A stretch of 64,000 nucleotides of DNA from Modicisalibacter tunisiensis (lineage in GTDB: Bacteria; Pseudomonadota; Gammaproteobacteria; Pseudomonadales; Halomonadaceae), in the NCBI RefSeq assembly GCF_020148005.1, contig NZ_JAGXFD010000001.1, forward strand, positions 3,041,322-3,105,321, read 5' to 3'. A program made the position numbers and the translations under genes. This document shows, one piece after another, positions 1-64,000 of this stretch. The notes under the pieces are model-generated. The model was not told where the DNA came from and did no database searches. It worked only from the letters and a program-made list of their open reading frames with translations. Position 1 is the first letter of the stretch. Each line of letters begins with the position of its first letter.

Positions 1-300
1 CGGCCGGCGCAGACAGAACACCGGGATGCCGGCCGCCGCCACCGCCTCGACCAGCCGGTCGGCCATGCCGGGCTCGAGCACGAACATCACCTCCTCCGGG
101 CGATCGGCCAGCTCGAAGAAGTGTGCCGAATGGCGATGCCCGTCCTCGCCCGCGCTCATCTCGCCGGCGCGCCGCGTCAGCCGAGTGATACCCAGCCCGT
201 GCGCCTCGTCGATCACCGCCTCCAGCGCCGAACGGCCGTGATGACGACGCGACTCCGGCGCCATGAAGATCACCTCGAATCCCTGCTGCCAGGCTGTCAT
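1..300 (-). CDS. DUF190 family protein (partial, 3' end outside window)
   Basis: The gene starts at 300 and runs off the left edge, so about 100 N-terminal residues are visible. The translation opens [18 protein letters not shown] and continues with a region about making an additional site ([19 protein letters not shown]) and a histidine-containing stretch ([20 protein letters not shown]). This resembles the small DUF190 proteins (about 100-120 aa) that are commonly encoded beside the fluoride exporter CrcB. The start codon overlaps the crcB stop in an ATGA, so the two are translationally coupled and probably share the fluoride riboswitch upstream of crcB. DUF190 proteins have a ferredoxin/PII-like fold; their role in fluoride resistance is not established. 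The family assignment is inferred from pattern and context. Confidence 0.7.
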
Positions 301-692
301 CGTATTGCCCCCGCCAGGTTGCGCATCAGTTGAAAGGTCGCCATGCCCACGGCAGTCATGGCCAGCGAACCGCCGACATGCAGCACGATGCCGGTCAGCG
401 CCAGGCTCCAGCGCCCGCCCTGCAGGGCGGAAAGCATCTCCGCGGAAAAGGTCGAGAAGGTGGTCAGCGCGCCGAGAAAGCCGGTGACCACGAAGAGCCG
501 CCATTCCGGCGCCAGCGGCAGCTGGCCGAACAACGCGATGGCCACGCCGATCAGCCAGGCACCGAGCCAGTTGGCCACCAGGGTGCCGGGCGGCAGCGAG
601 GGAAACAGTGCATTGAGCCACAGGCCGAGCAGCCAGCGCAGGTTGGCCCCCAGCGCCGCGCCACTGCCGATGGCGATGATCGATAACCACAT
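297..692 (-). CDS. crcB: Fluoride channel CrcB/Fluc
   Basis: This 131-residue membrane protein exports fluoride as a dual-topology dimer in the inner membrane. Visible family signatures are the N-terminal [12 protein letters not shown], the pore segment [14 protein letters not shown] and [13 protein letters not shown], which holds the phenylalanine track and the central Na+ region. Four hydrophobic helices fit the usual 120-130 aa length. The frame stays open upstream to 857, but that part lies in the fluoride aptamer (its ATG is part of the conserved aptamer stem), so the ATG at 692 is chosen. A purine-rich stretch (AGGACAGGG) lies 10-18 nt before it. The stop overlaps the DUF190 start by four bases. 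Confidence 0.93.
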
Positions 693-785
693 GAGGAAGG
701 ACCCTGTCCTGTTGCCGAACATAATCAAGAACGCGAGACGCACAGGATCAGAACGCACGACGCCTGCTGCGCCACCCGGGCGCCT

Positions 786-866
786 CGCAGGCATCATTAA
801 CCGTGAGTACGGTGGTTTGGCGGGCCGGAAACACCGTGCCGCCGGGAGGCATGCCATCTCCCGGGC
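786..866 (-). promoter_or_regulatory. Fluoride riboswitch (crcB motif)
   Basis: Read on the minus strand, the 5' part is GGGAGATGGCATGCCTCCC and the 3' part ends TTAATGATGCCTGC. These are the two conserved halves of the crcB-motif aptamer. The GGCAT of the 5' half can pair with ATGCC of the 3' half (P1), and GGGAG can pair with CTCCC as in the compact pseudoknotted fold. A variable GC-rich hairpin separates them. It lies about 95 nt upstream of the crcB start. No terminator with a U-run is visible between aptamer and gene, so control of translation initiation is more likely than attenuation. Confidence 0.88.
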
Positions 867-898
867 GATAGGTTTAGCATGCCCTCCCGCGAGGGTTC

Positions 899-920
899 AA
901 GGCCTGCCGCGGGCAGGCTT
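899..920 (-). terminator. Candidate terminator hairpin after pstB
   Basis: An inverted repeat (AAGCCTGCC, 4-nt loop, GGCAGGCCTT on the minus strand) lies just beyond the pstB stop. The following tract has only a couple of T residues, so it is a weak or Rho-assisted terminator. It separates the pst operon from the crcB leader. Confidence 0.5.
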
Positions 921-924
921 GCGA

Positions 925-1812
925 TCAGCCGTAACGGCCGGTGATGTAGTCCTCGGTCTTCCTGATGTGTGGATTGGAGAACATCACCCGCGTATCGTTG
1001 TACTCGATCAGCTCGCCAAGATGGAAGAACGCTGTGTAGTCCGCAACGCGGGCGGCCTGCTGCATGTTATGCGTGACCGTGACGATGGTGAACTGCTGCT
1101 TGAGCTTGTCCATCAGGTCTTCGATGGTCGCCGTCGAGATCGGATCGAGCGCCGAAGTCGGTTCATCCATCAGGATCACGTCGGGTTGCACGGCAATCGC
1201 CCGGGCGATACACAGACGCTGCTGCTGACCGCCCGAGAGCGAGGTGCCCGGCTGGTGCAGCTTGTCCTTGACCTCGTTCCATAGCCCAGCGTCTCGCAGT
1301 GCGCGCTCGACCAGCTCGTCCTGTTCGGCCTTGCGCCCAACCAGATCATGCATGCGCGGCGCGTAGGCGATATTCTCGTAGATCGACTTTGGGAACGGGT
1401 TGGGCTTCTGAAAGACCATGCCCACCCTGCGGCGCAGGGCCACCTCGTCCATCTTTGTCTCGTTGACATCGCGGCCGTCCATCTCCACCAGCCCCTGGAT
1501 GCGCACGCTCTTGATCAGGTCATTCATGCGGTTGAGGCAACGCAGGAAGGTCGACTTGCCACAGCCCGAGGGGCCGATCAGCGCAGTGACGTTCTTCTGA
1601 TAGATGTCGATGTTGATGTTCTTCAGCGCCTGATGCTCGCCGTACCAGAGATTGAGATCGCGCACGCGAATGCTCAACTCGTGGTTAGCCTCCTTGTTGC
1701 GATTGACCGGCTCGCCCGGCTGCCCCGCCTGGGGTGCGTGAGTCCTTGTGGAATCGCCCGTTGGCACGTCGATGGCCTGCCCCTTCGCCTGGGTAGTCTG
1801 TTCGTTGAGCAT
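925..1812 (-). CDS. pstB: Phosphate ABC transporter ATP-binding protein PstB
   Basis: This is the ATPase of the high-affinity phosphate importer. The 295-aa translation has Walker [10 protein letters not shown] at residues 80-88, the ABC signature LSGGQQQR at 192-199, Walker [13 protein letters not shown] at 212-223 and the H-loop THNM at 247-250. The first 45 residues are a polar extension relative to the roughly 257-aa E. coli protein. The ATG at 1812 is chosen because an alternative start at 1887 would run into pstA. It is the last gene of pstSCAB, 28 nt after pstA. A phoU gene, which normally follows pstB, is absent here. Confidence 0.96.
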
Positions 1813-1840
1813 GAATCGTGTCCTCGAGATAGTCGCCGGC

Positions 1841-3007
1841 TTACCAGCGACGTTCGAATTTCTTGCGCAGCAACACTGCAGTGGCATTGAGCGTGATCAG
1901 CACCGCGAGGAGGACCAGAATGCCGCCGGCGGTCTTCTCGACGAAGGCGGGGCTCGGGTCGCCCGCCCACGTGAAGACTTGCGCCGGCATCACCGTGGCG
2001 GCGTTGGTAAACGAGGCCGAGACATCGGGAATGAAGGCCACCATACCGACAATGATCAGTGGTGCGGTCTCGCCCATCGCCTGGGCCATGCCGATGATCG
2101 ACCCGGTCAGGATGCCCGGCAGCGACAGCGGCAGGACATGATCGCGCACTACCTGCCAGCGTGAACAGCCCACACCGAAGGCGGCCTGGCGGATGCCATC
2201 CGGCACACTGCGTAGCGCCGTGCGGGTGGCGATGATGATCACCGGCAGCGTCATCAACGCCAGCGTCAGGCCACCCACCAGCGGCGAGGAGCGCGGCACG
2301 CCGAAGAAGTTGATGTAGACCGCCAGCCCCAGAAGACCGAAGAGAATCGACGGGACCGCGGCCAGGTTGTTGATGTTGATCTCGATGATCTGGGTAAGAT
2401 GGTTGTCGGGTGCGAACTCCTCGAGATAGACCGCGGTCATCACTCCGACCGGGAAACACACAGCCATGGTCACGATCAGCGTCATCACCGTGCCCATCGC
2501 TGCCGCGGCGATCCCCGCCATTTCGGGCATCCGCGAGTCACCTGTGGTGAAGAAGGTAGTATTGAAGCGCAGCTCGGCACGCCCCTGCTCGACCAGTCGA
2601 TCGACGACGCGCTTCTCCTTGGGACGAAGTTCCGAATTGTGCCCCTTTAGATACTGATCGACAGTGCTGTCGGCGATCACCCACTCCATACGCTGCGTGC
2701 CGAGCAGCTCTGGATTTTCTTCCATCCGTGATGGAATCAGGCGCAGGTAGCCACGGCTGACCAGCGAGCGCACGTCGTCGCCCACCGCCGCAGGCGGAAT
2801 CTCCCGGGCCTGCTCACTGTAGTTCACCTCGATCTGAATCTGGGCCTGCTGGAAGGCGGGCAGCCCCTTGACCAGCATGTCGCCAATGAACACCACCAGG
2901 AAGGCCGCAGCGAGGATCAGCGCGCCCATCGACATCCGCTTGAGGTTGGCCGAGCGCCGATGTCGCCGCCTGAGCTGGGCGGTGATCTCGTCGAAGGATT
3001 GGCTCAT
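1841..3007 (-). CDS. pstA: Phosphate ABC transporter permease PstA
   Basis: This permease subunit is 388 aa. One membrane segment lies at about residues 27-50 (starting [20 protein letters not shown]), followed by a periplasmic stretch of about 100 residues and a cluster of further helices. The permease (EAA-type) loop appears in the segment [20 protein letters not shown]. It is longer than E. coli PstA (about 296 aa) because of the N-terminal periplasmic insertion, a form common in marine and halophilic gammaproteobacteria. It lies 22 nt after pstC and forms the channel together with PstC. Confidence 0.94.
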
Positions 3008-3029
3008 GAGTGTAACGAACCTCGTCGTA

Positions 3030-4286
3030 TCACAGAGTGTTGGTGCGGTACTTTTCGCGGAAGCGGCGAATCATCAGTACCGACACCATGTTGAGGGCCA
3101 AGGTGACCACAAACAGCACCAGCCCCAGGGCAAAGGCGGACAATGTCTCGGCGCTTTCGAACTCCTGGTCGCCGGTCAACGCAGCGACGATACGCACGGT
3201 CACCGTGGTCATGTCTTCGAGCGGGTTGGCGGTCAGGTTGGGACGCATGCCGGCAGCCATCACCACGATCATCGTCTCCCCCAGCGCACGGGAGACGGCG
3301 AGCAGCGAGGCCGAGATGATGCCCGGCAGCGACGCGGGCAGCACCACACTCTTGATAGTCTCGCTCTTGGTCATGCCCAGCGCCAGTGAACCCTCGCGCA
3401 TGCTGTCGGGAACCGCGTTGATCACGTCATCGGACAGCGACGAGATGAAGGGAATGATCATGATCCCCATCACCACACCCGGCGCAAGGGCGTTATTGTA
3501 GGAAGCATCGAGGCCGAAGAAGCCGGCGAAGTCGACGATGATCGGCGCCACGGTGATCGCCGCAAAGAAGCCATAGACCACCGTGGGGATGCCGGCCAGC
3601 ACCTCCAGCACCGGCTTTGCCAGGGTACGGATCCGCGGCGGCGCGAATTCGGCCATGTAGATTGCCGCGAGCAGCCCGACCGGTATCGCCACGAGCATGG
3701 CGATCAACGAAATAATGAAAGTGCCTACGAACAGCGGCACCGAGCCGAACTGGGCAACGCTCTCCACCTCGCCGCCGCGTCCGGCCGCGGCGAGGAAACT
3801 ATCGCCCGGCGCCCAGGTGGTGCCGGTGAGGAAATCCCAGAGGCTCTGCATCTGGAAGAAGCGGATCGCTTCGGAAATGATCGACAACAGGATGCCGAAG
3901 GTAGTCACGATCGACACCAGGGCTGCACAGGCCAGCGCCAGGCGAATCACCCGCTCGATGGCCTGACGAGCGTGAAAATCGGGACGCACCTGCATGACCC
4001 CGACGAACAGCCCAATGGCGGCAATCACCAGGCTTGCGGCAAGCAGGTAGGGCGTGGGTATCTCAGCACCCAGCAGCAGCATGACGAAGGCACCGACGGC
4101 CCCCACCAGAATGGCCGGGCCGGCCGTGGCCAGCACCGAAAACCAGGCGTACTGATCGGGCTGGGCATACATCGCCACCCCTGCCTGGCGCGTGCGCAAA
4201 GCCTTGGCGCGCGCCACGACGAATGCGATCAGGCCGAGCACCGCCAGCACCGCACAGAACGTCAGTAAAGTCAGGTTGGACAGCAT
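3030..4286 (-). CDS. pstC: Phosphate ABC transporter permease PstC
   Basis: This 418-aa permease partners PstA. The C-terminal half has the conserved sequence YMAEFAPPRIRTLAKPVLE, followed by the permease motif DSMREGSLALGMTKSETIK. The N-terminal region (about residues 1-130) carries additional membrane segments not present in the shorter E. coli protein, which matches the long PstC type. It follows pstS after a 139-nt gap that contains a stem-loop, an arrangement that usually lets PstS be made in excess over the membrane subunits. Confidence 0.95.
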   Translation of the reverse strand: MLSNLTLLTFCAVLAVLGLIAFVVARAKALRTRQAGVAMYAQPDQYAWFSVLATAGPAILVGAVGAFVMLLLGAEIPTPYLLAASLVIAAIGLFVGVMQVRPDFHARQAIERVIRLALACAALVSIVTTFGILLSIISEAIRFFQMQSLWDFLTGTTWAPGDSFLAAAGRGGEVESVAQFGSVPLFVGTFIISLIAMLVAIPVGLLAAIYMAEFAPPRIRTLAKPVLEVLAGIPTVVYGFFAAITVAPIIVDFAGFFGLDASYNNALAPGVVMGIMIIPFISSLSDDVINAVPDSMREGSLALGMTKSETIKSVVLPASLPGIISASLLAVSRALGETMIVVMAAGMRPNLTANPLEDMTTVTVRIVAALTGDQEFESAETLSAFALGLVLFVVTLALNMVSVLMIRRFREKYRTNTL

Positions 4287-4377
4287 AATCGGTCTCTTGC
4301 TACGGACCCCGCCCCGTCAGCCCCGGAACCAAATGACACTTGGCCCCGGGCCTCGAGGGCCTTTCGGTATGCAAACG

Positions 4378-4398
4378 GGCCGACGACTCTCGTCGCCG
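4378..4398 (-). other. Intergenic stem-loop between pstS and pstC
   Basis: CGACGA-CTC-TCGTCG forms a perfect 6-bp stem at 4381-4395, with adjacent GC pairing. It lies directly downstream of the pstS stop. Partial termination or mRNA end protection here would explain higher PstS than PstCAB output. The function is inferred. Confidence 0.45.
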
Positions 4399-4425
4399 GC
4401 CTCGCTTCTCATGGGCGACGCTGAC

Positions 4426-5439
4426 TTACTTGAGGTCGGCCAGTTCGAGCTTCTCGTGGTTCTTTACCTGCTGGCGCTGCATCTTGCGCATGTCTTCCGG
4501 CAGCGGGATCAGACCCAGCCCCTTGAGGTAACCCATCGGCCCGATCATCTTCTCGCTCATGAACAGGTTAGCGTACTCGTACATCGCCGGCACGCTGTCG
4601 GCGTGCTGGTTCTTGATGTAGAAGAACAGCGAACGCGACACCGGATAATCGCCAGAGCTGATCGTCTCGGGCGTGGGCTCGACACCGTCGATGCTGGCAC
4701 CAGTCAGGGTGTCGGAATTCTCTTCCAGATAAGAGTAACCGAAAATGCCGAAGGCATCGGTATCCTCGGCCAGACGCTGAACGATCAGGTTGTCGTTCTC
4801 TCCAGCGTCGATGTAGGCACCATCCGAGCGGATGTCAGTGTAGGCCTTGCCACCGTAGGCCTTCATGTCTTCAGAGGCGGCTTCCATCACCAGTTCCTCG
4901 AAGGCATCGCGGGTCCCGGAAGTGGTGGGCGGTCCATAGACGGAGATCTCGCGATCCGGCAGCGACGGATCAATGTCGCTCCACTTCTTGTAGGGGTTGG
5001 CAACGAGCTTGCCATCCTGCGGCACCTTGGCGGCAAGCGCCAGGAAGATCTGCTTACGAGTCAGGTTGATCGGGTCGTTGTCGCTCGATTCGGCGAAGGC
5101 AATACCGTCATAGCCGATAGTCGCCTCGGTGATATCGGTGACCCCGTTCTTCTTGCAGCGCTCGAACTCGGAGACCTTCATGGGTCGAGAGGCGTTGGTG
5201 ATGTCCGGAGTGTCCTCACCGACACCGGCGCAGAACAGCTTCAAACCGCCACCAGAGCCAGTGGATTCGATAACCGGCGTTTGGTAGTCGGTGGTCGCTC
5301 CGAACTCTTCCACGACATAGCTGGCAAACGGGTAGACCGTGCTCGAGCCGACGATGCGAAGCTGCTCACGGGCCTGGGCGACACCGACTACGCCCATCAC
5401 GGCGGCGGCAACGGCAGTGGTCTTCAGGATGCGGTTCAT
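4426..5439 (-). CDS. pstS: Phosphate-binding periplasmic protein PstS
   Basis: This 337-aa protein delivers phosphate to PstCAB. It starts with a Sec signal peptide (MNRILKTTAVAAAVMGVVGVAQA, cleavage predicted after AQA). The mature start REQLRIVGSSTVYPF and the segment STGSGGGLKLFC form the phosphate-binding loops of this SBP family, and GPPTTSGTRDAF is the third binding loop. It heads the operon and has a strong PHO box upstream, so transcription is expected under phosphate starvation through PhoB. Confidence 0.95.
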   Translation of the reverse strand: MNRILKTTAVAAAVMGVVGVAQAREQLRIVGSSTVYPFASYVVEEFGATTDYQTPVIESTGSGGGLKLFCAGVGEDTPDITNASRPMKVSEFERCKKNGVTDITEATIGYDGIAFAESSDNDPINLTRKQIFLALAAKVPQDGKLVANPYKKWSDIDPSLPDREISVYGPPTTSGTRDAFEELVMEAASEDMKAYGGKAYTDIRSDGAYIDAGENDNLIVQRLAEDTDAFGIFGYSYLEENSDTLTGASIDGVEPTPETISSGDYPVSRSLFFYIKNQHADSVPAMYEYANLFMSEKMIGPMGYLKGLGLIPLPEDMRKMQRQQVKNHEKLELADLK

Positions 5440-5500
5440 GCGGGTAACTCCTGTCGATGAGAGTGTTCAACCTTCTCTCTGCACAAGATGCCGCAGGAAG

Positions 5501-5518
5501 ATGACAGCTTCGTGACAG
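5501..5518 (-). promoter_or_regulatory. PHO box (PhoB operator) of pstS
   Basis: The minus strand reads CTGTCACGAAGCTGTCAT: two CTGTCA(C/T) half-sites on an 11-bp period, matching the Enterobacteria/Pseudomonas PHO box almost perfectly. It is 62 bp upstream of the pstS ATG. PhoB sites of this type replace the -35 element; a weak -10 candidate (CATCTT) follows at about the right distance. Confidence 0.9.
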
Positions 5519-5745
5519 CCAACGGACGTGGAACGCCTGTCCGGGAAGCCAGCATCGTTCACTCCCATCCGCGGGGCGAAACGCAAGGCCAGCGGGCTCT
5601 TCAGTGCAGCGAGGACCGGGCGGCGCCTCCAGCCCCAGGGTGGCGCCTCCAGCCCCATGAAAGCAGCCAGGTCGGGAGCGTGACAGATCATCACGGTCAA
5701 GGAAAGGCCGGACACAGATCGCGCCGCCCCCTGACTCGCTGAGCG
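5519..5745. other. Intergenic stretch with a 16-bp direct repeat
   Basis: This stretch and the pstS leader make up about 300 bp without a convincing gene. The only structure I see beyond the PHO box is the 16-mer GGCGCCTCCAGCCCCA repeated at 5622-5637 and 5642-5657, one copy every 20 bp. Short open frames here have no recognisable product or ribosome binding site. Confidence 0.6.
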
Positions 5746-6948
5746 TCATGGCGATGCCGGTGCCTGCCGCAGGGCATGGCCAGACAGTACGCGCACTCCG
5801 ACGTTGCCGATCACCGAGGCACCGACCATGGTCAGCACCATGGGCCAGGCACTGGGAATCTGGAAGGCCCCCACCAGCACCCCGGCCAGCGCGCCGCAGG
5901 AGAACTGGATGCTGCCCTGCATGGCCGTCGCCGTGGCGCTCATGTGTGGAAAGTGATCGAGCATTGACGACATGGCGTTGGGACCGATCAGCCCCTGCAT
6001 GCCGACAAACACCACCAGCAAAGGTACCACCGAGTAGAGTGAATCCCAGCCGAGCGCGAAGACCGCCAGCAGGACGATGCCCATGACCAACTGAATCGCC
6101 AGCCCCCAGAGCAGATTGTTCTGTGGCGAGAAATAGCGCAGCAGGCGAATATTGACGCGATTGGACGCCGACATCACCAGGATGTTGGCGCCGAAGACGA
6201 AGGGATAGGCCGCCGGTGACAGATCGAAATACTCCATGTAGAGAAACGGCGACCCGGTGATGAAGGCGAACATTCCGGCGAAGGACATCGACACCGCACA
6301 GATGTAGCCCATCGCCTCGCGGTGGGCGAGTACGCTGCGATAGTTGCCGAGCACTTGCACGAAGTTCGGCGCATCCGGGTCACGGCCATGGGTCTCCGGC
6401 AGGTAGCGGTGCAACAACCACAGCACGAAGCCCGCATAGCCGGCGAGGAAGGCGAAGATCAGCCACCAGTCCGCCAGGTAGAGCAGCGCACTACCCAGTG
6501 CCGGCGCCACCAAGGGTGCCAGCATCAAAATCATCACCATGGTCGACAGAACCTTGGCCGCCTCGCGTCCACTGAAGCAGTCGCGCACGATCGCCGCCGA
6601 GTTGACCACCGATGCCCCACCCCCCAGTGCCTGAAGGAAACGCAGCGCCCAGAGCATCTCCAGCGAATTCACTTGGGTGATCGCAAGGCTGGTCAGCAGA
6701 AAGACCACCACTCCGCCGAGCAGCACCGGGCGCCGCCCCAGCCGGTCCGACAGCGGCCCGAAGATCAACTGGCCCAGGGCGAAGCCGAACAGGAACAGGC
6801 TCACCGACAGCTCGGTCAGATGCACGCTGGCATCGACGGTCCTCGCCAGCGCCGGAATGGCGGGAAGGTAGGCATCGATCGCCAGCGGCGCAATGGCGGT
6901 ATTGGCCGCCACCAGCAGGGCAATCCGTCGTGGGGTGATCGGCGACAT
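5746..6948 (-). CDS. Bcr/CflA family multidrug efflux MFS transporter
   Basis: The 400-aa protein has 12 predicted helices and the MFS motif A GPLSDRLGRRPVLLGG between helices 2 and 3. The N-terminal AIDAYLPAIPALA is typical of the Bcr/CflA drug:H+ antiporters, and LRFLQALGGGASVVNSAAIVRD is the helix-4 region of that group. The ATG at 6948 is chosen because AAGGAAA lies 5 nt upstream; the open frame extends 13 codons further without a better site. It probably exports drugs or metabolites such as sulfonamides or bicyclomycin; the substrate cannot be told from sequence. Confidence 0.88.
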   Translation of the reverse strand: MSPITPRRIALLVAANTAIAPLAIDAYLPAIPALARTVDASVHLTELSVSLFLFGFALGQLIFGPLSDRLGRRPVLLGGVVVFLLTSLAITQVNSLEMLWALRFLQALGGGASVVNSAAIVRDCFSGREAAKVLSTMVMILMLAPLVAPALGSALLYLADWWLIFAFLAGYAGFVLWLLHRYLPETHGRDPDAPNFVQVLGNYRSVLAHREAMGYICAVSMSFAGMFAFITGSPFLYMEYFDLSPAAYPFVFGANILVMSASNRVNIRLLRYFSPQNNLLWGLAIQLVMGIVLLAVFALGWDSLYSVVPLLVVFVGMQGLIGPNAMSSMLDHFPHMSATATAMQGSIQFSCGALAGVLVGAFQIPSAWPMVLTMVGASVIGNVGVRVLSGHALRQAPASP

Positions 6949-7121
6949 ACGTTTCCTTACGTCGGTAGTCAATCGGGTCGGGCGCACATCATAGCAGGCC
7001 CGGACGATTGTCAGGGCGATGCTGCCATATTAGCCAAACTGCAACACATCCCTGCTAGAACCGACCCGATGCCGCACCCAGAGCGGCACGAAAAGAAATC
7101 GAATCATCGCAAGGGTCATTC

Positions 7122-8861
7122 ATGAAAACTCTCGATAATCTGTCCGTCCGCGCGACCTGGACGGCCGTGCTGGCCGTCTTCAGCCTCATGGTGCTGAGCG
7201 TCGGCGCTCTGGGCCTGTACGCTAATCACTACAGCCGCCAGACCTTCGGCACGCTCGATCAGATTCATGTCGAGCAATCCTCCGCGCTGGACCGGGCCTA
7301 TATCGACATGCTGCGCGCCCGGGTGGCGATGGATCGTGCCGCCGCCCTTCTCGCCAAACCCTCCTTCGATCGCCCGGGGCCAGTCATCGAACAAGCCAAG
7401 ACCCTACTCACCGGTGCCAGCCAGGCCTTCGAACACTTTCAGTCCATCCCACCGCAGCCCGGTCAGGCCAAGGCGACCGAGGCGCTCGCCAAACGTTTCC
7501 AGTCGCTGCTCAATACCGGCCTCTCCCTGCAGTTGATGAGCCTCGAGGACAGCGACGTCAGCGGTTATCAGTCGGGGCGCTCGCGGGTCAGCGCGATGAG
7601 CCAGGCATTCATGGCCAGCGCCGATGACTTTTTCACGACCTCGCGCCAGCGCGGCAACGCCCTGGTCAGTGCCTTCAACGCCATGAGTGTGCTGCTCGAC
7701 ATCGCCATCGCCGGCGCCCTGCTCGTCAGCCTGGTGCTGGGCGGTCTGATGCTGTTCTGGGTGGCCCGTCACGTGACCCGCCCACTGCGCGACCTGCTGG
7801 TACACTTCGCGCAGATGCGCGACGGCGATCTTTCCCATCCCGTCGGGGCACGCGGGACCAATGAGATCGGCCGGCTTTTCCTGGGACTCGAGGAGCTGCG
7901 ACACAACCTGGCGTCGACGGTGAATGGCGTCCGTAACAGCGGCGAGGCGGTGCATGCACGGGTTCGTGACCTCGCCCAGGGAAACGCCGAGCTCTCCGAC
8001 GACACCGAATGTCAGGCGACCTCGCTGGAAGAGACCGCCACCAGCCTCGATCAGTTGACCACGACTGTCGCCCACAACGCCGACAATGCCAACCGTGCCA
8101 GCGACCTGGCCGCCAACACGGCGCACCAGGCGTACGATGGCGGCCGGGTCATGGACGAAATGACCAACACCATGCGCGGTATCGAGGAGGGCTCCCGACG
8201 AGTCGGCGAGATCGTCACGCTGATCGACACCATCGCCTTTCAGACCAACATTCTAGCCCTCAACGCCTCGGTGGAAGCGGCCCGGGCCGGCTCACAAGGG
8301 CGCGGCTTCGCGGTGGTTGCCGGCGAGGTCCGCAATCTCGCGGGGCGCTCGGCGACCGCTGCCAGCCAGGTTCGCGAACTGATCGATGACTCCGACCAGC
8401 GTGTCGAAGCCGGGGTACAACTCGCCGGCCGCGCCGGCCGGACCATGCAGGCGATCGTCGAGGCCATCGGGCAGGTCAGCGAACTTGTCGGCGAGATCGC
8501 CAATGCCTCACACGAGCAGAGCCGCGGCCTCGAGCAGGTCAACACCGCGGTCGCCGAGATGGAAAGCGTAACCCTGGGCAATCGGCGCCGCGCCCTGCAG
8601 GCCAGCGAGATCGCCCGGACCCTGCAGAGCGATGCGGACCGGCTGCGCGACAGCGTGGCCCGCTTTCGACTTGCCCCCGACTCGACCGCAGCCGATTCGG
8701 GGGCTGACATGGACTCCGCCACGACCGTTTTCGCCAGTGCCGCCACTAGACGCCCTGGCGACGAGGCCACATCAGATATAGCGGTCCTGTCAGACGCTTC
8801 AGGATCCGCGAGCCAACCAACGCTGGCATGTGACGACGAGGCACAACCGGCCCCCGTCTGA
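7122..8861 (+). CDS. Methyl-accepting chemotaxis protein
   Basis: The 579-aa receptor has a first membrane helix at about residues 12-34, a periplasmic helical sensor domain to about 188, a second membrane helix (190-216), a HAMP domain and a long cytoplasmic coiled coil. The signalling tip is [20 protein letters not shown], the conserved CheA/CheW-contact hairpin. No C-terminal CheR/CheB docking pentapeptide (NWETF-like) is seen; the tail is a Ser/Ala-rich linker. It stands alone without other che genes. The ligand is unknown; the sensor domain resembles the four-helix-bundle class by composition only. Confidence 0.92.
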
Positions 8862-8987
8862 TACCCCGCTCCTACACGGCATCGCACCGGATTCAAGGCG
8901 GGAAACAAGAAACCGGACTGTCAACAACGAAGAACGAAGCGGTTGCACTGACGATGTCAGCGGTCAGGATAAGACAGAACTGGCCGC

Positions 8988-9497
8988 TCAGCCGGTGGGC
9001 GAGTTCTGCTGCTGCGTCTCGAGCAGCTCGACGAGCGGCTTGAACTCCTCGCGATTGTGCTCGTTCATGCGCATCAGGATGCGATGGGCCTCCAGGATGC
9101 GCTGCTGCAGGCCGGACTCGTCCGCCTCCACTGCCGGCAGGTCGTTGAGCCCGCCCGGCTCGGCGATGGGCGCATTGACCAGGGTGAAGTAGCGCGAGAA
9201 GCCCATGACGTCGAGCATGCGGCGCACATCGGGGTGGTCGACGACGATGGTCGGCGGATGACTCAGCCGCCCCTTCACCGCCAGCGCCACCTTGGCCAGA
9301 AAGCCCAGGGCCGTCGAATCGACGTTGGTCGCCTCGCGCAGGTCCACGATCACCGCCGTCAGCCCCGGCATGTTGGCGAGACGCTGCGCCTCGTTGTCGA
9401 GCGTCGCGCAGAGTGTCAGGCGCACGTCGCCGCACAGCTTGAGCACGAACACGCCGGCGTCGAATGCCGCCTTCAGCCGTCCGTCATTGCTTGTCAT
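8988..9497 (-). CDS. STAS-domain anti-sigma factor antagonist (RssC-like)
   Basis: The 169-aa protein has a STAS domain over about residues 10-110. The phosphorylatable-serine region is NVDSTALGFLAKVA, with the DST motif typical of SpoIIAA/RsbV-like proteins. A helical C-terminal tail of about 50 residues follows. It overlaps the 3' end of the upstream phosphatase gene by 14 nt, so the two are translationally coupled. In Pseudomonas the equivalent rssB-rssC pair links PP2C phosphatase activity to a STAS target; that role is inferred here from layout and similarity. Confidence 0.8.
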   Translation of the reverse strand: MTSNDGRLKAAFDAGVFVLKLCGDVRLTLCATLDNEAQRLANMPGLTAVIVDLREATNVDSTALGFLAKVALAVKGRLSHPPTIVVDHPDVRRMLDVMGFSRYFTLVNAPIAEPGGLNDLPAVEADESGLQQRILEAHRILMRMNEHNREEFKPLVELLETQQQNSPTG

Positions 9498-10656
9498 GGT
9501 CGAAACCGCTCAGCGTCATGATGGTCAGGTCGTCGGGGAGCTCTTCCTGGTGGTCGACATCCGTGTCATCCCGGGCCACGTTCAGCCCGGCCCGCAGCCC
9601 CTCGATGTCGTCACTCGCCGCGACGCGCCGCTTGAGCTCGTCGAGCCGGGCGCTGAGTGTCTCGCCGGGCAGGCACTCGAGCACACCGTCCGAACACAGC
9701 CAGAGGCGGAAGTTCGCGGGCAGGTCAAGCCGATAGGTGGGGTAGGCAAGGCCCGGAAACAAGCCCACCGGCATGCCCTCCCCCTCGAGTACCGTGATCC
9801 CGTCATCGTCCTTGAGCAGCGGCATCGGCAGCTGGGCGCCCAGCGAGTAGTGCAGGCAGCGCTCGGTTCGATCCAGCACGCCGACGAACAGCGTCACATG
9901 CTTGCCGATCCCGGTGTCCAGCAGCTCGTGGTTGAGGCGCGCCAGCCAGCTGGCCGGCAGGGCCTCGGGCGACTCGCCGTGCCACTCCTGCAGCCAGCGG
10001 TTGCACAGGTACTTCAACAGCACCGTGACGAAGGCCGACGATGCCCCGTGCCCCGACACATCGGCGAAATAGAAGGCACTGTAGCGCGCATCGAAGCGCA
10101 GAAAATCCAGAAAGTCGCCCGACAGATACAGCGACGGCTCCAGCCAGTAGTCGCAGCGCACGCCGTTGAGCACGAGCGGGGTGGGCGGCAGCATCTTGCG
10201 CTGGACATGGCCGCCCGCCTGCTGATCCAGGCGCAGCATGGCCAGATGCGTCTCGAGATTCTCGTTGAGCTCGACCAGCCGCGCCCGATCCCGGGCATGG
10301 GCCTCGGCTAGCCGCTGGTGCTCCACGGCCCGAGCCACCAGGCGACGCAGCACGTCACCGTGACGCAGCGGCTCGACGAGGTAGTCGACCAGCCCCGAGT
10401 CCACGGCGTGGAGCAGTTCGTCGTCGAGGCGCGACTCGGTCACCACCACCGTGGGATGACGCTTGGCCAGCGCCGTCCATTGCCGGCTGGGTATCGCGCG
10501 GACATGCGCGACAACCAGTTCGACGCTGTCCGGCAGGTCCTCGAGCCGCTCGGCCGCGACCACGGCCAGGTGCCCCTTGCCGAGGGCCGCGGCCAGCGCG
10601 TCCCGGTTATCGCCCGGCAGGTCGAGCAAGCCAATCAAAGTGCGCGGTTTGTCCAT
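9484..10656 (-). CDS. rssB: RssB-like response regulator with PP2C (SpoIIE) phosphatase domain
   Basis: The 390-aa protein has an N-terminal receiver-like fold (about 1-115), a coiled linker and a PP2C/SpoIIE phosphatase domain. Phosphatase motifs are YLSGDFLDF, FYFADVSGHGASSAFVT, WLCSDGVLE and LPDDLTIMTL, which supply the metal-binding aspartates. The YLSGDF...ADVSGHGASSAFVTVLLK layout is that of Pseudomonas-type RssB. The receiver looks degenerate: the phospho-acceptor position reads VVAH rather than an aspartate, and the conserved lysine is replaced (DYLVEPL). It likely dephosphorylates the adjoining STAS protein in a stress-response partner switch; a role in RpoS control is inference. Confidence 0.78.
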   Translation of the reverse strand: MDKPRTLIGLLDLPGDNRDALAAALGKGHLAVVAAERLEDLPDSVELVVAHVRAIPSRQWTALAKRHPTVVVTESRLDDELLHAVDSGLVDYLVEPLRHGDVLRRLVARAVEHQRLAEAHARDRARLVELNENLETHLAMLRLDQQAGGHVQRKMLPPTPLVLNGVRCDYWLEPSLYLSGDFLDFLRFDARYSAFYFADVSGHGASSAFVTVLLKYLCNRWLQEWHGESPEALPASWLARLNHELLDTGIGKHVTLFVGVLDRTERCLHYSLGAQLPMPLLKDDDGITVLEGEGMPVGLFPGLAYPTYRLDLPANFRLWLCSDGVLECLPGETLSARLDELKRRVAASDDIEGLRAGLNVARDDTDVDHQEELPDDLTIMTLSGFDHDKQ

Positions 10657-10667
10657 GGGTCGGACTC

Positions 10668-11408
10668 TTACTCGGCGAAATCACCGGATTCGAAATCGAA
10701 GTCGTCGGTCGCGAACGGATCCTTGCCGGTCTCGCCATCGTTGACCTCGAAGCGTCGCCGCTGCAGGTAGGTGTCACGCAGGAAACTGTAGCGGTCCCCC
10801 TGAATCAGCGCCTCCTCATCCAGCACGCTCGCCCGGTAGTTGATCACGTCGAGCGCACGAATACCGTAGCGGGTGCTGTCCTCCTCGACATAGGTCACAG
10901 GGTCGGTATACCAGTCCACCGGCAGGCCACCGGCATGACGCAGCGTGCGTCCCCCCAGCAGCGGCAGCACCACGTAGGGCCCCTCGCCGATCCCCCATGC
11001 CGCCAAGGTCTGGCCGAAGTCCTCCTCGTGCTCGGTCAGCCCGAAATCGGTCGCCGGATCGAGAAAACCGGCCAGCCCCAGGGTGGTGTTCATCAGGAAA
11101 CGCCCGGAGGCGACCCCGGCATTGGCCCACTTCCACTGCAGCGCGCTGTTGAGGATGGTGCTCACCTCCCCCAAGTTGGAGAAGAAGTTGCCGACCCCCT
11201 TCTGCACCGGCTGCGGCGTGATGAAGTTGTAGCCCTGCGCCGCCGGCTTGATCGCATAGCGATCCAGCACCTGATTGAAGGCGAAGACCTTGCGGTTGAA
11301 CCCTTCCCAGGGGTCCTGCGGGTTGGCGGCGACGTTGCCCTGGCTGGCACACCCGGCCAGCATCAGCCCTGCCGCAACCCCCAGCGCGCCCTTGCCCCAT
11401 TGCGTCAT
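10668..11408 (-). CDS. mlaA: MlaA/VacJ family outer-membrane lipoprotein
   Basis: The 246-aa protein has a lipoprotein signal with lipobox LAGC and the lipidated cysteine at residue 20. The body has DPWEGFNRKVFAFNQVLD, FFSNLGEVSTILNSALQ and GPYVVLPLLGGRTLR, all hallmark segments of MlaA. MlaA forms a ring in the outer membrane and removes mislocalised phospholipids from the outer leaflet, passing them to MlaC. The acidic C-terminal tail (DPFATDDFDFESGDF) is an extension. Its start overlaps the fabH-like stop by four bases, and it is detached from the mlaFEDCB genes, as is usual. Confidence 0.92.
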   Translation of the reverse strand: MTQWGKGALGVAAGLMLAGCASQGNVAANPQDPWEGFNRKVFAFNQVLDRYAIKPAAQGYNFITPQPVQKGVGNFFSNLGEVSTILNSALQWKWANAGVASGRFLMNTTLGLAGFLDPATDFGLTEHEEDFGQTLAAWGIGEGPYVVLPLLGGRTLRHAGGLPVDWYTDPVTYVEEDSTRYGIRALDVINYRASVLDEEALIQGDRYSFLRDTYLQRRRFEVNDGETGKDPFATDDFDFESGDFAE

Positions 11409-12547
11409 TCGTTCACCTTGCGTGCGTTTATCTTACGTAATATCACACTGCCGGCACTGTATCCGGCTCCGAAGGAACACACCACCCCCAACGCGCCATC
11501 CGGCAGGTCGTCGTGATGGCGGTGCAGGGCGATGATCGACCCGGCCGAACTGGTGTTGGCGTATCGGTCGAGGATCACCGGCGCTTCCTCGGTCGACGCC
11601 TCGCGGCCCAGCACGCGGCGGGCGATCAGCGCATTCATGTGCCGATTGGCCTGATGCAGCCACAATCGCGAGAGCGCCTCACCGCCCAGCTCGAGTGACG
11701 CCAGGTGCGAGACGATCAGCTCGGCGACCATCGGACACACCTCCTTGAAGACGCGCTTGCCCTCCTGGACGAACAGCTTGTCCGCCGCCAGCGGGTCGCT
11801 GTCGGTGACCCGGTTGAGAAATCCGGCGTTGTTGCGGATGGCATTGGAATAGCGGGTCATCAGCCGGGTGCCGAGGATGGCGAAGCGCGTCGGCGCCACG
11901 GCGATGCTGTCGGCCTCGACCACCACGGCGGTAGCGGCATCGCCGAAGATGAAGTGGCTATCGCGGTCGCGGAAGTTGAGGTGCGCCGAGCAGATCTCGG
12001 GGTTGACCACCAGCGCGCGCTGCACGCTGCCGCTGCGCACGGCGTTGGCCGCGGCATCGATGGCGAAGGTCGCCGAACTGCAGGCCACGTTCATGTCGTA
12101 GGCATGCCCCCCGGCCCCCAGCGCGGCCTGCAGCTCCACCGCCACGGCGGGATAGGCCCGCTCGAGGTTGGAACAGGCAACGATCACCAGCTCGATGTCC
12201 TCGGCGGCGACACGCGCCCGATCCAGTGCCTCGCGCGCCGCCGCCAGCCCCATCTCGGCTTGGTGAGAAAGGTCATCGTCGCCTCGCTCGGGCAGCTTCG
12301 GCCGCATTCGCGCGGGATCGAGAATGCCCTCGGCATCCATCACGTGGCGGCTGTGAATCCCCGATGCCTTGACGATAAACTCGCTGCTCGAGTGGGCCAG
12401 CGGTTCACGTTCACCGCGGGCGATGGCCTCGGCATGGCGCTCGTTCTCGCCGTCCACCCAGGTGTTGAAGGCCGCCACCAGGGCATCGTTGCCGATGGCC
12501 TGCGACGGCGTGTAGAGCCCGGTACCACTAATCACGGCTTGTATCAT
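11405..12547 (-). CDS. Beta-ketoacyl-ACP synthase III, FabH2-like
   Basis: The 380-aa condensing enzyme has its catalytic Cys at residue 156 ([10 protein letters not shown]), His298 in LHQAN and Asn331 in YANTSSAG. It closely follows the Pseudomonas PA3286-type FabH2 pattern ([31 protein letters not shown]) and differs from ordinary FabH by an N-terminal insert ([16 protein letters not shown]) before the substrate region. FabH2 condenses medium-chain acyl-CoA with malonyl-ACP, moving beta-oxidation products into fatty-acid synthesis. The overlap with the mlaA start suggests co-transcription and a link to membrane lipid supply. Confidence 0.85.
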
Positions 12548-12592
12548 TGTGGTCTCCTCGCGACGACGCTGCGCCGCCCTGGAAACGCCCGC

Positions 12593-15500
12593 TCAGCCCG
12601 GGCGCTTTCCGGTGATCTCGGCCCAGTGCCGCTCGAGCCGCTTGACGGACACCGGCATGCGCGTGCCCAGTTGCTGGGCAAACAGTGACACGCGCAGCTC
12701 CTCGATCCACCAGCGGAACTCGAGCAGCGCCGGGTCCTCGTGACCGCCCCGCCGTTCGGCCTCGCGGCGTTGGATCAGGCGCGACTCGAAATCCTGAACC
12801 TCCTGCATCAGCATCTGGTCGCGCATGCGCTCCCGGGGCGCCTTTTCCAGGCGGATAGCGGCCGCTTCCATGTATCGGGGGTACTCGGCGATCCACTCCC
12901 CCGCCTCGCGGATGAAACCGGGATGCACCAGCCGCTGCATCTGCGCCTTGAGGTCGTTGTAGACCAGCGCCAGGGACAGGCTGAGATTGCCCTTCATCGC
13001 CTTGGTCACCGCCAGGTGGCCCTCCAGCGCCCGCTGGACGATCGGCAGCAGCGATTCGCCATACGCCACCAGATCGGCCCGGCGCTCCTCGATCCGGGCC
13101 GCCAGTGCCTCGCGGGAGCGCGGCAGCGGATCGACGGCGATTTCGTGCAGAAAGACGGCCTCCACCACGTCGTCGACGAGCTGGCGCTTGCTGCCGATCT
13201 TGGCGAACAGCAGCGCACAGCGCTCGATCCCCGGCAACTGCCGCAGGGCCTTGACCTGGTCCGGCAGGCGCTGCATGGCCAGCCGCTTGACGCCATGGCG
13301 ATGCGCCTCGAGGGCCCTGGCGGGATGATCGAACAGCTCGACGGCCAAGGCCGCGTCCCGGCCTTCTACCAGCGCCGGATAGGCTTCGACCCGGATGCCC
13401 GCCTGGGTGGTCGTGCGCGACTCGGCCAGCGGCGTCTCGGGCAGATCCTCCAGCGTCTCCGCGGTGTCGCCGGCGACATCCAGCGCCCGGGCGCCGGCCG
13501 TCGCCGCCTCGGCGAAGCGCTTCTCGAGGGCCGGCAGGTCCCGACCCTGCCCCAGCACCCGCCCTTCGTGGTCGACCACGCGCAGGTTCATGATCAGGTG
13601 CGGCTCGAGCTGATCGGTCCGCCAGTCGTCGGGAGCCAAGCGCAGGCCGGTCTTGACGCGCAGGAACTCACCGAGCGCCTCGGTCAGCGGGATGTCGTCG
13701 GGCGTCAGCGACTCCAGTGCCGCATCGACCCAGTCGGGAATCGGCACCACCTGGCGGCGCACCGACTTGGGCAGCGACTTGAGCAGCGCGATGCACTTCT
13801 CGCGAAGCAGCCCCGGCACCAGCCATTCCAGCCGATGGCGGGGAAGCTGCGAGAGCATCGCCGCCGGTACGGTCAGCGTCACCCCATCGTCCTCGGCCCC
13901 CGGTGCGAAGTGATAGCCGAGCGGGTAACTGACCCCGCCCAGCGTCAGGGTGTCCGGATACTGCGCGGCATTGACCTCATCGGCTTCCCGCGCCATCAGC
14001 GCGGCCTTGTCGAGCTTGAGCACGTTCGGGTCGTCCCGCTCCGCCTGGCGCCGCCAGTGCTCGAAGCCCTTGCCGTTGACGATGTCCTCCGGCAGCCGCT
14101 GATCGTAGAAATCGAACAGCGTTTCCTCATCGACAAGGATATCACGCTTTCGCGCCCTGTCCTCCAGATCCTCGACCTCGTCGATCAGCGCCCGATTGTG
14201 GGCGAAGAACGCGGCCCCGGTGCGATACTCCCCCTCGACCAGAGCCCGGCGGATGAACAGCTCGCGGGCCTGCGCCGGGGCGATGGGGCCGTAATGCACC
14301 TTGCGCCGGTTGACGATCGGCAGCCCGAACAGCGTGACCTGCTCGAAGGCCACCACCTGGGCGCGCTTCATCTCCCAGTGCGGTTCGCTGTAGTGGCGCT
14401 TGACCAGGTGGCCGGCCAGCGGCTCGATCCACTCCGGCTGGATGCGGGCGACATCGCGGGCGAACAGCCGCGAGGTCTCGACCAGCTCGCCGGCCATCAC
14501 CCACTTGGGCGACTTCCTGGCCAGCCCCGAGCCGGGGTGGATCACGAACTTGCGGTTGCGCGCGCCGAGATACTCGCGATTCTCGACGAGCTGGCCGAGG
14601 TTCGACAGCAGCCCGGCGAGCAGCGCCTGGTGAATCGTCGCATAGGCATGGCGGTGGGCCTCGCGGTCCACCCTGGCCTCGTCGCCCGGCACGCGTGCCG
14701 GCAGCTGGCCGGCGGCCGGCACGCTGATGTCCATGTCACGCAGCAGCTGGCGCAGCTGGCGGAAGGTGTCGTGCCACTCGCGCAGGCGCAGGTAGCTCAG
14801 GTAATTGTCGCGGCACCAGCGGCGCAGCCGGTTGCCGGAAAGCGACTCGCGGGCTGCCTCGAAGCCGTGCCAGAGGTTGAGCCAGGCGATGAAGTCCGAA
14901 TCCGCATCGTTCCACTGCTGGTGCTTCTGATCGGCGGCCTGGCGCTTCTCGGCCGGGCGCTCGCGCGGGTCCTGGATCGCCAGGGCGCTGACCACCACCA
15001 GCACGTCGCGCAGGCACGCCTGCTCGGCGCCGGCCAGCACCATGCGCGCCAGGCGCGGGTCGATCGGCAGGCGAGCCAGACGGGCGCCCAGCCGGCTCAG
15101 GCGATTGTCCGCGTCGACCGCGCCGAGCTCGAAGAGCAGCCGGAAGCCGTCCTTGATGAAGCGCGAGTCCGGCGCGTCGACGAAGGGAAACGCCTCGATG
15201 TCGCCGAGCTTGAGCGACAGCATCGACAGGATCACCGAGGCCAGGTTGGTGCGCTGGATCTCCGGCTCGGTGTACTCGGGACGGCCAAGGTAGTCCTCCT
15301 CGCTGTACAGGCGGATGCACACGCCCTCGGCGATACGCCCGCAGCGCCCCTTGCGCTGGTCGGCGCTGGCCTGGCTGACCGGCTCGACGGGCAGGCGCTG
15401 GACCTTGGCACGGTAGCTGTAGCGGCTGATGCGCACCAGCCCGGGATCGATCACGTAACGGATGCCGGGCACGGTCAACGAGGTTTCGGCCACGTTGGTG

Positions 15501-16606
15501 GCGAGCACGATGCGCCGCCCGGTGTGGGGCTGGAAGACCCGGTTCTGCTCGGCATTGGACAGCCGCGCGTAGAGCGGCAGGATCTCGGTGCCGCGCAGGT
15601 CGGCGCGCCGCAGGGTGTCGGCGGTCTCGCGGATCTCGCGCTCACCGGGCAGGAAGATCAGCACGTCGCGCGGGCCGGAGTACCAGCGCTGCTCGCGCTC
15701 GACGGCCTCGATCTCCTCCACCGCGTGCAGGATGCCCTCCTGCAGGGTGCGGTCCTCCTCGTCGTCTTCCTCGCGCACCAGCGGGCGGTAGCGCACCTCG
15801 ACCGGGTAGGTGCGCCCGGAAACCTGCACCACCGGCGCCGGCGTGCCGTCGTCGCGGGCGAAATGCCGGGCGAAGCGATCGACGTCGATGGTCGCCGAGG
15901 TGATGATGATCTTCAGATCGGGCCGCCGCGCGGTCAGCCGCTTGAGGTAGCCGAGCAGGAAGTCGATGTTGAGGCTGCGCTCGTGCGCCTCGTCGATGAT
16001 GATCGCCTCGTAGCGGGACAGGTCCGGGTCGTGCTGCGTCTCGGCCAGCAGGATGCCGTCGGTCATCAGCTTGACCAGGGTCGACTCGTTGGTCTGGTCG
16101 GTGAAGCGCACCTGGTAGCCGACCTGCTCGCCCAGCGGCACCGCCAGCTCCTCGGCCAGCCGCGAGGCCACCGAGCGCGCCGCCAGCCGCCGCGGCTGGG
16201 TGTGGCCGATCAGCCCGCGCCGCCCCAGCCCCAGCTCCAGGCACAGCTTGGGCAGCTGGGTGGTCTTGCCCGAGCCGGTCTCGCCGGCCACCACCACCAC
16301 CGGATGCTCGCGCAGCGCCGCCAGGATATCCTCGCGCTTCTCCGCCACCGGCAGCGCGGGAGGATAGTCCAGCGTCACCGGCAGCGCGCGACGCCGTTCC
16401 AGCCGCGCCCGGGACTCGGCCAGCCGGGCATCGATCTCGCGCAGGGCGCGGTCGATCGGCTTGCCGTCACGGGCGCGCCGGGTCAGCCCCTCGAGGCGCC
16501 GGCCCAGGCGGTGGGCATCGCTGAGCAGCGCACCGTCCAGCGCGCGCTGGCGGGTGATCAGGGCCTGTTGACGGGAGAGTGCGGGGTCGGAGGTGGTGGT
16601 ACTCAA
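12593..16606 (-). CDS. hrpA: ATP-dependent RNA helicase HrpA
   Basis: This 1,337-aa DEAH-box helicase has the expected size (about 1,300 aa). Walker A GETGSGKT is at residues 108-115 and DEAH at 205-208, with the SAT motif in IITSATID and motif VI in QRKGRCGR. C-terminal HA2 and DUF3418-type domains continue for about 700 residues. HrpA acts on mRNA in collided or stalled ribosome complexes. A TATAAT -10 and a strong stem-loop lie just upstream. A very long open frame on the opposite strand is a high-GC shadow. Confidence 0.96.
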   Translation of the reverse strand: MSTTTSDPALSRQQALITRQRALDGALLSDAHRLGRRLEGLTRRARDGKPIDRALREIDARLAESRARLERRRALPVTLDYPPALPVAEKREDILAALREHPVVVVAGETGSGKTTQLPKLCLELGLGRRGLIGHTQPRRLAARSVASRLAEELAVPLGEQVGYQVRFTDQTNESTLVKLMTDGILLAETQHDPDLSRYEAIIIDEAHERSLNIDFLLGYLKRLTARRPDLKIIITSATIDVDRFARHFARDDGTPAPVVQVSGRTYPVEVRYRPLVREEDDEEDRTLQEGILHAVEEIEAVEREQRWYSGPRDVLIFLPGEREIRETADTLRRADLRGTEILPLYARLSNAEQNRVFQPHTGRRIVLATNVAETSLTVPGIRYVIDPGLVRISRYSYRAKVQRLPVEPVSQASADQRKGRCGRIAEGVCIRLYSEEDYLGRPEYTEPEIQRTNLASVILSMLSLKLGDIEAFPFVDAPDSRFIKDGFRLLFELGAVDADNRLSRLGARLARLPIDPRLARMVLAGAEQACLRDVLVVVSALAIQDPRERPAEKRQAADQKHQQWNDADSDFIAWLNLWHGFEAARESLSGNRLRRWCRDNYLSYLRLREWHDTFRQLRQLLRDMDISVPAAGQLPARVPGDEARVDREAHRHAYATIHQALLAGLLSNLGQLVENREYLGARNRKFVIHPGSGLARKSPKWVMAGELVETSRLFARDVARIQPEWIEPLAGHLVKRHYSEPHWEMKRAQVVAFEQVTLFGLPIVNRRKVHYGPIAPAQARELFIRRALVEGEYRTGAAFFAHNRALIDEVEDLEDRARKRDILVDEETLFDFYDQRLPEDIVNGKGFEHWRRQAERDDPNVLKLDKAALMAREADEVNAAQYPDTLTLGGVSYPLGYHFAPGAEDDGVTLTVPAAMLSQLPRHRLEWLVPGLLREKCIALLKSLPKSVRRQVVPIPDWVDAALESLTPDDIPLTEALGEFLRVKTGLRLAPDDWRTDQLEPHLIMNLRVVDHEGRVLGQGRDLPALEKRFAEAATAGARALDVAGDTAETLEDLPETPLAESRTTTQAGIRVEAYPALVEGRDAALAVELFDHPARALEAHRHGVKRLAMQRLPDQVKALRQLPGIERCALLFAKIGSKRQLVDDVVEAVFLHEIAVDPLPRSREALAARIEERRADLVAYGESLLPIVQRALEGHLAVTKAMKGNLSLSLALVYNDLKAQMQRLVHPGFIREAGEWIAEYPRYMEAAAIRLEKAPRERMRDQMLMQEVQDFESRLIQRREAERRGGHEDPALLEFRWWIEELRVSLFAQQLGTRMPVSVKRLERHWAEITGKRPG

Positions 16607-16636
16607 GGCAACCTCATCGAGTGGATCACGACGCGA

Positions 16637-16662
16637 CTTGCCCCGAGAAACCTCGGGGCAAG
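16637..16662 (-). other. Stem-loop in the hrpA leader
   Basis: CTTGCCCCGAG and CTCGGGGCAAG form a perfect 11-bp stem with a 4-nt loop. It is 31 bp upstream of hrpA and about 6 bp below the -10 element, so it would lie at or near the 5' end of the hrpA mRNA. There is no U-run after it. It could also stop transcripts from the upstream MBL-rhodanese gene. Confidence 0.55.
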
Positions 16663-16668
16663 CCAGTC

Positions 16669-16698
16669 ATTATATCCCTCACGGTCGGGGATGTCCGG
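16669..16698 (-). promoter_or_regulatory. Predicted sigma-70 promoter of hrpA
   Basis: The minus strand has a perfect TATAAT at 16669-16674. At a 17-bp spacing the -35 is CGGACA (16692-16697), four of six matches. It lies between the MBL-rhodanese stop and the hrpA start. Confidence 0.55.
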
Positions 16699-16700
16699 GG

Positions 16701-18062
16701 TCAATCGACAATCCGGCACCCCACCGCCTGGCAGGCCGCCATGGAGCCCAGGCAGTTTTCCACCCGTGTGAAGCCGTGACGCGTCAGCAGGGAGGCGGCG
16801 ACCGCCGCCCGCTTGCCGCTGCCGCAGAAGGTCACGATCGGCACGTCTCGCGGCAGTTCCTCCAGGCGATCGGCCAAGTGGCCGAGATAGATATGCGTGG
16901 CATCGGGCAGGTGGCCGGCCTGGTACTCGTCGATGGCCCGAACGTCGAGCAGCAGGAAATCATCCCCCTGCGCATAACGCTGCTTCAGCGTCGCCGCCGA
17001 GACGGTCGGCACCACCCCGTAGTCGGCGCCACTCGCCTCCCAGGCCGTCATGCCTGGGGTCAGATAGGCTTCCACCCGGTCATAGCCCAGCCGATACAGT
17101 TCACGCAACGCCCGGTCCAGGTCGGCGTCATCGTCCAGGACCAGGCCCAGCGGCGTCTCGTAGGAAACCAGCCAGCCGATGTAGCCCGGGGCGACCGCCG
17201 TGGGCATGGACAGGCTTCCCGGAATATGCGCCCCGCAGAATGCCTCGGGCGTACGCAGGTCGAGCACCGTCAGGCCCTCGTCACGGCGCTCGCCGAAGGG
17301 ACCGGGGGGCAAGGCAGCCGGGCGCGGTAGCGCATCCGGCTCGACGCCCCGGTCATTGAGCGTCTCCATGCGCCGAAAGTACGGCGGCTGGTAATGGTGT
17401 TCCCCGCTCTTGGCGCGAATGAACGCCTCCCGCTCGAGCTGCAGCCGGGGATTGAAGCGTCGCTCGTAGCCCAGGGTGGAGAACTCGCGATCGGCCATGC
17501 CGCCGCCACACACCGACCCCGCACCATGGGCAGGATAGAGCTGAACCCCGTCGCCCAGCGGCAGCAGCTTGCCGAACAGGCTGTCGTAGAGCTTTTCCGC
17601 CATCTCCTCACGGCGATCCGGGTAGAAGTCGGTGCGCCCCACATCGCCGATGAACAGCGTGTCCCCCGTAAAGACCGCCACGGGTGCCTCGCTGAAATTC
17701 CTGTCGGCCAGGGTCAGGGAGATACTGTCGAAGGTGTGCCCCGGGGTCTCCAGTACCGTGAGTCGGGCCTTGCCGATATCGAACGACTCCCCCTCCTCGA
17801 CCGGCCGCGCATGATCCACCTGACCGCCCCGGCCGTGAAAGACCTCGGCCCCGGTCACGGCAGCGAGGCTGCGCGACCCCACGACATAATCCTCGTTGCG
17901 GTGGGTCTCGAAGACATGCGTGATATTGGCGCCCTCCCGCCGGGCCACCTGGAGATAAACATCGACATCCCGACGGGGATCGATCACCGCGGCCGCATTG
18001 CCATCGATCACCATGTAGGACAGATGAGCCACACCGTCTGACTTGATCGTCTCGATACGCAT
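16701..18062 (-). CDS. MBL-fold hydrolase with two rhodanese domains (persulfide dioxygenase-like)
   Basis: The 453-aa protein has an N-terminal metallo-beta-lactamase fold (about 1-240) and two rhodanese modules. The classical HxHxDH motif is altered to H54-R-N56-E-D58-Y59. The ligands used by mononuclear-iron persulfide dioxygenases are kept: H54, H109 (ETPGHT) and D134 (FTGDT). H179 (YPAHG) is also present. The first rhodanese domain has no active-site cysteine (GLVLDDDADLDRA); the second has Cys413 in FCGSGKR. A role in sulfane-sulfur or persulfide detoxification is inferred. AAGGAGTGA precedes the start. Confidence 0.8.
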   Translation of the reverse strand: MRIETIKSDGVAHLSYMVIDGNAAAVIDPRRDVDVYLQVARREGANITHVFETHRNEDYVVGSRSLAAVTGAEVFHGRGGQVDHARPVEEGESFDIGKARLTVLETPGHTFDSISLTLADRNFSEAPVAVFTGDTLFIGDVGRTDFYPDRREEMAEKLYDSLFGKLLPLGDGVQLYPAHGAGSVCGGGMADREFSTLGYERRFNPRLQLEREAFIRAKSGEHHYQPPYFRRMETLNDRGVEPDALPRPAALPPGPFGERRDEGLTVLDLRTPEAFCGAHIPGSLSMPTAVAPGYIGWLVSYETPLGLVLDDDADLDRALRELYRLGYDRVEAYLTPGMTAWEASGADYGVVPTVSAATLKQRYAQGDDFLLLDVRAIDEYQAGHLPDATHIYLGHLADRLEELPRDVPIVTFCGSGKRAAVAASLLTRHGFTRVENCLGSMAACQAVGCRIVD

Positions 18063-18190
18063 CGGTCACTCCTTGACTCGTCGCCGGGGGCGGATATCAC
18101 CCCCGCTCTGACGACTCTGGTGGTGCCGAGGCGTCGTTTCAACACCGGCGTGCCATTCGTTTCGCGCCGACGGGCGGGCCGGCCCGGCAC

Positions 18191-19858
18191 TCAGGACTGC
18201 GTGTCGTCATCGCGCAGCTGGCGGCGCAGCACCTTGCCGACGTTGGTCTTGGGAAGCTCGTCACGGAACTCGACGAACCTGGGCACCTTGTAGGCGGTAA
18301 GTTCCCGCTTGCACCAGACCCGCAGCGTCTCGGCATCGAGCGCTTCCCCGCGCGCGACCACGAACAGCTTGATCGCCTCGCCCGTGGCCTCGTCGGGGAT
18401 GCCGATCGCCGCCACCTCGATCACGTCGGGGTGCCCCGCGACCACATCCTCGATCTCGTTGGGATAGACGTTGAAGCCGGAGACGATGATCATGTCCTTC
18501 TTGCGATCGACGATGCGGATATAGCCGTCCTCCTGCAGCACGGCGATATCCCCGGTGCGTATCCAGCCCTGCGTGTCCAGGGTGCGCGCGGTATCCTCCG
18601 GGCGATTCCAGTAACCCTTCATCACCTGCGGCCCGCGCACACAAAGCTCGCCGGGCTCGCCGCGCGGCAGACCGGCCCCGTCCGGGTCGATCACCTTGAC
18701 TTCGGTTCCGGGTACCGGCTTGCCGATCGTTCCCAGCTGGATGGCCGCCGGTGGATTGAACGAGACGATCGGCGACGTCTCGGTCATGCCGTAGCCCTCG
18801 GCCACCGGACAGCCGGTGACCGCCTCCCAGCGCTGGGCGACCGCCTTGGTCAGCGCCATGCCCCCGGAGATGGTCAGCTTGAGCCGGGAAAAGTCGAGGG
18901 CGCGGAAGTCCTCGCGCTGGCACAGCGCATTGAACAGCGTATTGAGGCCGACGAAGCCGGTGAAGGGCTGCGACTTGAGCGTCCTGACGAAGCCGGCGAT
19001 GTCCCGCGGGTTGGGAATCAGCACGCTGTGGTTGCCGGTCTCCATCATGAACAGGCAATTCACCGTGAAGGTGTAGATATGGTAGACGGGCAGCGGTGCG
19101 ATGACCGTCTCGCAGCCCTCGCCCAGCACATCGCTGATCACCGCGCGCGCCTGGAGCATGTTCGCCACCAGGTTGCCGTGAGTCAGCATGGTGCCCTTGG
19201 CGGTGCCGGTGGTGCCGCCGGTGTACTGCAGGGCGGCAATGTCGTCGCGCCGGCGCGCCACCGGCCGGTGCGGCTGCCGCGCGCCACGGCCCAGCACATC
19301 GCGGAACGTCAGGGCATCCGGCAGATGGTAGCGCGGTACCAGCTTCTTGACGTGCCGCACGGCCAGATTGATCAGCGGCCGCCGCGGAAAGCCGTGCAGG
19401 TCGCCCAGCTGGGTCACGACCACGTGGCGAATCTCGGTATCGGCGAGAATGGACTCGAGCTTGGCGGCCATGTTGGCGAGGATGACGATCGCCCGGGCCC
19501 CCGAGTCGGTAAACTGGTGACGCATCTCGCGCTCGGTATAGAGCGGGTTGGTGTTGACCACCACCAGCCCGGCGCGCAGCGCGCCGAAAACCGCCACCGG
19601 AAACTGCAGCACGTTGGGCAGCTGAATGGCGATGCGGTCCCCCGGCGCCAGGTCCGTCTCGTGCTGGATCCAGGCGGCGAAGTCGGCCGAGAGGCGGTCG
19701 AGCTCCCGATAGCTCAGGGTCCGGCCCATGCAGCTGAAGGCCGGCCGCTCGGCAAAGCGCCCCACCGAGGCGGCGAAGACATCGCAGATCGACGCATAGT
19801 CGTCCTCGCCTTCCAGGGGCGGGCCGGCGAGAATGAAGTCGTTGGCGTGCTGACTCAT
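18191..19858 (-). CDS. fadD: Long-chain-fatty-acid-CoA ligase
   Basis: The 555-aa adenylating enzyme activates fatty acids to acyl-CoA. It has the AMP-binding P-loop YTGGTTGTAKG, the motif AEGYGMTETSP, the hinge region IRIVDRKKDMII and the C-terminal catalytic lysine region NVGKVLRR. Length and motif spacing match E. coli FadD (561 aa). The product would feed beta-oxidation and could supply the FabH2-like synthase nearby. It sits in its own transcription unit. Confidence 0.9.
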   Translation of the reverse strand: MSQHANDFILAGPPLEGEDDYASICDVFAASVGRFAERPAFSCMGRTLSYRELDRLSADFAAWIQHETDLAPGDRIAIQLPNVLQFPVAVFGALRAGLVVVNTNPLYTEREMRHQFTDSGARAIVILANMAAKLESILADTEIRHVVVTQLGDLHGFPRRPLINLAVRHVKKLVPRYHLPDALTFRDVLGRGARQPHRPVARRRDDIAALQYTGGTTGTAKGTMLTHGNLVANMLQARAVISDVLGEGCETVIAPLPVYHIYTFTVNCLFMMETGNHSVLIPNPRDIAGFVRTLKSQPFTGFVGLNTLFNALCQREDFRALDFSRLKLTISGGMALTKAVAQRWEAVTGCPVAEGYGMTETSPIVSFNPPAAIQLGTIGKPVPGTEVKVIDPDGAGLPRGEPGELCVRGPQVMKGYWNRPEDTARTLDTQGWIRTGDIAVLQEDGYIRIVDRKKDMIIVSGFNVYPNEIEDVVAGHPDVIEVAAIGIPDEATGEAIKLFVVARGEALDAETLRVWCKRELTAYKVPRFVEFRDELPKTNVGKVLRRQLRDDDTQS

Positions 19859-19960
19859 GGGCGGGTCTCCGCAGGTTCGCTCGACATCGGTCGATACGCT
19901 GTCTTGTTGTCGCGACCACCTTAGCGCAGGCCCGGCGCGCTGTAAAACGACCGCTTGAAA

Positions 19961-20788
19961 CTAGCGTTCCACCCTCTCGCCGTGCGAGGCAGCCGCCGGA
20001 GCCGGGCTGTCACTCGCGTAACGGGCGACGATCTCGCCATCGCGCCAGACCAGCAGCTCCCCCGGTTGCATGCGCACCCACGCCTCGTTGGCGGTCAGCG
20101 GCTCGGTCGCCATCACCGACACCACATCGTGGGGCGTGGTGTGCTCGGCGAAGTCGACGGTCATCTCGGCGTCGCTGAGCTGGGCGCGTCCGAACGGCGC
20201 CCGCCGGGTGATGTGAGCCAGCTTGGTGGAACAATAGCCGAACAGGTAGCGGCCGTCCGACAGCAGCAGGTTGAATACCCCGAGTGCCCGGAGCTGCTCG
20301 CACAGGGCGTGCAGGGTCGACCAGAGCGTCTCGGGATCGCCGGGCGGGTGCGGAAAGTGCCGGCGCAGCTCACCGAGCAGCCAGCAGAAGGCATGTTCGC
20401 TGTCGGTGCCGCCCACCGGCTGATAGAACGCCAGCGGCAGGCTTTCCCAGCCTGCCAGCTGCCCGTTGTGGGCGTAGCACCAGGGGCGCCCCCACATCTC
20501 CCGGGTAAAGGGGTGCGTGTTGGCCAGGCGCACGCCGCCCACGTTGGCCTGGCGAATGTGGCTGATCACCACATGGGACTTGATCGGGTAGTCGCAGATC
20601 AGCCGCGCGATGGGCGAATCCACCGATGGGTGGGGGTCGCGGAAGTCGCGATACCCCCCTTCCTCGTAGAAGGCGATGCCCCAGCCGTCACGATGTGGCC
20701 CGGTGCCGCCGCCGCGCTGCAGGAACCCGGCGAAGCTGAAGCAGATGTCGGTGGGCACGTTGGCACTCATGCCCAGCAGTTCACACAT
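19961..20788 (-). CDS. Class II glutamine amidotransferase (YafJ-like)
   Basis: The start at 20788 is chosen because it places the N-terminal nucleophile Cys at position 2 (MCELLGMSANVPTD), as these Ntn-hydrolases need, and because GGGAGGAACC precedes it. An earlier in-frame start would bury the cysteine. Further class II motifs are GPHRDGWGIAFYEEGG, YAHNGQLAG and GGTDSEHAF. At 275 aa it is near YafJ size and lacks a synthetase domain, so ammonia would have to go to a separate partner or the enzyme may act as an amidase. The start overlaps the VWA gene stop by 8 nt. Confidence 0.85.
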   Translation of the reverse strand: MCELLGMSANVPTDICFSFAGFLQRGGGTGPHRDGWGIAFYEEGGYRDFRDPHPSVDSPIARLICDYPIKSHVVISHIRQANVGGVRLANTHPFTREMWGRPWCYAHNGQLAGWESLPLAFYQPVGGTDSEHAFCWLLGELRRHFPHPPGDPETLWSTLHALCEQLRALGVFNLLLSDGRYLFGYCSTKLAHITRRAPFGRAQLSDAEMTVDFAEHTTPHDVVSVMATEPLTANEAWVRMQPGELLVWRDGEIVARYASDSPAPAAASHGERVER

Positions 20789-22604
20789 GGGGTTCCTCCC
20801 GCTTGACCGGACGCCGCCGCGCACGCGCACGACGCCATGCATACACGCCCAGCACCAGAATCAGCAACAGCACGCCCCACACGACCCAGGCCAGCGGGTC
20901 GTCGCGGCGTTGCTGCACATAGTGCCGCAACCGGGGCGGCACCGCCTGCCACAGCGCCTGGGCCTCGTCGGGCAGATGCGCCAGCCAGTCGTTGACCGTC
21001 GCCGCCGGCCCCCGGGCCGCATCGGTCGGGGTCTCGGCGTCCGTGCCGGGGGCCGGCGCCAGGACCTCGGCGCGCCCCGGCGGGCGGTCGAGGCTGGCCC
21101 CGTCGAGTCGGGTGGACGCCCCGGGGTTGAGACGGATCACCGGCAGGATCACGTGGTGCGTGCGTCCATTCAGCGTCATGTCCGCCGTCACCGTCAACGG
21201 CACGGAAACATCGGTGTCGAGCGTCGGCAGGTCGATGCGCCAGCTCGTCGCCCCTGTCTCGACCACCGGCAGGGAATCGCCCTGCAGCGTCGCCGACAGC
21301 TGTGTGTTATCGGCGTTCAGCCGCGGGTGCTCGGCGCGCAGCAGGACGCGCTTGCCGTCCTCGGCAACGCGCGCGTGGATCGGCGCCAGGATGTTGACCG
21401 CCTGTCGGCGTTCGCGCACCAGCTCATCGTTGCGGGCGACCACCACCAGCCGGGCGTTGCCGGTCACCTGCGGCGCCGGCAGCACCCCACGGTAAAGGTC
21501 GCCCTCTTCGGCCAGGGCGACCGACTGGCGCAGCGTACCGTCAATGTCGCGCAGCTCGGCACGCAGGGCCAGGGGCGATTCGGGTACGGCCCCGTCCGGC
21601 GTGGTGACACGGGCCTCGATGGGCGTCTCGAAGCCCTGATAGAGGGTGGCCGGCAACGGGCCGGTCCGCAACGCCAGCGGGGAGTCGACGCTCACCCGGC
21701 TGTCGGGACCGACCTCGCCCTCGATGCGCCATTCGCCGGCGTTCGGCGACGGCACATGGATGATGTCGAAGCGTGGCTGATGCTGCCAGCGTATCGAGCC
21801 GGGATGCACATCGACCGAATAACGCTGGCCGTCCGGCGCGACCAGCGTCGGCGCCGGCGAGCCGGGATCGTGAAACAGCAGCGCCGAAAACCCGTCGACC
21901 GTCTTGTCGATCGGGAAGCGCCCCTGCGCAAGAGGGACCTGGTCGCGCGGAAAGATGCGCTCGACCACATCCATCAGGGCACGCAGCAACGCGTCGGGAT
22001 CCTCGGCCACTGTCGCCAGCCCACCGGTGCGCCGCGCCAGCGTCTCGAGCAGGTCGCGGTCGGCGTGGGCGGAGAAGGCAATGGCGTCCACCACGACGCC
22101 CTCGTCACGCAGCCGCGGGGCGAGTTCCTCGATCAGCCGCCGCCGCGACGCCGCATCCCGCGCCGCCTTGTCCGCACCACCGGGGATGTCGACCATGCCG
22201 TCGGTCAGCAGGATCACATGGCGCGGCCCTGACGTTGGCTCGGCGTCGGCCGCCCGGCGAATGGCCGCTTCGATGTCGGTGTACTGCTGATACGCGGCCA
22301 GCGCCGGCTTCAGGGCCAGCGCCTGCTCGCGCCAGGCGTCATCGACCGGCGCCGGCGGCAGGGGGTTGTCCACCTCACTGCCGAACGTCCACAGTCCACC
22401 TTGTGCCCCCGATGGCAGCAATCCCACGAACAGCTCCAGGGCACTGCCGCTCAGCCGCTCGGGGTCGTTGCGCTTCATGCTGCCGGAGACGTCGAACACC
22501 AGCCGGACATCGGCATCCCCGCGCGGCGACGCCGAGCGCTGGGCTTGCGCCGACGCGCTCAGCAGCAACGTCACTGCCAGCGATACCGTCATCAACCATT
22601 GCAT
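20781..22604 (-). CDS. VWA-domain protein with signal peptide and C-terminal membrane anchor
   Basis: The 607-aa protein has an N-terminal signal peptide (cleavage near ASAQA-Q), a von Willebrand A domain and one C-terminal membrane helix followed by a basic tail (about 571-593). The metal-dependent adhesion site is seen as DVSGSM (38-43), T109-D110 and LLTDGMVD (132-139). The middle 300 residues look beta-rich and Ig-like, with no family I can name. It is predicted to be periplasmic and tethered. Translation is coupled to the glutamine amidotransferase downstream. Not a known Bat protein, since no aerotolerance or MoxR gene is adjacent. Confidence 0.75.
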   Translation of the reverse strand: MQWLMTVSLAVTLLLSASAQAQRSASPRGDADVRLVFDVSGSMKRNDPERLSGSALELFVGLLPSGAQGGLWTFGSEVDNPLPPAPVDDAWREQALALKPALAAYQQYTDIEAAIRRAADAEPTSGPRHVILLTDGMVDIPGGADKAARDAASRRRLIEELAPRLRDEGVVVDAIAFSAHADRDLLETLARRTGGLATVAEDPDALLRALMDVVERIFPRDQVPLAQGRFPIDKTVDGFSALLFHDPGSPAPTLVAPDGQRYSVDVHPGSIRWQHQPRFDIIHVPSPNAGEWRIEGEVGPDSRVSVDSPLALRTGPLPATLYQGFETPIEARVTTPDGAVPESPLALRAELRDIDGTLRQSVALAEEGDLYRGVLPAPQVTGNARLVVVARNDELVRERRQAVNILAPIHARVAEDGKRVLLRAEHPRLNADNTQLSATLQGDSLPVVETGATSWRIDLPTLDTDVSVPLTVTADMTLNGRTHHVILPVIRLNPGASTRLDGASLDRPPGRAEVLAPAPGTDAETPTDAARGPAATVNDWLAHLPDEAQALWQAVPPRLRHYVQQRRDDPLAWVVWGVLLLILVLGVYAWRRARARRRPVKREEPHV

Positions 22605-22613
22605 GCGCCGTCC

Positions 22614-23045
22614 TCAGCCGATCACCGGCTCCTGGCGGGCCTGCGGTGCGTCGCTGCTGCCGCCTCCCGGACGGTCGCCGTCGTCCTCGGGGCGCCGATC
22701 GCGACGCCGGAACCAGACCGCCAGCGCGGCCCCCGCCCCGGCGCCCAGCGCACAGCCCAGCAGTACCAGCGGCAACGCCTGGCCCAGTGCCGCCTGATCC
22801 TTCTGCAGGAAGGCGATCCCTGCTACCACGACCGAGGGCGCCATGCCATGATAGTTCGACGCCTTGTCCAGCAGCGGCAGCGTAAAGCTGCTGGGCATCC
22901 AGATCAGGCCGGCGACCAGGCCGGTGATCGCGAACCGCGGCAGGCGTGGCAGCCAGCGTATCGACAGATAGCCGGCACCGAGCACCACCAGGGACAATGC
23001 CACGTAGCTCAGCCACAGCAACGGCATCGAGTCGGAAATCAGCAT
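22614..23045 (-). CDS. Small multi-pass membrane protein of unknown function
   Basis: The 143-aa protein has about four hydrophobic segments (near residues 8-28, 35-55, 68-82 and 92-112) and a charged cytoplasmic tail rich in Arg, Asp and Gly. I do not recognise a family. It sits 9 nt before the VWA gene on the same strand and is likely the first gene of a three-gene operon. The start is 52 bp from the divergent S9 peptidase start, so they share a promoter region. Confidence 0.6.
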   Translation of the reverse strand: MLISDSMPLLWLSYVALSLVVLGAGYLSIRWLPRLPRFAITGLVAGLIWMPSSFTLPLLDKASNYHGMAPSVVVAGIAFLQKDQAALGQALPLVLLGCALGAGAGAALAVWFRRRDRRPEDDGDRPGGGSSDAPQARQEPVIG

Positions 23046-23097
23046 CGTCTCACCTTACGTCCTGAATACATTGTTTCATCATGGTACACCGCGTCCA

Positions 23098-25242
23098 ATG
23101 AAAGCACAGCCGCTCTCCTCTCACGCAGGCCCATCGCCGGCCGTCATCCATCGCCGCGCCGAGGACCCGCACTGGCACTGGCTCGAACAGCGCGACGACC
23201 CGGCCGTGCGCGCCTTCCTCGACGCCGCCAACCGGGAAAGCGACGCCTGGTTCGCCCCTCTCGAGCCGCTGGTCGAGGCCCTCTACGAAGGCCACCTGGC
23301 GCGACGCGAACTGGCGGTGAGCGGCTTGCGCACGCCGCTGGAGCGCTACACCTACTGGAGCGAAACCGCCGCCGAGGCGGACTATCCAGTCTGGTGGCGT
23401 CACCCCAACGGCGATGCCGAACACCCGGAGTGCCTGCTCGACCTCGAGGCCCGGGCCGGCGACCGGCACTTCCTGGAACTCGGCGACCTGGCGATCTCGC
23501 CCGACGAGACCTGTCTGGCCTGGACCGAGGACACCCGCGGCGACGAGTATTTCGACCTCTTCGTGCACGACTTGCCAGCGGGCAAGCCCCGTCGCGTGCT
23601 CGAGGGCATCGGCCCGGACCTGGTGTGGGCCGAGGACAACAAGCCCCGTCGCGTGCTCGAGGGCATCGGCCCGGACCTGGTGTGGGCCGAGGACAACCGG
23701 ACCCTGCTGTTCACGCGCTACGATGACACCCAGCGCCCGGCCAGCGTCTGGCGGCTGGACCTCCGGGCAGCCGGCGCCGCGCCGATCTGCCTGTTCGAAG
23801 AGGCCGACGTGGAGTTCTGGGTGGGGCTGGGCAAGACCCGCTCGAAGCGCTGGCTGGTGCTCGAGACCGCCTCCAAGGACACCGCCGAGTGCCACCTGAT
23901 CCCCGCCGATGCCCCGGCCACGCTGCCGCGCTGCGTGCGCGCCCGCGAGCCGGGGGTGGAATACGCCGTCGACCATCGCCCGGGCGGCTTCTACGTGCTG
24001 CACAACCGCCAGGCGCCGCATTTCCGCCTGGATGTGGCCGACGAGGCCGACCCCGGGCAGTGGCGCCCCCTGCTCGCCCATCGCGACCACCATACCCTGG
24101 AGGGCGTCGATGCCTTCGACTGGGGGCTGGTAATCACCGAGCGTGACCACGACGCAGCCCAGGTTCATCTGCGCATTCTCGCCCTCGACGGCCTCGCCAC
24201 ACCCCGCGAGGATTACCGACTGGCGCTGCCCGACGCCCCCTGCAGCCTGGCGCTGGGCGACACCCCCGACTTCCACGCCCGGCGGCTGCGCGTCCGCGAG
24301 GAATCCTTCACGCTGCCGGTGCGTTGGGTCGAGCACGACCTCGACCACGGCACGCAGCGTCTGCTCAAGGCCCAGCCCGTGCACGGCGACCTGCAGCCCG
24401 AGCAGCTGGAGTGCCGCCGCCTGTGGGCCACCGGCCACGACGGCGAGCGCATCCCGGTATCGGTGGTAGCACGTGCCGACTGCTGGGCCGAGGGGCCGAT
24501 GCCCACCCTGCTCTACGGCTACGGCGCCTACGGCGAGGTACTCGACCCGTGGTTCTCGATCGCCCGGCTGGAACTGCTCGCGCGGGGCGTGGCCTTCGCC
24601 GTGGCCCACGTGCGCGGCGGCGGGGATCGCGGCGAGCCCTGGTACCTGGCCGGCAAGCTCGAGCACAAGACCAACAGCTTCCGCGACTTCCTCGCCGCCC
24701 GCGAGGCCCTGGTGGAGCACGGGGTCGCCGACGCCGAGCGCATTGCCGCCTACGGCGCCAGCGCCGGCGGCCTGCTGGTCGGCGCCAGCCTCAATCTCGA
24801 CCCCGGGGCCTTCTGCGCGGCGGTGCTCGACGTGCCCTTCGTCGACGTGCTGCGGACCATGGAAAACCCCGACCTGCCGCTGACCACGGCGGAGTACGGC
24901 GAATGGGGCAACCCGGAGGAGCCGGCGGCACGCCGGCGCATCAAGGCCTACTCGCCGCTCGACAACCTCTCGGACCAGGCCTATCCGGCCATCTTCCTGC
25001 AGGGCAGCTGGCACGATTCGCGGGTCCCCTACTGGGAACCCGCCAAGCTCTATGCCCGCCTGGGCGAAATGGCCGCCCGGCGCGACGCCGCCGAGCGACG
25101 CCCGTTACTGCTGCGCACCGACATGACCTCGGGCCACGGCGGTGCCTCGGGGCGCTTCAAGGCCTGGCACGACAATGCCCGCCAGGACGCCTTCCTGCTC
25201 TGGGCACTGGGGCTTGCCGAGACAGAGCGGGTGGAGGAATGA
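23098..25242 (+). CDS. S9 family peptidase (oligopeptidase B-like) with internal duplication
   Basis: The 714-aa serine peptidase has a beta-propeller followed by an alpha/beta-hydrolase domain. The catalytic triad is Ser555 in YGASAGG, Asp640 in WHDSRVPY and His680 in SGHGGASGR. The tail region YGYGAYGE and HVRGGGDRGEPWY match protease II (PtrB). The ATG at 23098 is used rather than a TTG at 23071. Within the propeller, residues 163-181 are repeated exactly at 182-200, encoded by a perfect 57-bp tandem duplication. The repeat keeps the frame but adds 19 residues to a propeller blade, so activity might be altered. It cleaves after basic residues in related enzymes. Confidence 0.9.
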   Translation: MKAQPLSSHAGPSPAVIHRRAEDPHWHWLEQRDDPAVRAFLDAANRESDAWFAPLEPLVEALYEGHLARRELAVSGLRTPLERYTYWSETAAEADYPVWWRHPNGDAEHPECLLDLEARAGDRHFLELGDLAISPDETCLAWTEDTRGDEYFDLFVHDLPAGKPRRVLEGIGPDLVWAEDNKPRRVLEGIGPDLVWAEDNRTLLFTRYDDTQRPASVWRLDLRAAGAAPICLFEEADVEFWVGLGKTRSKRWLVLETASKDTAECHLIPADAPATLPRCVRAREPGVEYAVDHRPGGFYVLHNRQAPHFRLDVADEADPGQWRPLLAHRDHHTLEGVDAFDWGLVITERDHDAAQVHLRILALDGLATPREDYRLALPDAPCSLALGDTPDFHARRLRVREESFTLPVRWVEHDLDHGTQRLLKAQPVHGDLQPEQLECRRLWATGHDGERIPVSVVARADCWAEGPMPTLLYGYGAYGEVLDPWFSIARLELLARGVAFAVAHVRGGGDRGEPWYLAGKLEHKTNSFRDFLAAREALVEHGVADAERIAAYGASAGGLLVGASLNLDPGAFCAAVLDVPFVDVLRTMENPDLPLTTAEYGEWGNPEEPAARRRIKAYSPLDNLSDQAYPAIFLQGSWHDSRVPYWEPAKLYARLGEMAARRDAAERRPLLLRTDMTSGHGGASGRFKAWHDNARQDAFLLWALGLAETERVEE
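23584..23697 (+). repeat. Perfect 57-bp in-frame tandem duplication
   Basis: Bases 23584-23640 and 23641-23697 are identical. Each unit encodes 19 residues starting KPRRVLEGIG and ending WAEDN. Identity at silent positions shows a very recent event or an assembly artefact. Confidence 0.95.
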
Positions 25243-25258
25243 GCCAGGGGGAGCACTT

Positions 25259-25280
25259 GCCCCGCACGGCGTGCGGGGGC
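25259..25280. terminator. Bidirectional terminator hairpin between peptidase and ycgN
   Basis: CCCCGCAC, a 3-nt loop GGC, then GTGCGGGG form a perfect 8-bp stem between two convergent genes. No clear U-run follows on either strand. Confidence 0.5.
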
Positions 25281-25293
25281 GACGTCGCCCCGG

Positions 25294-25761
25294 CTACTCG
25301 GGCCGGGGCGCCTCGTCCTCGGGAGACAGGATGGCGATGATGCGATCCTCCCATTCGGCTTCCGGCACCTCCGCCTCGGACACCGCATAACCGGTGACGC
25401 TGATGCCGGCTCGGCGCACGCTGTCCGGGTCGCCGGAGACCAGCGGGTGCCAGTCGGCCAGCCCGCGCCCCTCGTACAGACGCCGGTAGGCGCAGGACTC
25501 GGGCAGCCAGCGAAACGCGGCGATGCGCTCCAGGGTCAGCGGCACGCAGCCGGGCACGCGCTCGCTGCGGTGGGGATAGTCGCTGCAGCAGCCGTTCGGG
25601 ATGTCGAGCAGCTGACAGGCCACGCCGAGCGTCGCGATGTCGCCGCTCTCCTCGTCCTCGAGCTTGAGCAGGCAGCAGCGCGCACAGCCGTCGCACAGCG
25701 CCTCCCACTCCTCGCGATCGAGGGCCTCGAGCGGATAGCGCTCCCAGAAGCGTTCGCGCAT
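25294..25761 (-). CDS. ycgN: YcgN family cysteine-cluster protein (UPF0260)
   Basis: The 155-aa protein has the cysteine-cluster signature CDGCARCC near residue 23, followed by further Cys residues (ACQLLD, GCCSDYPHR, VPGC, ESCAYR), as in the CxxCxxCC-type YcgN/YkgJ-related families. These probably bind zinc or an iron-sulfur centre; function is unknown. It overlaps the ycgL stop by one base (TGATG), and the YcgL-YcgN pairing is conserved in gammaproteobacteria. Confidence 0.9.
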   Translation of the reverse strand: MRERFWERYPLEALDREEWEALCDGCARCCLLKLEDEESGDIATLGVACQLLDIPNGCCSDYPHRSERVPGCVPLTLERIAAFRWLPESCAYRRLYEGRGLADWHPLVSGDPDSVRRAGISVTGYAVSEAEVPEAEWEDRIIAILSPEDEAPRPE

Positions 25762-26051
25762 CAGTAACGCGCCTCGGTCGGCGCCCGGTACAGATCGAGC
25801 AGGTACTCGTCCCGGGCCGGCGGCATCTGCAGGTAGAACCCCTGCTCGGCGATGGCCTCGATCACCCGCGCGGCATCCGCCCGGGCCAGCTTGCGCTTGC
25901 CGTCGAGCAGCAGCGTCATCACCGGCTGCGGCGTGCCGAAGCGCTCGAGCAGGGCCTCCGGCACCGGCTCCAGGCCACGCCGCTTGTCGATGTACAGATA
26001 CATTTCGTCCCTGCGCGGGCTGCGCAGGATTTCACACAGGACTCGCTCCAT
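25761..26051 (-). CDS. ycgL: YcgL domain protein
   Basis: The 96-aa protein has the YcgL pattern: CEILRSPRRDEMYLYIDK near the start, PVMTLLLDGKRKLARAD in the middle and GFYLQMPP near the end. The ATG at 26051 fits the family start; a GTG nine bases earlier is the alternative. It lies 5 nt after rnd and overlaps ycgN, giving an rnd-ycgL-ycgN operon. Its function is unknown. Confidence 0.9.
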   Translation of the reverse strand: MERVLCEILRSPRRDEMYLYIDKRRGLEPVPEALLERFGTPQPVMTLLLDGKRKLARADAARVIEAIAEQGFYLQMPPARDEYLLDLYRAPTEARY

Positions 26052-26056
26052 GGCTC

Positions 26057-27199
26057 TCACTCTTCTACCGGCGTATCGATCGTTTCCAGCGCCTGTGCCA
26101 GCTCGGCTCCCAGCAGCTCGCCGCGCCAGCCACCGGGCAGCGCCAATGGCTCGCCGGCGAGATCAGCGGCCACCAGCGCCTCCAGGTCCCGGCGCCGAGC
26201 CAGTACCTCCGGCGCGATGCCCAGGGTCTCGGCCGTCTGCGCGACGACGCGCTTGAGCGCCTTGAAGCGTCGCTTGAACGGGCCGCCGAGCGGCGACGGC
26301 AGGGCCGCCGGCAGCGCCGACGTCTCGAGGCCAGCCGCGTCCTTCACCAGGGCCAGCAGCGTCTCGCCCTCGCGCTTGACCAGACTCGGCTTGACCCCTT
26401 CCACCGCCGCCAGCTCATAGCGGTTGGCGGGCATGGCCTCGGCGATGGCGAACAGGATCCTGTCGCTCGCCAGCCAGTTGCGCGGCAGGTCACGCCGCCG
26501 CGCCTCGGCCTCGCGCCAGGCGGTCAGGCGCTGATAGGCGGCGATCGCGCGCGGCGCCAGCCGCCACAGCTGGCGATGCCGGCGATACCACTCGCCATCG
26601 CTTGCCGCGCTGCGCCCCGCCTGCTCGACCAGGCCGCGGCAGTCGGCTTCGAGCCAGGTCAGGCGCTCATGCGCGACCAGCACCTCGCGCTGGGCGGCCC
26701 AGACCCGCGGCAGGTAGATCACGTCCAGCGCCGCATAGCGACGCTGCGCCTCGGACAGCGGGCGCGCCAGCCAGTCGGAGCGCGTCTCGTCCTTGGGCAG
26801 GGCGTCGCCGGTCCACTGCTCGACCAGCCGCTGGTAGCCCATGGCCGGATCCTCGGAAAGCAGCGACTGGGCCACCTGGGTATCGATCAGCGGCTGGACG
26901 GTCACGCCGGTCCAGTGGCGAAGCACTTCCAGATCCTCGCTGCTGGCATGCATCAGCTTGAGCGGCCCGGTCTCGCCCAGCAGCTCCCGGACGGCGGGCG
27001 TCGCCGACACCGCCACGGGGTCGATCAGGTAGGCGACATCGCCCCGCGACAGCTGAATCAGCGCCGGCACGGGATGAAAGCTGGTCTCGCGGAAGAACTC
27101 GGTGTCCACGGCCACGCAGGCGGCATCCGCCAGCTGCGTGCAGACGGCATCGAGGGCATCGGGCGTGTCTATCCAGTGATGGATCGGTTCCAGGGGCAT
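26057..27199 (-). CDS. rnd: Ribonuclease D
   Basis: The 380-aa 3'-5' exoribonuclease trims tRNA 3' ends. The DEDDy exonuclease residues are D32 and E34 (VDTEFFRE), D89 (SSEDLEVL), Y155 and D159 (YAALDVIYL). An HRDC domain follows at about 210-290, and a second helical domain extends to the C terminus. Size and motif spacing match E. coli RNase D (375 aa). It heads the rnd-ycgL-ycgN operon. Confidence 0.94.
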   Translation of the reverse strand: MPLEPIHHWIDTPDALDAVCTQLADAACVAVDTEFFRETSFHPVPALIQLSRGDVAYLIDPVAVSATPAVRELLGETGPLKLMHASSEDLEVLRHWTGVTVQPLIDTQVAQSLLSEDPAMGYQRLVEQWTGDALPKDETRSDWLARPLSEAQRRYAALDVIYLPRVWAAQREVLVAHERLTWLEADCRGLVEQAGRSAASDGEWYRRHRQLWRLAPRAIAAYQRLTAWREAEARRRDLPRNWLASDRILFAIAEAMPANRYELAAVEGVKPSLVKREGETLLALVKDAAGLETSALPAALPSPLGGPFKRRFKALKRVVAQTAETLGIAPEVLARRRDLEALVAADLAGEPLALPGGWRGELLGAELAQALETIDTPVEE

Positions 27200-27229
27200 G
27201 TAGAGTCTCGGGTTGCAAAGACAGGGGGC

Positions 27230-27835
27230 TCACTCGCCGTTGAACGGCAGTCGCCCGTTGAAGGCGCGGCTCAGGGTTCCACCGTCGACGTACTCCAGCT
27301 CGCCACCCATGGGCACGCCATAGGCGAGACGTGACAGGGTCAGCCCTCGCTCGCGGATCTGCTCGGCGATGTAGTGCGCGGTCGCCTCACCTTCCACCGT
27401 GGGATTGGTGGCCAGGATGATTTCCGTGATCCCGCCCTCGTCGAGCCGCTGCTCGAGCTGGTCGAGACCGATGTCCTCGGGGCCGATGCCGTCGAGCGGC
27501 GAGAGATGGCCATGCAGCACGAAGTAGTGGCCGCGATAGCCCCCGGCGTCCTCGATGGCCAGCATGTCGGCCGGCGACTCCACCACGCACAGCAGCGCGG
27601 CATCGCGCCGCGTGCTGCGACACAGCTCACAGACCGGTTCCTCGGTCAGCGTCCGGCAGCGGCGACAGTAGCCGACCTGTTCCAGCGCCTCGCCGAGCAC
27701 CGCCACCAGCCGACGGCCGCCCTCGCGGTCACGCTCGAGCAGGTGCAGCGCCATGCGCTGGGCGGTGCGCGGCCCCACGCCGGGCAGTACCCGCAATGCC
27801 TCCAGCAGGCGATCGACCAGTGGCGAAAAGCTCAT
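27230..27835 (-). CDS. recR: Recombination protein RecR
   Basis: The 201-aa protein has the helix-hairpin-helix [17 protein letters not shown], a C4 zinc finger ([16 protein letters not shown]), and a Toprim domain ([27 protein letters not shown]). The C terminus [16 protein letters not shown] is the family's conserved end. The ATG at 27835 is chosen over an upstream frame because [15 protein letters not shown] is the family start. It works with RecO in loading RecA onto SSB-coated gaps. It belongs to the dnaX-ybaB-recR cluster. Confidence 0.96.
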
Positions 27836-27947
27836 GACACTCCTTGGCTCGGGGCGCGCCGGCACGACACGACGGTAACGGGACGCCCGCGTCGGAGGGC
27901 GCCGGGAAGGCGCCGCCACCCCGCGGGCGACGGCCGGGAACCGCGGT

Positions 27948-28274
27948 TCAGAACGGCATCTTGAAGCCCGGCGGCAGGTTCAGCCCTTCGGTGGCTTCCT
28001 CCATCCGGGCGCGAGAGGTGCTTTCCACCTTGCGCACCGCGTCATTGACCGCGGCGGCCAGCAGGTCCTCGAGCATCTCCTTGTCTTCCTCGAGCAGGCT
28101 GGGGTCGATGTCCACCTTGCTGACATCGTGGCGGCCGTTCATGGTCACGCGGATCATCCCGGCACCGGCCTCCCCGGTGACTTCGGCGCGGGCGATCTCC
28201 TCCTGCACCTTCTGCATCTTTTCCTGCATTTCCTGGGCCTGCTTCATCAGGTTGCCCATTCCGCCATTGAACAT
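27948..28274 (-). CDS. ybaB: Nucleoid-associated protein YbaB/EbfC
   Basis: The 108-aa protein opens [20 protein letters not shown] and ends [10 protein letters not shown], both diagnostic of the EbfC/YbaB family. The middle [20 protein letters not shown] is the beta-sheet core. It binds DNA as a dimer. It lies 48 bp after dnaX and before recR, the standard gammaproteobacterial order. Confidence 0.95.
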
Positions 28275-28322
28275 AAGTCACCTCGATCGTGATGGCTTGC
28301 CGGCCGCAAGCCGGCAAGAAAG

Positions 28323-30206
28323 TCAGTCGGACGCCGCCTGGGGCGACACGCTCTGCTCGATCAGGCGCGCGCCGAAGGCCTGCTCGAGTTCCTGGATATG
28401 CGGGTCGTCGCGCAGGGCTTCAACCGCCTGGGCATGGCGCTGTCGTGTCTCGCGCTCGCTGCGCGCCTGGGGAGTCTCGAGCTCCGCCGGCAGCTCACCG
28501 GGCTCGATGACCACCCGGCGCTCGATGCCGGCCTCGGCCAGTGCCCGGCGGATACGCTCGAGGTGGACATCGGCCAGCAGCATCGCGTGCCGGGCATCGA
28601 GGCGCAGCTGCAGTCGCTCGCCGTCATCCGCCTCGACCACGCAGTGCGCCGCCAGGTTGCGGGTCAACCCGGTCAGGGCCAGCGTCTCGAAGCGGTCCAG
28701 CCAGCGCGCATGATTCAGTCGCTCCGCGGCCTCGTCCGGCACGTCGTCCGCTTCGAAAGCGGCTGCCGGGGCGACCGGCTCAGAAACGGACGGCGCCGCA
28801 GGTGACGGGGGAGCCTCGTTCGCCGCCACATCCGGCCCCGGTTCCGGTTCCGGCTCCGGTTCCGGCTCCGGTTCCGGTTCCGGTTCCGGTTCCGGTTCCG
28901 GTTCCGGTTCCAGGACAGTCTCGCTCCAGGGCGGTGGCGGCGCCTCGGGCGGCGCCGCCGCCGTGGGCGCTTCCCCGGGGGCTTCATCGGCCACCGGCAT
29001 GTCGGGCGGAGGCGCGGCCGGGGCCGGCGTCCCGGCCGCGCCTCCGCCTTCGGCGTTGCCTGCGCTCCCCGCGGCGACCTCACCGCGCAGCGGCAGCGGC
29101 GTCTGGGGCGGCTTCGGCACGCCCTGCGGGCGGAAGGCCAGCATGCGCAGCAGGGTCATCTCCAGCGCCGTGCGCGGCTCCGGCGCGCTGTCCATGTCGG
29201 CCCGCCCCTGCAGGCCGATCTGGTAGTAGAGCTGGACATCCTCGGCGGTGAAGCGCGCGGCAAGCGCCAGCAGCTCGTCACGGTCACCATGGCCGTTGTC
29301 GAGTGCCTCGGGGACCATCTGGGCGATCGCCAGACGATGGAAGACGCCGGTCAGGTCATCCAGCACCCCGGCGAAGTCGGGCCCCTGCTCGGCCAGCGAC
29401 GCCACCTCGCCGAGCACCCGGGCGGCATCCACCTCGGCCAGTGCCTCGGCCAGCGCCAGCAGATGGCGGTGATCGAGGGTGCCGAGCATCGCCGCCACGT
29501 CGGCCCGGCGCAGCTGGCCCTGGCCAAAGGCGATGGCCTGGTCGGTCAGGCTCATGGCGTCGCGCATCGAGCCCTCGGCGGCCTTGCCGAGCAGCCACAG
29601 GGCCGGCGTCTCGTAGGTCACCGCTTCGGCCTGCAGCACGTGCTCGAGATGCTCGACAATACGCTCGGGCAGCATGTTCTTGAGCGAAAACTGCAGGCAG
29701 CGCGACAGCACGGTTACCGGCAGCTTCTGCGGGTCGGTGGTCGCCAGCAGGAACTTGACGTGGGGCGGCGGCTCCTCGAGCGTCTTGAGCAGCGCATTGA
29801 AGCTGTGGGTCGAGAGCATGTGCACCTCGTCGATGAGGTACACCTTGTAGCGCCCCTGGGTGGGCGCGTACTGCACGTTGTCCAGCAGCTCGCGGGTGTC
29901 CTCGACCTTGGTGCGCGAGGCCGCGTCCACCTCGATCAGGTCGACGAAGCGCCCCTCGTCGATGTCGCGGCAGGTGTTGCAGGTGCCGCACGGCGACGAG
30001 GTCACGCCCTGCTCGCAGTTGAGGCACTTGGCGAGAATCCGCGCCAGGGTGGTCTTGCCGACGCCGCGCGTGCCGGTGAACAGGTAGGCGTGGTGCAGAC
30101 GGCCCTGATCGAGCGCATTGATCAGCGCCCGCTGAACGTGCTCCTGCCCGACCAGTTCATGGAAGGTGCGCGGCCGCCACTTGCGGGCCAGTACCTGATA
30201 GCTCAT
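28323..30206 (-). CDS. dnaX: DNA polymerase III subunits gamma/tau DnaX
   Basis: This 627-aa clamp-loader ATPase has Walker A GTRGVGKTT (45-53), a zinc module (CLNCEQGVTSSPCGTCNTC), Walker B LIDEVHML and sensor 1 LLATTDPQKLP. The C-terminal tau region follows a Pro/Ala-rich linker. Residues about 433-459 form a Glu-Pro dipeptide array encoded by a hexamer DNA repeat. I see no A-AAA-AAG slippery site, so production of a gamma form by E. coli-style frameshifting is not supported by the sequence. Confidence 0.95.
   Translation of the reverse strand: MSYQVLARKWRPRTFHELVGQEHVQRALINALDQGRLHHAYLFTGTRGVGKTTLARILAKCLNCEQGVTSSPCGTCNTCRDIDEGRFVDLIEVDAASRTKVEDTRELLDNVQYAPTQGRYKVYLIDEVHMLSTHSFNALLKTLEEPPPHVKFLLATTDPQKLPVTVLSRCLQFSLKNMLPERIVEHLEHVLQAEAVTYETPALWLLGKAAEGSMRDAMSLTDQAIAFGQGQLRRADVAAMLGTLDHRHLLALAEALAEVDAARVLGEVASLAEQGPDFAGVLDDLTGVFHRLAIAQMVPEALDNGHGDRDELLALAARFTAEDVQLYYQIGLQGRADMDSAPEPRTALEMTLLRMLAFRPQGVPKPPQTPLPLRGEVAAGSAGNAEGGGAAGTPAPAAPPPDMPVADEAPGEAPTAAAPPEAPPPPWSETVLEPEPEPEPEPEPEPEPEPEPEPEPGPDVAANEAPPSPAAPSVSEPVAPAAAFEADDVPDEAAERLNHARWLDRFETLALTGLTRNLAAHCVVEADDGERLQLRLDARHAMLLADVHLERIRRALAEAGIERRVVIEPGELPAELETPQARSERETRQRHAQAVEALRDDPHIQELEQAFGARLIEQSVSPQAASD
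28831..28912 (-). repeat. Hexanucleotide microsatellite encoding (Glu-Pro)n in dnaX
   Basis: About 13 imperfect copies of a 6-bp unit (GGTTCC with GGCTCC variants on the plus strand) lie inside dnaX and encode alternating Glu and Pro. A 6-bp unit keeps the reading frame when copy number changes, so slippage would lengthen or shorten the linker between ATPase and tau domains. Confidence 0.93.
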
Positions 30207-30343
30207 GCAGCGCGGAAGTCCTTGCGGCTGGAAACCGGGTCGACCCAGGGCGACCCGTTGAGAATGCGTGACATGGCTTCATTCTAGCGATTCGCGACAA
30301 GGGCGGAAAGCCGCCCGACATGCCCTGTCACCCCGCCGGAGTA

Positions 30344-30610
30344 TCAGCCGCCCTGACGCTGCCGATCGAGCCAGCCGCCGCACTGGGTGCCGACCCCCGA
30401 CCAGTCGTCACCCAGCCGGCACACGAACAGCACGTCGTGACTGCCGATCAGCTGCATCAGCGTGCGTCGCAGCACGGTGGCATCCTGGTCGGTACGGATC
30501 AGGCACTGGCCGTCCATGGCCCAGCAGTGATCATGGGCTTCCAGATGGTCGTAGAATGCCCGGTACTCGCGGGCCTGATAAAGATCGTAGCTGATGGAAA
30601 ATATGCCCAT
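30344..30610 (-). CDS. Small SinR/Cas2-like ferredoxin-fold protein
   Basis: The translation from 30610 is 88 aa and opens MGIFSISYDLYQAREYRAF. The beta-strand ISYDL, a helix, a central strand (WAMDGQCLIRTD), a helix and DVLFVCRLGDDWSG followed by a GWL end match a small group annotated as SinR-like or VapD/Cas2-like proteins, where the Asp after the first strand matches the Cas2 catalytic position. A longer start at 30652 is possible but adds residues with no family pattern. No toxin-antitoxin partner or cas gene is adjacent. Function is unknown; RNase activity is only an analogy. Confidence 0.65.
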   Translation of the reverse strand: MGIFSISYDLYQAREYRAFYDHLEAHDHCWAMDGQCLIRTDQDATVLRRTLMQLIGSHDVLFVCRLGDDWSGVGTQCGGWLDRQRQGG

Positions 30611-30780
30611 TGGGTCAACCTGCGTACAGAAATGGGAAATTTCATGACGCAATTTTTACGAAGCTTTGTCAGCGTCGTGGGCACGATAGCATTCGAGGGG
30701 GCGGGGTCAATGTCTGCGACGGAGATGCCGAGCACGGGGCCGCGAGGAACGGGCAGGATAACGCGGAGGGCAGAACGGGA

Positions 30781-30890
30781 GGCGGCCCCGCCAGCCGCAT
30801 CCCGGCACACGCATCCACCACTACCGTTGCTCCCTTCCGGGCCTGGCGGGGTTTGCGGCTTCGCGTTGCGGGAGGACCGACAGGGCCACC
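30781..30890 (-). ncRNA. ffs: 4.5S RNA, bacterial SRP RNA
   Basis: The minus strand starts GGTGGCCCTGTCGGTCCTCC and contains the core GGCCCGGAAGGGAGCA, then GCGTGTGCCGGGATGCGGC, ending GGGCCGCC. The tetraloop GGAA with the asymmetric loop AGCA is the Ffh-binding site. The ends pair (GGTGGCCC with GGGCCGCC), giving a hairpin of about 110 nt, close to the 114 nt of E. coli. It is essential for co-translational membrane targeting. Confidence 0.97.
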
Positions 30891-30898
30891 ACAATGGG

Positions 30899-30957
30899 AT
30901 CGGCGTTGATGCGCCGATGCATTCGAGGCTAACTCGTTGAATGCGAAATTGTTTCGC
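30899..30957 (-). other. Three stem-loops in the leader upstream of 4.5S RNA
   Basis: Perfect inverted repeats are ATCGGCG-CATCAA-CGCCGAT on the minus strand (30899-30918) and GCGAAA-CAA-TTTCGC (30943-30957). Between them GCATTC and GAATGC with an inner CGAG/CTCG form a third. They lie between a promoter-like sequence and the mature ffs 5' end, so they may direct precursor processing. Confidence 0.6.
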
Positions 30958-30981
30958 CACGCTTGCCTCGAGCGCCGCAGC

Positions 30982-31010
30982 ACTATAACAGTGCGGACCC
31001 GGCCCCGCAA
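30982..31010 (-). promoter_or_regulatory. Predicted sigma-70 promoter for ffs
   Basis: On the minus strand TTGCGG (-35), a 17-bp spacer, and TATAGT (-10, at 30982-30987) fit a sigma-70 promoter. The start would be about 85 nt before the mature 4.5S RNA, implying a processed leader. Confidence 0.5.
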
Positions 31011-31110
31011 GCCCGGAAGGGGCCATCCATCGACACCGGGGTACACGGCAAATTTCGTCTAGGCTGAGTAGAAGTCACGAACGCGACTCACTGGTCAAGG
31101 AGAAAGCACC

Positions 31111-32334
31111 ATGAACAAGAACCCCGACAAGGGCTACGTTGCGCTGCTCGGCTGGAGCCTCAACGCTGTCGAGGCGGCCGAGAACTTCGACCGACGTTAC
31201 GTGGTGGTCGCGCCGGACTGGGCCGAGGACTACTGCAAGCAGCACGACATCCCCTATGTGCCGTGGAACTTCGAGCGTCTCAACGACCGCTCCATGGAGA
31301 TCGCCGAGACCCTCAAGGAGATGGGCGTCAACGTGGCGATTCCGCTGTTCGAGGAAACCGTGGAATGGGCCGGCGCCATCAACGCGGTGCTGCTCGACAA
31401 CCCACGGCTCTACGGTCAGGCCCTGCTGCTGCGCGACAAGGCGCTGATGAAGCGGCGCGCCCAGCTCGGCGGCATCCGCGTGGGCATCTTCGAGGAAGCC
31501 CACGACAAGGACGATGTCATCCGCTTTCTCAAGCGCGTCAACCAGACCCTGCTCAAGCTCGACGGGGACCCCAACGACCCCATTCACCTCAAGGCCTTCG
31601 ACAAGGCCGGCTGCCTGGGTCACCGGGTGATCCGCACCCCCGACGAGATCGATACCATCCCCGAGGAGGAGTTCCCGGTACTGATGGAATCGCACCTCGA
31701 TGGCTGGGAGTTCGCCGTCGAGGCCTGGATTCACAACGGCAAGATCGCCTTCCTCAATATCTCGGAGTACGTGACCCTGGGCTACTCGGTCTTCGTTCCC
31801 GCCTCGCCGGAACTCGAGAAGTACCGCCCGCAGATCACCGCCCAGATCGAGAAGCTGATCAAGGCCTTCGACATCGATTTCGGGCTGATCCACCCCGAGT
31901 ACTTCGTCACCAGCGACGGCGAGATGTACTTCGGCGAGGTGGCCTACCGTCCGCCCGGCTTCAAGGTCTTCGAGCTGCTCGAGCGCGCCTACGGCTTCAA
32001 TGCCTACCAGGCGACCATCCTGGTCTTCGATCCCAAGACCACCGACGATGAGGTCAAGGCCTTCTTCCCGAAGGAAGTCGTCGACGCCAAGGGCTTTGCC
32101 GGCTGCTTCGGCGTCTATCCGCGCCGCCGCGTGGTCAGCCGCCTGGAGATTCCCGAGGAAACCGAGGACCACCCCTACTTCGAATCCCACGAACTGACCG
32201 CCCCCCTGGAAGAAACCGTGACCAAGCGCACGGCCTTCGGCACCCACTGGGGGCTGATCTACTTCTTCGGTGACGATCCCCACACCCTGCGCGATCTGCT
32301 CAAGCATCAGGAAGAGCTCGACTTCTATGTATAA
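31111..32334 (+). CDS. ATP-grasp domain ligase of unknown substrate
   Basis: The 407-aa protein has the ATP-grasp architecture: an N-terminal preATP-grasp region (about 1-105), a central region with RDKALMKRRAQLGGI (108-122), EFAVEAWIHNGKI (200-212), and the metal-binding segment MYFGEVAYRPPG (272-283) in which E275 and R280 match the ExNxR-type signature. AAGGAGAAAG precedes the start. It is followed 32 nt later by a gene of unknown function with a GTG start, so the two form an operon. Substrates cannot be read from sequence; ligation of a carboxylate to an amine or thiol is the family reaction. Confidence 0.8.
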   Translation: MNKNPDKGYVALLGWSLNAVEAAENFDRRYVVVAPDWAEDYCKQHDIPYVPWNFERLNDRSMEIAETLKEMGVNVAIPLFEETVEWAGAINAVLLDNPRLYGQALLLRDKALMKRRAQLGGIRVGIFEEAHDKDDVIRFLKRVNQTLLKLDGDPNDPIHLKAFDKAGCLGHRVIRTPDEIDTIPEEEFPVLMESHLDGWEFAVEAWIHNGKIAFLNISEYVTLGYSVFVPASPELEKYRPQITAQIEKLIKAFDIDFGLIHPEYFVTSDGEMYFGEVAYRPPGFKVFELLERAYGFNAYQATILVFDPKTTDDEVKAFFPKEVVDAKGFAGCFGVYPRRRVVSRLEIPEETEDHPYFESHELTAPLEETVTKRTAFGTHWGLIYFFGDDPHTLRDLLKHQEELDFYV

Positions 32335-32366
32335 TCGCGGCACATCTTCGGGGACAAGGAGTCCGC

Positions 32367-34391
32367 GTGACGACTCATAATGGTGAACGAACCACGGACG
32401 CCGGCAGGCTGGACGGCCTGCTGGCCAAGCTGGACGAGGCGACCGCGATACTCGCCGATGCACGGGACTTCGCCAAGCCGGGCAAGGCCAGGCGAGTCTA
32501 CGACACCGCACGGCGCGTGATGCTGCTCGACGGCGGCTGTGCGGCCATCGAGGCGCGGGCGCGAGCCCTCGAGGAAGCGGGGGCCTTCAACGGGTCCGAC
32601 TGGGCCCACCCGCAGATCCTGATCCCGTCGCTGACGCCGCATTCGCTCGGCAGCGGCGACGCCGACACCGTGGTGCTCGAGGCGCTCAGCGAACTGCGCC
32701 TGCTGGCGGTCGCGCGCGGCGCCTACGAGCATCCGCTGATCTCCGCCGAGCAGGCGCATCACTACCTGACCCAGGTGCTGGCGATCAACCTCGAACTGCT
32801 GTTCACGGCACCCAGCGAGGCACAACGCGAGACCCAGGGGCGGCTGGCGCTGATGACCCGCCAACTGTTCAGCCACCTGGCCGAGAGCATCGGCTACGAG
32901 CACGTCATCGACCAGCTGATCGACGAGATCTGGCGCATCCTCCAGCAGCGCCCCATTCAGGTCGATCCCGTCAAGCGCATGGTGACCCAGATCGCCATCT
33001 GCCGGGCCAACCCCGAGATCGATCTCGGCGCCAGCGGTCAGGGCGCCGACCGCCTGGTCAGCAGCCTGTTCGGCCCCACTCAGGCCTGCCGCGAGGACCC
33101 GGGACTCGCGGTCTATGCCGAGCGCCTGCAGTCGATGGACGCCGGCGCCCTGCAGTACGAGGCCACCGGTTTCGCCCGGGCGATGCACGACACGGGGCTG
33201 GTGTCGCCCTACCACCCGGTGCTGCTGCGCCACCTGCTCGATCACGGCGACCACCTGCTCGCCGAGGCGCTGGGCCTGTCGTCGACCGGCCGCGACTGCC
33301 TGCTGTGCTACCGGCAGCTGGTCCAGGCGCTGATCGAGGAAGGCGTGCAGCCCGAGACCCCGCAGGCGGTCTACGGCCTCGCCCTGACGCTGGAGCGCGG
33401 CATCCTCTACCAGCCGCCGGTGGCCCCGGCGCTGTGGCGCCAGATCGGCCTGCCGCTGACCCCCTGGTCGCAGGAGCGGCTGCGCCTCGCCTACGGCGAC
33501 GCGGCGACGCCCCGGGCACGCCTGATCGAGGGGGTGCTGTGCATGCTGGGGCTGCCGCTGGGCGTCGGCCAGGGCAACAACCCCACCTGCCAGTCGGCGC
33601 GCGCACTGTCGATGTGGGCCTACAACGACCCCGACTACCTGCTGCAGATGGTCGCCTGGGCGGCCCGCGACGACGAGATCATCATGCACTTCGAGGGCCA
33701 GCCGATCTCGTCGATGGCCAGCCTTTCCGGCGTGGCCACCACCCTGCCCATGGACCTCGACCCGGTGTCGCTGCTGGTGGTGCCGCATCTCGACCGCATC
33801 TACGCCGAGATGGGCCGGCGCTGCATCGGCCGCGAGGGCGATCCGCACCGCTGGGTCAACCCGGAATTCCACGGCTGGTGGGCCGGCCGCGGCTTTCGCA
33901 TCAACGTCGATGTCGAGACCGGTCAGCTCGAGGCGCTCGAGGACTTCCTGCGCCACTTCTACGCCAGCTACCACCCCTACTACAACGGCAACCAGCCGCT
34001 GATCCACCCGCAACCGGCGGGCATCGCGGTGACCGACAGCGCGGCGCGCTTCATCGGCTGGCATGCCATCACCCTGCTGCGCGTCAACCTCGACCCGCAG
34101 GACGTGATGCGCGCCTACTTCTTCAACCCCAACAACGACAGCGGCCAGGACTGGGGCGACGGCATCAAGGTCAGTACCGCCGGCAACGGCGAGCGCTTCG
34201 GCGAGGCCTCGCTGCCCTTCGAGCAGTTCGCCTCGCGCCTCTACATCTTCCACTACGACCCGCTGGAGCGCGGCGAGCTGGCCGACATCACCCAGGAGGA
34301 ACTCGACCGCGTGATCGGCCATATCCATCGCAGCTGGGGCGCCGACCGGCTTCCCGCCAGCGGGCTCCAGGCGCACGCCGGCTCCTCCTGA
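32367..34391 (+). CDS. Uncharacterised protein with papain-like Cys/His/Asn signatures
   Basis: The 674-aa protein matches no family I recognise. Three segments in the C-terminal half resemble the papain-type order: GQGNNPTCQSARALSMWA around Cys408, GWHAITLL with His566, and AYFFNPNNDSGQDWG with Asn587-Asn590. The pattern is Gln-Gly...Cys followed by a helix, then His-hydrophobic-strand, then Asn with Trp-Gly. The N-terminal 350 residues are mostly alpha-helical and rich in Leu and Ala. The GTG start at 32367 has ACAAGGAG before it. It lacks a signal peptide and is predicted cytoplasmic. It likely acts with the ATP-grasp protein. Confidence 0.75.
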   Translation: MTTHNGERTTDAGRLDGLLAKLDEATAILADARDFAKPGKARRVYDTARRVMLLDGGCAAIEARARALEEAGAFNGSDWAHPQILIPSLTPHSLGSGDADTVVLEALSELRLLAVARGAYEHPLISAEQAHHYLTQVLAINLELLFTAPSEAQRETQGRLALMTRQLFSHLAESIGYEHVIDQLIDEIWRILQQRPIQVDPVKRMVTQIAICRANPEIDLGASGQGADRLVSSLFGPTQACREDPGLAVYAERLQSMDAGALQYEATGFARAMHDTGLVSPYHPVLLRHLLDHGDHLLAEALGLSSTGRDCLLCYRQLVQALIEEGVQPETPQAVYGLALTLERGILYQPPVAPALWRQIGLPLTPWSQERLRLAYGDAATPRARLIEGVLCMLGLPLGVGQGNNPTCQSARALSMWAYNDPDYLLQMVAWAARDDEIIMHFEGQPISSMASLSGVATTLPMDLDPVSLLVVPHLDRIYAEMGRRCIGREGDPHRWVNPEFHGWWAGRGFRINVDVETGQLEALEDFLRHFYASYHPYYNGNQPLIHPQPAGIAVTDSAARFIGWHAITLLRVNLDPQDVMRAYFFNPNNDSGQDWGDGIKVSTAGNGERFGEASLPFEQFASRLYIFHYDPLERGELADITQEELDRVIGHIHRSWGADRLPASGLQAHAGSS

Positions 34392-34436
34392 CCCCACCCT
34401 GCCCTCCACGGGCTTTCGCAAGAGCGCCACAACGCA

Positions 34437-34467
34437 AGATCCCCACCGGCATGGCCGGCGGGGATCT
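34437..34467. terminator. Bidirectional terminator between the ATP-grasp operon and tctA
   Basis: AGATCCCC and GGGGATCT flank an inner CCGGC/GCCGG stem, giving a long, strong hairpin between convergent genes, with CTT following on the plus strand. Confidence 0.7.
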
Positions 34468-34490
34468 CTTGACCCGGTCTGGCCGGGCGC

Positions 34491-36005
34491 TCAGTCCGGC
34501 TGCGCGCCCGCCTTCATCCGGCGCCGCAGGATCGGCCCGACGATCACCGGCAGCACCAGCCCGGCGATGGCGATCGCCCACAGGGTGATCGACAGCGGGC
34601 TGCTCCAAAGGACCATCCAGTCGCCGTCGGAGATCTGCATCGCGTGGCGCAGGTTCTTCTCCATCTCCGGACCCAGCAGCATGCCCAGGATCACCGGTAC
34701 CAGCGGGATCTCCAGCTTGCGCAGGAAATAGCCGGCCACGCCGAACGCCACCATGAAGTACAAATCCACGGGCGAGTGGCTGATCGAGTAGATGCCCACG
34801 AAGGCGACCATGGTCACCATCGGCAGCAGGTACATCGGCGGCACCGAGAGCAGCTTGACGAACACCCCGACCAGCGGAATGTTGAGCACCAGCAGCAGGA
34901 AGTTGCCGATCAGCAGTGCCGCGATCACCCCCCACACCACGTCGGCGTTCTGGGTGAACATCAGCGGCCCGGGGGTGATGTTGAAGGAGATCAGCATCGC
35001 CAGCAGCACCGCGGTGGTGCCACTGCCCGGCACGCCCAGCGTCAGCATGGGCACCAGGGCCCCGCTCGAGGCGCCGTTGTTGCCGGCCTCCGGGGCGGCC
35101 ACACCGCGCGAGTCGCCCTCGCCGAAACGGTTCTTGCTGCCCAGGATCTTCTTCTCCAGCGTATAGCTGATGAAGCTGCCCAGCGAGGCGCCGGCCCCCG
35201 GCAGGACCCCGGAGATGAAGCCGATCACGCCGCCGCGAAAGGAAGTCGGCAGGATCTCGCGAATATCCTTCCACTTCAGCGAGAGCTTGTTGACCCGGAT
35301 CATCTCGCGGCCGGCCCCGGCCTTCTCCTCGATGAACACCAGCAGTTCGGAGACCGCAAACAGGCCGACGATGGCAATGATGAAGTCGACCCCCTCGTAG
35401 AGTTCCAGGGTACCGAAGGTGAAGCGCTGCACGCCGGTCGACAGGTCGATGCCCACGGTGGCGATCATCAGCCCCAGCGCCGCGGCGAGAATGGTCTTGA
35501 CCGGGTTCTTGCCGGTGATGCCGCCCAGGGTGGCGAAGGCCAGCACGAACAGCGCGAAGTATTCGGCCGCGCCGAAGGTCAGCGCGAACCTGGCGAGCAG
35601 CGGCGCCAGCAGGATCAGGCCCACGGTGGCGATCAGGCTGCCGATGAACGAGGCCACCGCGGAGATCGCCAGCGCTTCGGCGGCGCGCCCCTGCCGGGCC
35701 ATCGGGTAACCGTCCAGACAGGTCATCATCGCCGGCTCGTCACCGGGGATGTTGAGCAGGATCGACGAGATGCGCCCGCCGTACATGGCGCCGGCGTAGA
35801 CCGCGGTGAGCATGATCAGCGCGGTTTCCGGGCGCAGCCCCAGGGTGAACGCCAGCGGGATCAGGATCGCCACACCGTTGGCCGGGCCGAGACCGGGCAG
35901 CGCACCGATCAGGGTGCCCAGGAAGGCGCCCATCAGCGCGAACATCAGATTGTGCGGCGCCAGCGCGACGCCGAAGCCGTCGATCAGATAATTGAGGGTA
36001 TCCAT
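34491..36005 (-). CDS. tctA: Tripartite tricarboxylate transporter large permease TctA
   Basis: The 504-aa protein has about 10-12 membrane segments. Conserved TctA segments are GTLIGALPGLGPANGVAIL, YAGAMYGGRISSILLNIPGD and, near residue 300, APEAGNNGASSGALVPML. It is the large subunit of a Na+- or H+-driven carboxylate importer served by a soluble binding protein. The start overlaps the tctB stop by one base (TGATG). Confidence 0.93.
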   Translation of the reverse strand: MDTLNYLIDGFGVALAPHNLMFALMGAFLGTLIGALPGLGPANGVAILIPLAFTLGLRPETALIMLTAVYAGAMYGGRISSILLNIPGDEPAMMTCLDGYPMARQGRAAEALAISAVASFIGSLIATVGLILLAPLLARFALTFGAAEYFALFVLAFATLGGITGKNPVKTILAAALGLMIATVGIDLSTGVQRFTFGTLELYEGVDFIIAIVGLFAVSELLVFIEEKAGAGREMIRVNKLSLKWKDIREILPTSFRGGVIGFISGVLPGAGASLGSFISYTLEKKILGSKNRFGEGDSRGVAAPEAGNNGASSGALVPMLTLGVPGSGTTAVLLAMLISFNITPGPLMFTQNADVVWGVIAALLIGNFLLLVLNIPLVGVFVKLLSVPPMYLLPMVTMVAFVGIYSISHSPVDLYFMVAFGVAGYFLRKLEIPLVPVILGMLLGPEMEKNLRHAMQISDGDWMVLWSSPLSITLWAIAIAGLVLPVIVGPILRRRMKAGAQPD

Positions 36006-36460
36006 CAGTGTCCCTCCACGAAGGCCAGCACGCCCCAGGGCAGCGGCAGCTCAAGCAGGTAATTGAACAGCGCGAAGACCACGATGCCGCCGATCAGGCC
36101 ACTCAGGTAGGCGCGCAGCGGCGGCGCCCCCATGCGCCAGCACAGGGTACCGATCGCCAGCATGGTGGCGACGATGAAGCCCACCGGCTCGAGAATCAGG
36201 GTGTAGGCGATCAGCACCGCCACCGCGATCAGCATCTCCAGGGCCGTGCGCCCCTTCGGCCAGGGATTGCCGGGGTCGGGCCGCACGATCAGGTAGAGAC
36301 TGCAGGCCGCCAGCACCACGGCGAGAATCGTCGGGAAGGTCCTGGGCCCGACGGCCTCGCCGCCGCCGAACGGCTCGGAAAACTGCTGGGCGCCCCAGCC
36401 GTACGCGACGGCCAGGGCGAGCATCAGCAGACCGAAGACACGGTCGTTGAGACGCAACAT
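36005..36460 (-). CDS. tctB: Tripartite tricarboxylate transporter small subunit TctB
   Basis: The 151-aa protein has four hydrophobic segments and the short FGGGEAVGPRTFPTILA motif typical of TctB. It lies between tctC and tctA with one-base overlaps on both sides, so the three are co-transcribed and translationally coupled. Confidence 0.9.
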   Translation of the reverse strand: MLRLNDRVFGLLMLALAVAYGWGAQQFSEPFGGGEAVGPRTFPTILAVVLAACSLYLIVRPDPGNPWPKGRTALEMLIAVAVLIAYTLILEPVGFIVATMLAIGTLCWRMGAPPLRAYLSGLIGGIVVFALFNYLLELPLPWGVLAFVEGH

Positions 36461-37446
36461 TACTTGATCAGCCCGATTTCTTTGGACAGTGCCTGGATGT
36501 CATCGATCTGGGTCTTGACGTACTGCTCGAACTGGCCCTGCCCCGGGTGGAACGGCATCAGGCCGTTCTTCTTCATGACGTCCTTCCACTCGTCGCTCTT
36601 GTAGAGCGTGTCGACGGCGTCGACCCAGTACTGCCTGGCGTCGTCGGAAATCTTGCCCGGCATGTAGAAGCCGCGCCAGTTGGCGCCGATGGCGTCGATG
36701 CCCTGTTCCTTGGCGGTGGGAATGTCCGAGAACTTGCCCGGCAGACGCTGGTCGGCCAGCACCGCGAGGATGCGCAGATCACCGGATTCCATGAAGCCCT
36801 GGGCCTCGGAGATGTCACCGGTGAAGGCATCGACATGGCCACCCACCACCTGGGTCATCGCCTCGCCGCCGTTGTTGTACGACAGGTAGGGAATCTTCGG
36901 CAGGTTGTCGACGCCGGCCTTGTTGGCGGCGATCAGCACCTTGAGATGATCCCAGCCGCCATTGGCGCTGCCACCGGCGAACTTGACCGCCTTGGGATTC
37001 TTCTTCAGCGCGTCCATCAGCGCCGGAAGATCCTTGTACTTGGAGTCCTTGGCCACGGCGATGACGCCGTAGTCGGCCCCCACGGCGCCGATCCAGTTGA
37101 CGTCGTCGGCACTCATGCCCGGGAACTGCCCCTGGGCGAGACGCGTGGTGGTGGCGGTGGACGCCGCGACCAGCAGCTGGTCATCGTCGGAGCGCTTGCT
37201 GACGGTATGCGCGTAGGCCACGCCGCCCCCGGCACCCGCCATGTTGATGGTCTGCACGCTGCCCGGGACCAGATCGAGATCCTCGAGCACCTTGCCCACG
37301 CTGCGACAGGTGAAGTCCCAGCCGCCGCCCGGGTCGGCCGGCGCGATGCAGTCCACCTTGCCGGAGGGCTGGAAGGCCATGGCCAGGCCGGCGCTGAGCG
37401 TCAGCGATGCCGCGGCGAGAAACTTGAGAGGCGTTCTCATCGACAT
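36460..37446 (-). CDS. tctC: Tripartite tricarboxylate transporter substrate-binding protein TctC
   Basis: The 328-aa periplasmic protein has a signal peptide (cleaved near GLAMA-F). Family features are APADPGGGWDFTCRSVGKVL near the mature N terminus, MAGAGGGVAYAHTV and GGSANGGWDHLKV, which line the carboxylate pocket. The ATG at 37446 has AGGGGA upstream; a second ATG two codons later is possible. The gene is the first of tctCBA and faces the iclR-tctDE cluster, which probably controls it. The substrate (citrate or another carboxylate) is undetermined. Confidence 0.92.
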   Translation of the reverse strand: MSMRTPLKFLAAASLTLSAGLAMAFQPSGKVDCIAPADPGGGWDFTCRSVGKVLEDLDLVPGSVQTINMAGAGGGVAYAHTVSKRSDDDQLLVAASTATTTRLAQGQFPGMSADDVNWIGAVGADYGVIAVAKDSKYKDLPALMDALKKNPKAVKFAGGSANGGWDHLKVLIAANKAGVDNLPKIPYLSYNNGGEAMTQVVGGHVDAFTGDISEAQGFMESGDLRILAVLADQRLPGKFSDIPTAKEQGIDAIGANWRGFYMPGKISDDARQYWVDAVDTLYKSDEWKDVMKKNGLMPFHPGQGQFEQYVKTQIDDIQALSKEIGLIK

Positions 37447-37512
37447 TGTTATCGTCCCCTATGAACGGTGTATTGGATTCAGCCTGAACGGCTTGCAGAA
37501 ACCTGACGCCTG

Positions 37513-37550
37513 CCTTACAATTCTGTAAGGAAGAACATCGTTCTACAGAA
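37513..37550. promoter_or_regulatory. Nested palindromes, predicted operator between tctC and iclR
   Basis: CCTTACA-ATTC-TGTAAGG (37513-37530) is a perfect inverted repeat. It interlocks with TTCTGTA...TACAGAA (37521-37550) and with AGAAC-ATC-GTTCT in the centre. They lie in the 208-bp divergent region, AT-rich against the local base composition. IclR or the OmpR-like regulator encoded next door are candidate binders. Confidence 0.65.
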
Positions 37551-37654
37551 TGGAAAGCTAGGGTTCCTGAGCGCGGGCGTCAACGCCTGCGCCCAAGGTT
37601 GCGACCAAAGTTGAATGCGACCGCAACGCCGGTCATGGAGATAAAGGGCCCGTC

Positions 37655-38281
37655 ATGGCACAGGATCGCGTCGAGGCCGTGGAACGCGCGCTGACGATCC
37701 TCGAGGTTTTCGATAACGCTCAGGAACGCTTCTCGCTCGCCGAGCTGGCCACGGCCACCGGGTTCTACAAGAGCACGCTGCTGCGTCTGCTGGGCTCCCT
37801 GGAACGTTTCGACTATGTCCAGCGCGACCGCGACGGGCGCTACCGGCTGGGGCACTCCCCCGTGCGCCTGGCCCGGCGCCACCTCCCGCAGCGCCGCCTG
37901 GAGGCCTGGATTCGCCCCGCCCTGGAGGCGCTGGCGGAGGACAGCGGCGAGACGGCGTCGCTGCTGGCCGTGGAAGGCCGCCACGCCGAGTGCCGGCTGG
38001 TGGCCCTGGCCGACAGCGCCCTGCGCCATGACCTGCGTCCCGGCACACGCTGGCGCACGCCCGAGCCCGACTCGCCGGCGCTGGCCTTCGCCGGAGGCTG
38101 CATGATCTGCCGCCCGCTGGCCGAGTCGCCCACCGTGGATCTGCCCCTGTGGCTGGCGCTTTCCGGCCCGGCGGGCCGCCTGGATGCCGCCGACGCCGCG
38201 AGTCGACTCGACGCCGCCGTCAATGCCCTGGCGCGCCGGCCGCTGGACGGCCCGACTCACGACCCGGAGGCCACGCCATGA
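37655..38281 (+). CDS. IclR family regulator, shortened effector domain
   Basis: The 208-aa protein has the IclR winged helix-turn-helix at residues 1-75 (RALTILEVFDNAQERFSLAEL, TGFYKSTLLRLLGSLE). The effector domain is only about 130 residues and seems to lack the central part found in 250-270 aa IclR proteins, including the usual HATALGKALLA region. It may not bind a ligand in the normal way. It overlaps the response-regulator start by four bases. Confidence 0.85.
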   Translation: MAQDRVEAVERALTILEVFDNAQERFSLAELATATGFYKSTLLRLLGSLERFDYVQRDRDGRYRLGHSPVRLARRHLPQRRLEAWIRPALEALAEDSGETASLLAVEGRHAECRLVALADSALRHDLRPGTRWRTPEPDSPALAFAGGCMICRPLAESPTVDLPLWLALSGPAGRLDAADAASRLDAAVNALARRPLDGPTHDPEATP

Positions 38282-38940
38282 AACTGCTGCTGGTGGAGGA
38301 CGACACCCTGCTGGCGGAAACGCTGCAGGATGCCCTGGGGCTGGCCGGCTACTCCGTCGGCTGCCTCGCCGACGGCAACGAGGCCCGCGAGCGGCTCGCC
38401 GGCCGGCACGACTTCGCGCTGATCCTGCTCGATCTCAACCTGCCCGGCTGCAGCGGGCTCGAGGTGCTGGCCACATTGCGTGGCCACGATGCCGACACGC
38501 CGGTGCTGATCCTCACCGCCCGGGGCGCCATCGAGGACCGGGTACGCGGCCTGGACCTGGGCGCCGACGACTACCTGGCCAAGCCGTTCGCCCTGGACGA
38601 GCTAGAGGCCCGCGTGCGAGCCCTGCTGCGCCGCCGCCACCCCTCCGGCGCCCATCTTCAGGTCGGTCCGCTGGCGTTCGACGGCCTGGCCCAGCGCTTC
38701 ACCCTCGACGATGAACCGCTCAACCTGCCGCCACGCGAACAGCGCCTGCTGGGCTGCCTGATGCGCCATGCCGGCGAGCCGATCGACAAGGCGCAGCTGG
38801 CCGGCGAGGCCTTCGCCACGGACTCCGTCGGCGACAACGCCATCGAGGTCTATGTGCACCGGCTGCGCCGGCGCCTGGCCGGCCGCGGCGTCGAGCTGCG
38901 CACGATACGCGGGCTGGGTTACCTGCTGACCGAGTCATGA
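38278..38940 (+). CDS. OmpR family response regulator (TctD-like)
   Basis: The 220-aa regulator has a receiver domain with phospho-acceptor D52 (LILLDLNLPG) and K102 (YLAKPF), and a C-terminal winged helix (about 125-218) with the motif NAIEVYVHRLRRRL. It overlaps iclR upstream and the kinase downstream by four bases each, so it is tightly coupled. It probably controls tctCBA, as TctD does for the citrate transporter in Salmonella. Confidence 0.9.
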   Translation: MKLLLVEDDTLLAETLQDALGLAGYSVGCLADGNEARERLAGRHDFALILLDLNLPGCSGLEVLATLRGHDADTPVLILTARGAIEDRVRGLDLGADDYLAKPFALDELEARVRALLRRRHPSGAHLQVGPLAFDGLAQRFTLDDEPLNLPPREQRLLGCLMRHAGEPIDKAQLAGEAFATDSVGDNAIEVYVHRLRRRLAGRGVELRTIRGLGYLLTES

Positions 38941-40298
38941 AGGCCACCGACAGCCTCTACCGGCGCCTGATCCTCTGGCTGCTGCTGCCGCTGCTGGGGC
39001 TGGGCGCGCTGATGCTGATGCAGGCCTACCGCAGTGCCCACGATGCCGCCGACCGTGCCTTCGATCGTCTGCTCGAGGCCGCCTCGCTGGCCATCGCCGA
39101 GCAGGTCAAGTGGCAGGACAAGCAGCTCTGGCTGGATCTGCCGCCCGCCGCGCTGGAGATGCTGGCCACGGATGCCGAGGAGCGGGTGTTCTACGCGCTC
39201 TACGACAACCACGGCCGTTTCATCACCGGCAACGCCGACCTGCCCGCGGTCCCCGGCGGCGCTGATACCCTGCGCTTCGCCGATACCCACTGGCACGGCA
39301 TGACCCTGCGCGTCGGGGTGCGCCCCGCACGGCTGGACAGCTGGAGCCAGCGGGAACGCTTCGAGGTGCGGGTCGCCCACACCCGGGAGGGCCGCGACCA
39401 GCTGACGTGGTCGCTGTTCACCGGCAGTGCCGGTCGCATCGCCCTGATGGCACTGCTGGCGATCGCCGTGGTCCTGCTGGCGATTCGCATCGCCCTGGCG
39501 CCGCTGACCCGGCTGCGACGCGCCATCCGCCATCGCGATCCGCGGACCCTGGCGCCCCTGGACCTGCCGCTGCCCCGCGAGCTGGCCGAACTGCGCGAGA
39601 CGCTCAACGAGCTGCTGGCGCGCATGCGCCGCGTGCGCGCCAATCAGGAGCGCTTCATCGGCGACGCCTCGCACCAGCTGCGCACCCCGCTGGCCGGGCT
39701 GTCGGCGCGCGCCGAGCTGGCCCTGCGCCAGCCCGACCCCGCCAGCTGGCGTTCGGCCCTGGAGACCATCCAGGCCTCCAGTGCCCGCACCGCCCGGCTG
39801 GCGGTCCAGCTGTTGTCGTTGACCCGGCTCAACAACCCCGAAGCCACGCCGGTGACCTCGATGCTGGATCTGGTCGCCGTGGCACGCAACGCCACCCGGG
39901 ATGCCTTCGCCGCCTGCCACCGCGCCGGCATTGCGCTCGAGCTCGACGCGCCCGATGACGCCATCCCCCTGACCGGCATCGACTGGCAGCTGGAAGAAGC
40001 CCTCAACAACCTGATCGACAATGCCCGCCGCTACGGCGCGCGCCACATCACCGTGCGCGTGCAGGCCGCCCCGCCCCGCCTCCAGGTCGAGGACGACGGC
40101 CCCGGCATCCCCACCGAGCGGCGGCGGCTGATGCTGCGGCCCTTCCATCGCGGCGCCGAGACCGGCGAGGGCTCCGGGCTCGGGCTGGCCATCGTCGACA
40201 GCATCGCCCGTGGGCACGGCGCCCGCCTGACCCTCGATGAGGGCCGGCACGGGCCGGGCCTGTGCGTGTCCATGACGTTTCAGGGAGATCGCGCATGA
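38937..40298 (+). CDS. Sensor histidine kinase (TctE-like)
   Basis: The 453-aa kinase has a membrane helix at 11-30, a periplasmic domain (about 31-165), a second helix (168-187) and a cytoplasmic kinase core. The H-box is FIGDASHQLRTPL with His246, the N-box NNLIDNARRYG and the G-boxes DDGPGIP and GSGLGLAIV. It pairs with the response regulator before it. The periplasmic domain (TctE-like) senses a carboxylate or a loaded binding protein. Confidence 0.91.
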   Translation: MKATDSLYRRLILWLLLPLLGLGALMLMQAYRSAHDAADRAFDRLLEAASLAIAEQVKWQDKQLWLDLPPAALEMLATDAEERVFYALYDNHGRFITGNADLPAVPGGADTLRFADTHWHGMTLRVGVRPARLDSWSQRERFEVRVAHTREGRDQLTWSLFTGSAGRIALMALLAIAVVLLAIRIALAPLTRLRRAIRHRDPRTLAPLDLPLPRELAELRETLNELLARMRRVRANQERFIGDASHQLRTPLAGLSARAELALRQPDPASWRSALETIQASSARTARLAVQLLSLTRLNNPEATPVTSMLDLVAVARNATRDAFAACHRAGIALELDAPDDAIPLTGIDWQLEEALNNLIDNARRYGARHITVRVQAAPPRLQVEDDGPGIPTERRRLMLRPFHRGAETGEGSGLGLAIVDSIARGHGARLTLDEGRHGPGLCVSMTFQGDRA

Positions 40299-41404
40299 GC
40301 CTCGTCACCGCTCTGCTGGCCACCGTGCTGCTGGTGCTCTCGCCGATCGAGGTCGCCCTCGCCCAGTCGCGGCTCGATTACCCCGCGCGGGCCGGCGCTC
40401 CCGGCGAGACGCTGGTCATCAACGGCGCGCTGGACACCCCGTTGATCGCCCCGCTGCTCGAGGACTTTCATCATCGCAATCCGGATCTCGCCCTGCGCTA
40501 CAACAACCTGACCACCCTGGCGATCTACCGCGACTTTCTCGACGATGACGCCACGCCACGCCCCGATGTGGTGCTGTCCTCGGCGATGCCCTGGCAGTAC
40601 CGGCTGGCCAACGACGGCCATGCCCAGCCGCTGGCCAGCGAGGCGGCACGACGCTGGCCGGCCTGGGCCCGCTGGCGTCATGAACTGTTTGCCTTCACCT
40701 TCGAGCCGGTGGTCATCGTCTATCGCCGCGAGCTCGCCGAGCGCTTCGGCGCCGTGACCAGCCATGCCGACCTGGTTGACCTGCTGACCGGGCATCGCCG
40801 GGCACTGCGCGGGCGGGTCGTCACCTACGACCCGGCCACCAGCGGTGCCGGTTATACCTATGCCATCGAGGAGGCGCGGCTGTCGCCGCGCTACTGGGAG
40901 CTGGTAAATGCGCTGGGCGGCGTCGATACCGTGCTGGCCGGCACCACGCGCGACATGCTGGAGGGGCTGGCCGACGGACGCTACCTGATCGGCTACAACC
41001 TGCTGGGCAGTTACGCCCGGGACTTCGTCCGCGAGCACCCCGAGCTGGAGATCGCCGTCCCGGACGACTACGCCCTGGTCACCCAGCGGCTCGCCTTCAT
41101 TCCTCGGGACGCCCCCCACCCGATGGCGGCGCGGCGCTTTCTCGACTACCTGCTCGGCGAGGCCGGTCAGCGTGCCATCAGCGAGCTGACCACCCTGGGC
41201 GCGATCCATCCCGCGCTGGACGGCCCCGGCACCGCCAACGCGCTGAGGCAACGTCTCGGCGACGCCCTGCGGCCGATCCGCATCGGCCCCGGCCTGCTGG
41301 CGACACTCGACCGCCTCAAGCGCGAGGCCCTGCTGACGCGCTGGACACGCGAGTTCCAGCGCGGCACGATCGCCGCCGACACCCGAGACGAGACCTCGCC
41401 ATGA
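40295..41404 (+). CDS. Periplasmic substrate-binding protein in a sensor operon
   Basis: The 369-aa protein has a signal peptide (cleaved near VALAQ) and the fold of Fe3+/polyamine-type ABC binding proteins: TLVINGALDTPLIAPLLEDF at the start and GRVVTYDPATSGAGYTYAIE in the middle. No ABC permease or ATPase gene is nearby. It overlaps the kinase stop by four bases, so it may serve as a ligand-loaded co-sensor for the kinase, comparable to binding proteins encoded with some two-component systems. The start at 40295 is chosen over an upstream in-frame ATG because that one falls in the kinase. Confidence 0.8.
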   Translation: MSLVTALLATVLLVLSPIEVALAQSRLDYPARAGAPGETLVINGALDTPLIAPLLEDFHHRNPDLALRYNNLTTLAIYRDFLDDDATPRPDVVLSSAMPWQYRLANDGHAQPLASEAARRWPAWARWRHELFAFTFEPVVIVYRRELAERFGAVTSHADLVDLLTGHRRALRGRVVTYDPATSGAGYTYAIEEARLSPRYWELVNALGGVDTVLAGTTRDMLEGLADGRYLIGYNLLGSYARDFVREHPELEIAVPDDYALVTQRLAFIPRDAPHPMAARRFLDYLLGEAGQRAISELTTLGAIHPALDGPGTANALRQRLGDALRPIRIGPGLLATLDRLKREALLTRWTREFQRGTIAADTRDETSP

Positions 41405-42168
41405 TGCGACTCGACCTGCTGCTTGTCGCCCGGGGCCTGGCGCGTTCGCGCACGCGGGCCCAGCGACTGATCCGCCACGGCCGCGTCAGCGCCACCGACG
41501 CTCCCGAACGGCCGCTGACCCGCCCCGGCGAAAAGTGGCCCGAAGACACCGCCTTCACGATCACCGACGACCCCGAGGAGCGCTACGTCTCCCGGGCGGG
41601 GCTCAAGCTGGAAGCGCTGCTCGATACCCTCGCCCTGGATCTGAGCGACTGTCTGGTGCTGGATGTCGGCCAGTCCACCGGCGGCTTTACCGACTGCGCG
41701 CTGAAGCGCGGCGCCCGACACGTGATCGGCATCGAGGTGGGCCACGATCAGCTCGATGTCGCCCTGCGCGAGGATCCGCGCGTCACCTGCCTCGAGGGGC
41801 TCAATGCCCGGGCCATGAGTGACGATCCGCGCCTTCACGAGGCGCTCGCGGCCCACGATGCGCGCTGCCCACGGGTGGCGGTGATGGACGTCTCCTTCAT
41901 CTCGCAGACCCGGATCCTGCCCGAAATCGCCCGCGTGCTGCCGTCGGGCGCGCATCTGCTGTCGCTGGTCAAGCCGCAGTTCGAGGTCGGACCCGGCCGG
42001 GTCGACGCCCGCGGCATCGTCACCGACCCCGCGCTGCATGCCGAGGTCGAAGCCGGGATTCGCGCCTGTGCCGCCGAGCACGGCTTTCGCGTCGACACCT
42101 GGCGGGAGAGCCCGATCCGCGGCGGCGACGGCAACCGCGAGTTCCTGCTCCACGCCCGGCGCGCCTGA
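41401..42168 (+). CDS. TlyA family rRNA methyltransferase/putative hemolysin
   Basis: The 255-aa protein has an N-terminal S4 RNA-binding domain (MMRLDLLLVARGLARSRTRA) and an FtsJ-like methyltransferase domain. Motif I is LVLDVGQSTGGFTDCAL, and VMDVSFISQTRILPEI is motif IV. TlyA methylates ribosomal RNA riboses in mycobacteria. It overlaps the binding-protein stop by four bases and ends the five-gene chain; its place in a sensor operon is unusual. Confidence 0.87.
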   Translation: MMRLDLLLVARGLARSRTRAQRLIRHGRVSATDAPERPLTRPGEKWPEDTAFTITDDPEERYVSRAGLKLEALLDTLALDLSDCLVLDVGQSTGGFTDCALKRGARHVIGIEVGHDQLDVALREDPRVTCLEGLNARAMSDDPRLHEALAAHDARCPRVAVMDVSFISQTRILPEIARVLPSGAHLLSLVKPQFEVGPGRVDARGIVTDPALHAEVEAGIRACAAEHGFRVDTWRESPIRGGDGNREFLLHARRA

Positions 42169-42188
42169 ACGGCGCCGGGTACTCCCCC

Positions 42189-45100
42189 TCAGCGCTCGGC
42201 GTCCCCCGCCTCGATACCCGCCGCCCCGGGGTCGCCCTGCTGCGGCTCGGGCGCCGCTCCCGGTGTCACGACGCGGCTCTCGACCCGTGCCTCGGCGCCG
42301 TCGGCACGATGCAGCCAGACCTCCAGCTGGTTGAAGGCGATCTCGATGCCGTGCTCGGCGAACAGCTCGCCGACCCGCCCGTTGATCTCGTCGGTGGCCA
42401 GCAGGCGATCCCCCAGGGTGTTGACGAAGATGCGCAGCTCGAAGTCCAGGGTGCTCGCCCCGTAGGTCATGAAGAACACCTGCGGCTCGGGATCGCCCAG
42501 CACCCGCGGGTTCTCGTCGGCGGCCCGGCGCAGCAGCTCGTGAACACGCCGATGATCGGAGCCGTAGGCCACGCCGAAGGTCAGCACCACCCGGGTGACG
42601 GTGTCCGACAGCGACCAGTTGATCAGCTGGTCGGTGACGAAGGTCTTGTTGGGGATGATGATCTCCTTGCGATCGAAGTCGGTCACGGTGGTGGCACGGA
42701 TGCGGATGCGGCTGACGGTGCCATGCAGGTTGCCCAGCGTGATGGTGTCGCCGATGCGCACCGGCCGCTCGAAGAGGATGATCAGCCCCGAGATGAAGTT
42801 GGCGAAGATCTCCTGCAGACCGAACCCCAGCCCCACGCCGAGCGCGGCGACCAGCCACTGCAGCTTGTCCCAGGAAACGCCCAGCGTGCCCAGCGAGGCC
42901 ACCACCCCGGTGCCGACGATGGCATAGGAGAGCAGCGAGGAGATCGCATAGGCGCTGCCCTGCTTGAGCGACAGCCGCGACAGCACCATCACTTCCAGCA
43001 GGCCGGGCAGGTTGCGCGCCATGACGAAGGTCAGCACCAGGGTAAACAGCCCTACCAGCAGGTCGGCCACGGTGATCGGCGTGGTGGTCAGCGCATCGCC
43101 CTGGCCCTGCTCGGTGGTCCAGACCGCCACGTGATCCAGGTAGGCCAGCGCGGTGAGCAGATCGGCCCAGACCAGATAGAGCACCAGCGTGAAGCCGAGA
43201 AACAGGATCAGCTTGGAGAGCCGCAGCGACTGCTGGTTGACCTGGTCGAGATCCAGCGGCGGTTCTTCCACGACCTCCACGCCACCCTCGGCACCCTCCT
43301 GCACCTGGGCCCGGCGACGGGCCACCGCCCGCCGGTAGGCCAGGCGCCGTGCGGCCACCGCCAGCCCCCGCACCACGGCCGCCTCGACCAGGATCCAGGC
43401 GCCCAGGATATACAGGCTGATCACGAAGCGGTTGATCAGCTGCAGGGCGGTATATTCGTAGCCCATCACGATCAGGCCGCCGAGCACCAGGCTGACGGCC
43501 GCCAGCCCCAGCCCGAGCAGCAGACGAAACACCTTGGTGCCGAAGAACGGCACATGGGCGAGAATCAGCCGGGCGATCACCCAGCTCATCGCCACCAGCC
43601 CGGCCAGCAGCACCAGCAGCGCCACGGGACGGCTTTCCAGCGACAGGCCGCCCTCCTGCGCCAGGGTACTGACCACCAGCACCGGCATCAGTGCGGCGCC
43701 CAGCCACCACAGCAGCCAGCGCAGGCGCGCGGCGTACTTCGCCGGCCAGTGAAAGTGCCGGATGGCCACGCCGTCGTTGACCAGCAGCCGTCGGGCCAGC
43801 TCGATCACCCCCCAGGCCAGCGCGAGATGCAGACAGGCCCAGCCCAGCAGGGTACGCGCGCCGTCACCGCCCAGGATCAGCGCCGCCCCCAGCCCGGCCA
43901 GCCCCAGCGGCCAGTGGGTCGCCAGCAGGGCGTTGAGGCCGATGGCACGCGGGGTATGCATCTGGGTATCGCGCTTGAGCCGACCGATCTCGTCGTTGAG
44001 CTGGCGCAGGGAGCGCTTGATCTGGCGGCGGCGCAGGACCAGGGCACCGGCCAGCAGTATCGGCACCAGCCCCCAGCCGGCAGCGGCCTTCAGCGGGCCG
44101 GCCAGGGCATGGCCGATCTGGCGCCACGCCTCCGGGGCGAGGCTCTCGGTCACGCTGGCCGGCAGATGACGCAGCCAGTCCAGGCCCAGCGGGCTGCGGT
44201 TGGCCACCCAGAACAGCTGCTCCTCGATGGTCTTGCGCAACCCGCGGGTGATGGAGACCAGCTGCTGCTGGTTGAGCTGCAGGTCGATGGCGGCGGTCAG
44301 CAGCTCCCCGTCGGCCTGCTCCAGCTCGTCGACCAGGTCGCGTCGCGACTGGTAGAGCTGCTCCAGAGACTTCAGCAGCGCGGGGGACGGGTCGACCCCG
44401 GCCGCCTCGAGTCGCTGGCGCGCCAGGGCGGGGATGTCGCGCAGGGCATCGCGCTGGCGGCTCAGCTCGAACTGCGCCAGCCGGATGTCCGCGATCTGCT
44501 CCTGCAGCCCCTCCATGGCATCGATGTCGGGCAGCTCGCGGCGCTGCTCGCGCAGGATTCGCGACAGCAGCAGGCTGCCGCGGATCGCCTCGATCTGCTC
44601 GGTCAGGGTACGCTGCACCTGCCGTACTCGATCCAGCTGGGTGCGCACCCGAACGCCCTTGCGCTCGTAGGTGTGCCGCCGGTCGATGGCATCGAGCAGC
44701 GACTGACTGAGCTCGCGATTGCGGGACTGGGCCTTGACCACCACCGGATGGCCGGCGGCGATCAGCGGGTCGCGGCTGGCCGCTTCGGTCACCGCCGCCT
44801 CGAGCTGCTGACGGCGACGCTGGTCGAGTACCGCCTGCTGCAGGTTGAGCCGTGCCTCGACGCTGTCGATACGCTGCCTCAGGGCATCACGCCGACGCTC
44901 CGCCAGCGAGTTGAGGCGGGTATTGGTGGCCAGCTGGCGGCGGTTCAGGGCCAGCTGGCTCTCGGCCAGCTGCAGCTGCGCCTGGGTCAGCCAGGCCTGC
45001 GGACTGTCCTCGGCGGCGGTCTGGTTATCGCGCGCCATGCGCAGCTTCTCGATCCTGTCCAGCGCCTCGGAAATTGTCTTCTGCGCCCGTTCGGGCAGCG

Positions 45101-45551
45101 TCTGAGTCTCGATCAGTCGGGAATTGGTGTCGGCCAGCCGGTTCTGCAGGGTCTGCAGTTCGTCCAGGGTCTGGGCGACATCCGCCTCCAGCTTCTCCTG
45201 GGAGAGCTTTTCCAGCTGCGAGGTGGCCGGCAGCGCCTGGCGCTCGCTGTCGCGGGCCTCTCGCTCCAGCCGATCGATTTCCTGAGGCGCCTGCTCGAGG
45301 CGCTTCTCGAGCGCAGCGCGCTCCTTCTCGACCGATTTTATCTTGTCGAGCGTGGTCAACACCGAGCGCAGCACCTCCATGGTGCCCTGCTGGCCCGAGT
45401 CGGGCTTGTCGACCGCCTCCAGGGTCTGCAGCTGCTGCTCGACGGTATCACGCTCCGGCAGCTGGACATCGTCCTGCGCCAGGGCCGCCAGACTCACCAG
45501 CCAGCTCGTCAGGATCACCCAGAAAAGTGCACTCCGCCACCACCTGCTCAC
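42189..45551 (-). CDS. Mechanosensitive channel, MscK/KefA-like
   Basis: The 1,120-aa protein has a signal peptide and a long periplasmic coiled-coil region (about 30-470), many membrane helices, and a C-terminal MscS domain. The pore and beta-domain segment includes ALGVGLGFGLQEIFANFISG and IIPNKTFVTDQLINWS, as in MscS-type channels. The GTG start at 45551 has AGAGGAGAGA upstream and fits a signal peptide (MSRWWRSALFW), whereas an upstream TTG lies in non-coding sequence. It gates under membrane tension to release solutes on osmotic downshock. Confidence 0.9.
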   Translation of the reverse strand: MSRWWRSALFWVILTSWLVSLAALAQDDVQLPERDTVEQQLQTLEAVDKPDSGQQGTMEVLRSVLTTLDKIKSVEKERAALEKRLEQAPQEIDRLEREARDSERQALPATSQLEKLSQEKLEADVAQTLDELQTLQNRLADTNSRLIETQTLPERAQKTISEALDRIEKLRMARDNQTAAEDSPQAWLTQAQLQLAESQLALNRRQLATNTRLNSLAERRRDALRQRIDSVEARLNLQQAVLDQRRRQQLEAAVTEAASRDPLIAAGHPVVVKAQSRNRELSQSLLDAIDRRHTYERKGVRVRTQLDRVRQVQRTLTEQIEAIRGSLLLSRILREQRRELPDIDAMEGLQEQIADIRLAQFELSRQRDALRDIPALARQRLEAAGVDPSPALLKSLEQLYQSRRDLVDELEQADGELLTAAIDLQLNQQQLVSITRGLRKTIEEQLFWVANRSPLGLDWLRHLPASVTESLAPEAWRQIGHALAGPLKAAAGWGLVPILLAGALVLRRRQIKRSLRQLNDEIGRLKRDTQMHTPRAIGLNALLATHWPLGLAGLGAALILGGDGARTLLGWACLHLALAWGVIELARRLLVNDGVAIRHFHWPAKYAARLRWLLWWLGAALMPVLVVSTLAQEGGLSLESRPVALLVLLAGLVAMSWVIARLILAHVPFFGTKVFRLLLGLGLAAVSLVLGGLIVMGYEYTALQLINRFVISLYILGAWILVEAAVVRGLAVAARRLAYRRAVARRRAQVQEGAEGGVEVVEEPPLDLDQVNQQSLRLSKLILFLGFTLVLYLVWADLLTALAYLDHVAVWTTEQGQGDALTTTPITVADLLVGLFTLVLTFVMARNLPGLLEVMVLSRLSLKQGSAYAISSLLSYAIVGTGVVASLGTLGVSWDKLQWLVAALGVGLGFGLQEIFANFISGLIILFERPVRIGDTITLGNLHGTVSRIRIRATTVTDFDRKEIIIPNKTFVTDQLINWSLSDTVTRVVLTFGVAYGSDHRRVHELLRRAADENPRVLGDPEPQVFFMTYGASTLDFELRIFVNTLGDRLLATDEINGRVGELFAEHGIEIAFNQLEVWLHRADGAEARVESRVVTPGAAPEPQQGDPGAAGIEAGDAER

Positions 45552-45688
45552 GCCTGTCTCTCCTCTGACCGGCCACCTCGCCGCTGAGATTGTGCGGGGC
45601 GGCCACCCCCTTGGCAATCCGCCGGAATTGACTTGGCGGCCCGGCGTGGTAGAAACGGACCTTTGATGGTTCCCACAGGACGTAACTT

Positions 45689-46618
45689 ATGGCCTTGTCG
45701 ACCGCGTCGAGAGCACTATCACCGCTGTTGCTCTCGCTGACACTCGGCCTGCCGCTGATGGCTCTTGCCCAGGATAATCCAGCGACGGACCCCGCCACCG
45801 AGGCAGCGCTCGAACAGGCGCAGAATCGCCGTGCTCTGGAACGTGATTCCAATCGCAACCCGCTGGCGATCACCGTCTATCACCGCAACTATCTGCTGCC
45901 CTGGACCCACAACGCCAACCCCAATCAGAAGGACTTCGATGCCATCACCAACGAGGCCAACGCCGACAACGCCGAGGTCAAGTTCCAGCTGAGCCTGAAG
46001 ATCAGCGTGCTCGACGACATCTTCGGCAACAACGGGGACCTGTACTTCGCCTATACCCAGCGCAGCTGGTGGCAGGCCTACAACTCCGATGCCTCGGCGC
46101 CCTTCCGCGAGACCAACTACGAGCCGGAGGCCTTTCTCAGCTTCGACAACGACCTGTCCTTCCTGGGCTGGACCAACACCCTCAACCGGATCGGCTTCGC
46201 GCACCAGTCCAATGGCCGTTCGCAGCCGCTGTCGCGCAGCTGGAACCGGGTCTATGCCGACCTGCTGTTCCAGCGCGGCGAATGGGCACTGAGTGTCGCG
46301 CCCCACTGGCGGGTCCCGGAAAGCCGTGCCAACGACGACAACCCCGATCTGGAAAACTACATCGGCTACGGCGACATCACCCTGGTCCGCGCCTTCGGCG
46401 ACCAGGAGGTGTCGATGATGGTGCGCGGCAACCCCGGCAAGCAGCACTACGGGGTCCAGCTCGACTACTCGTTCCCGCTGGCCGGCAAGATTCGCGGCTA
46501 TATCCAGTACTACGACGGCTACGGGGAAAGTCTGATCGACTATGACAATGACGTTCAGCGCCTGGGGCTTGGCTTCAGCCTCAATACCTTCCTCGCCGGG
46601 ATCCCGGGAAGTCGTTGA
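45689..46618 (+). CDS. pldA: Outer-membrane phospholipase A
   Basis: The 309-aa protein has a signal peptide (cleaved near MALAQ) and the catalytic residues H172 and S174 (FAHQSNGRS) and N186 (RSWNRVYADL), with the same spacing as H142, S144 and N156 in E. coli OMPLA. The rest is a 12-strand barrel pattern ending SLNTFL. It hydrolyses surface phospholipids when outer-membrane asymmetry is lost. It functionally complements the MlaA system present in this window. Confidence 0.93.
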   Translation: MALSTASRALSPLLLSLTLGLPLMALAQDNPATDPATEAALEQAQNRRALERDSNRNPLAITVYHRNYLLPWTHNANPNQKDFDAITNEANADNAEVKFQLSLKISVLDDIFGNNGDLYFAYTQRSWWQAYNSDASAPFRETNYEPEAFLSFDNDLSFLGWTNTLNRIGFAHQSNGRSQPLSRSWNRVYADLLFQRGEWALSVAPHWRVPESRANDDNPDLENYIGYGDITLVRAFGDQEVSMMVRGNPGKQHYGVQLDYSFPLAGKIRGYIQYYDGYGESLIDYDNDVQRLGLGFSLNTFLAGIPGSR

Positions 46619-46677
46619 ACCGACAGGACACGCTGCTATGATGAGAGCGTCATTCATCGTCAAAGGAAGACACGACC

Positions 46678-47019
46678 ATGGCCATGCATCCCACCGGGCA
46701 TCACGATAACGAGGCCAGCACGGCCCAGCTGAAGGAAGACCTGCAGCACCTGTCCCGCACCGTCGAGGAACTCGTCGCCGCGACGGCCGAGGACTCGCGC
46801 AGCAACGTCAAGGAACTGCGTGACCGCGCCCAGCAACGGCTGCATGACACGCGCGCCCGCCTCGAGGCACGCGGCGAGAAGCTCTATCACGATACCCGGG
46901 ACGGCATGCTCGATGGCGCCGACGCCTGCGATCGCTATGTCCGCGAGAACCCCTGGACCAGCATCGGCATCGGTACGGCAGTGGGCGTGGTCGTCGGCCT
47001 GCTGCTCGGACGTCGCTGA
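46678..47019 (+). CDS. DUF883 family membrane-anchored ribosome-binding protein (YqjD/ElaB-like)
   Basis: The 113-aa protein has a helical, charged N-terminal part (about 15-85) and one C-terminal membrane helix with the motif ENPWTSIGIGTAVGVVVGLL typical of DUF883. It is the first of three small genes; its stop overlaps the next start. E. coli YqjD binds ribosomes in stationary phase. Confidence 0.88.
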   Translation: MAMHPTGHHDNEASTAQLKEDLQHLSRTVEELVAATAEDSRSNVKELRDRAQQRLHDTRARLEARGEKLYHDTRDGMLDGADACDRYVRENPWTSIGIGTAVGVVVGLLLGRR

Positions 47020-47414
47020 TGTCGGAGAGCCAGGGACCGGCAGAACGCGTCATCGACGCCGCCCGACGCCTGATCGGCAACCTGGTCGCCACCGGCGAGA
47101 CGCGCCTGCGTCTCGCGGTGCTCGAACTCGAGCTCGAGCGCGACCGGCTGCTGACCATACTGCTGCTGGTCGGCGCCAGCCTGATTCTCTTCCTGTTCGG
47201 CGTCGGCATGCTGTTGCTGCTGGTCGTCGTGCTGTACTGGGAGGACCATCGCCTGCTGGCAATCTCTCTCTGCGCGGCTGTCCTGCTGCTGCTGGCCGCC
47301 GGGCTGGCACTTCGGGCAAGGCGGCTGGCCAGACAGCGCCGGCTGATGGAATCCACACTGCATCATCTCGCCCAGGATCGTCAGGCACTGGAGCCGTCCC
47401 GTGACGCATCGTGA
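47019..47414 (+). CDS. Phage holin family membrane protein (YqjE-like)
   Basis: The 131-aa protein has two adjacent hydrophobic helices (about residues 45-68 and 78-100) after an amphipathic start (VIDAARRLIGNLVATGETRL), matching YqjE/DUF1469. The start overlaps the YqjD-like stop by one base and its stop lies within the next gene. The name holin reflects the family only; there is no phage gene here. Confidence 0.85.
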   Translation: MSESQGPAERVIDAARRLIGNLVATGETRLRLAVLELELERDRLLTILLLVGASLILFLFGVGMLLLLVVVLYWEDHRLLAISLCAAVLLLLAAGLALRARRLARQRRLMESTLHHLAQDRQALEPSRDAS

Positions 47415-47694
47415 ACGACTGGCCTATCGCGAGCGGCTCGACGCGCAGATTCTCCAGCAGCGCCTGGACATGGGCATGGCTCTGCGCGACTGGCGCGAGG
47501 CCACGGCCCCGATCGATCACGGCTGGCAGAAGCTGATGCGCTGGCGCGCGCCCACCCTTGCCGCCCTGGGGCTGGTGTCGTGGCGAACCCTGCGCCGCCC
47601 GCGCTCGGCCGGGCGGCTCACCCGCCGCCTCATGACCGGCCTGCTGCTGGCCAATCGTCTGCGTGCCGTCTACCGCTCGCTGCACCGCCACTGA
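47401..47694 (+). CDS. YqjK-like protein
   Basis: The 97-aa protein is basic and mostly helical, with WRAPTLAALGLVSWRTLRR as a short hydrophobic stretch. It overlaps the YqjE-like gene by 14 nt. The order yqjD-yqjE-yqjK is conserved in gammaproteobacteria, and that is the main support. Its function is unknown. Confidence 0.75.
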   Translation: MTHRERLAYRERLDAQILQQRLDMGMALRDWREATAPIDHGWQKLMRWRAPTLAALGLVSWRTLRRPRSAGRLTRRLMTGLLLANRLRAVYRSLHRH

Positions 47695-47748
47695 ACGGCA
47701 TCACTCGGCGCTCCACAGCGCTTCTGTACACGCCCCCCTCGCATGACC

Positions 47749-47781
47749 GCCTGCGGCACCGGCCCGGCCGGCGCCGCAGGC
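47749..47781. terminator. Terminator hairpin between yqjK and lapC-like genes
   Basis: GCCTGCGGC and GCCGCAGGC, with an inner CCGGCC/GGCCGG stem, form a strong hairpin between two convergent genes. No clear U-run is present. Confidence 0.6.
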
Positions 47782-47792
47782 ATCACGCTCAT

Positions 47793-49652
47793 TCATCGCG
47801 CATAGAACGCACGCATCGCCTGCATCGCCTGGCGCACGGCCGGCGAGATCGTCTCCTCCAGGGGGTTCAGCTGCCGATCCACCACCCGCCAGCTGCCGGC
47901 GGTATTGATCACGGTGATGCGATCGTCCTCGATCACGGCATTGTCCAGGTAGCTGCTGGCCATGACCCAGTCATGATCCAGCCCCGGCTTCAGCAGGTCC
48001 TGGCCCTGGGCATAGTCGCCGACCGGGTTCGTGCAGCCCAGCGCATGGCGCATCAGCATGGGCACCACGTCCAGATGGCTGGTGGTGCCGCGATGCTCGC
48101 CCGGGGTCACGCCGGGGCCGTGAACGATCATCGGCACCTGCGTCTGGGGCGAGGCGAAATGGCTGTTGTGGCCCCAGTAGTTGCGACCGAAGTCATTGAA
48201 CGACTCGCCATGATCGCCGGTGATCACCACCAGTGTATTCCGCCACTCGCCGTGGCGCTTCAGGTCCTCGATCACGCGACCGATGCGCTGGTCCACGTTG
48301 TAGACGGCATTGCGGTGCAGGTTGAAATAGGGCTCGGGATCGGTATCCGGCCCCAGATCCAGGTAGTTCATGCTGGAGGCCGAGGGCTGATAGGGGGTCT
48401 CGCCCCCCTTTGGCACGCTGTAGCCGTGCGGTGCATCGTAGAAGACCATGCCGAACCAGGGGCGGTCGTCCCCGCTGTCGCGGCGCCGGGCCTGCCAGTC
48501 GAGCCATTCCCGGGTCAGCAGCCGATCCCGCTCGGCGGGGGTGTCGCCGTCGGGCGAGTCGCGCAGGTCGGTCACGGAGGAGAAGATCGAGCGGTCGAAG
48601 CCGACGCTGTCGAGGCTCGCCGAGGCGAAGATGCCGAGCCGATAATCATTGGCCTGCAACTGCTCGAGCAGCAGCGACGGCGTCTGGGAATTCTGCAGCC
48701 GATGATAGTAATTGCCGGTCAGGCTGTAGAACAGGCTCATGACCCCGGTGCGGGTGCTGTTGCCGCCGCTGTAGTGGTTCATGAAACGCCGTGAGTCGCC
48801 CTTCAGCTCGCGCACCATGACCGGCGTGTTGCGCGGTCCGTACTCGTCGTGGCGCCAGGTGTCGACCAGCACCAGCAGCACGTTGGGCGGCGTGTCTCCC
48901 GGGCTGCACTGCAGCGGCGCCTTCGGCCAGTCGATGTCGTCGGGCGCATCGTGGGTGATGTCGGCCCGTGCCGCGCGCATGGCGCGCGGGTCGAGCCAGC
49001 CGTGGGCCTCCATGAAGCTCTTGGCCGTGGCCGGGAACAGCAGGGGAAAGATATTGACCTGCTGGGTCACGCTGCGCTGGTAGCGCGCATCGGCGACGAT
49101 GTGGATGGCGTGACTGGCCACCAGCGCCAGCAGCAGCACGCTACAGCCCCGCCACAAGGGCAGCCGACGCACCCGCTCGCTGCCCAGCAGCCGCCAGGCC
49201 AGCCAGGCCTCGGCCAGCCATACGCCGAGCGACACCCCGGCGACGACCAGCCAGGTCGAGGTCGTGAAGCTGAAGATCTCGCCGTTCTTGTCATTGAGAA
49301 ACAGCGACACCATGAAGTGATTGATATGAAAGCGATACTGGGCGAACACCACGGTGTCCACCAGCATCAGGCACAGCCCGGCCATGGCCAGCAGGCTGGC
49401 CGGCAGCCACAGCACGCGCCGCGGCAGGATCAGCGCCAGCACAGCCAGGGGCAGCCACGCCAGCAGGGCCAGGAAGCCGAAGTGACCGACCCAGGTCACG
49501 ATGAGGTAGGCGATGCCCAGCGGGTCGTGCGGAACCTCGAGAAACGGCGTGTAACGAAGCGCGATCAGCCACACGGCGACCAGGTTGACCAGCGCAAAGG
49601 CCAGCGAACCCCGCAGCCGCTGCCGTAGGGAAGAAAGACGTGTCGAGTTCAT
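47793..49652 (-). CDS. Inner-membrane sulfatase-fold protein, YejM/PbgA/LapC-like
   Basis: The 619-aa protein has five membrane helices in the first 200 residues and a periplasmic alkaline-phosphatase/sulfatase-like domain. Conserved points are VLLVLVDTWRHDEYG, GGNSTRTGVMSLFYSLTGNYY and VITGDHGESFNDFGRNYWGH. E. coli LapC/PbgA with this layout signals LPS level to LapB-FtsH and is not a working sulfatase. LPS sensing is a likely role here as well, by homology only. Confidence 0.85.
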   Translation of the reverse strand: MNSTRLSSLRQRLRGSLAFALVNLVAVWLIALRYTPFLEVPHDPLGIAYLIVTWVGHFGFLALLAWLPLAVLALILPRRVLWLPASLLAMAGLCLMLVDTVVFAQYRFHINHFMVSLFLNDKNGEIFSFTTSTWLVVAGVSLGVWLAEAWLAWRLLGSERVRRLPLWRGCSVLLLALVASHAIHIVADARYQRSVTQQVNIFPLLFPATAKSFMEAHGWLDPRAMRAARADITHDAPDDIDWPKAPLQCSPGDTPPNVLLVLVDTWRHDEYGPRNTPVMVRELKGDSRRFMNHYSGGNSTRTGVMSLFYSLTGNYYHRLQNSQTPSLLLEQLQANDYRLGIFASASLDSVGFDRSIFSSVTDLRDSPDGDTPAERDRLLTREWLDWQARRRDSGDDRPWFGMVFYDAPHGYSVPKGGETPYQPSASSMNYLDLGPDTDPEPYFNLHRNAVYNVDQRIGRVIEDLKRHGEWRNTLVVITGDHGESFNDFGRNYWGHNSHFASPQTQVPMIVHGPGVTPGEHRGTTSHLDVVPMLMRHALGCTNPVGDYAQGQDLLKPGLDHDWVMASSYLDNAVIEDDRITVINTAGSWRVVDRQLNPLEETISPAVRQAMQAMRAFYAR

Positions 49653-49961
49653 GGACCTGCAACAGCAATGACGTGAAGGGGCGCCAGTATCGCACGATCA
49701 CCCTCGTCTGCGCAGGCCCCTGCTCCTCGTGTCAGGGCTATTGCAGCAGATAGTTGCAACACGACTCAGGCTGATCCGTCGGCAGGTTGCGAGGGGGCGC
49801 CATGAACCCCTCCATGGGCGCTACCTACGCCATCTGACCGCCATGGATGGCGGAAATGCCGGAATGGAAAGGAACATTTTCCGGCCATGGCACAGGACCC
49901 CCTCTTCAACCTGCCCCCGGCGCCCTCGTCAGAGCCAACTGAGATTGTCCTGCTCCTCGTG
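49653..49961. other. Non-coding stretch flanked by a 17-bp direct repeat, downstream of egtB
   Basis: The sequence CCTGCTCCTCGTGTCAG occurs at 49719-49735 and at 49949-49965; the second copy covers the egtB stop codon. Between them are short inverted repeats: CCGCCAT-GG-ATGGCGG (49838-49853) and a nearby CCGGAA/TTCCGG. I see no gene; this may be a deletion or insertion scar. Confidence 0.55.
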
Positions 49962-51262
49962 TCAGCCATCCCGCGCCAGGCGAAAGCCGCTGAAGGCCCA
50001 GCGGGCCTGCGGGGGGAAGAAGTTGCGATAGGTCTCCCGGACATGGGCCCGCGGCGTGATACAGGCCCCCCCACGCAGCACCATCTGCCCCGACATGAAC
50101 TTGCCGTTGTACTCGCCGAGGCTGCCGGCCGCCGTGCGAAAGCCGGGATAGGGCCGATAGGCACTGCCGGTCCACTCCCAGACATCGCCGAACAATTGAC
50201 CCGGCCCTTCCCCGGCGCCGCCGCGGCCACCGGCTGCAGATGGTCGGCCTCGGCCAGATTGCCGGCCACCGGCACGTTGCGGGCGGCGACTTCCCATTCG
50301 GCCTCGTCGGGCAGGCGTGCCCCGGCCCAGCGGGCATAGGCGTCCGCCTCGAAGAAGCTCACATGGCACACTGGCGCCGCCGGATCCAGCGGCTTCAGCC
50401 CGCCGAGCGTCATGTGATGCCAGGCTCCGCCCTCCCGGCACCAGTAGAGCGGCGCCGACCACCCGGCCTCGTTGACCTGCTGCCAGCCATCGGCAAGCCA
50501 GTGGTCGGGGCGACGATAGCCGCCGTCCTCGATGAAGGCCAGGAACTCGCCGTTGGTGACCGGCCGTGCGGCCAGTTCGAAGGCTTCGAGAAAGCGCCGG
50601 TGACGAGGGCGTTCGTTGTCGAACGAGAAGCCGGTGTCCGTCTTCGCCACGCCGATCTCCTGCACCCCGGCCGGATAGGCATGCCAGGCGAGCGGAGCCG
50701 CCTCGACGGCAGGCGACGCTGCCAGGTCACCACGGTAGACCGGGTTCAGCGGATTCTGGGCGAGAATGTGCTTGATATCCATGAGCAGCAACTCCTGATG
50801 CTGCTGCTCATGGTGCAGCCCCAGCTCGACACGCTCACGAATGACGTCGGCGTGCCCGGCCGGTGGCGCCTGCAGCAGCTGCTCCATGGCCTGGTCCACA
50901 TACGCACGATAACGGTATATTTCGGCCACCGTGGGACGCGAGATCACGCCGCGACGCGGGCGCGGGAACGGCTGGCCGTGGGTCTCGTAGTAGGAGTTGA
51001 ACAGGCGGTCGTAGGCCGGATCGAAGGGATGGTAGCCATTCAGGAACGGGATCAGCAGGAAGGTTTCGAAGAACCAGCTGACATGCGCCAGATGCCACTT
51101 GGGTGGACTGACGTCGGGCATGCTCTGGACGACGTAGTCTTCGGCGTGCAACGGCGCACAGATCGTCTCGCTGGCCAGGCGCGTCCTTCGATAGCGCACA
51201 CTCCACGCATCGGCCAGGTCGCAGGGGGCGTCATCGACGTGCGACATGAAGGAAGAGGACAT
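49962..51262 (-). pseudogene. egtB: Ergothioneine biosynthesis protein EgtB, frameshifted
   Basis: The N-terminal frame (51262 to about 50215) has a DinB-like domain with metal-binding HLAHVSWFF and LHHEQQHQE and the start of an FGE-sulfatase domain. The C-terminal part of that domain ([45 protein letters not shown]) is read in another frame from about 50220 to 49962. A single missing base in the GC-rich run around 50205-50222 explains the shift. The intact enzyme joins sulfoxide sulfur to hercynine. No egtD is adjacent, although the two are usually linked. A sequencing error is possible. Confidence 0.78.
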
Positions 51263-51363
51263 GCTGCTGCTCCTGAAAATTCCGGTGTCATCCTTGGCTG
51301 CTCGTCCTCAGCGTAGGCAGCCATGCCGGACCTTCAAGGTACTCGCCTCATTTCGCCGTGCTT

Positions 51364-52545
51364 TTACAGAGCCAGACCACAGGCAACGCCCGACGACCAG
51401 GCCCACTGGAAATTGTGACCACCCAGCTCGCCGGTCACATCCAGCACCTCGCCGATGAAGCGCAGCTGCGGCAGCGCCTCGACCGCGAAGGTCTTCGATG
51501 AGATCGCTCGCGTATCCACCCCGCCCAGGGTCACCTCGGCGGTGCGCCAGCCCTCGGTACCGGCCGGCTTGATCGTCCAGTGGTTGAGACGTTCCCCCCA
51601 GCGCTGCAGGCGGGCATTGCTGCACTCGGCGAGCACCCCGTCATCGGCGTGCCATTCCACCAGCGCCTGCGCCAGACGCCGGGGCAGCTGCTGGGCCAGC
51701 CAGGTCGACAGATGACGCCGCGGCGACGCCTCGCGCGCCTCGCGCAGTGCCGCCACGGCGTCCATCCCGGGCAGCAGGTCGATCTCGAGGGCGTCTCCCG
51801 GCTGCCAGTAGCTGGAAATCTGCAGCATCGCCGGTCCGGACAGGCCGCGATGCGTGAACAGCAACGGCTCGCGATAGCTCCCGTCTCGGCAGCGCACCGC
51901 TACCTCGCAGGACACCCCCGCCAGATCGGCGGCCCGCGCCTTCCACTGCGAGGTCAGGGTAAAGGGCACCAGGGCGGCACGCAGTTCGGTCACCGCCAGC
52001 CCGAACTGGCGCGCCACCTCGTGGCCGAAACCGCTGGCCCCCATCGTCGGAATCGACAGCCCGCCGGTGGCGATGACCACCGCGCCCGTGTCGAGGGTGC
52101 CGGCGCTGGTGGTCAACCGCATGCCGTCGCCGACACGCTCGACGCGCTCGATTGAGGTCTTCAGCTGAATGTCGACGCCGGCCCAGTCGCACTCGGTCAG
52201 CAGCATGTCGAGGATCGGCCGCGACGAGTCGGCACAGAACAGCTGGCCCGGCGCCTTCTCGACCGGCTCGATGCCATGGCGCTCGACCAGCTCGAGGAAA
52301 TGTTCAGGGCGGTAGCGCCTGAGCGCCGAGATGCAGAAATGCGGGTTGGCAGAAAAGAAGTTCCGCGGCCCGGTCGCCAGGTTGGTGAAGTTGCAGCGCC
52401 CGCCGCCGGACATCAGGATCTTCCTGCCGGGCTTGCCGGCATGATCGATCACCCGTACCCGCCGGCCGGCGTAGCCGGCGGTCAACGCACACATCAGGCC
52501 GGCGGCACCGGCGCCGATGACCACCACATCGGGGTTGGACCTCAT
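51364..52545 (-). CDS. NAD(P)/FAD-dependent oxidoreductase, HI0933/YhiN-like
   Basis: The 393-aa flavoprotein has the Rossmann start VVVIGAGAAGLMCALTAGYA and the second FAD motif VVIATGGLSIPTMGASGFG. The segment GRKILMSGGGRCNFTN is diagnostic of the HI0933 family, and the C terminus has the FAD-closing GEVLDVTGELGGHNFQWA. The substrate is unknown. It is divergent from the SpoIIAA-like gene by about 117 bp. Confidence 0.9.
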   Translation of the reverse strand: MRSNPDVVVIGAGAAGLMCALTAGYAGRRVRVIDHAGKPGRKILMSGGGRCNFTNLATGPRNFFSANPHFCISALRRYRPEHFLELVERHGIEPVEKAPGQLFCADSSRPILDMLLTECDWAGVDIQLKTSIERVERVGDGMRLTTSAGTLDTGAVVIATGGLSIPTMGASGFGHEVARQFGLAVTELRAALVPFTLTSQWKARAADLAGVSCEVAVRCRDGSYREPLLFTHRGLSGPAMLQISSYWQPGDALEIDLLPGMDAVAALREAREASPRRHLSTWLAQQLPRRLAQALVEWHADDGVLAECSNARLQRWGERLNHWTIKPAGTEGWRTAEVTLGGVDTRAISSKTFAVEALPQLRFIGEVLDVTGELGGHNFQWAWSSGVACGLAL

Positions 52546-52662
52546 CCTCGCGGACTCCGGGACGACAATGAAAGCGGCATTCTACCAGCCCCGCGTCCAC
52601 GGGCCAGGCCGTCGCACCGGGTTCTGCTAGGCTCAGGACATGGCCCTCACGGAGGCATTCCC

Positions 52663-53076
52663 ATGCTCGAATGGATCGACACCCCGGCACCCCATGTACT
52701 GGCCATGCGCCTCGGCGGCCGCCTCGATGCCGACGAACTGCAGTCCATCATCGATGCCATCGAAACCGCCAAGACCCTGCACCCTCGCATCAGCCTGTAC
52801 CTGGAGCTCGATGCGCTGCGCAGCATGACGCCCCCCGCGCTGCTGCGCGATATCGGCTATGGGCTCACCCAGGTCGGCCAGCTGGAGCATTTCCACCACG
52901 TGGCCATCATCTCGGACCAGCACTGGCTGCGACCGGTGGCGGCCCTGGAAAGCCGCCTGTTCGCGCCGCTGACGGTACGGGTCTTCACCAACCACCAGCA
53001 GCAGGCGGCCATGGACTGGGCCAGCGAACTGCCCGGCCGTCCGGCCCCGGCCGCCCCGAATCGGCGGGCCGGGTAA
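52663..53076 (+). CDS. SpoIIAA/STAS-like protein (DUF3478 type)
   Basis: The 137-aa protein opens MLEWIDTPAPHVLAMRLGG and has the alternating strand-helix pattern of the SpoIIAA-like fold, with LYLELDALRSMTPPALLRDI in place of the phospho-serine loop. GGAGG lies 7 bases upstream of the ATG. This family occurs alone in many proteobacteria and is not tied to a sigma factor; it may bind lipids. An upstream in-frame extension lies inside the opposite flavoprotein gene and is rejected. Confidence 0.8.
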   Translation: MLEWIDTPAPHVLAMRLGGRLDADELQSIIDAIETAKTLHPRISLYLELDALRSMTPPALLRDIGYGLTQVGQLEHFHHVAIISDQHWLRPVAALESRLFAPLTVRVFTNHQQQAAMDWASELPGRPAPAAPNRRAG

Positions 53077-53115
53077 CGAGATGCGGTGAAGGAAGGAGAA
53101 AGGTGGAGCCCGGCT

Positions 53116-53634
53116 TCAGGCGATACAGCGCTCCGAAAGGATCGGTGACAAGGTGGGGAGGTTGCCGGGTACGCTCTCGGCGATCAGCCGGCACTCGGCA
53201 CGCTTCTGCTCGACGATCTCCTTGAGCAGTGGCTGCCAGGCGGTCACCGCATTGAGCCCGAACCAGAAGCGATAGCAGGCCAGGGACTGCTCGGCTCGCT
53301 GCTGCGCCTCCCGGATGAGCCGTGAGGCCATGGCCTCGTCGGTGACGAAGAAATGGCTGCAGGCCGGTGTGGCGGCCAGTACCTGCGCGTTGGCCTTCAG
53401 CGTCGCCCGCTCCACCAGCTGCATGCGCTCCGCCGTGTGCGCCAGTGACCTGACGCGCTCACGGCACTCGTCGGCAAGAATATCGAACAGCCGACTCACG
53501 GCCGGCTGGTAGGCCAGAAAGCGCAGCGACAGCTGATAGTAGAGCGCCCCCCCTTCCGCTTCATGCGCGATGGCCCGGAGACTGCCTTCCTCGGGCAGCA
53601 ATGCGGTCTTTTTGCTATCGAGTGCGACCAGCAT
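53116..53634 (-). CDS. Helical protein of unknown function
   Basis: The 172-aa protein is nearly all alpha-helical and slightly resembles a ferritin/rubrerythrin four-helix bundle: GGALYYQLSLRFLAYQPAVS followed by LFDILADECRERVRSLAHTA. The E-x-x-H metal motif is not intact (ECRERV), so metal binding is doubtful. The ATG at 53634 has GGGGAGGGAG upstream. It is divergent from the FNR-type regulator and shares a region with a half-good FNR box, so it may be oxygen-regulated. I do not recognise the family. Confidence 0.6.
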   Translation of the reverse strand: MLVALDSKKTALLPEEGSLRAIAHEAEGGALYYQLSLRFLAYQPAVSRLFDILADECRERVRSLAHTAERMQLVERATLKANAQVLAATPACSHFFVTDEAMASRLIREAQQRAEQSLACYRFWFGLNAVTAWQPLLKEIVEQKRAECRLIAESVPGNLPTLSPILSERCIA

Positions 53635-53755
53635 GGCACTCCCTCCCCTGTAAAAAGTGGCGTTTCCCGCCGTCCGGCCATGACATGCCATGCGGCGATC
53701 TGATTGTTCTGTCCCGTTCTTCGGCGCACTGTAGTCAGGGAGGTTTCAACAAACT

Positions 53756-53769
53756 TTGATGGGCGTCAT
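53756..53769. promoter_or_regulatory. Candidate FNR/Anr box
   Basis: TTGAT-GGGC-GTCAT matches the FNR consensus TTGAT-N4-ATCAA at eight of ten positions, with a weaker second half-site. It lies between the helical-protein gene and the anr/fnr gene, 122-125 bp from either start, so it may control one or both. Confidence 0.35.
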
Positions 53770-53893
53770 ACGCGCGCCGATAGCATCAAAAAGACCAGCA
53801 AACTCCCCCGGATTCGATGACGAATACCAACCTTTTGCTTCCGCCGTCCTCTTCCGTACTCATTTAATGCATATCGGGTATCGGGAGGGTGAC

Positions 53894-54649
53894 ATGACGA
53901 TACACAGCCGCGTCCTGCCGCTGGCACGCCAGACCCAGGCTCGCTGCCAGTCATGCGGCCTCAGCTCGCTCTGTACACCGCTGACGCTCACCTTCCAGGA
54001 AATGGAACAGTTCAGGTCGCTGACCCGGCAAGCCCCGCCGCTGCACAAGCGTCAGGTCCTGTTCCAGCAGGGGGCGCCCTTCACCAGTTTCTTCATCGTG
54101 CGCTCGGGCAGCCTCAAGCAGTCGTCGCGGCTGCCCTCGGGCGAGGATCAGATCACCCAGTTCTTTCTGCCCGGCGAATGGGTCGGCCTCGACGGCATCG
54201 GCGATCAGCGCTACCCGGGCAGCGTGGTGGCCCTGGAAACCACCACGGTCTGCGAGGTGCCCTTCCAGCGCCTGGAGGGTGACCATCCGCTGGTCGTCGA
54301 GATGCGCAATCACCTCTTCCATGCCATGAGCCGCGAGATGCATCACGAGCGCATGCTGGTGCGCCTGCTGTTGCGCCGCACCTCCGATGTGCGGCTGGCC
54401 AGCTTCTTCATGGCCATGTCGGCACGCTTTCAGCGGCGCGGTTACTCGCCCTACTGCTTCCGGCTGGCCATGTCCCGGGGCGATATCGGCAACTACCTGG
54501 GACTGGCGGTGGAAACGGTGAGCCGGCTTCTGAGCCGCTTCCAGCAGCAGCAATTGATGGCCACCCGGGGGCGCGAATTCCAGATCCTCGATTTCGAGGG
54601 ATTGCGGCGTCTCGCGGAAGGTGAAGGCCGGCAGGCCGCGCACGGCTGA
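53894..54649 (+). CDS. FNR/Anr oxygen-sensing transcription regulator
   Basis: The 251-aa regulator has four cysteines at 18, 21, 27 (RCQSCGLSSLC) and 120 (TTTVCEVPF), which match C20, C23, C29 and C122 of E. coli FNR with a constant offset. The HTH is RGDIGNYLGLAVETVSRLLSRF with the VETVSR recognition residues for TTGAT half-sites. The cAMP-binding-like beta-roll (about 55-140) lies between. It senses oxygen through a [4Fe-4S] cluster. The start at 53894 is chosen by the family start and GGGAGGGTG upstream. Confidence 0.93.
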   Translation: MTIHSRVLPLARQTQARCQSCGLSSLCTPLTLTFQEMEQFRSLTRQAPPLHKRQVLFQQGAPFTSFFIVRSGSLKQSSRLPSGEDQITQFFLPGEWVGLDGIGDQRYPGSVVALETTTVCEVPFQRLEGDHPLVVEMRNHLFHAMSREMHHERMLVRLLLRRTSDVRLASFFMAMSARFQRRGYSPYCFRLAMSRGDIGNYLGLAVETVSRLLSRFQQQQLMATRGREFQILDFEGLRRLAEGEGRQAAHG

Positions 54650-54705
54650 ACCGCCCGGATTACGCTGCGCGGCCGAGCGTCGTGATTCGCCTCAGGGAGA
54701 ACGGC

Positions 54706-55704
54706 ATGCCCTCTCGTCCCCCGCTGGTCTTCAGCCTGGCCTCCGGCAGTGACCTTGCCGACCGTGTGGCTGCATGGGCGGGTGCCGAGCGTGGCGCCCA
54801 TGAGGAGCGTGCCTTCGAGGATGGCGAACACAAGATACGCCCGACCATCAGCGTGCGCGAGCGTGATGTCTATGTCGTGCAATCGCTCTGCACCAGCCCG
54901 GAACAGGCCGTCAGCGACACGCTGATACGGGTATTGTTCCTGCTCGGCGCGCTCAGGGACGCCGGGGCGGCGCGGCTGACGATGGTCGCGCCCTACCTGG
55001 GGTATTCGCGCAAGGACCGGCGCACCAAGCCGCGCGATCCCGTCACCACCCGCTACATCGGCCAGTTGTTCGAGGCCATGCACATCGACCGCATCGTCAC
55101 CCTCGACGTGCATAACGTGGCGGCCTTCCAGAATGCCTTTCGTTGCCCGTCGGTGATGCTCGAGGCCAGACACGTCTTCATCGAGGCCTGGCTGGCCGGG
55201 GGGCGCCCCACCCGGGGCCTGTGCGTGGCTTCCCCGGACGTGGGAGGCGTCAAGCGCGCCGAGGCCTTCCGGGAATCGCTCGAGGCGCGGCTGGGCCAGG
55301 AGGTCGCCCTTGCCTTCATGGAGAAGAAGCGCAGCGAGGGCCGGGTCACCGGCAAGCTCGTCGCCGGCGACGTCGAGGGGCGGTGCGTACTGATCGTCGA
55401 CGACCTGATCGCCAGCGGCACCACCACGACCCGTGCCGCACGTGCCTTTCTCGAGCGTGGCGCCGAACAGGTTCATGCCATTGCCACGCACGGCCTGTTT
55501 TCGGAACAGGCCGACACGATCCTCGACACCGACGACCTGACCGGTCTCATGGTCAGCAACAGCGTACCGCCGTTTCGTCTCCAGGCATCGGTGGCGAGGA
55601 GCAGGCTCGACGTGGTCGATATCACGCCCCTGCTCGGCGAGGCGATCCAGCGCCTGCACGGGGGCGGCTCGCTGGTCGAGCTCCTCGACGGCGGCGCTCC
55701 CTGA
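54706..55704 (+). CDS. Ribose-phosphate pyrophosphokinase paralogue
   Basis: The 332-aa protein matches PRPP synthetase: a phosphoribosyltransferase fold with the ATP region VAPYLGYSRKDRRTKPRDPV, the metal-binding LDVHN, SPDVGGVKRAEAF, catalytic K and R in MEKKRSEGR, and the PRPP loop VDDLIASGTTTT. The loop differs from the canonical DD-x-x-DTGGT by having Ala in place of the Asp. It is 57 nt after the FNR gene. It is probably not the housekeeping prs, which is usually linked to ipk and pth. A GTG 24 bases earlier is an alternative start. Confidence 0.8.
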   Translation: MPSRPPLVFSLASGSDLADRVAAWAGAERGAHEERAFEDGEHKIRPTISVRERDVYVVQSLCTSPEQAVSDTLIRVLFLLGALRDAGAARLTMVAPYLGYSRKDRRTKPRDPVTTRYIGQLFEAMHIDRIVTLDVHNVAAFQNAFRCPSVMLEARHVFIEAWLAGGRPTRGLCVASPDVGGVKRAEAFRESLEARLGQEVALAFMEKKRSEGRVTGKLVAGDVEGRCVLIVDDLIASGTTTTRAARAFLERGAEQVHAIATHGLFSEQADTILDTDDLTGLMVSNSVPPFRLQASVARSRLDVVDITPLLGEAIQRLHGGGSLVELLDGGAP

Positions 55705-55731
55705 GCCGCCTTTCCGACGTTCATCCGACCC

Positions 55732-56793
55732 TCAGGGCACGAGTGCTTCCCGGTCGCGGCCGGCTTCGGTCAGGTACTCTTCGGCCAGATCAAGGTAGGT
55801 GCCGGCCTTGTGGCGCCAGTGCCGGGGATCGCGGCACTCCTCGTCGAGCAGATGCCAGGCCGCCAGCAGGGCTCGCAGGAGTGCGCGATAGGCCTGATAG
55901 AAGGCCAGCAGCGTCGGCGGACAGCTGTCGCCGCTGAGCGATGCGTAATGGGCGAGCACCGCCTTTCCCAGACCGGCGACCCCCATGCGCCGACACTCCA
56001 TGGCCAGGAAGCCGAGTTCGTCGAGCGGGTCGAGGCGGCGCAGGTCGCGATCGAACTCCAGGCAGTCGATGATCTGGGGCGGGTCGACCAGACAGATGTG
56101 CTGCGGGCGCAGATCGCCGTGCGCCTCGACGATCCGCCCGGCAGCGACGCGCGCCTCGAAGAGCTCCGGGCACCGGGCCAGAAACGCCTGCAGCCCTGCT
56201 TCCAGGCGCCGAATGCGCCGGCGGTCCATGCCCAGGCGCGCGTCACACAGCGAGTCGGCATGCTCGGCGAGGGTGCGCCGGAAATACCCGCGATACTCGG
56301 CGCCGGTCAGCGGTTCGGGGGCGGCGCGACGGTAGAGTTCAACCAGGCGTTCGACCACCGGCTCCAGGTCGGCGCACGAGACACGACCCGCGGCGATGCG
56401 CCGGTCCAGCATCTTCCCGTGGGGGAGACGGCGCATCTCGACCAGCCAGTCCAGTACTGCGTCCCCGGGCAATGGTTCACGACGCAGACGCCATTCACCG
56501 GCCGTATCGCGCACCAGCGCGATCACCCCCAGGTAGGTGGGCGCAGCCAGGCGACGATTGAGCGCGACCTCGGCCTGGCAATTGGCGCGACGAGCGGCGA
56601 GGGTCGTGAAGTCGACATGGTCCCATGCGACCGGCTTCTTCAGCTTGTAGACCCGCTGCGGCGTGAGGAAGACACAGGACACGTGCGTCTCCACCACCTC
56701 GACGGGCGCGGTGATGCCGTAACTGCTCGAGCTCGAGAGGAAGGCGCGCTTGTCATCCAGCGACAGCGAGGCCGGGGGAACGGACCGTGGCAT
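55732..56793 (-). CDS. APH-like phosphotransferase domain protein
   Basis: The 353-aa protein has a kinase core: VYKLKKPVAWDHVDF supplies the ATP-binding lysine, and the catalytic loop is IVEAHGDLRPQHICLV, followed by IDCLEFD for the metal. It matches the aminoglycoside-phosphotransferase-like half of the bifunctional APH/ATP-binding (zeta-like) proteins of proteobacteria, but the C-terminal P-loop kinase half is missing. The substrate is unknown; antibiotic resistance is not implied. It is convergent with the prs paralogue. Confidence 0.75.
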   Translation of the reverse strand: MPRSVPPASLSLDDKRAFLSSSSSYGITAPVEVVETHVSCVFLTPQRVYKLKKPVAWDHVDFTTLAARRANCQAEVALNRRLAAPTYLGVIALVRDTAGEWRLRREPLPGDAVLDWLVEMRRLPHGKMLDRRIAAGRVSCADLEPVVERLVELYRRAAPEPLTGAEYRGYFRRTLAEHADSLCDARLGMDRRRIRRLEAGLQAFLARCPELFEARVAAGRIVEAHGDLRPQHICLVDPPQIIDCLEFDRDLRRLDPLDELGFLAMECRRMGVAGLGKAVLAHYASLSGDSCPPTLLAFYQAYRALLRALLAAWHLLDEECRDPRHWRHKAGTYLDLAEEYLTEAGRDREALVP

Positions 56794-56923
56794 CGGCGAA
56801 GGCCCTTGTGCGGCGCCGGAGAGCAGAACCGACGGCTGGTCACTTCACCATAGCAGACCGGTCCGCTTGCAAAGCGTGACGCGCTGCTTTTGACTGTCCC
56901 GGATTGTCGACAGGAGCCCATCG

Positions 56924-58573
56924 ATGCACGACCCTTCCCTGCTGAGCCGCCTTCCCTTCCGCTATGCCCCCTACACCCTCAGCCTGATCGGCCTGGTCGT
57001 CGCGCTGGCGCTCTGGCCCACCGCCCCGGGATGGGGCTGGGCGGCCCTGATCCTGGGTGCCCTGGCCGCGCTGGGCACCTACGACCTGTGCCAGAAGCGC
57101 CATACCGTGAGCCGCAACTACCCGATCCTCGCCCACTTTCGCTACTGGCTGGAGTCGATCGGCCCCGAGGTTCGCCAGTATTTCATCGAGTCGGACACCC
57201 ACGCCCAGCCGTTTTCCCGCGAGCAGCGTTCCCTGGTCTATCGGCGTGCCAAGAATGTTTCCGACAAGAAGGCCTTCGGTTCGGTCCAGGATCTCTACGC
57301 CGAGGGCTACGAGTGGATGAGCCCCTCGCTGCGCCCGGCGACGATCAAGACCCACGACTTCCGGCTGGTGATCGGCGCCGACTGCGCCAGGCCCTACTCC
57401 GCGAGTGTGTTCAACATCTCGGCGATGAGCTTCGGCGCGCTCTCGGCCAACGCGATCAGCGCCCTTAACCGGGGCGCACAGCAGGGCGGCTTCTATCACG
57501 ATACCGGTGAAGGCGCGATCTCGCCCTATCACCGTCACGGCGGCGACCTGGTCTGGGAGATCGGCTCCGGCTACTTCGGCTGTCGCAACGAGGACGGCAG
57601 CTTCAGCGAAGCGCGCTTCGTCGAGAATGCCACCCTCGAGGCGGTCAAGATGATCGAGATCAAGCTCTCTCAGGGCGCCAAGCCCGGGCACGGCGGGATT
57701 CTTCCCGCGGCCAAGGTGACCCGCGAGATCGCCGCCACCCGCGGGGTGCCACTGGGCCAGGACGTGGTGTCACCGGCCGGGCACTCCGCCTTCACCACAC
57801 CGCTGGAGATGATGGCCTTCATCGCGCGGCTGCGCCAGCTGTCCGGCGGCAAGCCGGTGGGTATCAAGCTGGCCATCGGCCATCCCTGGGAGTGGTTCGG
57901 GCTGGTCAAGGCGATGCTGGAGAGCGACACGCGACCGGATTTCATCGTCGTCGACGGCGGCGAAGGCGGCACCGGTGCCGCCCCGCTGGAATTCATCAAT
58001 CGCCTGGGCATGCCGCTGACCGAGGCCCTGCTGCTGGTCCACAACACCCTGGTCGGTGCCGGGCTCCGCGAGCGAATCCGCGTCGGCGCCTCGGGCAAGA
58101 TCATCTCGGCCTTCGACGTGGCCCGCACCATCGCCCTGGGGGCCGACTGGTGCAATGCCGCCCGTGGCTTCATGTTCGCGCTGGGCTGTATCCAGTCGAT
58201 GTCCTGCCACACCGACCGCTGCCCCAGCGGCGTGGCGACCCAGAACCCGCACCGCGGTCGCAAGCTGGATGTCGACGACAAGTCGCGGCGCGTCGCCCAG
58301 TTCCACGAGAACACCCTGAAGGCGCTGGCCGAGATGCTCGCCGCCGCCGGACTGACGCATCCCGAGCAGCTCGGCCCCGAACACGTGCTGCGCCGGGCCT
58401 CGCGAACCGAGATCCAGACCCTGGATACACTCTACGCCTATCTCGAGCCGGACGAGCTGCTGCACGGGACACCGGAGCATCATGTCTTCCGCCATTTCTG
58501 GGACAGCGCCCGCGCCGATGCCTTCCATCCACCGCAGGAGCTGCTCGAGCGGCGCAGCACCAAGCTGCGCTGA
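56924..58573 (+). CDS. FMN-binding glutamate synthase family protein
   Basis: The 549-aa protein has two N-terminal membrane helices (about 12-50), then the central GltB-type FMN domain. Signatures are GAKPGHGGILPAAKVT, VDGGEGGTGAAPLEFINR and a Cys motif SMSCHTDRCPSGVATQNP. There is no amidotransferase domain or GltD subunit, so it is not a complete glutamate synthase. These proteins are widespread but their substrate is unknown. The helices suggest it works at the membrane. Confidence 0.85.
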   Translation: MHDPSLLSRLPFRYAPYTLSLIGLVVALALWPTAPGWGWAALILGALAALGTYDLCQKRHTVSRNYPILAHFRYWLESIGPEVRQYFIESDTHAQPFSREQRSLVYRRAKNVSDKKAFGSVQDLYAEGYEWMSPSLRPATIKTHDFRLVIGADCARPYSASVFNISAMSFGALSANAISALNRGAQQGGFYHDTGEGAISPYHRHGGDLVWEIGSGYFGCRNEDGSFSEARFVENATLEAVKMIEIKLSQGAKPGHGGILPAAKVTREIAATRGVPLGQDVVSPAGHSAFTTPLEMMAFIARLRQLSGGKPVGIKLAIGHPWEWFGLVKAMLESDTRPDFIVVDGGEGGTGAAPLEFINRLGMPLTEALLLVHNTLVGAGLRERIRVGASGKIISAFDVARTIALGADWCNAARGFMFALGCIQSMSCHTDRCPSGVATQNPHRGRKLDVDDKSRRVAQFHENTLKALAEMLAAAGLTHPEQLGPEHVLRRASRTEIQTLDTLYAYLEPDELLHGTPEHHVFRHFWDSARADAFHPPQELLERRSTKLR

Positions 58574-58580
58574 GCTTCGT

Positions 58581-59171
58581 CTAGGCCAGCGCACGCTTGA
58601 CCAGCGCCTGCGCCTCTTCCGGCAGATCGATTGTCATCGCCAGCTCGTGGCCGCGCGGCGACATCTTGGCCCAGGTCTTGCGCAGGATACGCAGGATCTT
58701 GTCGTCGTCGTGGCGTGCCGCGAAATCGGCGAACTCGTTGTCGAGAAATACCAGGCAGGCGGTATCCTCCAGGGCCTGGGTCTCGGGATCGCGCCGCAGC
58801 CCCTCCTTGCGGATCAGGCGCGCGACCCGCTCGCCGGTCGCCTCGTCGTAGCCGACATCGCGCAGCACCTCGGCCGCGGTCTGCGCCTGGCGCCGCCCCA
58901 GTTCCCGGCGCCAGGCCAGGTAACCGGGACGGTCGCGTGGATAGGCGTCCCGGGGAAGCTGCCAGCGCTGCAGGTGCTGGGCACGTACCGCCAGACGCAG
59001 GGCCTCGGACGCCTCGGGTGCCACCCGTTCCAGCCAGGCGCTCATGCAGCGGGCATAATGCAGCTCGTGGGGCAGGGTTTCACCACCAACGTCCACCCGG
59101 CGCGGGTCCTCGGCATGCAGGGCATCGAGGCGCTCGATGGTACGCACGAAGCGTGAATTGGTCCGGTTCAT
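58581..59171 (-). CDS. DUF4202 domain-containing protein
   Basis: The 196-aa protein matches DUF4202: ELHYARCMSAWLERV, RAQHLQRWQLPRDAYP, LVFLDNEFADFAARHDDDK and an end helix KILRILRKTWAKM. The conserved His and Asp residues suggest an HD-like helical metal-binding fold. The start has GCAGGAGAGG upstream. Its stop is 7 bases from the glutamate-synthase-like stop (convergent). The function is unknown. Confidence 0.78.
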   Translation of the reverse strand: MNRTNSRFVRTIERLDALHAEDPRRVDVGGETLPHELHYARCMSAWLERVAPEASEALRLAVRAQHLQRWQLPRDAYPRDRPGYLAWRRELGRRQAQTAAEVLRDVGYDEATGERVARLIRKEGLRRDPETQALEDTACLVFLDNEFADFAARHDDDKILRILRKTWAKMSPRGHELAMTIDLPEEAQALVKRALA

Positions 59172-59297
59172 GACGCTTTCCTCTCCTGCATGGCTCAGCC
59201 CTTACCTTACGGCAAGCGCCGTTGGTAGTACCATGCGGCCTTGCCATGTCAGGCAAGGCGGTCAGGAAGGCCGCCCGACACACGGAAGGGAGATCCC

Positions 59298-60320
59298 ATG
59301 TCGCAAAGTCTGTTGTTCATCGTGGCCGGCAGCGTCCTGGTGCTGCTGGCAACCTACGATGCCGCCCGCACCACCCTGTCGGCCTCGAGTTCCGGTCCCG
59401 TCACCAACCGCCTGATCAGCGTCATCTGGCAGGCCCTGTTATGGAAGCACCGGCGCCGGCCCGACCATGCCCTGCTCGCGGCTGCCGGCCCCTGCATCGC
59501 CGGCGCCCTGATGCTGAGCTGGATCGTCATCGCCTGGGCGGGCTGGTGGCTGCTGTTCAGCAGCGAGCCGCTGGCCGTGGTCAATTCGACCTCGCGCGTG
59601 GCGGCGTCGCTCAGCGAACGCGCCTATTTCACCGGCTACACGCTGACCACCCTGGGCTATGGGGACTTCGTTCCCGGCGGCTCGGCGTGGCGACTGCTGA
59701 GCGTGCTCGCCGCGGGCAACGGCCTGATCCTGTTCACCCTGGCGGTGACCTACATCGTTCCGGTGGTCTCGGCGGTCACCCAGAAACGCCAGCTGGCCCT
59801 GACGATCAGTGCGATCGGCCGCACGCCCTGCCGCATCGCCGCCGCCACCGCCGATGACGGCGACTACCGGAGCCTGGCCACCCAGCTGCAGCAGCTGCAG
59901 GGCGGCATCGCCAGCCTTGGCCAGCAGCACCTGGCCTATCCGGTCCTGCACTACTTCCACAGCCGGCACGACGACAGCGCGCTGCCGGTGGCCCTGGCCC
60001 GGCTCTACCAGGTGCTCGTGCTGCTGCAGCACACCTGCCCCGACCTGCCCGCGACGGTACGCTTTCAGCTGGCCACCACGCAGTCACTGATCGACGGCTT
60101 CCTCGCCACCCTGGGCAACGCCTTCATCCATCCGGCGCCGCGCTCGCCGCGGCTGCCCTCGCTCGAGGACTACACCACCCTCCCGGGGGTCACTCGCGAT
60201 GACCCGGCCTGGCAGCGGATGCTCGAGGCGCTGGGGGATCAGCGCCTGCTGCTCGCCTACATCGAAAAGGACGGCTGGGCCTGGCACGACGTGTGGGGAG
60301 ACGGACTGCCACGCGAGTGA
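59298..60320 (+). CDS. Two-pore-type potassium channel protein
   Basis: The 340-aa protein has hydrophobic helices at about 5-25, 65-90 and 130-160, with the pore filter YTLTTLGYGDFVPGG (TxGYGD). A cytoplasmic helical C-terminal domain of about 170 residues follows, with no RCK/TrkA-N nucleotide fold that I can see. The start at 59298 is chosen by GGAAGGGAG upstream; a longer frame begins 19 codons earlier. It may allow K+ flux in osmotic adaptation. Confidence 0.82.
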   Translation: MSQSLLFIVAGSVLVLLATYDAARTTLSASSSGPVTNRLISVIWQALLWKHRRRPDHALLAAAGPCIAGALMLSWIVIAWAGWWLLFSSEPLAVVNSTSRVAASLSERAYFTGYTLTTLGYGDFVPGGSAWRLLSVLAAGNGLILFTLAVTYIVPVVSAVTQKRQLALTISAIGRTPCRIAAATADDGDYRSLATQLQQLQGGIASLGQQHLAYPVLHYFHSRHDDSALPVALARLYQVLVLLQHTCPDLPATVRFQLATTQSLIDGFLATLGNAFIHPAPRSPRLPSLEDYTTLPGVTRDDPAWQRMLEALGDQRLLLAYIEKDGWAWHDVWGDGLPRE

Positions 60321-60348
60321 TCGCGACAGTGGTTCCGGGCGCACAATG

Positions 60349-60378
60349 ACGCCAGGCACCCCGTGGGGTGCCTGGCGT
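60349..60378. terminator. Bidirectional terminator between K+ channel and ectD
   Basis: ACGCCAGGCACCCC and GGGGTGCCTGGCGT form a perfect 14-bp stem with a 2-nt loop between two convergent genes. Confidence 0.75.
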
Positions 60379-60420
60379 GTCTTGCGGGGGCAGGGTTCCG
60401 GACAGCCGGGCCGTCCGGCG

Positions 60421-61329
60421 TCATTCCACCGGAGTCAGCGGGCGCCAGTCCTTGCGGTTGGCGAGGAATTCCGGCCGCGGCCGGTTGCCGCAGTACGGAT
60501 CGTGAAGCGTGTTCTCGACACTGTTGTAGACGAAGAACAGGTTGCTGCGCGGCCAGCAGGACATGTTGATGTTGGAGCCATGCATGGTGTTGCACTCGAA
60601 CATCACCAGCGAACCGGCCGGCCCCTTGGGCGCCTCGATGTCGCCCTCGACCATCAGGTCCCGCAGGCTGGCCTCGTCCGGCACGCCGATCTCCTGGCTT
60701 TTCAGCGACTCCTTGTAGTTGTCCTCCGGCGTGCGCCCCACGCAGGGCACGAACTGCCGGTGGGAACCGGGAATCAGCATCAGCGGGCCGTTGAACTCGC
60801 CGTTGTCGGTGAGGATGATCGAGCAGCTCAGAGAACGCATGCGCGGCATGCCGTCCTCGCTGTGCCAGGTCTCGAAGTCCGAGTGCCAGTCGAAGCCCTT
60901 GCCCTTGAAGCCGGGCTTGTAGTTGATGCGTGACTGGTGGATGTAGACCTCGCTGCCGAGAATCTGCTGGACCATCGCCAGCAGCCGCGGGTCCCGGGTC
61001 AGCCGGCTGAAGTGCTCGGAAACCTCGTGAATGCCGAAGACCGAGCGAATTTCCTGCTTGCCCGGCTCGAGGATGGTGCCCTCGGAGAGCTTGAGGTCCT
61101 CGTCATCCTCGTAATCGCGCAGTTCCTGCAGGAAGGCATCCATTTCCTCCTGGCCGAAGAACCCATCGAAGGACAAAAACCCCTTCCTGTCGAACTCGTC
61201 GAGCTGCGCTTCGCTGAGCGGGCCCCGGGCGCGCTGCTCGCCGTCACTGTGCACCACGGGGTCGATGCGTTCGAACATGCCCAGCTTTCGCTCCAGGCGG
61301 GTCGGGAACAGGTCCTGAGTCTCTTTCAT
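60421..61329 (-). CDS. ectD: Ectoine 5-hydroxylase
   Basis: The 302-aa 2-oxoglutarate/Fe(II) dioxygenase turns ectoine into 5-hydroxyectoine. The Fe ligands are H149 and D151 (DWHSDFETWHSEDG) and H250 (CNTMHGSNINMS), matching H146, D148 and H248 in the structurally known EctD. YKPGFKGKGFDWHSDFE and LMLIPGSHRQFVPC are the family signatures. No ectABC genes are adjacent; in Halomonas ectD often stands alone. AAAGGAGGAG precedes the start. The expression is expected to rise with salt or heat. Confidence 0.96.
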   Translation of the reverse strand: MKETQDLFPTRLERKLGMFERIDPVVHSDGEQRARGPLSEAQLDEFDRKGFLSFDGFFGQEEMDAFLQELRDYEDDEDLKLSEGTILEPGKQEIRSVFGIHEVSEHFSRLTRDPRLLAMVQQILGSEVYIHQSRINYKPGFKGKGFDWHSDFETWHSEDGMPRMRSLSCSIILTDNGEFNGPLMLIPGSHRQFVPCVGRTPEDNYKESLKSQEIGVPDEASLRDLMVEGDIEAPKGPAGSLVMFECNTMHGSNINMSCWPRSNLFFVYNSVENTLHDPYCGNRPRPEFLANRKDWRPLTPVE

Positions 61330-61361
61330 CGCAAACTCCTCCTTTAGTCTGCCGTTGAAAG

Positions 61362-61375
61362 GGTCACAATTGACC
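61362..61375. promoter_or_regulatory. Palindrome upstream of ectD
   Basis: GGTCA-CAAT-TGACC is a perfect inverted repeat 33 bp upstream of the ectD ATG. It may be an operator or part of the 5' leader. The binder is unknown. Confidence 0.4.
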
Positions 61376-61458
61376 GATTCCGCCCCAACGTAGTCGCCAA
61401 GTCGCGCCTACACAAACTCGGGGTGTGATGTTTCGTTACCGTGCCGGGAGCGTGGCGC

Positions 61459-63300
61459 TCACCCGGCGCCATGGCCGGCGCGCATGGCCTCCCGCGGGTT
61501 GCGAGGATAGAAGCGCGCCGGCAGCCGCTCGATGTGCGAGAAGCTTCGGGTGTCCTTGTAGGGCATCTTCATGTAGCCGGAAACGCCCAGCCCGCGAATC
61601 AACGGCACGGCGGCGAGCATGGCGTCGAGACAGGCACGGAACTGCACCTCGCGGGAGGGATCGAGCAGCCGGTAGTAGCTGTGAATCTTCAGGTGGGTCG
61701 GCAGGGCCTCGAAGATGATCAGCCCGGTATGATGGATCGCGTTGAGCGCCTCGAGCTGGCGCAGGATCGCCGCGGGAAGCTGCAGGAACTCCTCGGGGTC
61801 GGGGCCATCCTCGAAGTAGGAATGCACCCGGGCGCGGTCCTCGAGCTCGGGCACGGCGCTCACCTCGTAGGGCAGTGTCATGCCCGCCGGGGGCTGAAAC
61901 GGCGACTCGGGATCGGTGCGGTCGATGTGTCTCGTGTCGCGGGCATTGAACAAACAGCTCTTGAAGATGCCGCGGCGGTAGATCGCCCGCGCCAGCGTGA
62001 CCATGTTGTTGACCGCGGCGACGAAGGCGCGCTTGAGCGACGGATCGTGCAGGTCGAGCACGCTGTCGATGTACACGCCGTCGCTCGCCCAGCGCACCGC
62101 CAGGCCGCCCACCACGGGATACTTGCCGAGCCGGCTGACCGCGGCGAGAAAGGCCTTCTCGGTCTCGCCCATGCCCTGCATGAAGGTCCGGTAATAACGA
62201 TCGAGCTGGACATCGTTGACCGCCCGCAGGGTATCGGTGGCGACCGCCTCGCGCAGGAACGCCTTGCGCGAGCTGTAGACCACGGTATCGATCTCGCCTC
62301 GCCTGGGCCTGGCCCAGACCGGGATCTGTGCCGGCTCGGCCGGCTCGGGCAGGTCGACCATCACCAGCCGCGCCAGACGCGGCATCGCGGCGAGGAAGTA
62401 GTCGCCGGCCCGGCGGCGGCGTTGCGGATCGCTGTCGAGCATGCCGTCCAGCACGCGGGCGAACTCGACGGGCAGGCCCAGCGCCGTCGCCGGGATCGCG
62501 CGGTGGCCGAAGCGACATGACTGCGCCGAGGCCAGCGCATAAAGCGTGGCGGCCGCTCCCTGCTCGTCGAAGCGGGGCGACGACAGGCCGCCGTTCAACT
62601 GCTCGTCGCCGATGAAATAGACATCGCCCAGCCGAGCGTTGGTGTGCTGCAGGTCGCCGGACATCAGCTCCATGACGTTGCTGGACACGAACTGACCGTT
62701 GGCATCGAGCTGGGCGAACACCGAGGAGCCCCAGTCGATCAGCGCCACGCGCTCGGTGCGCGGGTCGAACACCAGGTTGGAGGGCTTGATGTCGCCGTGG
62801 ACGATCGGCTTGCCATGCGGCCCGGCTTCGCGACGCAGGCTGCGCAGGATATCGGCGAGCTGGGCGGCGATGTGCACCACCAGGCGCGGCGGCAGGCGCC
62901 CGTGACCCAGCGAATACTCCTCGAGGTTGCTCCCCGGCGCCCGCTCCATGACCAGGATCGATTGCCGGCGAATGCGCTGGAAGGCGACCAGCCGGGGTAC
63001 CCGCGGATGATCGACCTGCTCGAGCATGAACGCCTCTTCCTCCAGGCGGTCCTGGAGGTGCCGGGGCAGGGTGATCCGCGAGAACTTGAAGACGTGATGC
63101 TCGTCACGCGCCGAGACCCCGGCAAAGACGAAGCCGTAGGCGCCCTTGCCCACCAGCTCGGTGTCGCGATAGCCGAGCTGCTCGAGCTGGGTGCGGCACA
63201 GCGCGACCCAGTCCTTGAGCTTGCGGGCATCGTCGTGACTGAGCAGATAGATCGACTGCTCTTCGGGGATGTAGAACTGTTCGAGCGTATCCCGGGCCAT
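61459..63300 (-). CDS. Hanks-type Ser/Thr protein kinase
   Basis: The 613-aa kinase has a glycine loop GKGAYGFVF (51-59), catalytic Lys72 (FKFSRI), catalytic loop HGDIKPSN (168-175), and a DWG (189-191) in place of DFG. The C-terminal half (about 330-613) is an additional helical region of unknown fold with no membrane helix and no sensor domain. GGGGAGGGCG precedes the start. It lies 19 nt after the 2-oxoacid dehydrogenase E2 gene on the same strand, so it is probably co-transcribed. Confidence 0.85.
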   Translation of the reverse strand: MARDTLEQFYIPEEQSIYLLSHDDARKLKDWVALCRTQLEQLGYRDTELVGKGAYGFVFAGVSARDEHHVFKFSRITLPRHLQDRLEEEAFMLEQVDHPRVPRLVAFQRIRRQSILVMERAPGSNLEEYSLGHGRLPPRLVVHIAAQLADILRSLRREAGPHGKPIVHGDIKPSNLVFDPRTERVALIDWGSSVFAQLDANGQFVSSNVMELMSGDLQHTNARLGDVYFIGDEQLNGGLSSPRFDEQGAAATLYALASAQSCRFGHRAIPATALGLPVEFARVLDGMLDSDPQRRRRAGDYFLAAMPRLARLVMVDLPEPAEPAQIPVWARPRRGEIDTVVYSSRKAFLREAVATDTLRAVNDVQLDRYYRTFMQGMGETEKAFLAAVSRLGKYPVVGGLAVRWASDGVYIDSVLDLHDPSLKRAFVAAVNNMVTLARAIYRRGIFKSCLFNARDTRHIDRTDPESPFQPPAGMTLPYEVSAVPELEDRARVHSYFEDGPDPEEFLQLPAAILRQLEALNAIHHTGLIIFEALPTHLKIHSYYRLLDPSREVQFRACLDAMLAAVPLIRGLGVSGYMKMPYKDTRSFSHIERLPARFYPRNPREAMRAGHGAG

Positions 63301-63319
63301 GCCGCCCTCCCCGTATCGC

Positions 63320-64000
63320 TCAGGCCATGTCGAGCAGCATGGTCTGCGGCGCCTCGAGGTAGTCCTTCCAGCGGTTGCAGAAGCGCGAGATGGTGCCGCC
63401 GTCGATGATCCGGTGGTCCCCCGACCAGGTGATGGTCATGATCGAACGCGACACCACCCTGCCCTCGGCATCGAAGCGCGGCAGGGTCTGGACCCGGCCC
63501 AGGGCGACGATCGCCACCTCCGGCGGATTGATGATCGGCGCCGCATAGGTGCCGCCCAGGGCGCCGATGTTGGAGATGCTGATGGTGCCGCCCTGCAGGT
63601 CGGCCTGCGCGACCCGGCCCTCGCGGGCGGCCTCGGTCAGCCGCGCCACCTCGGCGGCAATCTCGCGCACGCTGAGCCGCTCGACACGCTTGACGTTGGG
63701 TACCAGCAGCCCCGCTCGACTGTCCACCGCCATGCCCACATTGCAGTGCGGCTGGTAGTGGATCTCGCGGCCGTCGTCGCTGAGCCGGCTGTTGAGGATC
63801 GGATAGGCCGTCACCGCCAGGCCCAGCGCCTTCATGACCAGCGGCATCAGCGTCAGCCGGATGCCATCGCGCTCGACCAGCGGCTTGAGCCGTTCGCGCA
63901 GTGCCAGCAGCTCGGTCACGTCGATCTCGTCGCCGTAGCTGAAATGGGGAATGGTCGCCGCCGCCTCGCTCATGCGCCGGGCCATCGCCGCCCGCACCCC
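63320..64000 (-). CDS. 2-oxo acid dehydrogenase E2 acyltransferase (partial, 5' end outside window)
   Basis: The visible 226 residues are the C-terminal catalytic domain. It opens with GVRAAMARRM, the usual start of this domain, and has NVGMAVDSRAGLLVPNVK, ISNIGALGGTYAAPIINPPEVAIV and the active-site TWSGDHRIIDGGTIS, where His and Asp are catalytic. The lipoyl and peripheral-subunit-binding domains lie beyond the right edge. The closest type is the branched-chain or an unspecified 2-oxoacid dehydrogenase (bkdB-like); the substrate cannot be decided. Confidence 0.85.
   Translation of the reverse strand, partial: GVRAAMARRMSEAAATIPHFSYGDEIDVTELLALRERLKPLVERDGIRLTLMPLVMKALGLAVTAYPILNSRLSDDGREIHYQPHCNVGMAVDSRAGLLVPNVKRVERLSVREIAAEVARLTEAAREGRVAQADLQGGTISISNIGALGGTYAAPIINPPEVAIVALGRVQTLPRFDAEGRVVSRSIMTITWSGDHRIIDGGTISRFCNRWKDYLEAPQTMLLDMA

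Follow-up and report, generated by a model that had tools for sequence, protein, structure and literature searches.

The window, a stretch of 64,000 nt from the Modicisalibacter tunisiensis genome (contig NZ_JAGXFD010000001.1), includes two neighbouring genes on the same strand, here called A and B. The initial annotation had described a 407-aa ATP-grasp protein followed 32 nt later by a 674-aa protein, and both the open reading frame list and a re-reading of the sequence agree with these lengths and this gap. Gene A stops at 32334, gene B starts with a GTG codon at 32367, and a Shine-Dalgarno-like sequence was read upstream of each:

31097..31102, + strand: AAGGAG, Shine-Dalgarno-like, 5' of gene A
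31111..32334, + strand: gene A, encoding an ATP-grasp protein of 407 aa that is predicted to be an amide-forming (carboxylate-amine) ligase
32356..32361, + strand: AAGGAG, Shine-Dalgarno-like, 5' of gene B
32367..34391, + strand: gene B, 674 aa, of a family without a Pfam or NCBIfam entry

An Rfam scan of positions 30200 to 35000 returned an SRP RNA as the sole match. In the window, neither an HDAC gene nor an EctC gene adjoins the A/B pair, and the HDAC and EctC genes of this genome lie at other sites.

The ATP-grasp identity of A was borne out by profile similarity and by the presence of the conserved ATP lysine and acidic Mg ligands expected of the superfamily. The match to Pfam ATP-grasp_4 (PF13535) has an E-value of 1.2e-5 and, at 25.4 bits, falls just below the 27-bit cut-off, and a profile search of the PDB returned 3vot (L-amino acid ligase BL00235; 1.9e-4), 4dim (4.2e-4) and 4wd3 (5.9e-4). 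These closest solved relatives have a Glu...Glu-x-x-x-Arg region in common with A, though the similarity to 3vot and 4wd3 is weak (E 2e-4 and 6e-4) and the aligned stretch covers only about 120 residues. Against the NCBIfam PRK07206/L-amino acid ligase family A scored 30.1 bits, far from the cut-off of 302. Orthologues of A at 21 other loci share 76–90 % identity with the copy in the window, and K161, E263, E276 and R280 are invariant in all 22 sequences, each being matched to an equivalent residue in 4dim or 3vot. From what is known of ATP-grasp enzymes, we take Lys161 to be the ATP lysine and Glu263 and Glu276 to be Mg-ATP ligands:

31591..31593, + strand: Lys161 codon of A, invariant (22/22), matched to a Lys in 4dim, an ATP-grasp protein
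31897..31938, + strand: Glu263 ... Glu276 of A, predicted Mg-ATP ligands, invariant (22/22), aligned with Glu residues of 3vot

The family to which B belongs had not been recognised in the initial annotation, and profile searches place it outside both Pfam (24,736 models) and NCBIfam, with zero matches at E-values up to 1. When 38 members were compared with Pfam at E-values up to 10, 11 families were matched weakly, none of them papain-like by name. The best match of B among PDB sequences was a ribosomal protein (E 0.04), and profiles built from 14 and 38 sequences found nothing relevant in the PDB (best E 0.29 and 0.2, respectively). No relatives of B were found in the viral contigs searched; the sole motif match (L172) was rejected, as it is a phage-like contig that does not contain a B gene.

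C408, H566, N587, N589 and N590 of B were confirmed at the positions given in the initial annotation, which had read them as a papain-like series, and Q402 lies exactly six residues N-terminal to C408, the spacing between the corresponding Gln and Cys in papain. Conservation was assessed in an alignment of 108 sequences, which includes the copy from the window and counts some genomes twice, and in a divergent set (A3) of 38 sequences with identities down to 38 %. Q402, C408, H566, N587, P588, N589 and G597 are invariant in both (108/108 and 38/38), and their presence is not due to chance. W596 is retained in 108/108 and 37/38. The proposed catalytic residues are conserved with one exception: N590 is kept in only 105/108 and 29/38 and, hence, is not the conserved Asn.

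33570..33590, + strand: Gln402 ... Cys408 of B, predicted oxyanion Gln and nucleophile, invariant (108/108, 38/38)
34062..34064, + strand: His566 of B, predicted catalytic His, invariant (108/108, 38/38), within modelled strand 191-204
34125..34157, + strand: Asn587-Pro-Asn589 ... Trp596-Gly597 of B, predicted from conservation as the third catalytic residue and Trp-Gly motif

The Asn-Pro and Trp-Gly motifs are also found in calpain. The conserved Gln, Cys, His and Asn order is that of the Cluster I papain-like enzymes, which comprise papain, cathepsins, calpains and staphopain (PMC10318531), but B has no detectable sequence similarity to them and matched none of the Pfam models. Thus B has the residue order of a clan CA enzyme, but no link to any described papain-like family was found, either in Pfam or by aligning profiles to papain. 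In that comparison (hhalign), the C-terminal profile of B scored 15.2 against papain; as this was exceeded by at least 15 in a set of 217 unrelated control proteins, the best reaching 29.9, hhalign gives no sequence support for a papain fold.

Structural models indicate that B has two parts, a helical N-terminal half (approximately residues 1–370) and a predicted papain-like C-terminal half (approximately 372–674). The full-length model is poor in the catalytic half, and a Foldseek search with it gave nothing significant (best E 0.23), many of the matches being helical-repeat proteins. The C-terminal half fared better when modelled alone, reaching a pTM of 0.68 and a mean pLDDT of 65. In both models confidence is low in the segment that contains Cys408; in the model of the C-terminal half, a helix starts directly after this residue, where pLDDT is <50. 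A Foldseek search of the PDB with the latter model placed papain-superfamily structures at all of ranks 1–23, though no single match was significant (best E 0.13), and 37 of the best 50 of 221 matches were judged by eye to be of this superfamily; the query-normalised TM-score was at most 0.23 in these best 50. ZUFSP, a papain-superfamily deconjugase, appeared at ranks 29 and 30. In a viral structure library, papain- or cathepsin-labelled entries stood at ranks 2, 4 and 7 (E 0.027 to 0.63), interspersed with others. The papain-like character originally proposed for B is partly supported, by the invariant residue order and the leading Foldseek ranks, but not by E-values (0.13 or above), model confidence, which is modest, or hhalign. 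A papain fold is suggested for the modelled C-terminal half, and B appears to represent a papain-like family not described before.

At 74 of 80 loci, A precedes B in the same orientation by no more than 600 nt, and the two genes are adjoining or one gene apart, though inverted, at eight (L157, L163, L167, L176, L178, L184, L185 and L187). There are also many lone copies of B, mostly paralogues at 52–58 % identity, without A alongside. Of 274 genomes in a class sample, the same 8 carried both B and A (the latter with at least 76 % identity, broken copies aside), as did the same 30 of 58 relatives; among chosen genomes A was present in 28/28 with B and 0/24 without it. In total, all 65 distinct B-positive genomes tested for both genes contained an orthologue of A, whereas B-negative genomes gave nothing beyond weak matches to other members of the ATP-grasp superfamily. 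Poor conservation of the residues and unlinked genes had been named at the outset as the outcome that would count against the pair; the residues are invariant and the linkage is kept. Over 20 matched loci, A evolves more slowly than B (mean p-distance 0.20 vs 0.48) and their distances are moderately correlated (r 0.54). A and B are inherited together across distant species of mostly salt-loving bacteria and may form one functional unit.

The genes surrounding A/B were surveyed at 43 hand-chosen loci, some of which share a genus or genome (e.g. L157, L158 and L159), using script-called genes. The near list comprised 148 scanned genes of 154, the six left out including the PotI and PotH neighbours of L229, and excluded the EctC of L161; for the far list, 154 genes were drawn at random from 228, and 148 of them were scanned. 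The commonest Pfam family within two positions of A/B was HDAC, with 7/148 near genes and 0/148 far (one-sided Fisher 0.007), or 6 vs 0 (one-sided 0.015) when L089, which was sampled after its HDAC was known, was removed. This adjacency is a minority trait (7/43 sampled loci). The HDAC-fold neighbours come from three HDAC subfamilies, and none of the three examined with NCBIfam could be named. Among 34 genomes, HDAC adjacency occurs in four (G505, G237, G316 and G792; P ~6e-6), or in 3/33 (P 2e-4) without G792, whose HDAC was known when the genome was chosen, and EctC adjacency in two (P 0.001); these P values presume 3600 genes, four flanking places, random placement and independent genomes, and both the HDAC and the EctC adjacencies had been noticed before the set was drawn up.

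EctC was found in all 34 A/B genomes checked, representing 32 genera, but this co-occurrence, counted in A/B genomes only, is confounded by salt habitat. Across bacteria, EctC-type genes have been recorded in 4493 of 56,624 genomes (PMC5924519). The order is A-B-EctC in L161, where A and B overlap by 8 nt and 1 nt separates B from the first possible EctC start, and B-HDAC-A-EctC in L164; no ectAB was found elsewhere in the latter genome in the 184,345 bases examined of approximately 2.3 Mb. In two genomes of one genus only (L228 and L229), B follows a putrescine-transporter-like PotF-PotG-PotH-PotI run, directly in L228 (3 nt past PotI at the earliest start of B) and after 192 nt in L229, where PotF and PotI are the best NCBIfam matches, below cut-off, and PotG and PotH were assigned by eye. 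MscS-type channels lie close to A or B in L072, L098, L101 and L169 and BCCT transporters in L096 and L169. An osmotic theme among the neighbours (MscS, BCCT and Mrp antiporter) stood out by eye, but for MscS (4 near, 2 far) and BCCT (2 near, 1 far) it was discarded, as neither was enriched.

Pairs of an ATP-grasp ligase with a papain-fold partner are already known. In glutathionylspermidine synthetase/amidase (GspSA), an ATP-grasp synthetase is fused to a CHAP amidase and the amine is a polyamine. The logic of A/B resembles that of GspSA split over two genes, as it would likewise combine an ATP-dependent amide ligase with a papain-fold amidase and, as proposed here, a polyamine. However, GspSA is one fused protein and B includes a large helical N-terminal half; nor did A or B match what we take to be the Pfam families of the GspSA synthetase and CHAP domains. 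BtrJ, the ATP-grasp ligase of the butirosin pathway, likewise works with a papain-like acyltransferase, BtrH, but these belong to an antibiotic cluster that includes a carrier protein, whereas none was seen among the top 25 by frequency of the 177 families neighbouring A/B. The CHAP amidase domain is placed among the papain-like enzymes, as is BtrH, which belongs to PF14399 (PMC10318531), a family that B did not match. No paper on the A/B pair was found, judging by the titles and abstract openings of the matches listed.

We tentatively favour a role for A and B in amide metabolism of a polyamine or diamino acid, for osmoadaptation or storage, in ectoine producers. Using Mg-ATP, A would convert a carboxylate to an acyl phosphate, which would then be joined to an amine. 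Cys408 of B, helped by His566 and Asn587/Asn589 and with Gln402 in the oxyanion hole, would attack an amide or acyl donor, and the resulting thioester would be hydrolysed or transferred to a second amine. We infer the papain fold, the chemistry of A and B, the direction of this cycle and the metabolite. Given the HDAC-fold neighbours, the putrescine-transporter-like run and ectoine synthase, the substrate would be an amine rather than a peptide as such, with polyamines or diamino acids, for example putrescine or the ectoine precursor 2,4-diaminobutyrate, as the likeliest candidates. The conjugate may serve in osmoadaptation or in nitrogen/polyamine storage in these ectoine-producing, mostly salt-adapted bacteria.

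Other readings of the pair appear less probable. Were A to ligate two amino acids and B to cap or trim the dipeptide, the product could be a peptide-type compatible solute that builds up in response to salt stress, comparable to N-acetylglutaminylglutamine amide in other organisms. We consider such a peptide solute unlikely. Two of the three best PDB relatives of A are L-amino acid ligases, and EctC in all 34 genomes checked and the nearby MscS and BCCT genes would fit, but MscS and BCCT are not enriched near A/B over the local control and the commonest neighbour is an HDAC-fold amidohydrolase. N-acetylglutaminylglutamine amide clusters include genes for an AsnO-like amidotransferase and an acetyltransferase; neither was recognised by eye among the window ORFs around A/B, nor were such families among the 25 most frequent neighbours. 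A role in protein modification seems as doubtful as a peptide solute; here A, like RimK, would modify protein side chains or termini with an amino acid or amine, B, as a protease or deconjugase, would remove or process this addition and the HDAC-fold protein would act as a lysine deacylase. Slow evolution of A is expected if its partner is a conserved macromolecule, and the ZUFSP matches point the same way, but no gene for a recurrent substrate protein was found in neighbourhoods read by eye or among the 25 most frequent families, and the presence of transporters and EctC nearby suggests small molecules instead.

It is rather less likely still that B is not papain-like and its residue order coincidental, within some other conserved fold, the pair then performing unrelated chemistry. 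That Cys408 sits in a region of low pLDDT in either model, and that profile and sequence searches did not connect B to any papain-like family, is consistent with this; the invariance of Q-x5-C, H, N and G597 in papain order, the first 23 PDB Foldseek ranks and the papain- and cathepsin-labelled viral-library entries argue against it.

The favoured role in polyamine or diamino acid amide metabolism could be extended, as an outside chance, to a single pathway that also includes the HDAC-fold deacylase and EctC. In it, an N-acyl diamine or N-acyl diaminobutyrate would be formed or recycled by A and B and then cyclised by EctC or stored. This would account for the presence of EctC in every A/B genome checked and for the two separate operon-like ectC runs of L161 and L164 and, if true, would mean either a compatible solute of ectoine type that has yet to be described or a salvage loop dedicated to ectoine metabolism.

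B appears to be a papain-like protein, absent from Pfam and NCBIfam, and in 65/65 B-positive genomes tested it was accompanied by a single, strongly conserved ligase. It is present in species of Halomonas, a genus used in ectoine production, and, if the link to amines and ectoine is true, a conserved osmolyte or polyamine branch would have been overlooked in model halophiles.

Gene A, encoding a 407-aa ATP-grasp protein, and gene B, encoding a 674-aa protein, are co-directional and separated by 32 nt. Upstream of A lie dnaX (named by eye) and, on the opposite strand, the gene for a small SRP RNA, and a tctA-type gene on the opposite strand (also named by eye) lies downstream of B; therefore, the unit in the window consists of A and B alone:

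30786–30882, − strand: bacterial small SRP RNA (RF00169, 71.2 bits), in the gap upstream of A
31111–32334, + strand: gene A, AAGGAG ahead of the start
32367–34391, + strand: gene B, AAGGAG ahead of the start

Elsewhere in the window, an S9 peptidase-like ORF (by eye; 23071–25242, + strand) includes a 19-residue stretch present twice in tandem, possibly a recent small duplication.

The initial annotation proposed a two-gene system, and the linkage of the two genes was surveyed in three sets of genomes. In the class sample, B was found in 8 of 274 genomes and A orthologues in the identical eight, with weak matches (23–36 % identity) to other ATP-grasp proteins in 17 further genomes. Of 58 relatives, 30 had both genes, the A-positive and B-positive sets coinciding, and two others gave weak A matches; among chosen genomes A was found in 28/28 that were B-positive and 0/24 that were B-negative. 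Hence, A and B occur together without exception in the 65 distinct B-positive genomes of the three samples. In 74 of the 80 loci that match B best, A comes immediately before B in the same orientation. Three of the six exceptions (L063, L065, L100, L102, L105 and L107) hold merely short A-like remnants ahead of B, and L065 includes part of an A-like gene farther along the contig. The remnants, just ahead of an intact B at L102:7852–7971, L105:7655–7968 and L107:7851–7970, share 55–67 % identity with A across 40 to about 105 residues, and look as if gene A had decayed in place. Both B and A match in two pieces in one genome (G003:C41:33497–36756) and A does so in another (G022:C10:753415–754598), a pattern that frameshifts or errors in assembly could produce. 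In distant genomes, A and B are adjacent in convergent, divergent or interrupted order, so their proximity has outlived rearrangement. Extra B copies with no adjoining A are found in some genomes. Over 20 matched loci, the distances for A and B are moderately correlated (r 0.54), those for B being about 2.4 times as large.

Judged from the record titles of the best 80 of at least 586 matches, B occurs in Halomonadaceae, Marinobacter, Guyparkeria, Haliea, Marinimicrobium and others. It was present in 11 of 398 genomes in the phylum sample, and three B genomes are outside the class.

Gene A is strongly conserved: the copies at 21 further loci, including three in genomes that do not belong to the class, are 76–90 % identical to the window's copy. 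Its match to Pfam ATP-grasp_4 (E 1.2e-5) is slightly below the family cut-off, and a profile of 22 A proteins retrieved 3vot and 4wd3, which are L-amino acid ligases, and the ATP-grasp protein 4dim from the PDB at E 2e-4 to 6e-4. The profile alignments pair Lys161 with a Lys of 4dim, and each of Glu263, Glu276 and Arg280 with its counterpart in 3vot; all four are invariant (22/22).

With E values of up to 1 allowed, neither Pfam nor NCBIfam yielded a family for B; the best match among PDB sequences was a ribosomal protein (E 0.04), and profile searches of the PDB did no better. When 38 divergent members were scanned singly, 11 families turned up as scattered weak matches (best E 0.011), and none of them has a papain-like name. 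A direct comparison with papain at the sequence level also failed to provide support. Gln402, Cys408, His566, Asn587, Pro588, Asn589 and Gly597 show zero variation in 108 aligned sequences, which take in the window's own copy and some genomes met twice, and in 38/38 divergent members. The initial annotation had placed Cys408, His566 and Asn587–590 in papain order; Cys408, His566, Asn587 and Asn589 stand, and Asn590 is variable. A structure model confined to the C-terminal half (303 residues, 58 alignment rows; pTM 0.68, mean pLDDT 65) places the start of a helix directly after Cys408, within a low-confidence stretch, His566 in a strand of a subsequent beta sheet, and the end of a strand just ahead of Asn587. 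When this model was compared to the PDB using Foldseek, ranks 1–23 were fibroinase, calpains, cathepsins, falcipain, bromelain, staphopains and similar, and 37 of the best 50 of 221 matches were papain-superfamily chains (assigned by reading names). Scores were weak (best E 0.13, best probability 0.75, low TM-scores), and the papain-like reading is favoured because many related chains agree, no single score carrying it. A papain-like fold for B is at this stage a candidate assignment drawn from the model.

Ectoine synthase genes were found in 34/34 A/B genomes (32 genera) and 0/14 control genomes. Salt habitat may account for part of this co-occurrence. EctC-type genes were reported in 4493 of 56,624 bacterial genomes, with over-representation of some groups (PMC5924519). 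The genes form one run in two loci, A-B-EctC with an 8-nt A/B overlap in L161, and B-HDAC-A-EctC in L164, whose EctC shares 88 % identity with one adjoining an ectB-like gene (named by eye). A second ectC-like gene (120–136 aa) lies beside an amidase-like gene (463–496 aa, labelled by eye) in three genera:

L232:6929–8841 (own genome), ectC-like and amidase-like pair
L239:7520–9388, ectC-like and amidase-like pair
L240:4009–5906, ectC-like and amidase-like pair

Solitary ectC-type genes are already described (PMC5924519). Proteins of ~560 aa in two loci (L238:7428–9113 and L243:6639–8318) start with EctC-like sequence and look like fusions between EctC and a further domain.

Across 43 chosen loci, Hist_deacetyl was the commonest Pfam family among the genes no more than two places away from A or B (7/148 near versus 0/148 distant genes of the same loci). 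Some HDAC-fold gene is present in 33/34 A/B genomes, so adjacency alone is informative. Eight deacylases compared, drawn from these and from further ones near A or B, fall into three subfamilies (31–48 % identity between, 60–89 % within); one was likened by eye to acetylpolyamine amidohydrolases, and NCBIfam named none of the three scanned. Neither mechanosensitive channels (4 near, 2 far) nor BCCT transporters (2 near, 1 far) were enriched. In two genomes of a single genus, B follows a PotF-PotG-PotH-PotI-like run, directly in L228 and 192 nt behind in L229, where PotF and PotI are best NCBIfam matches under cut-off. In three genomes of one genus (L188–L190), B sits immediately ahead of a run of genes identified by eye as encoding Mrp-type Na+/H+ antiporters, and A is elsewhere in the genome.

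Pairs of an ATP-grasp ligase and a papain-fold enzyme are already known as a type. Among papain-like proteins are BtrH and glutathionylspermidine synthetase (PMC10318531), and the gene neighbourhoods of one papain-like family can contain ATP-grasp ligases (PMC2922099). Glutathionylspermidine synthetase/amidase and the BtrJ/BtrH pair are the closest known systems in logic, but membership of either is unsupported because A and B match none of their Pfam domain families. The B family, and the A/B pairing in ectoine producers, appear to be undescribed in Pfam, NCBIfam, the PDB and the open-access literature searched (judged by listings), although a review of amidoligase systems might mention them. 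A/B is best read as a putative amide cycle with a small amine as its substrate, in which A would form an amide, spending ATP, B would cleave or transfer that amide via Cys408, and the HDAC-fold deacylases would work on amines of this class too.
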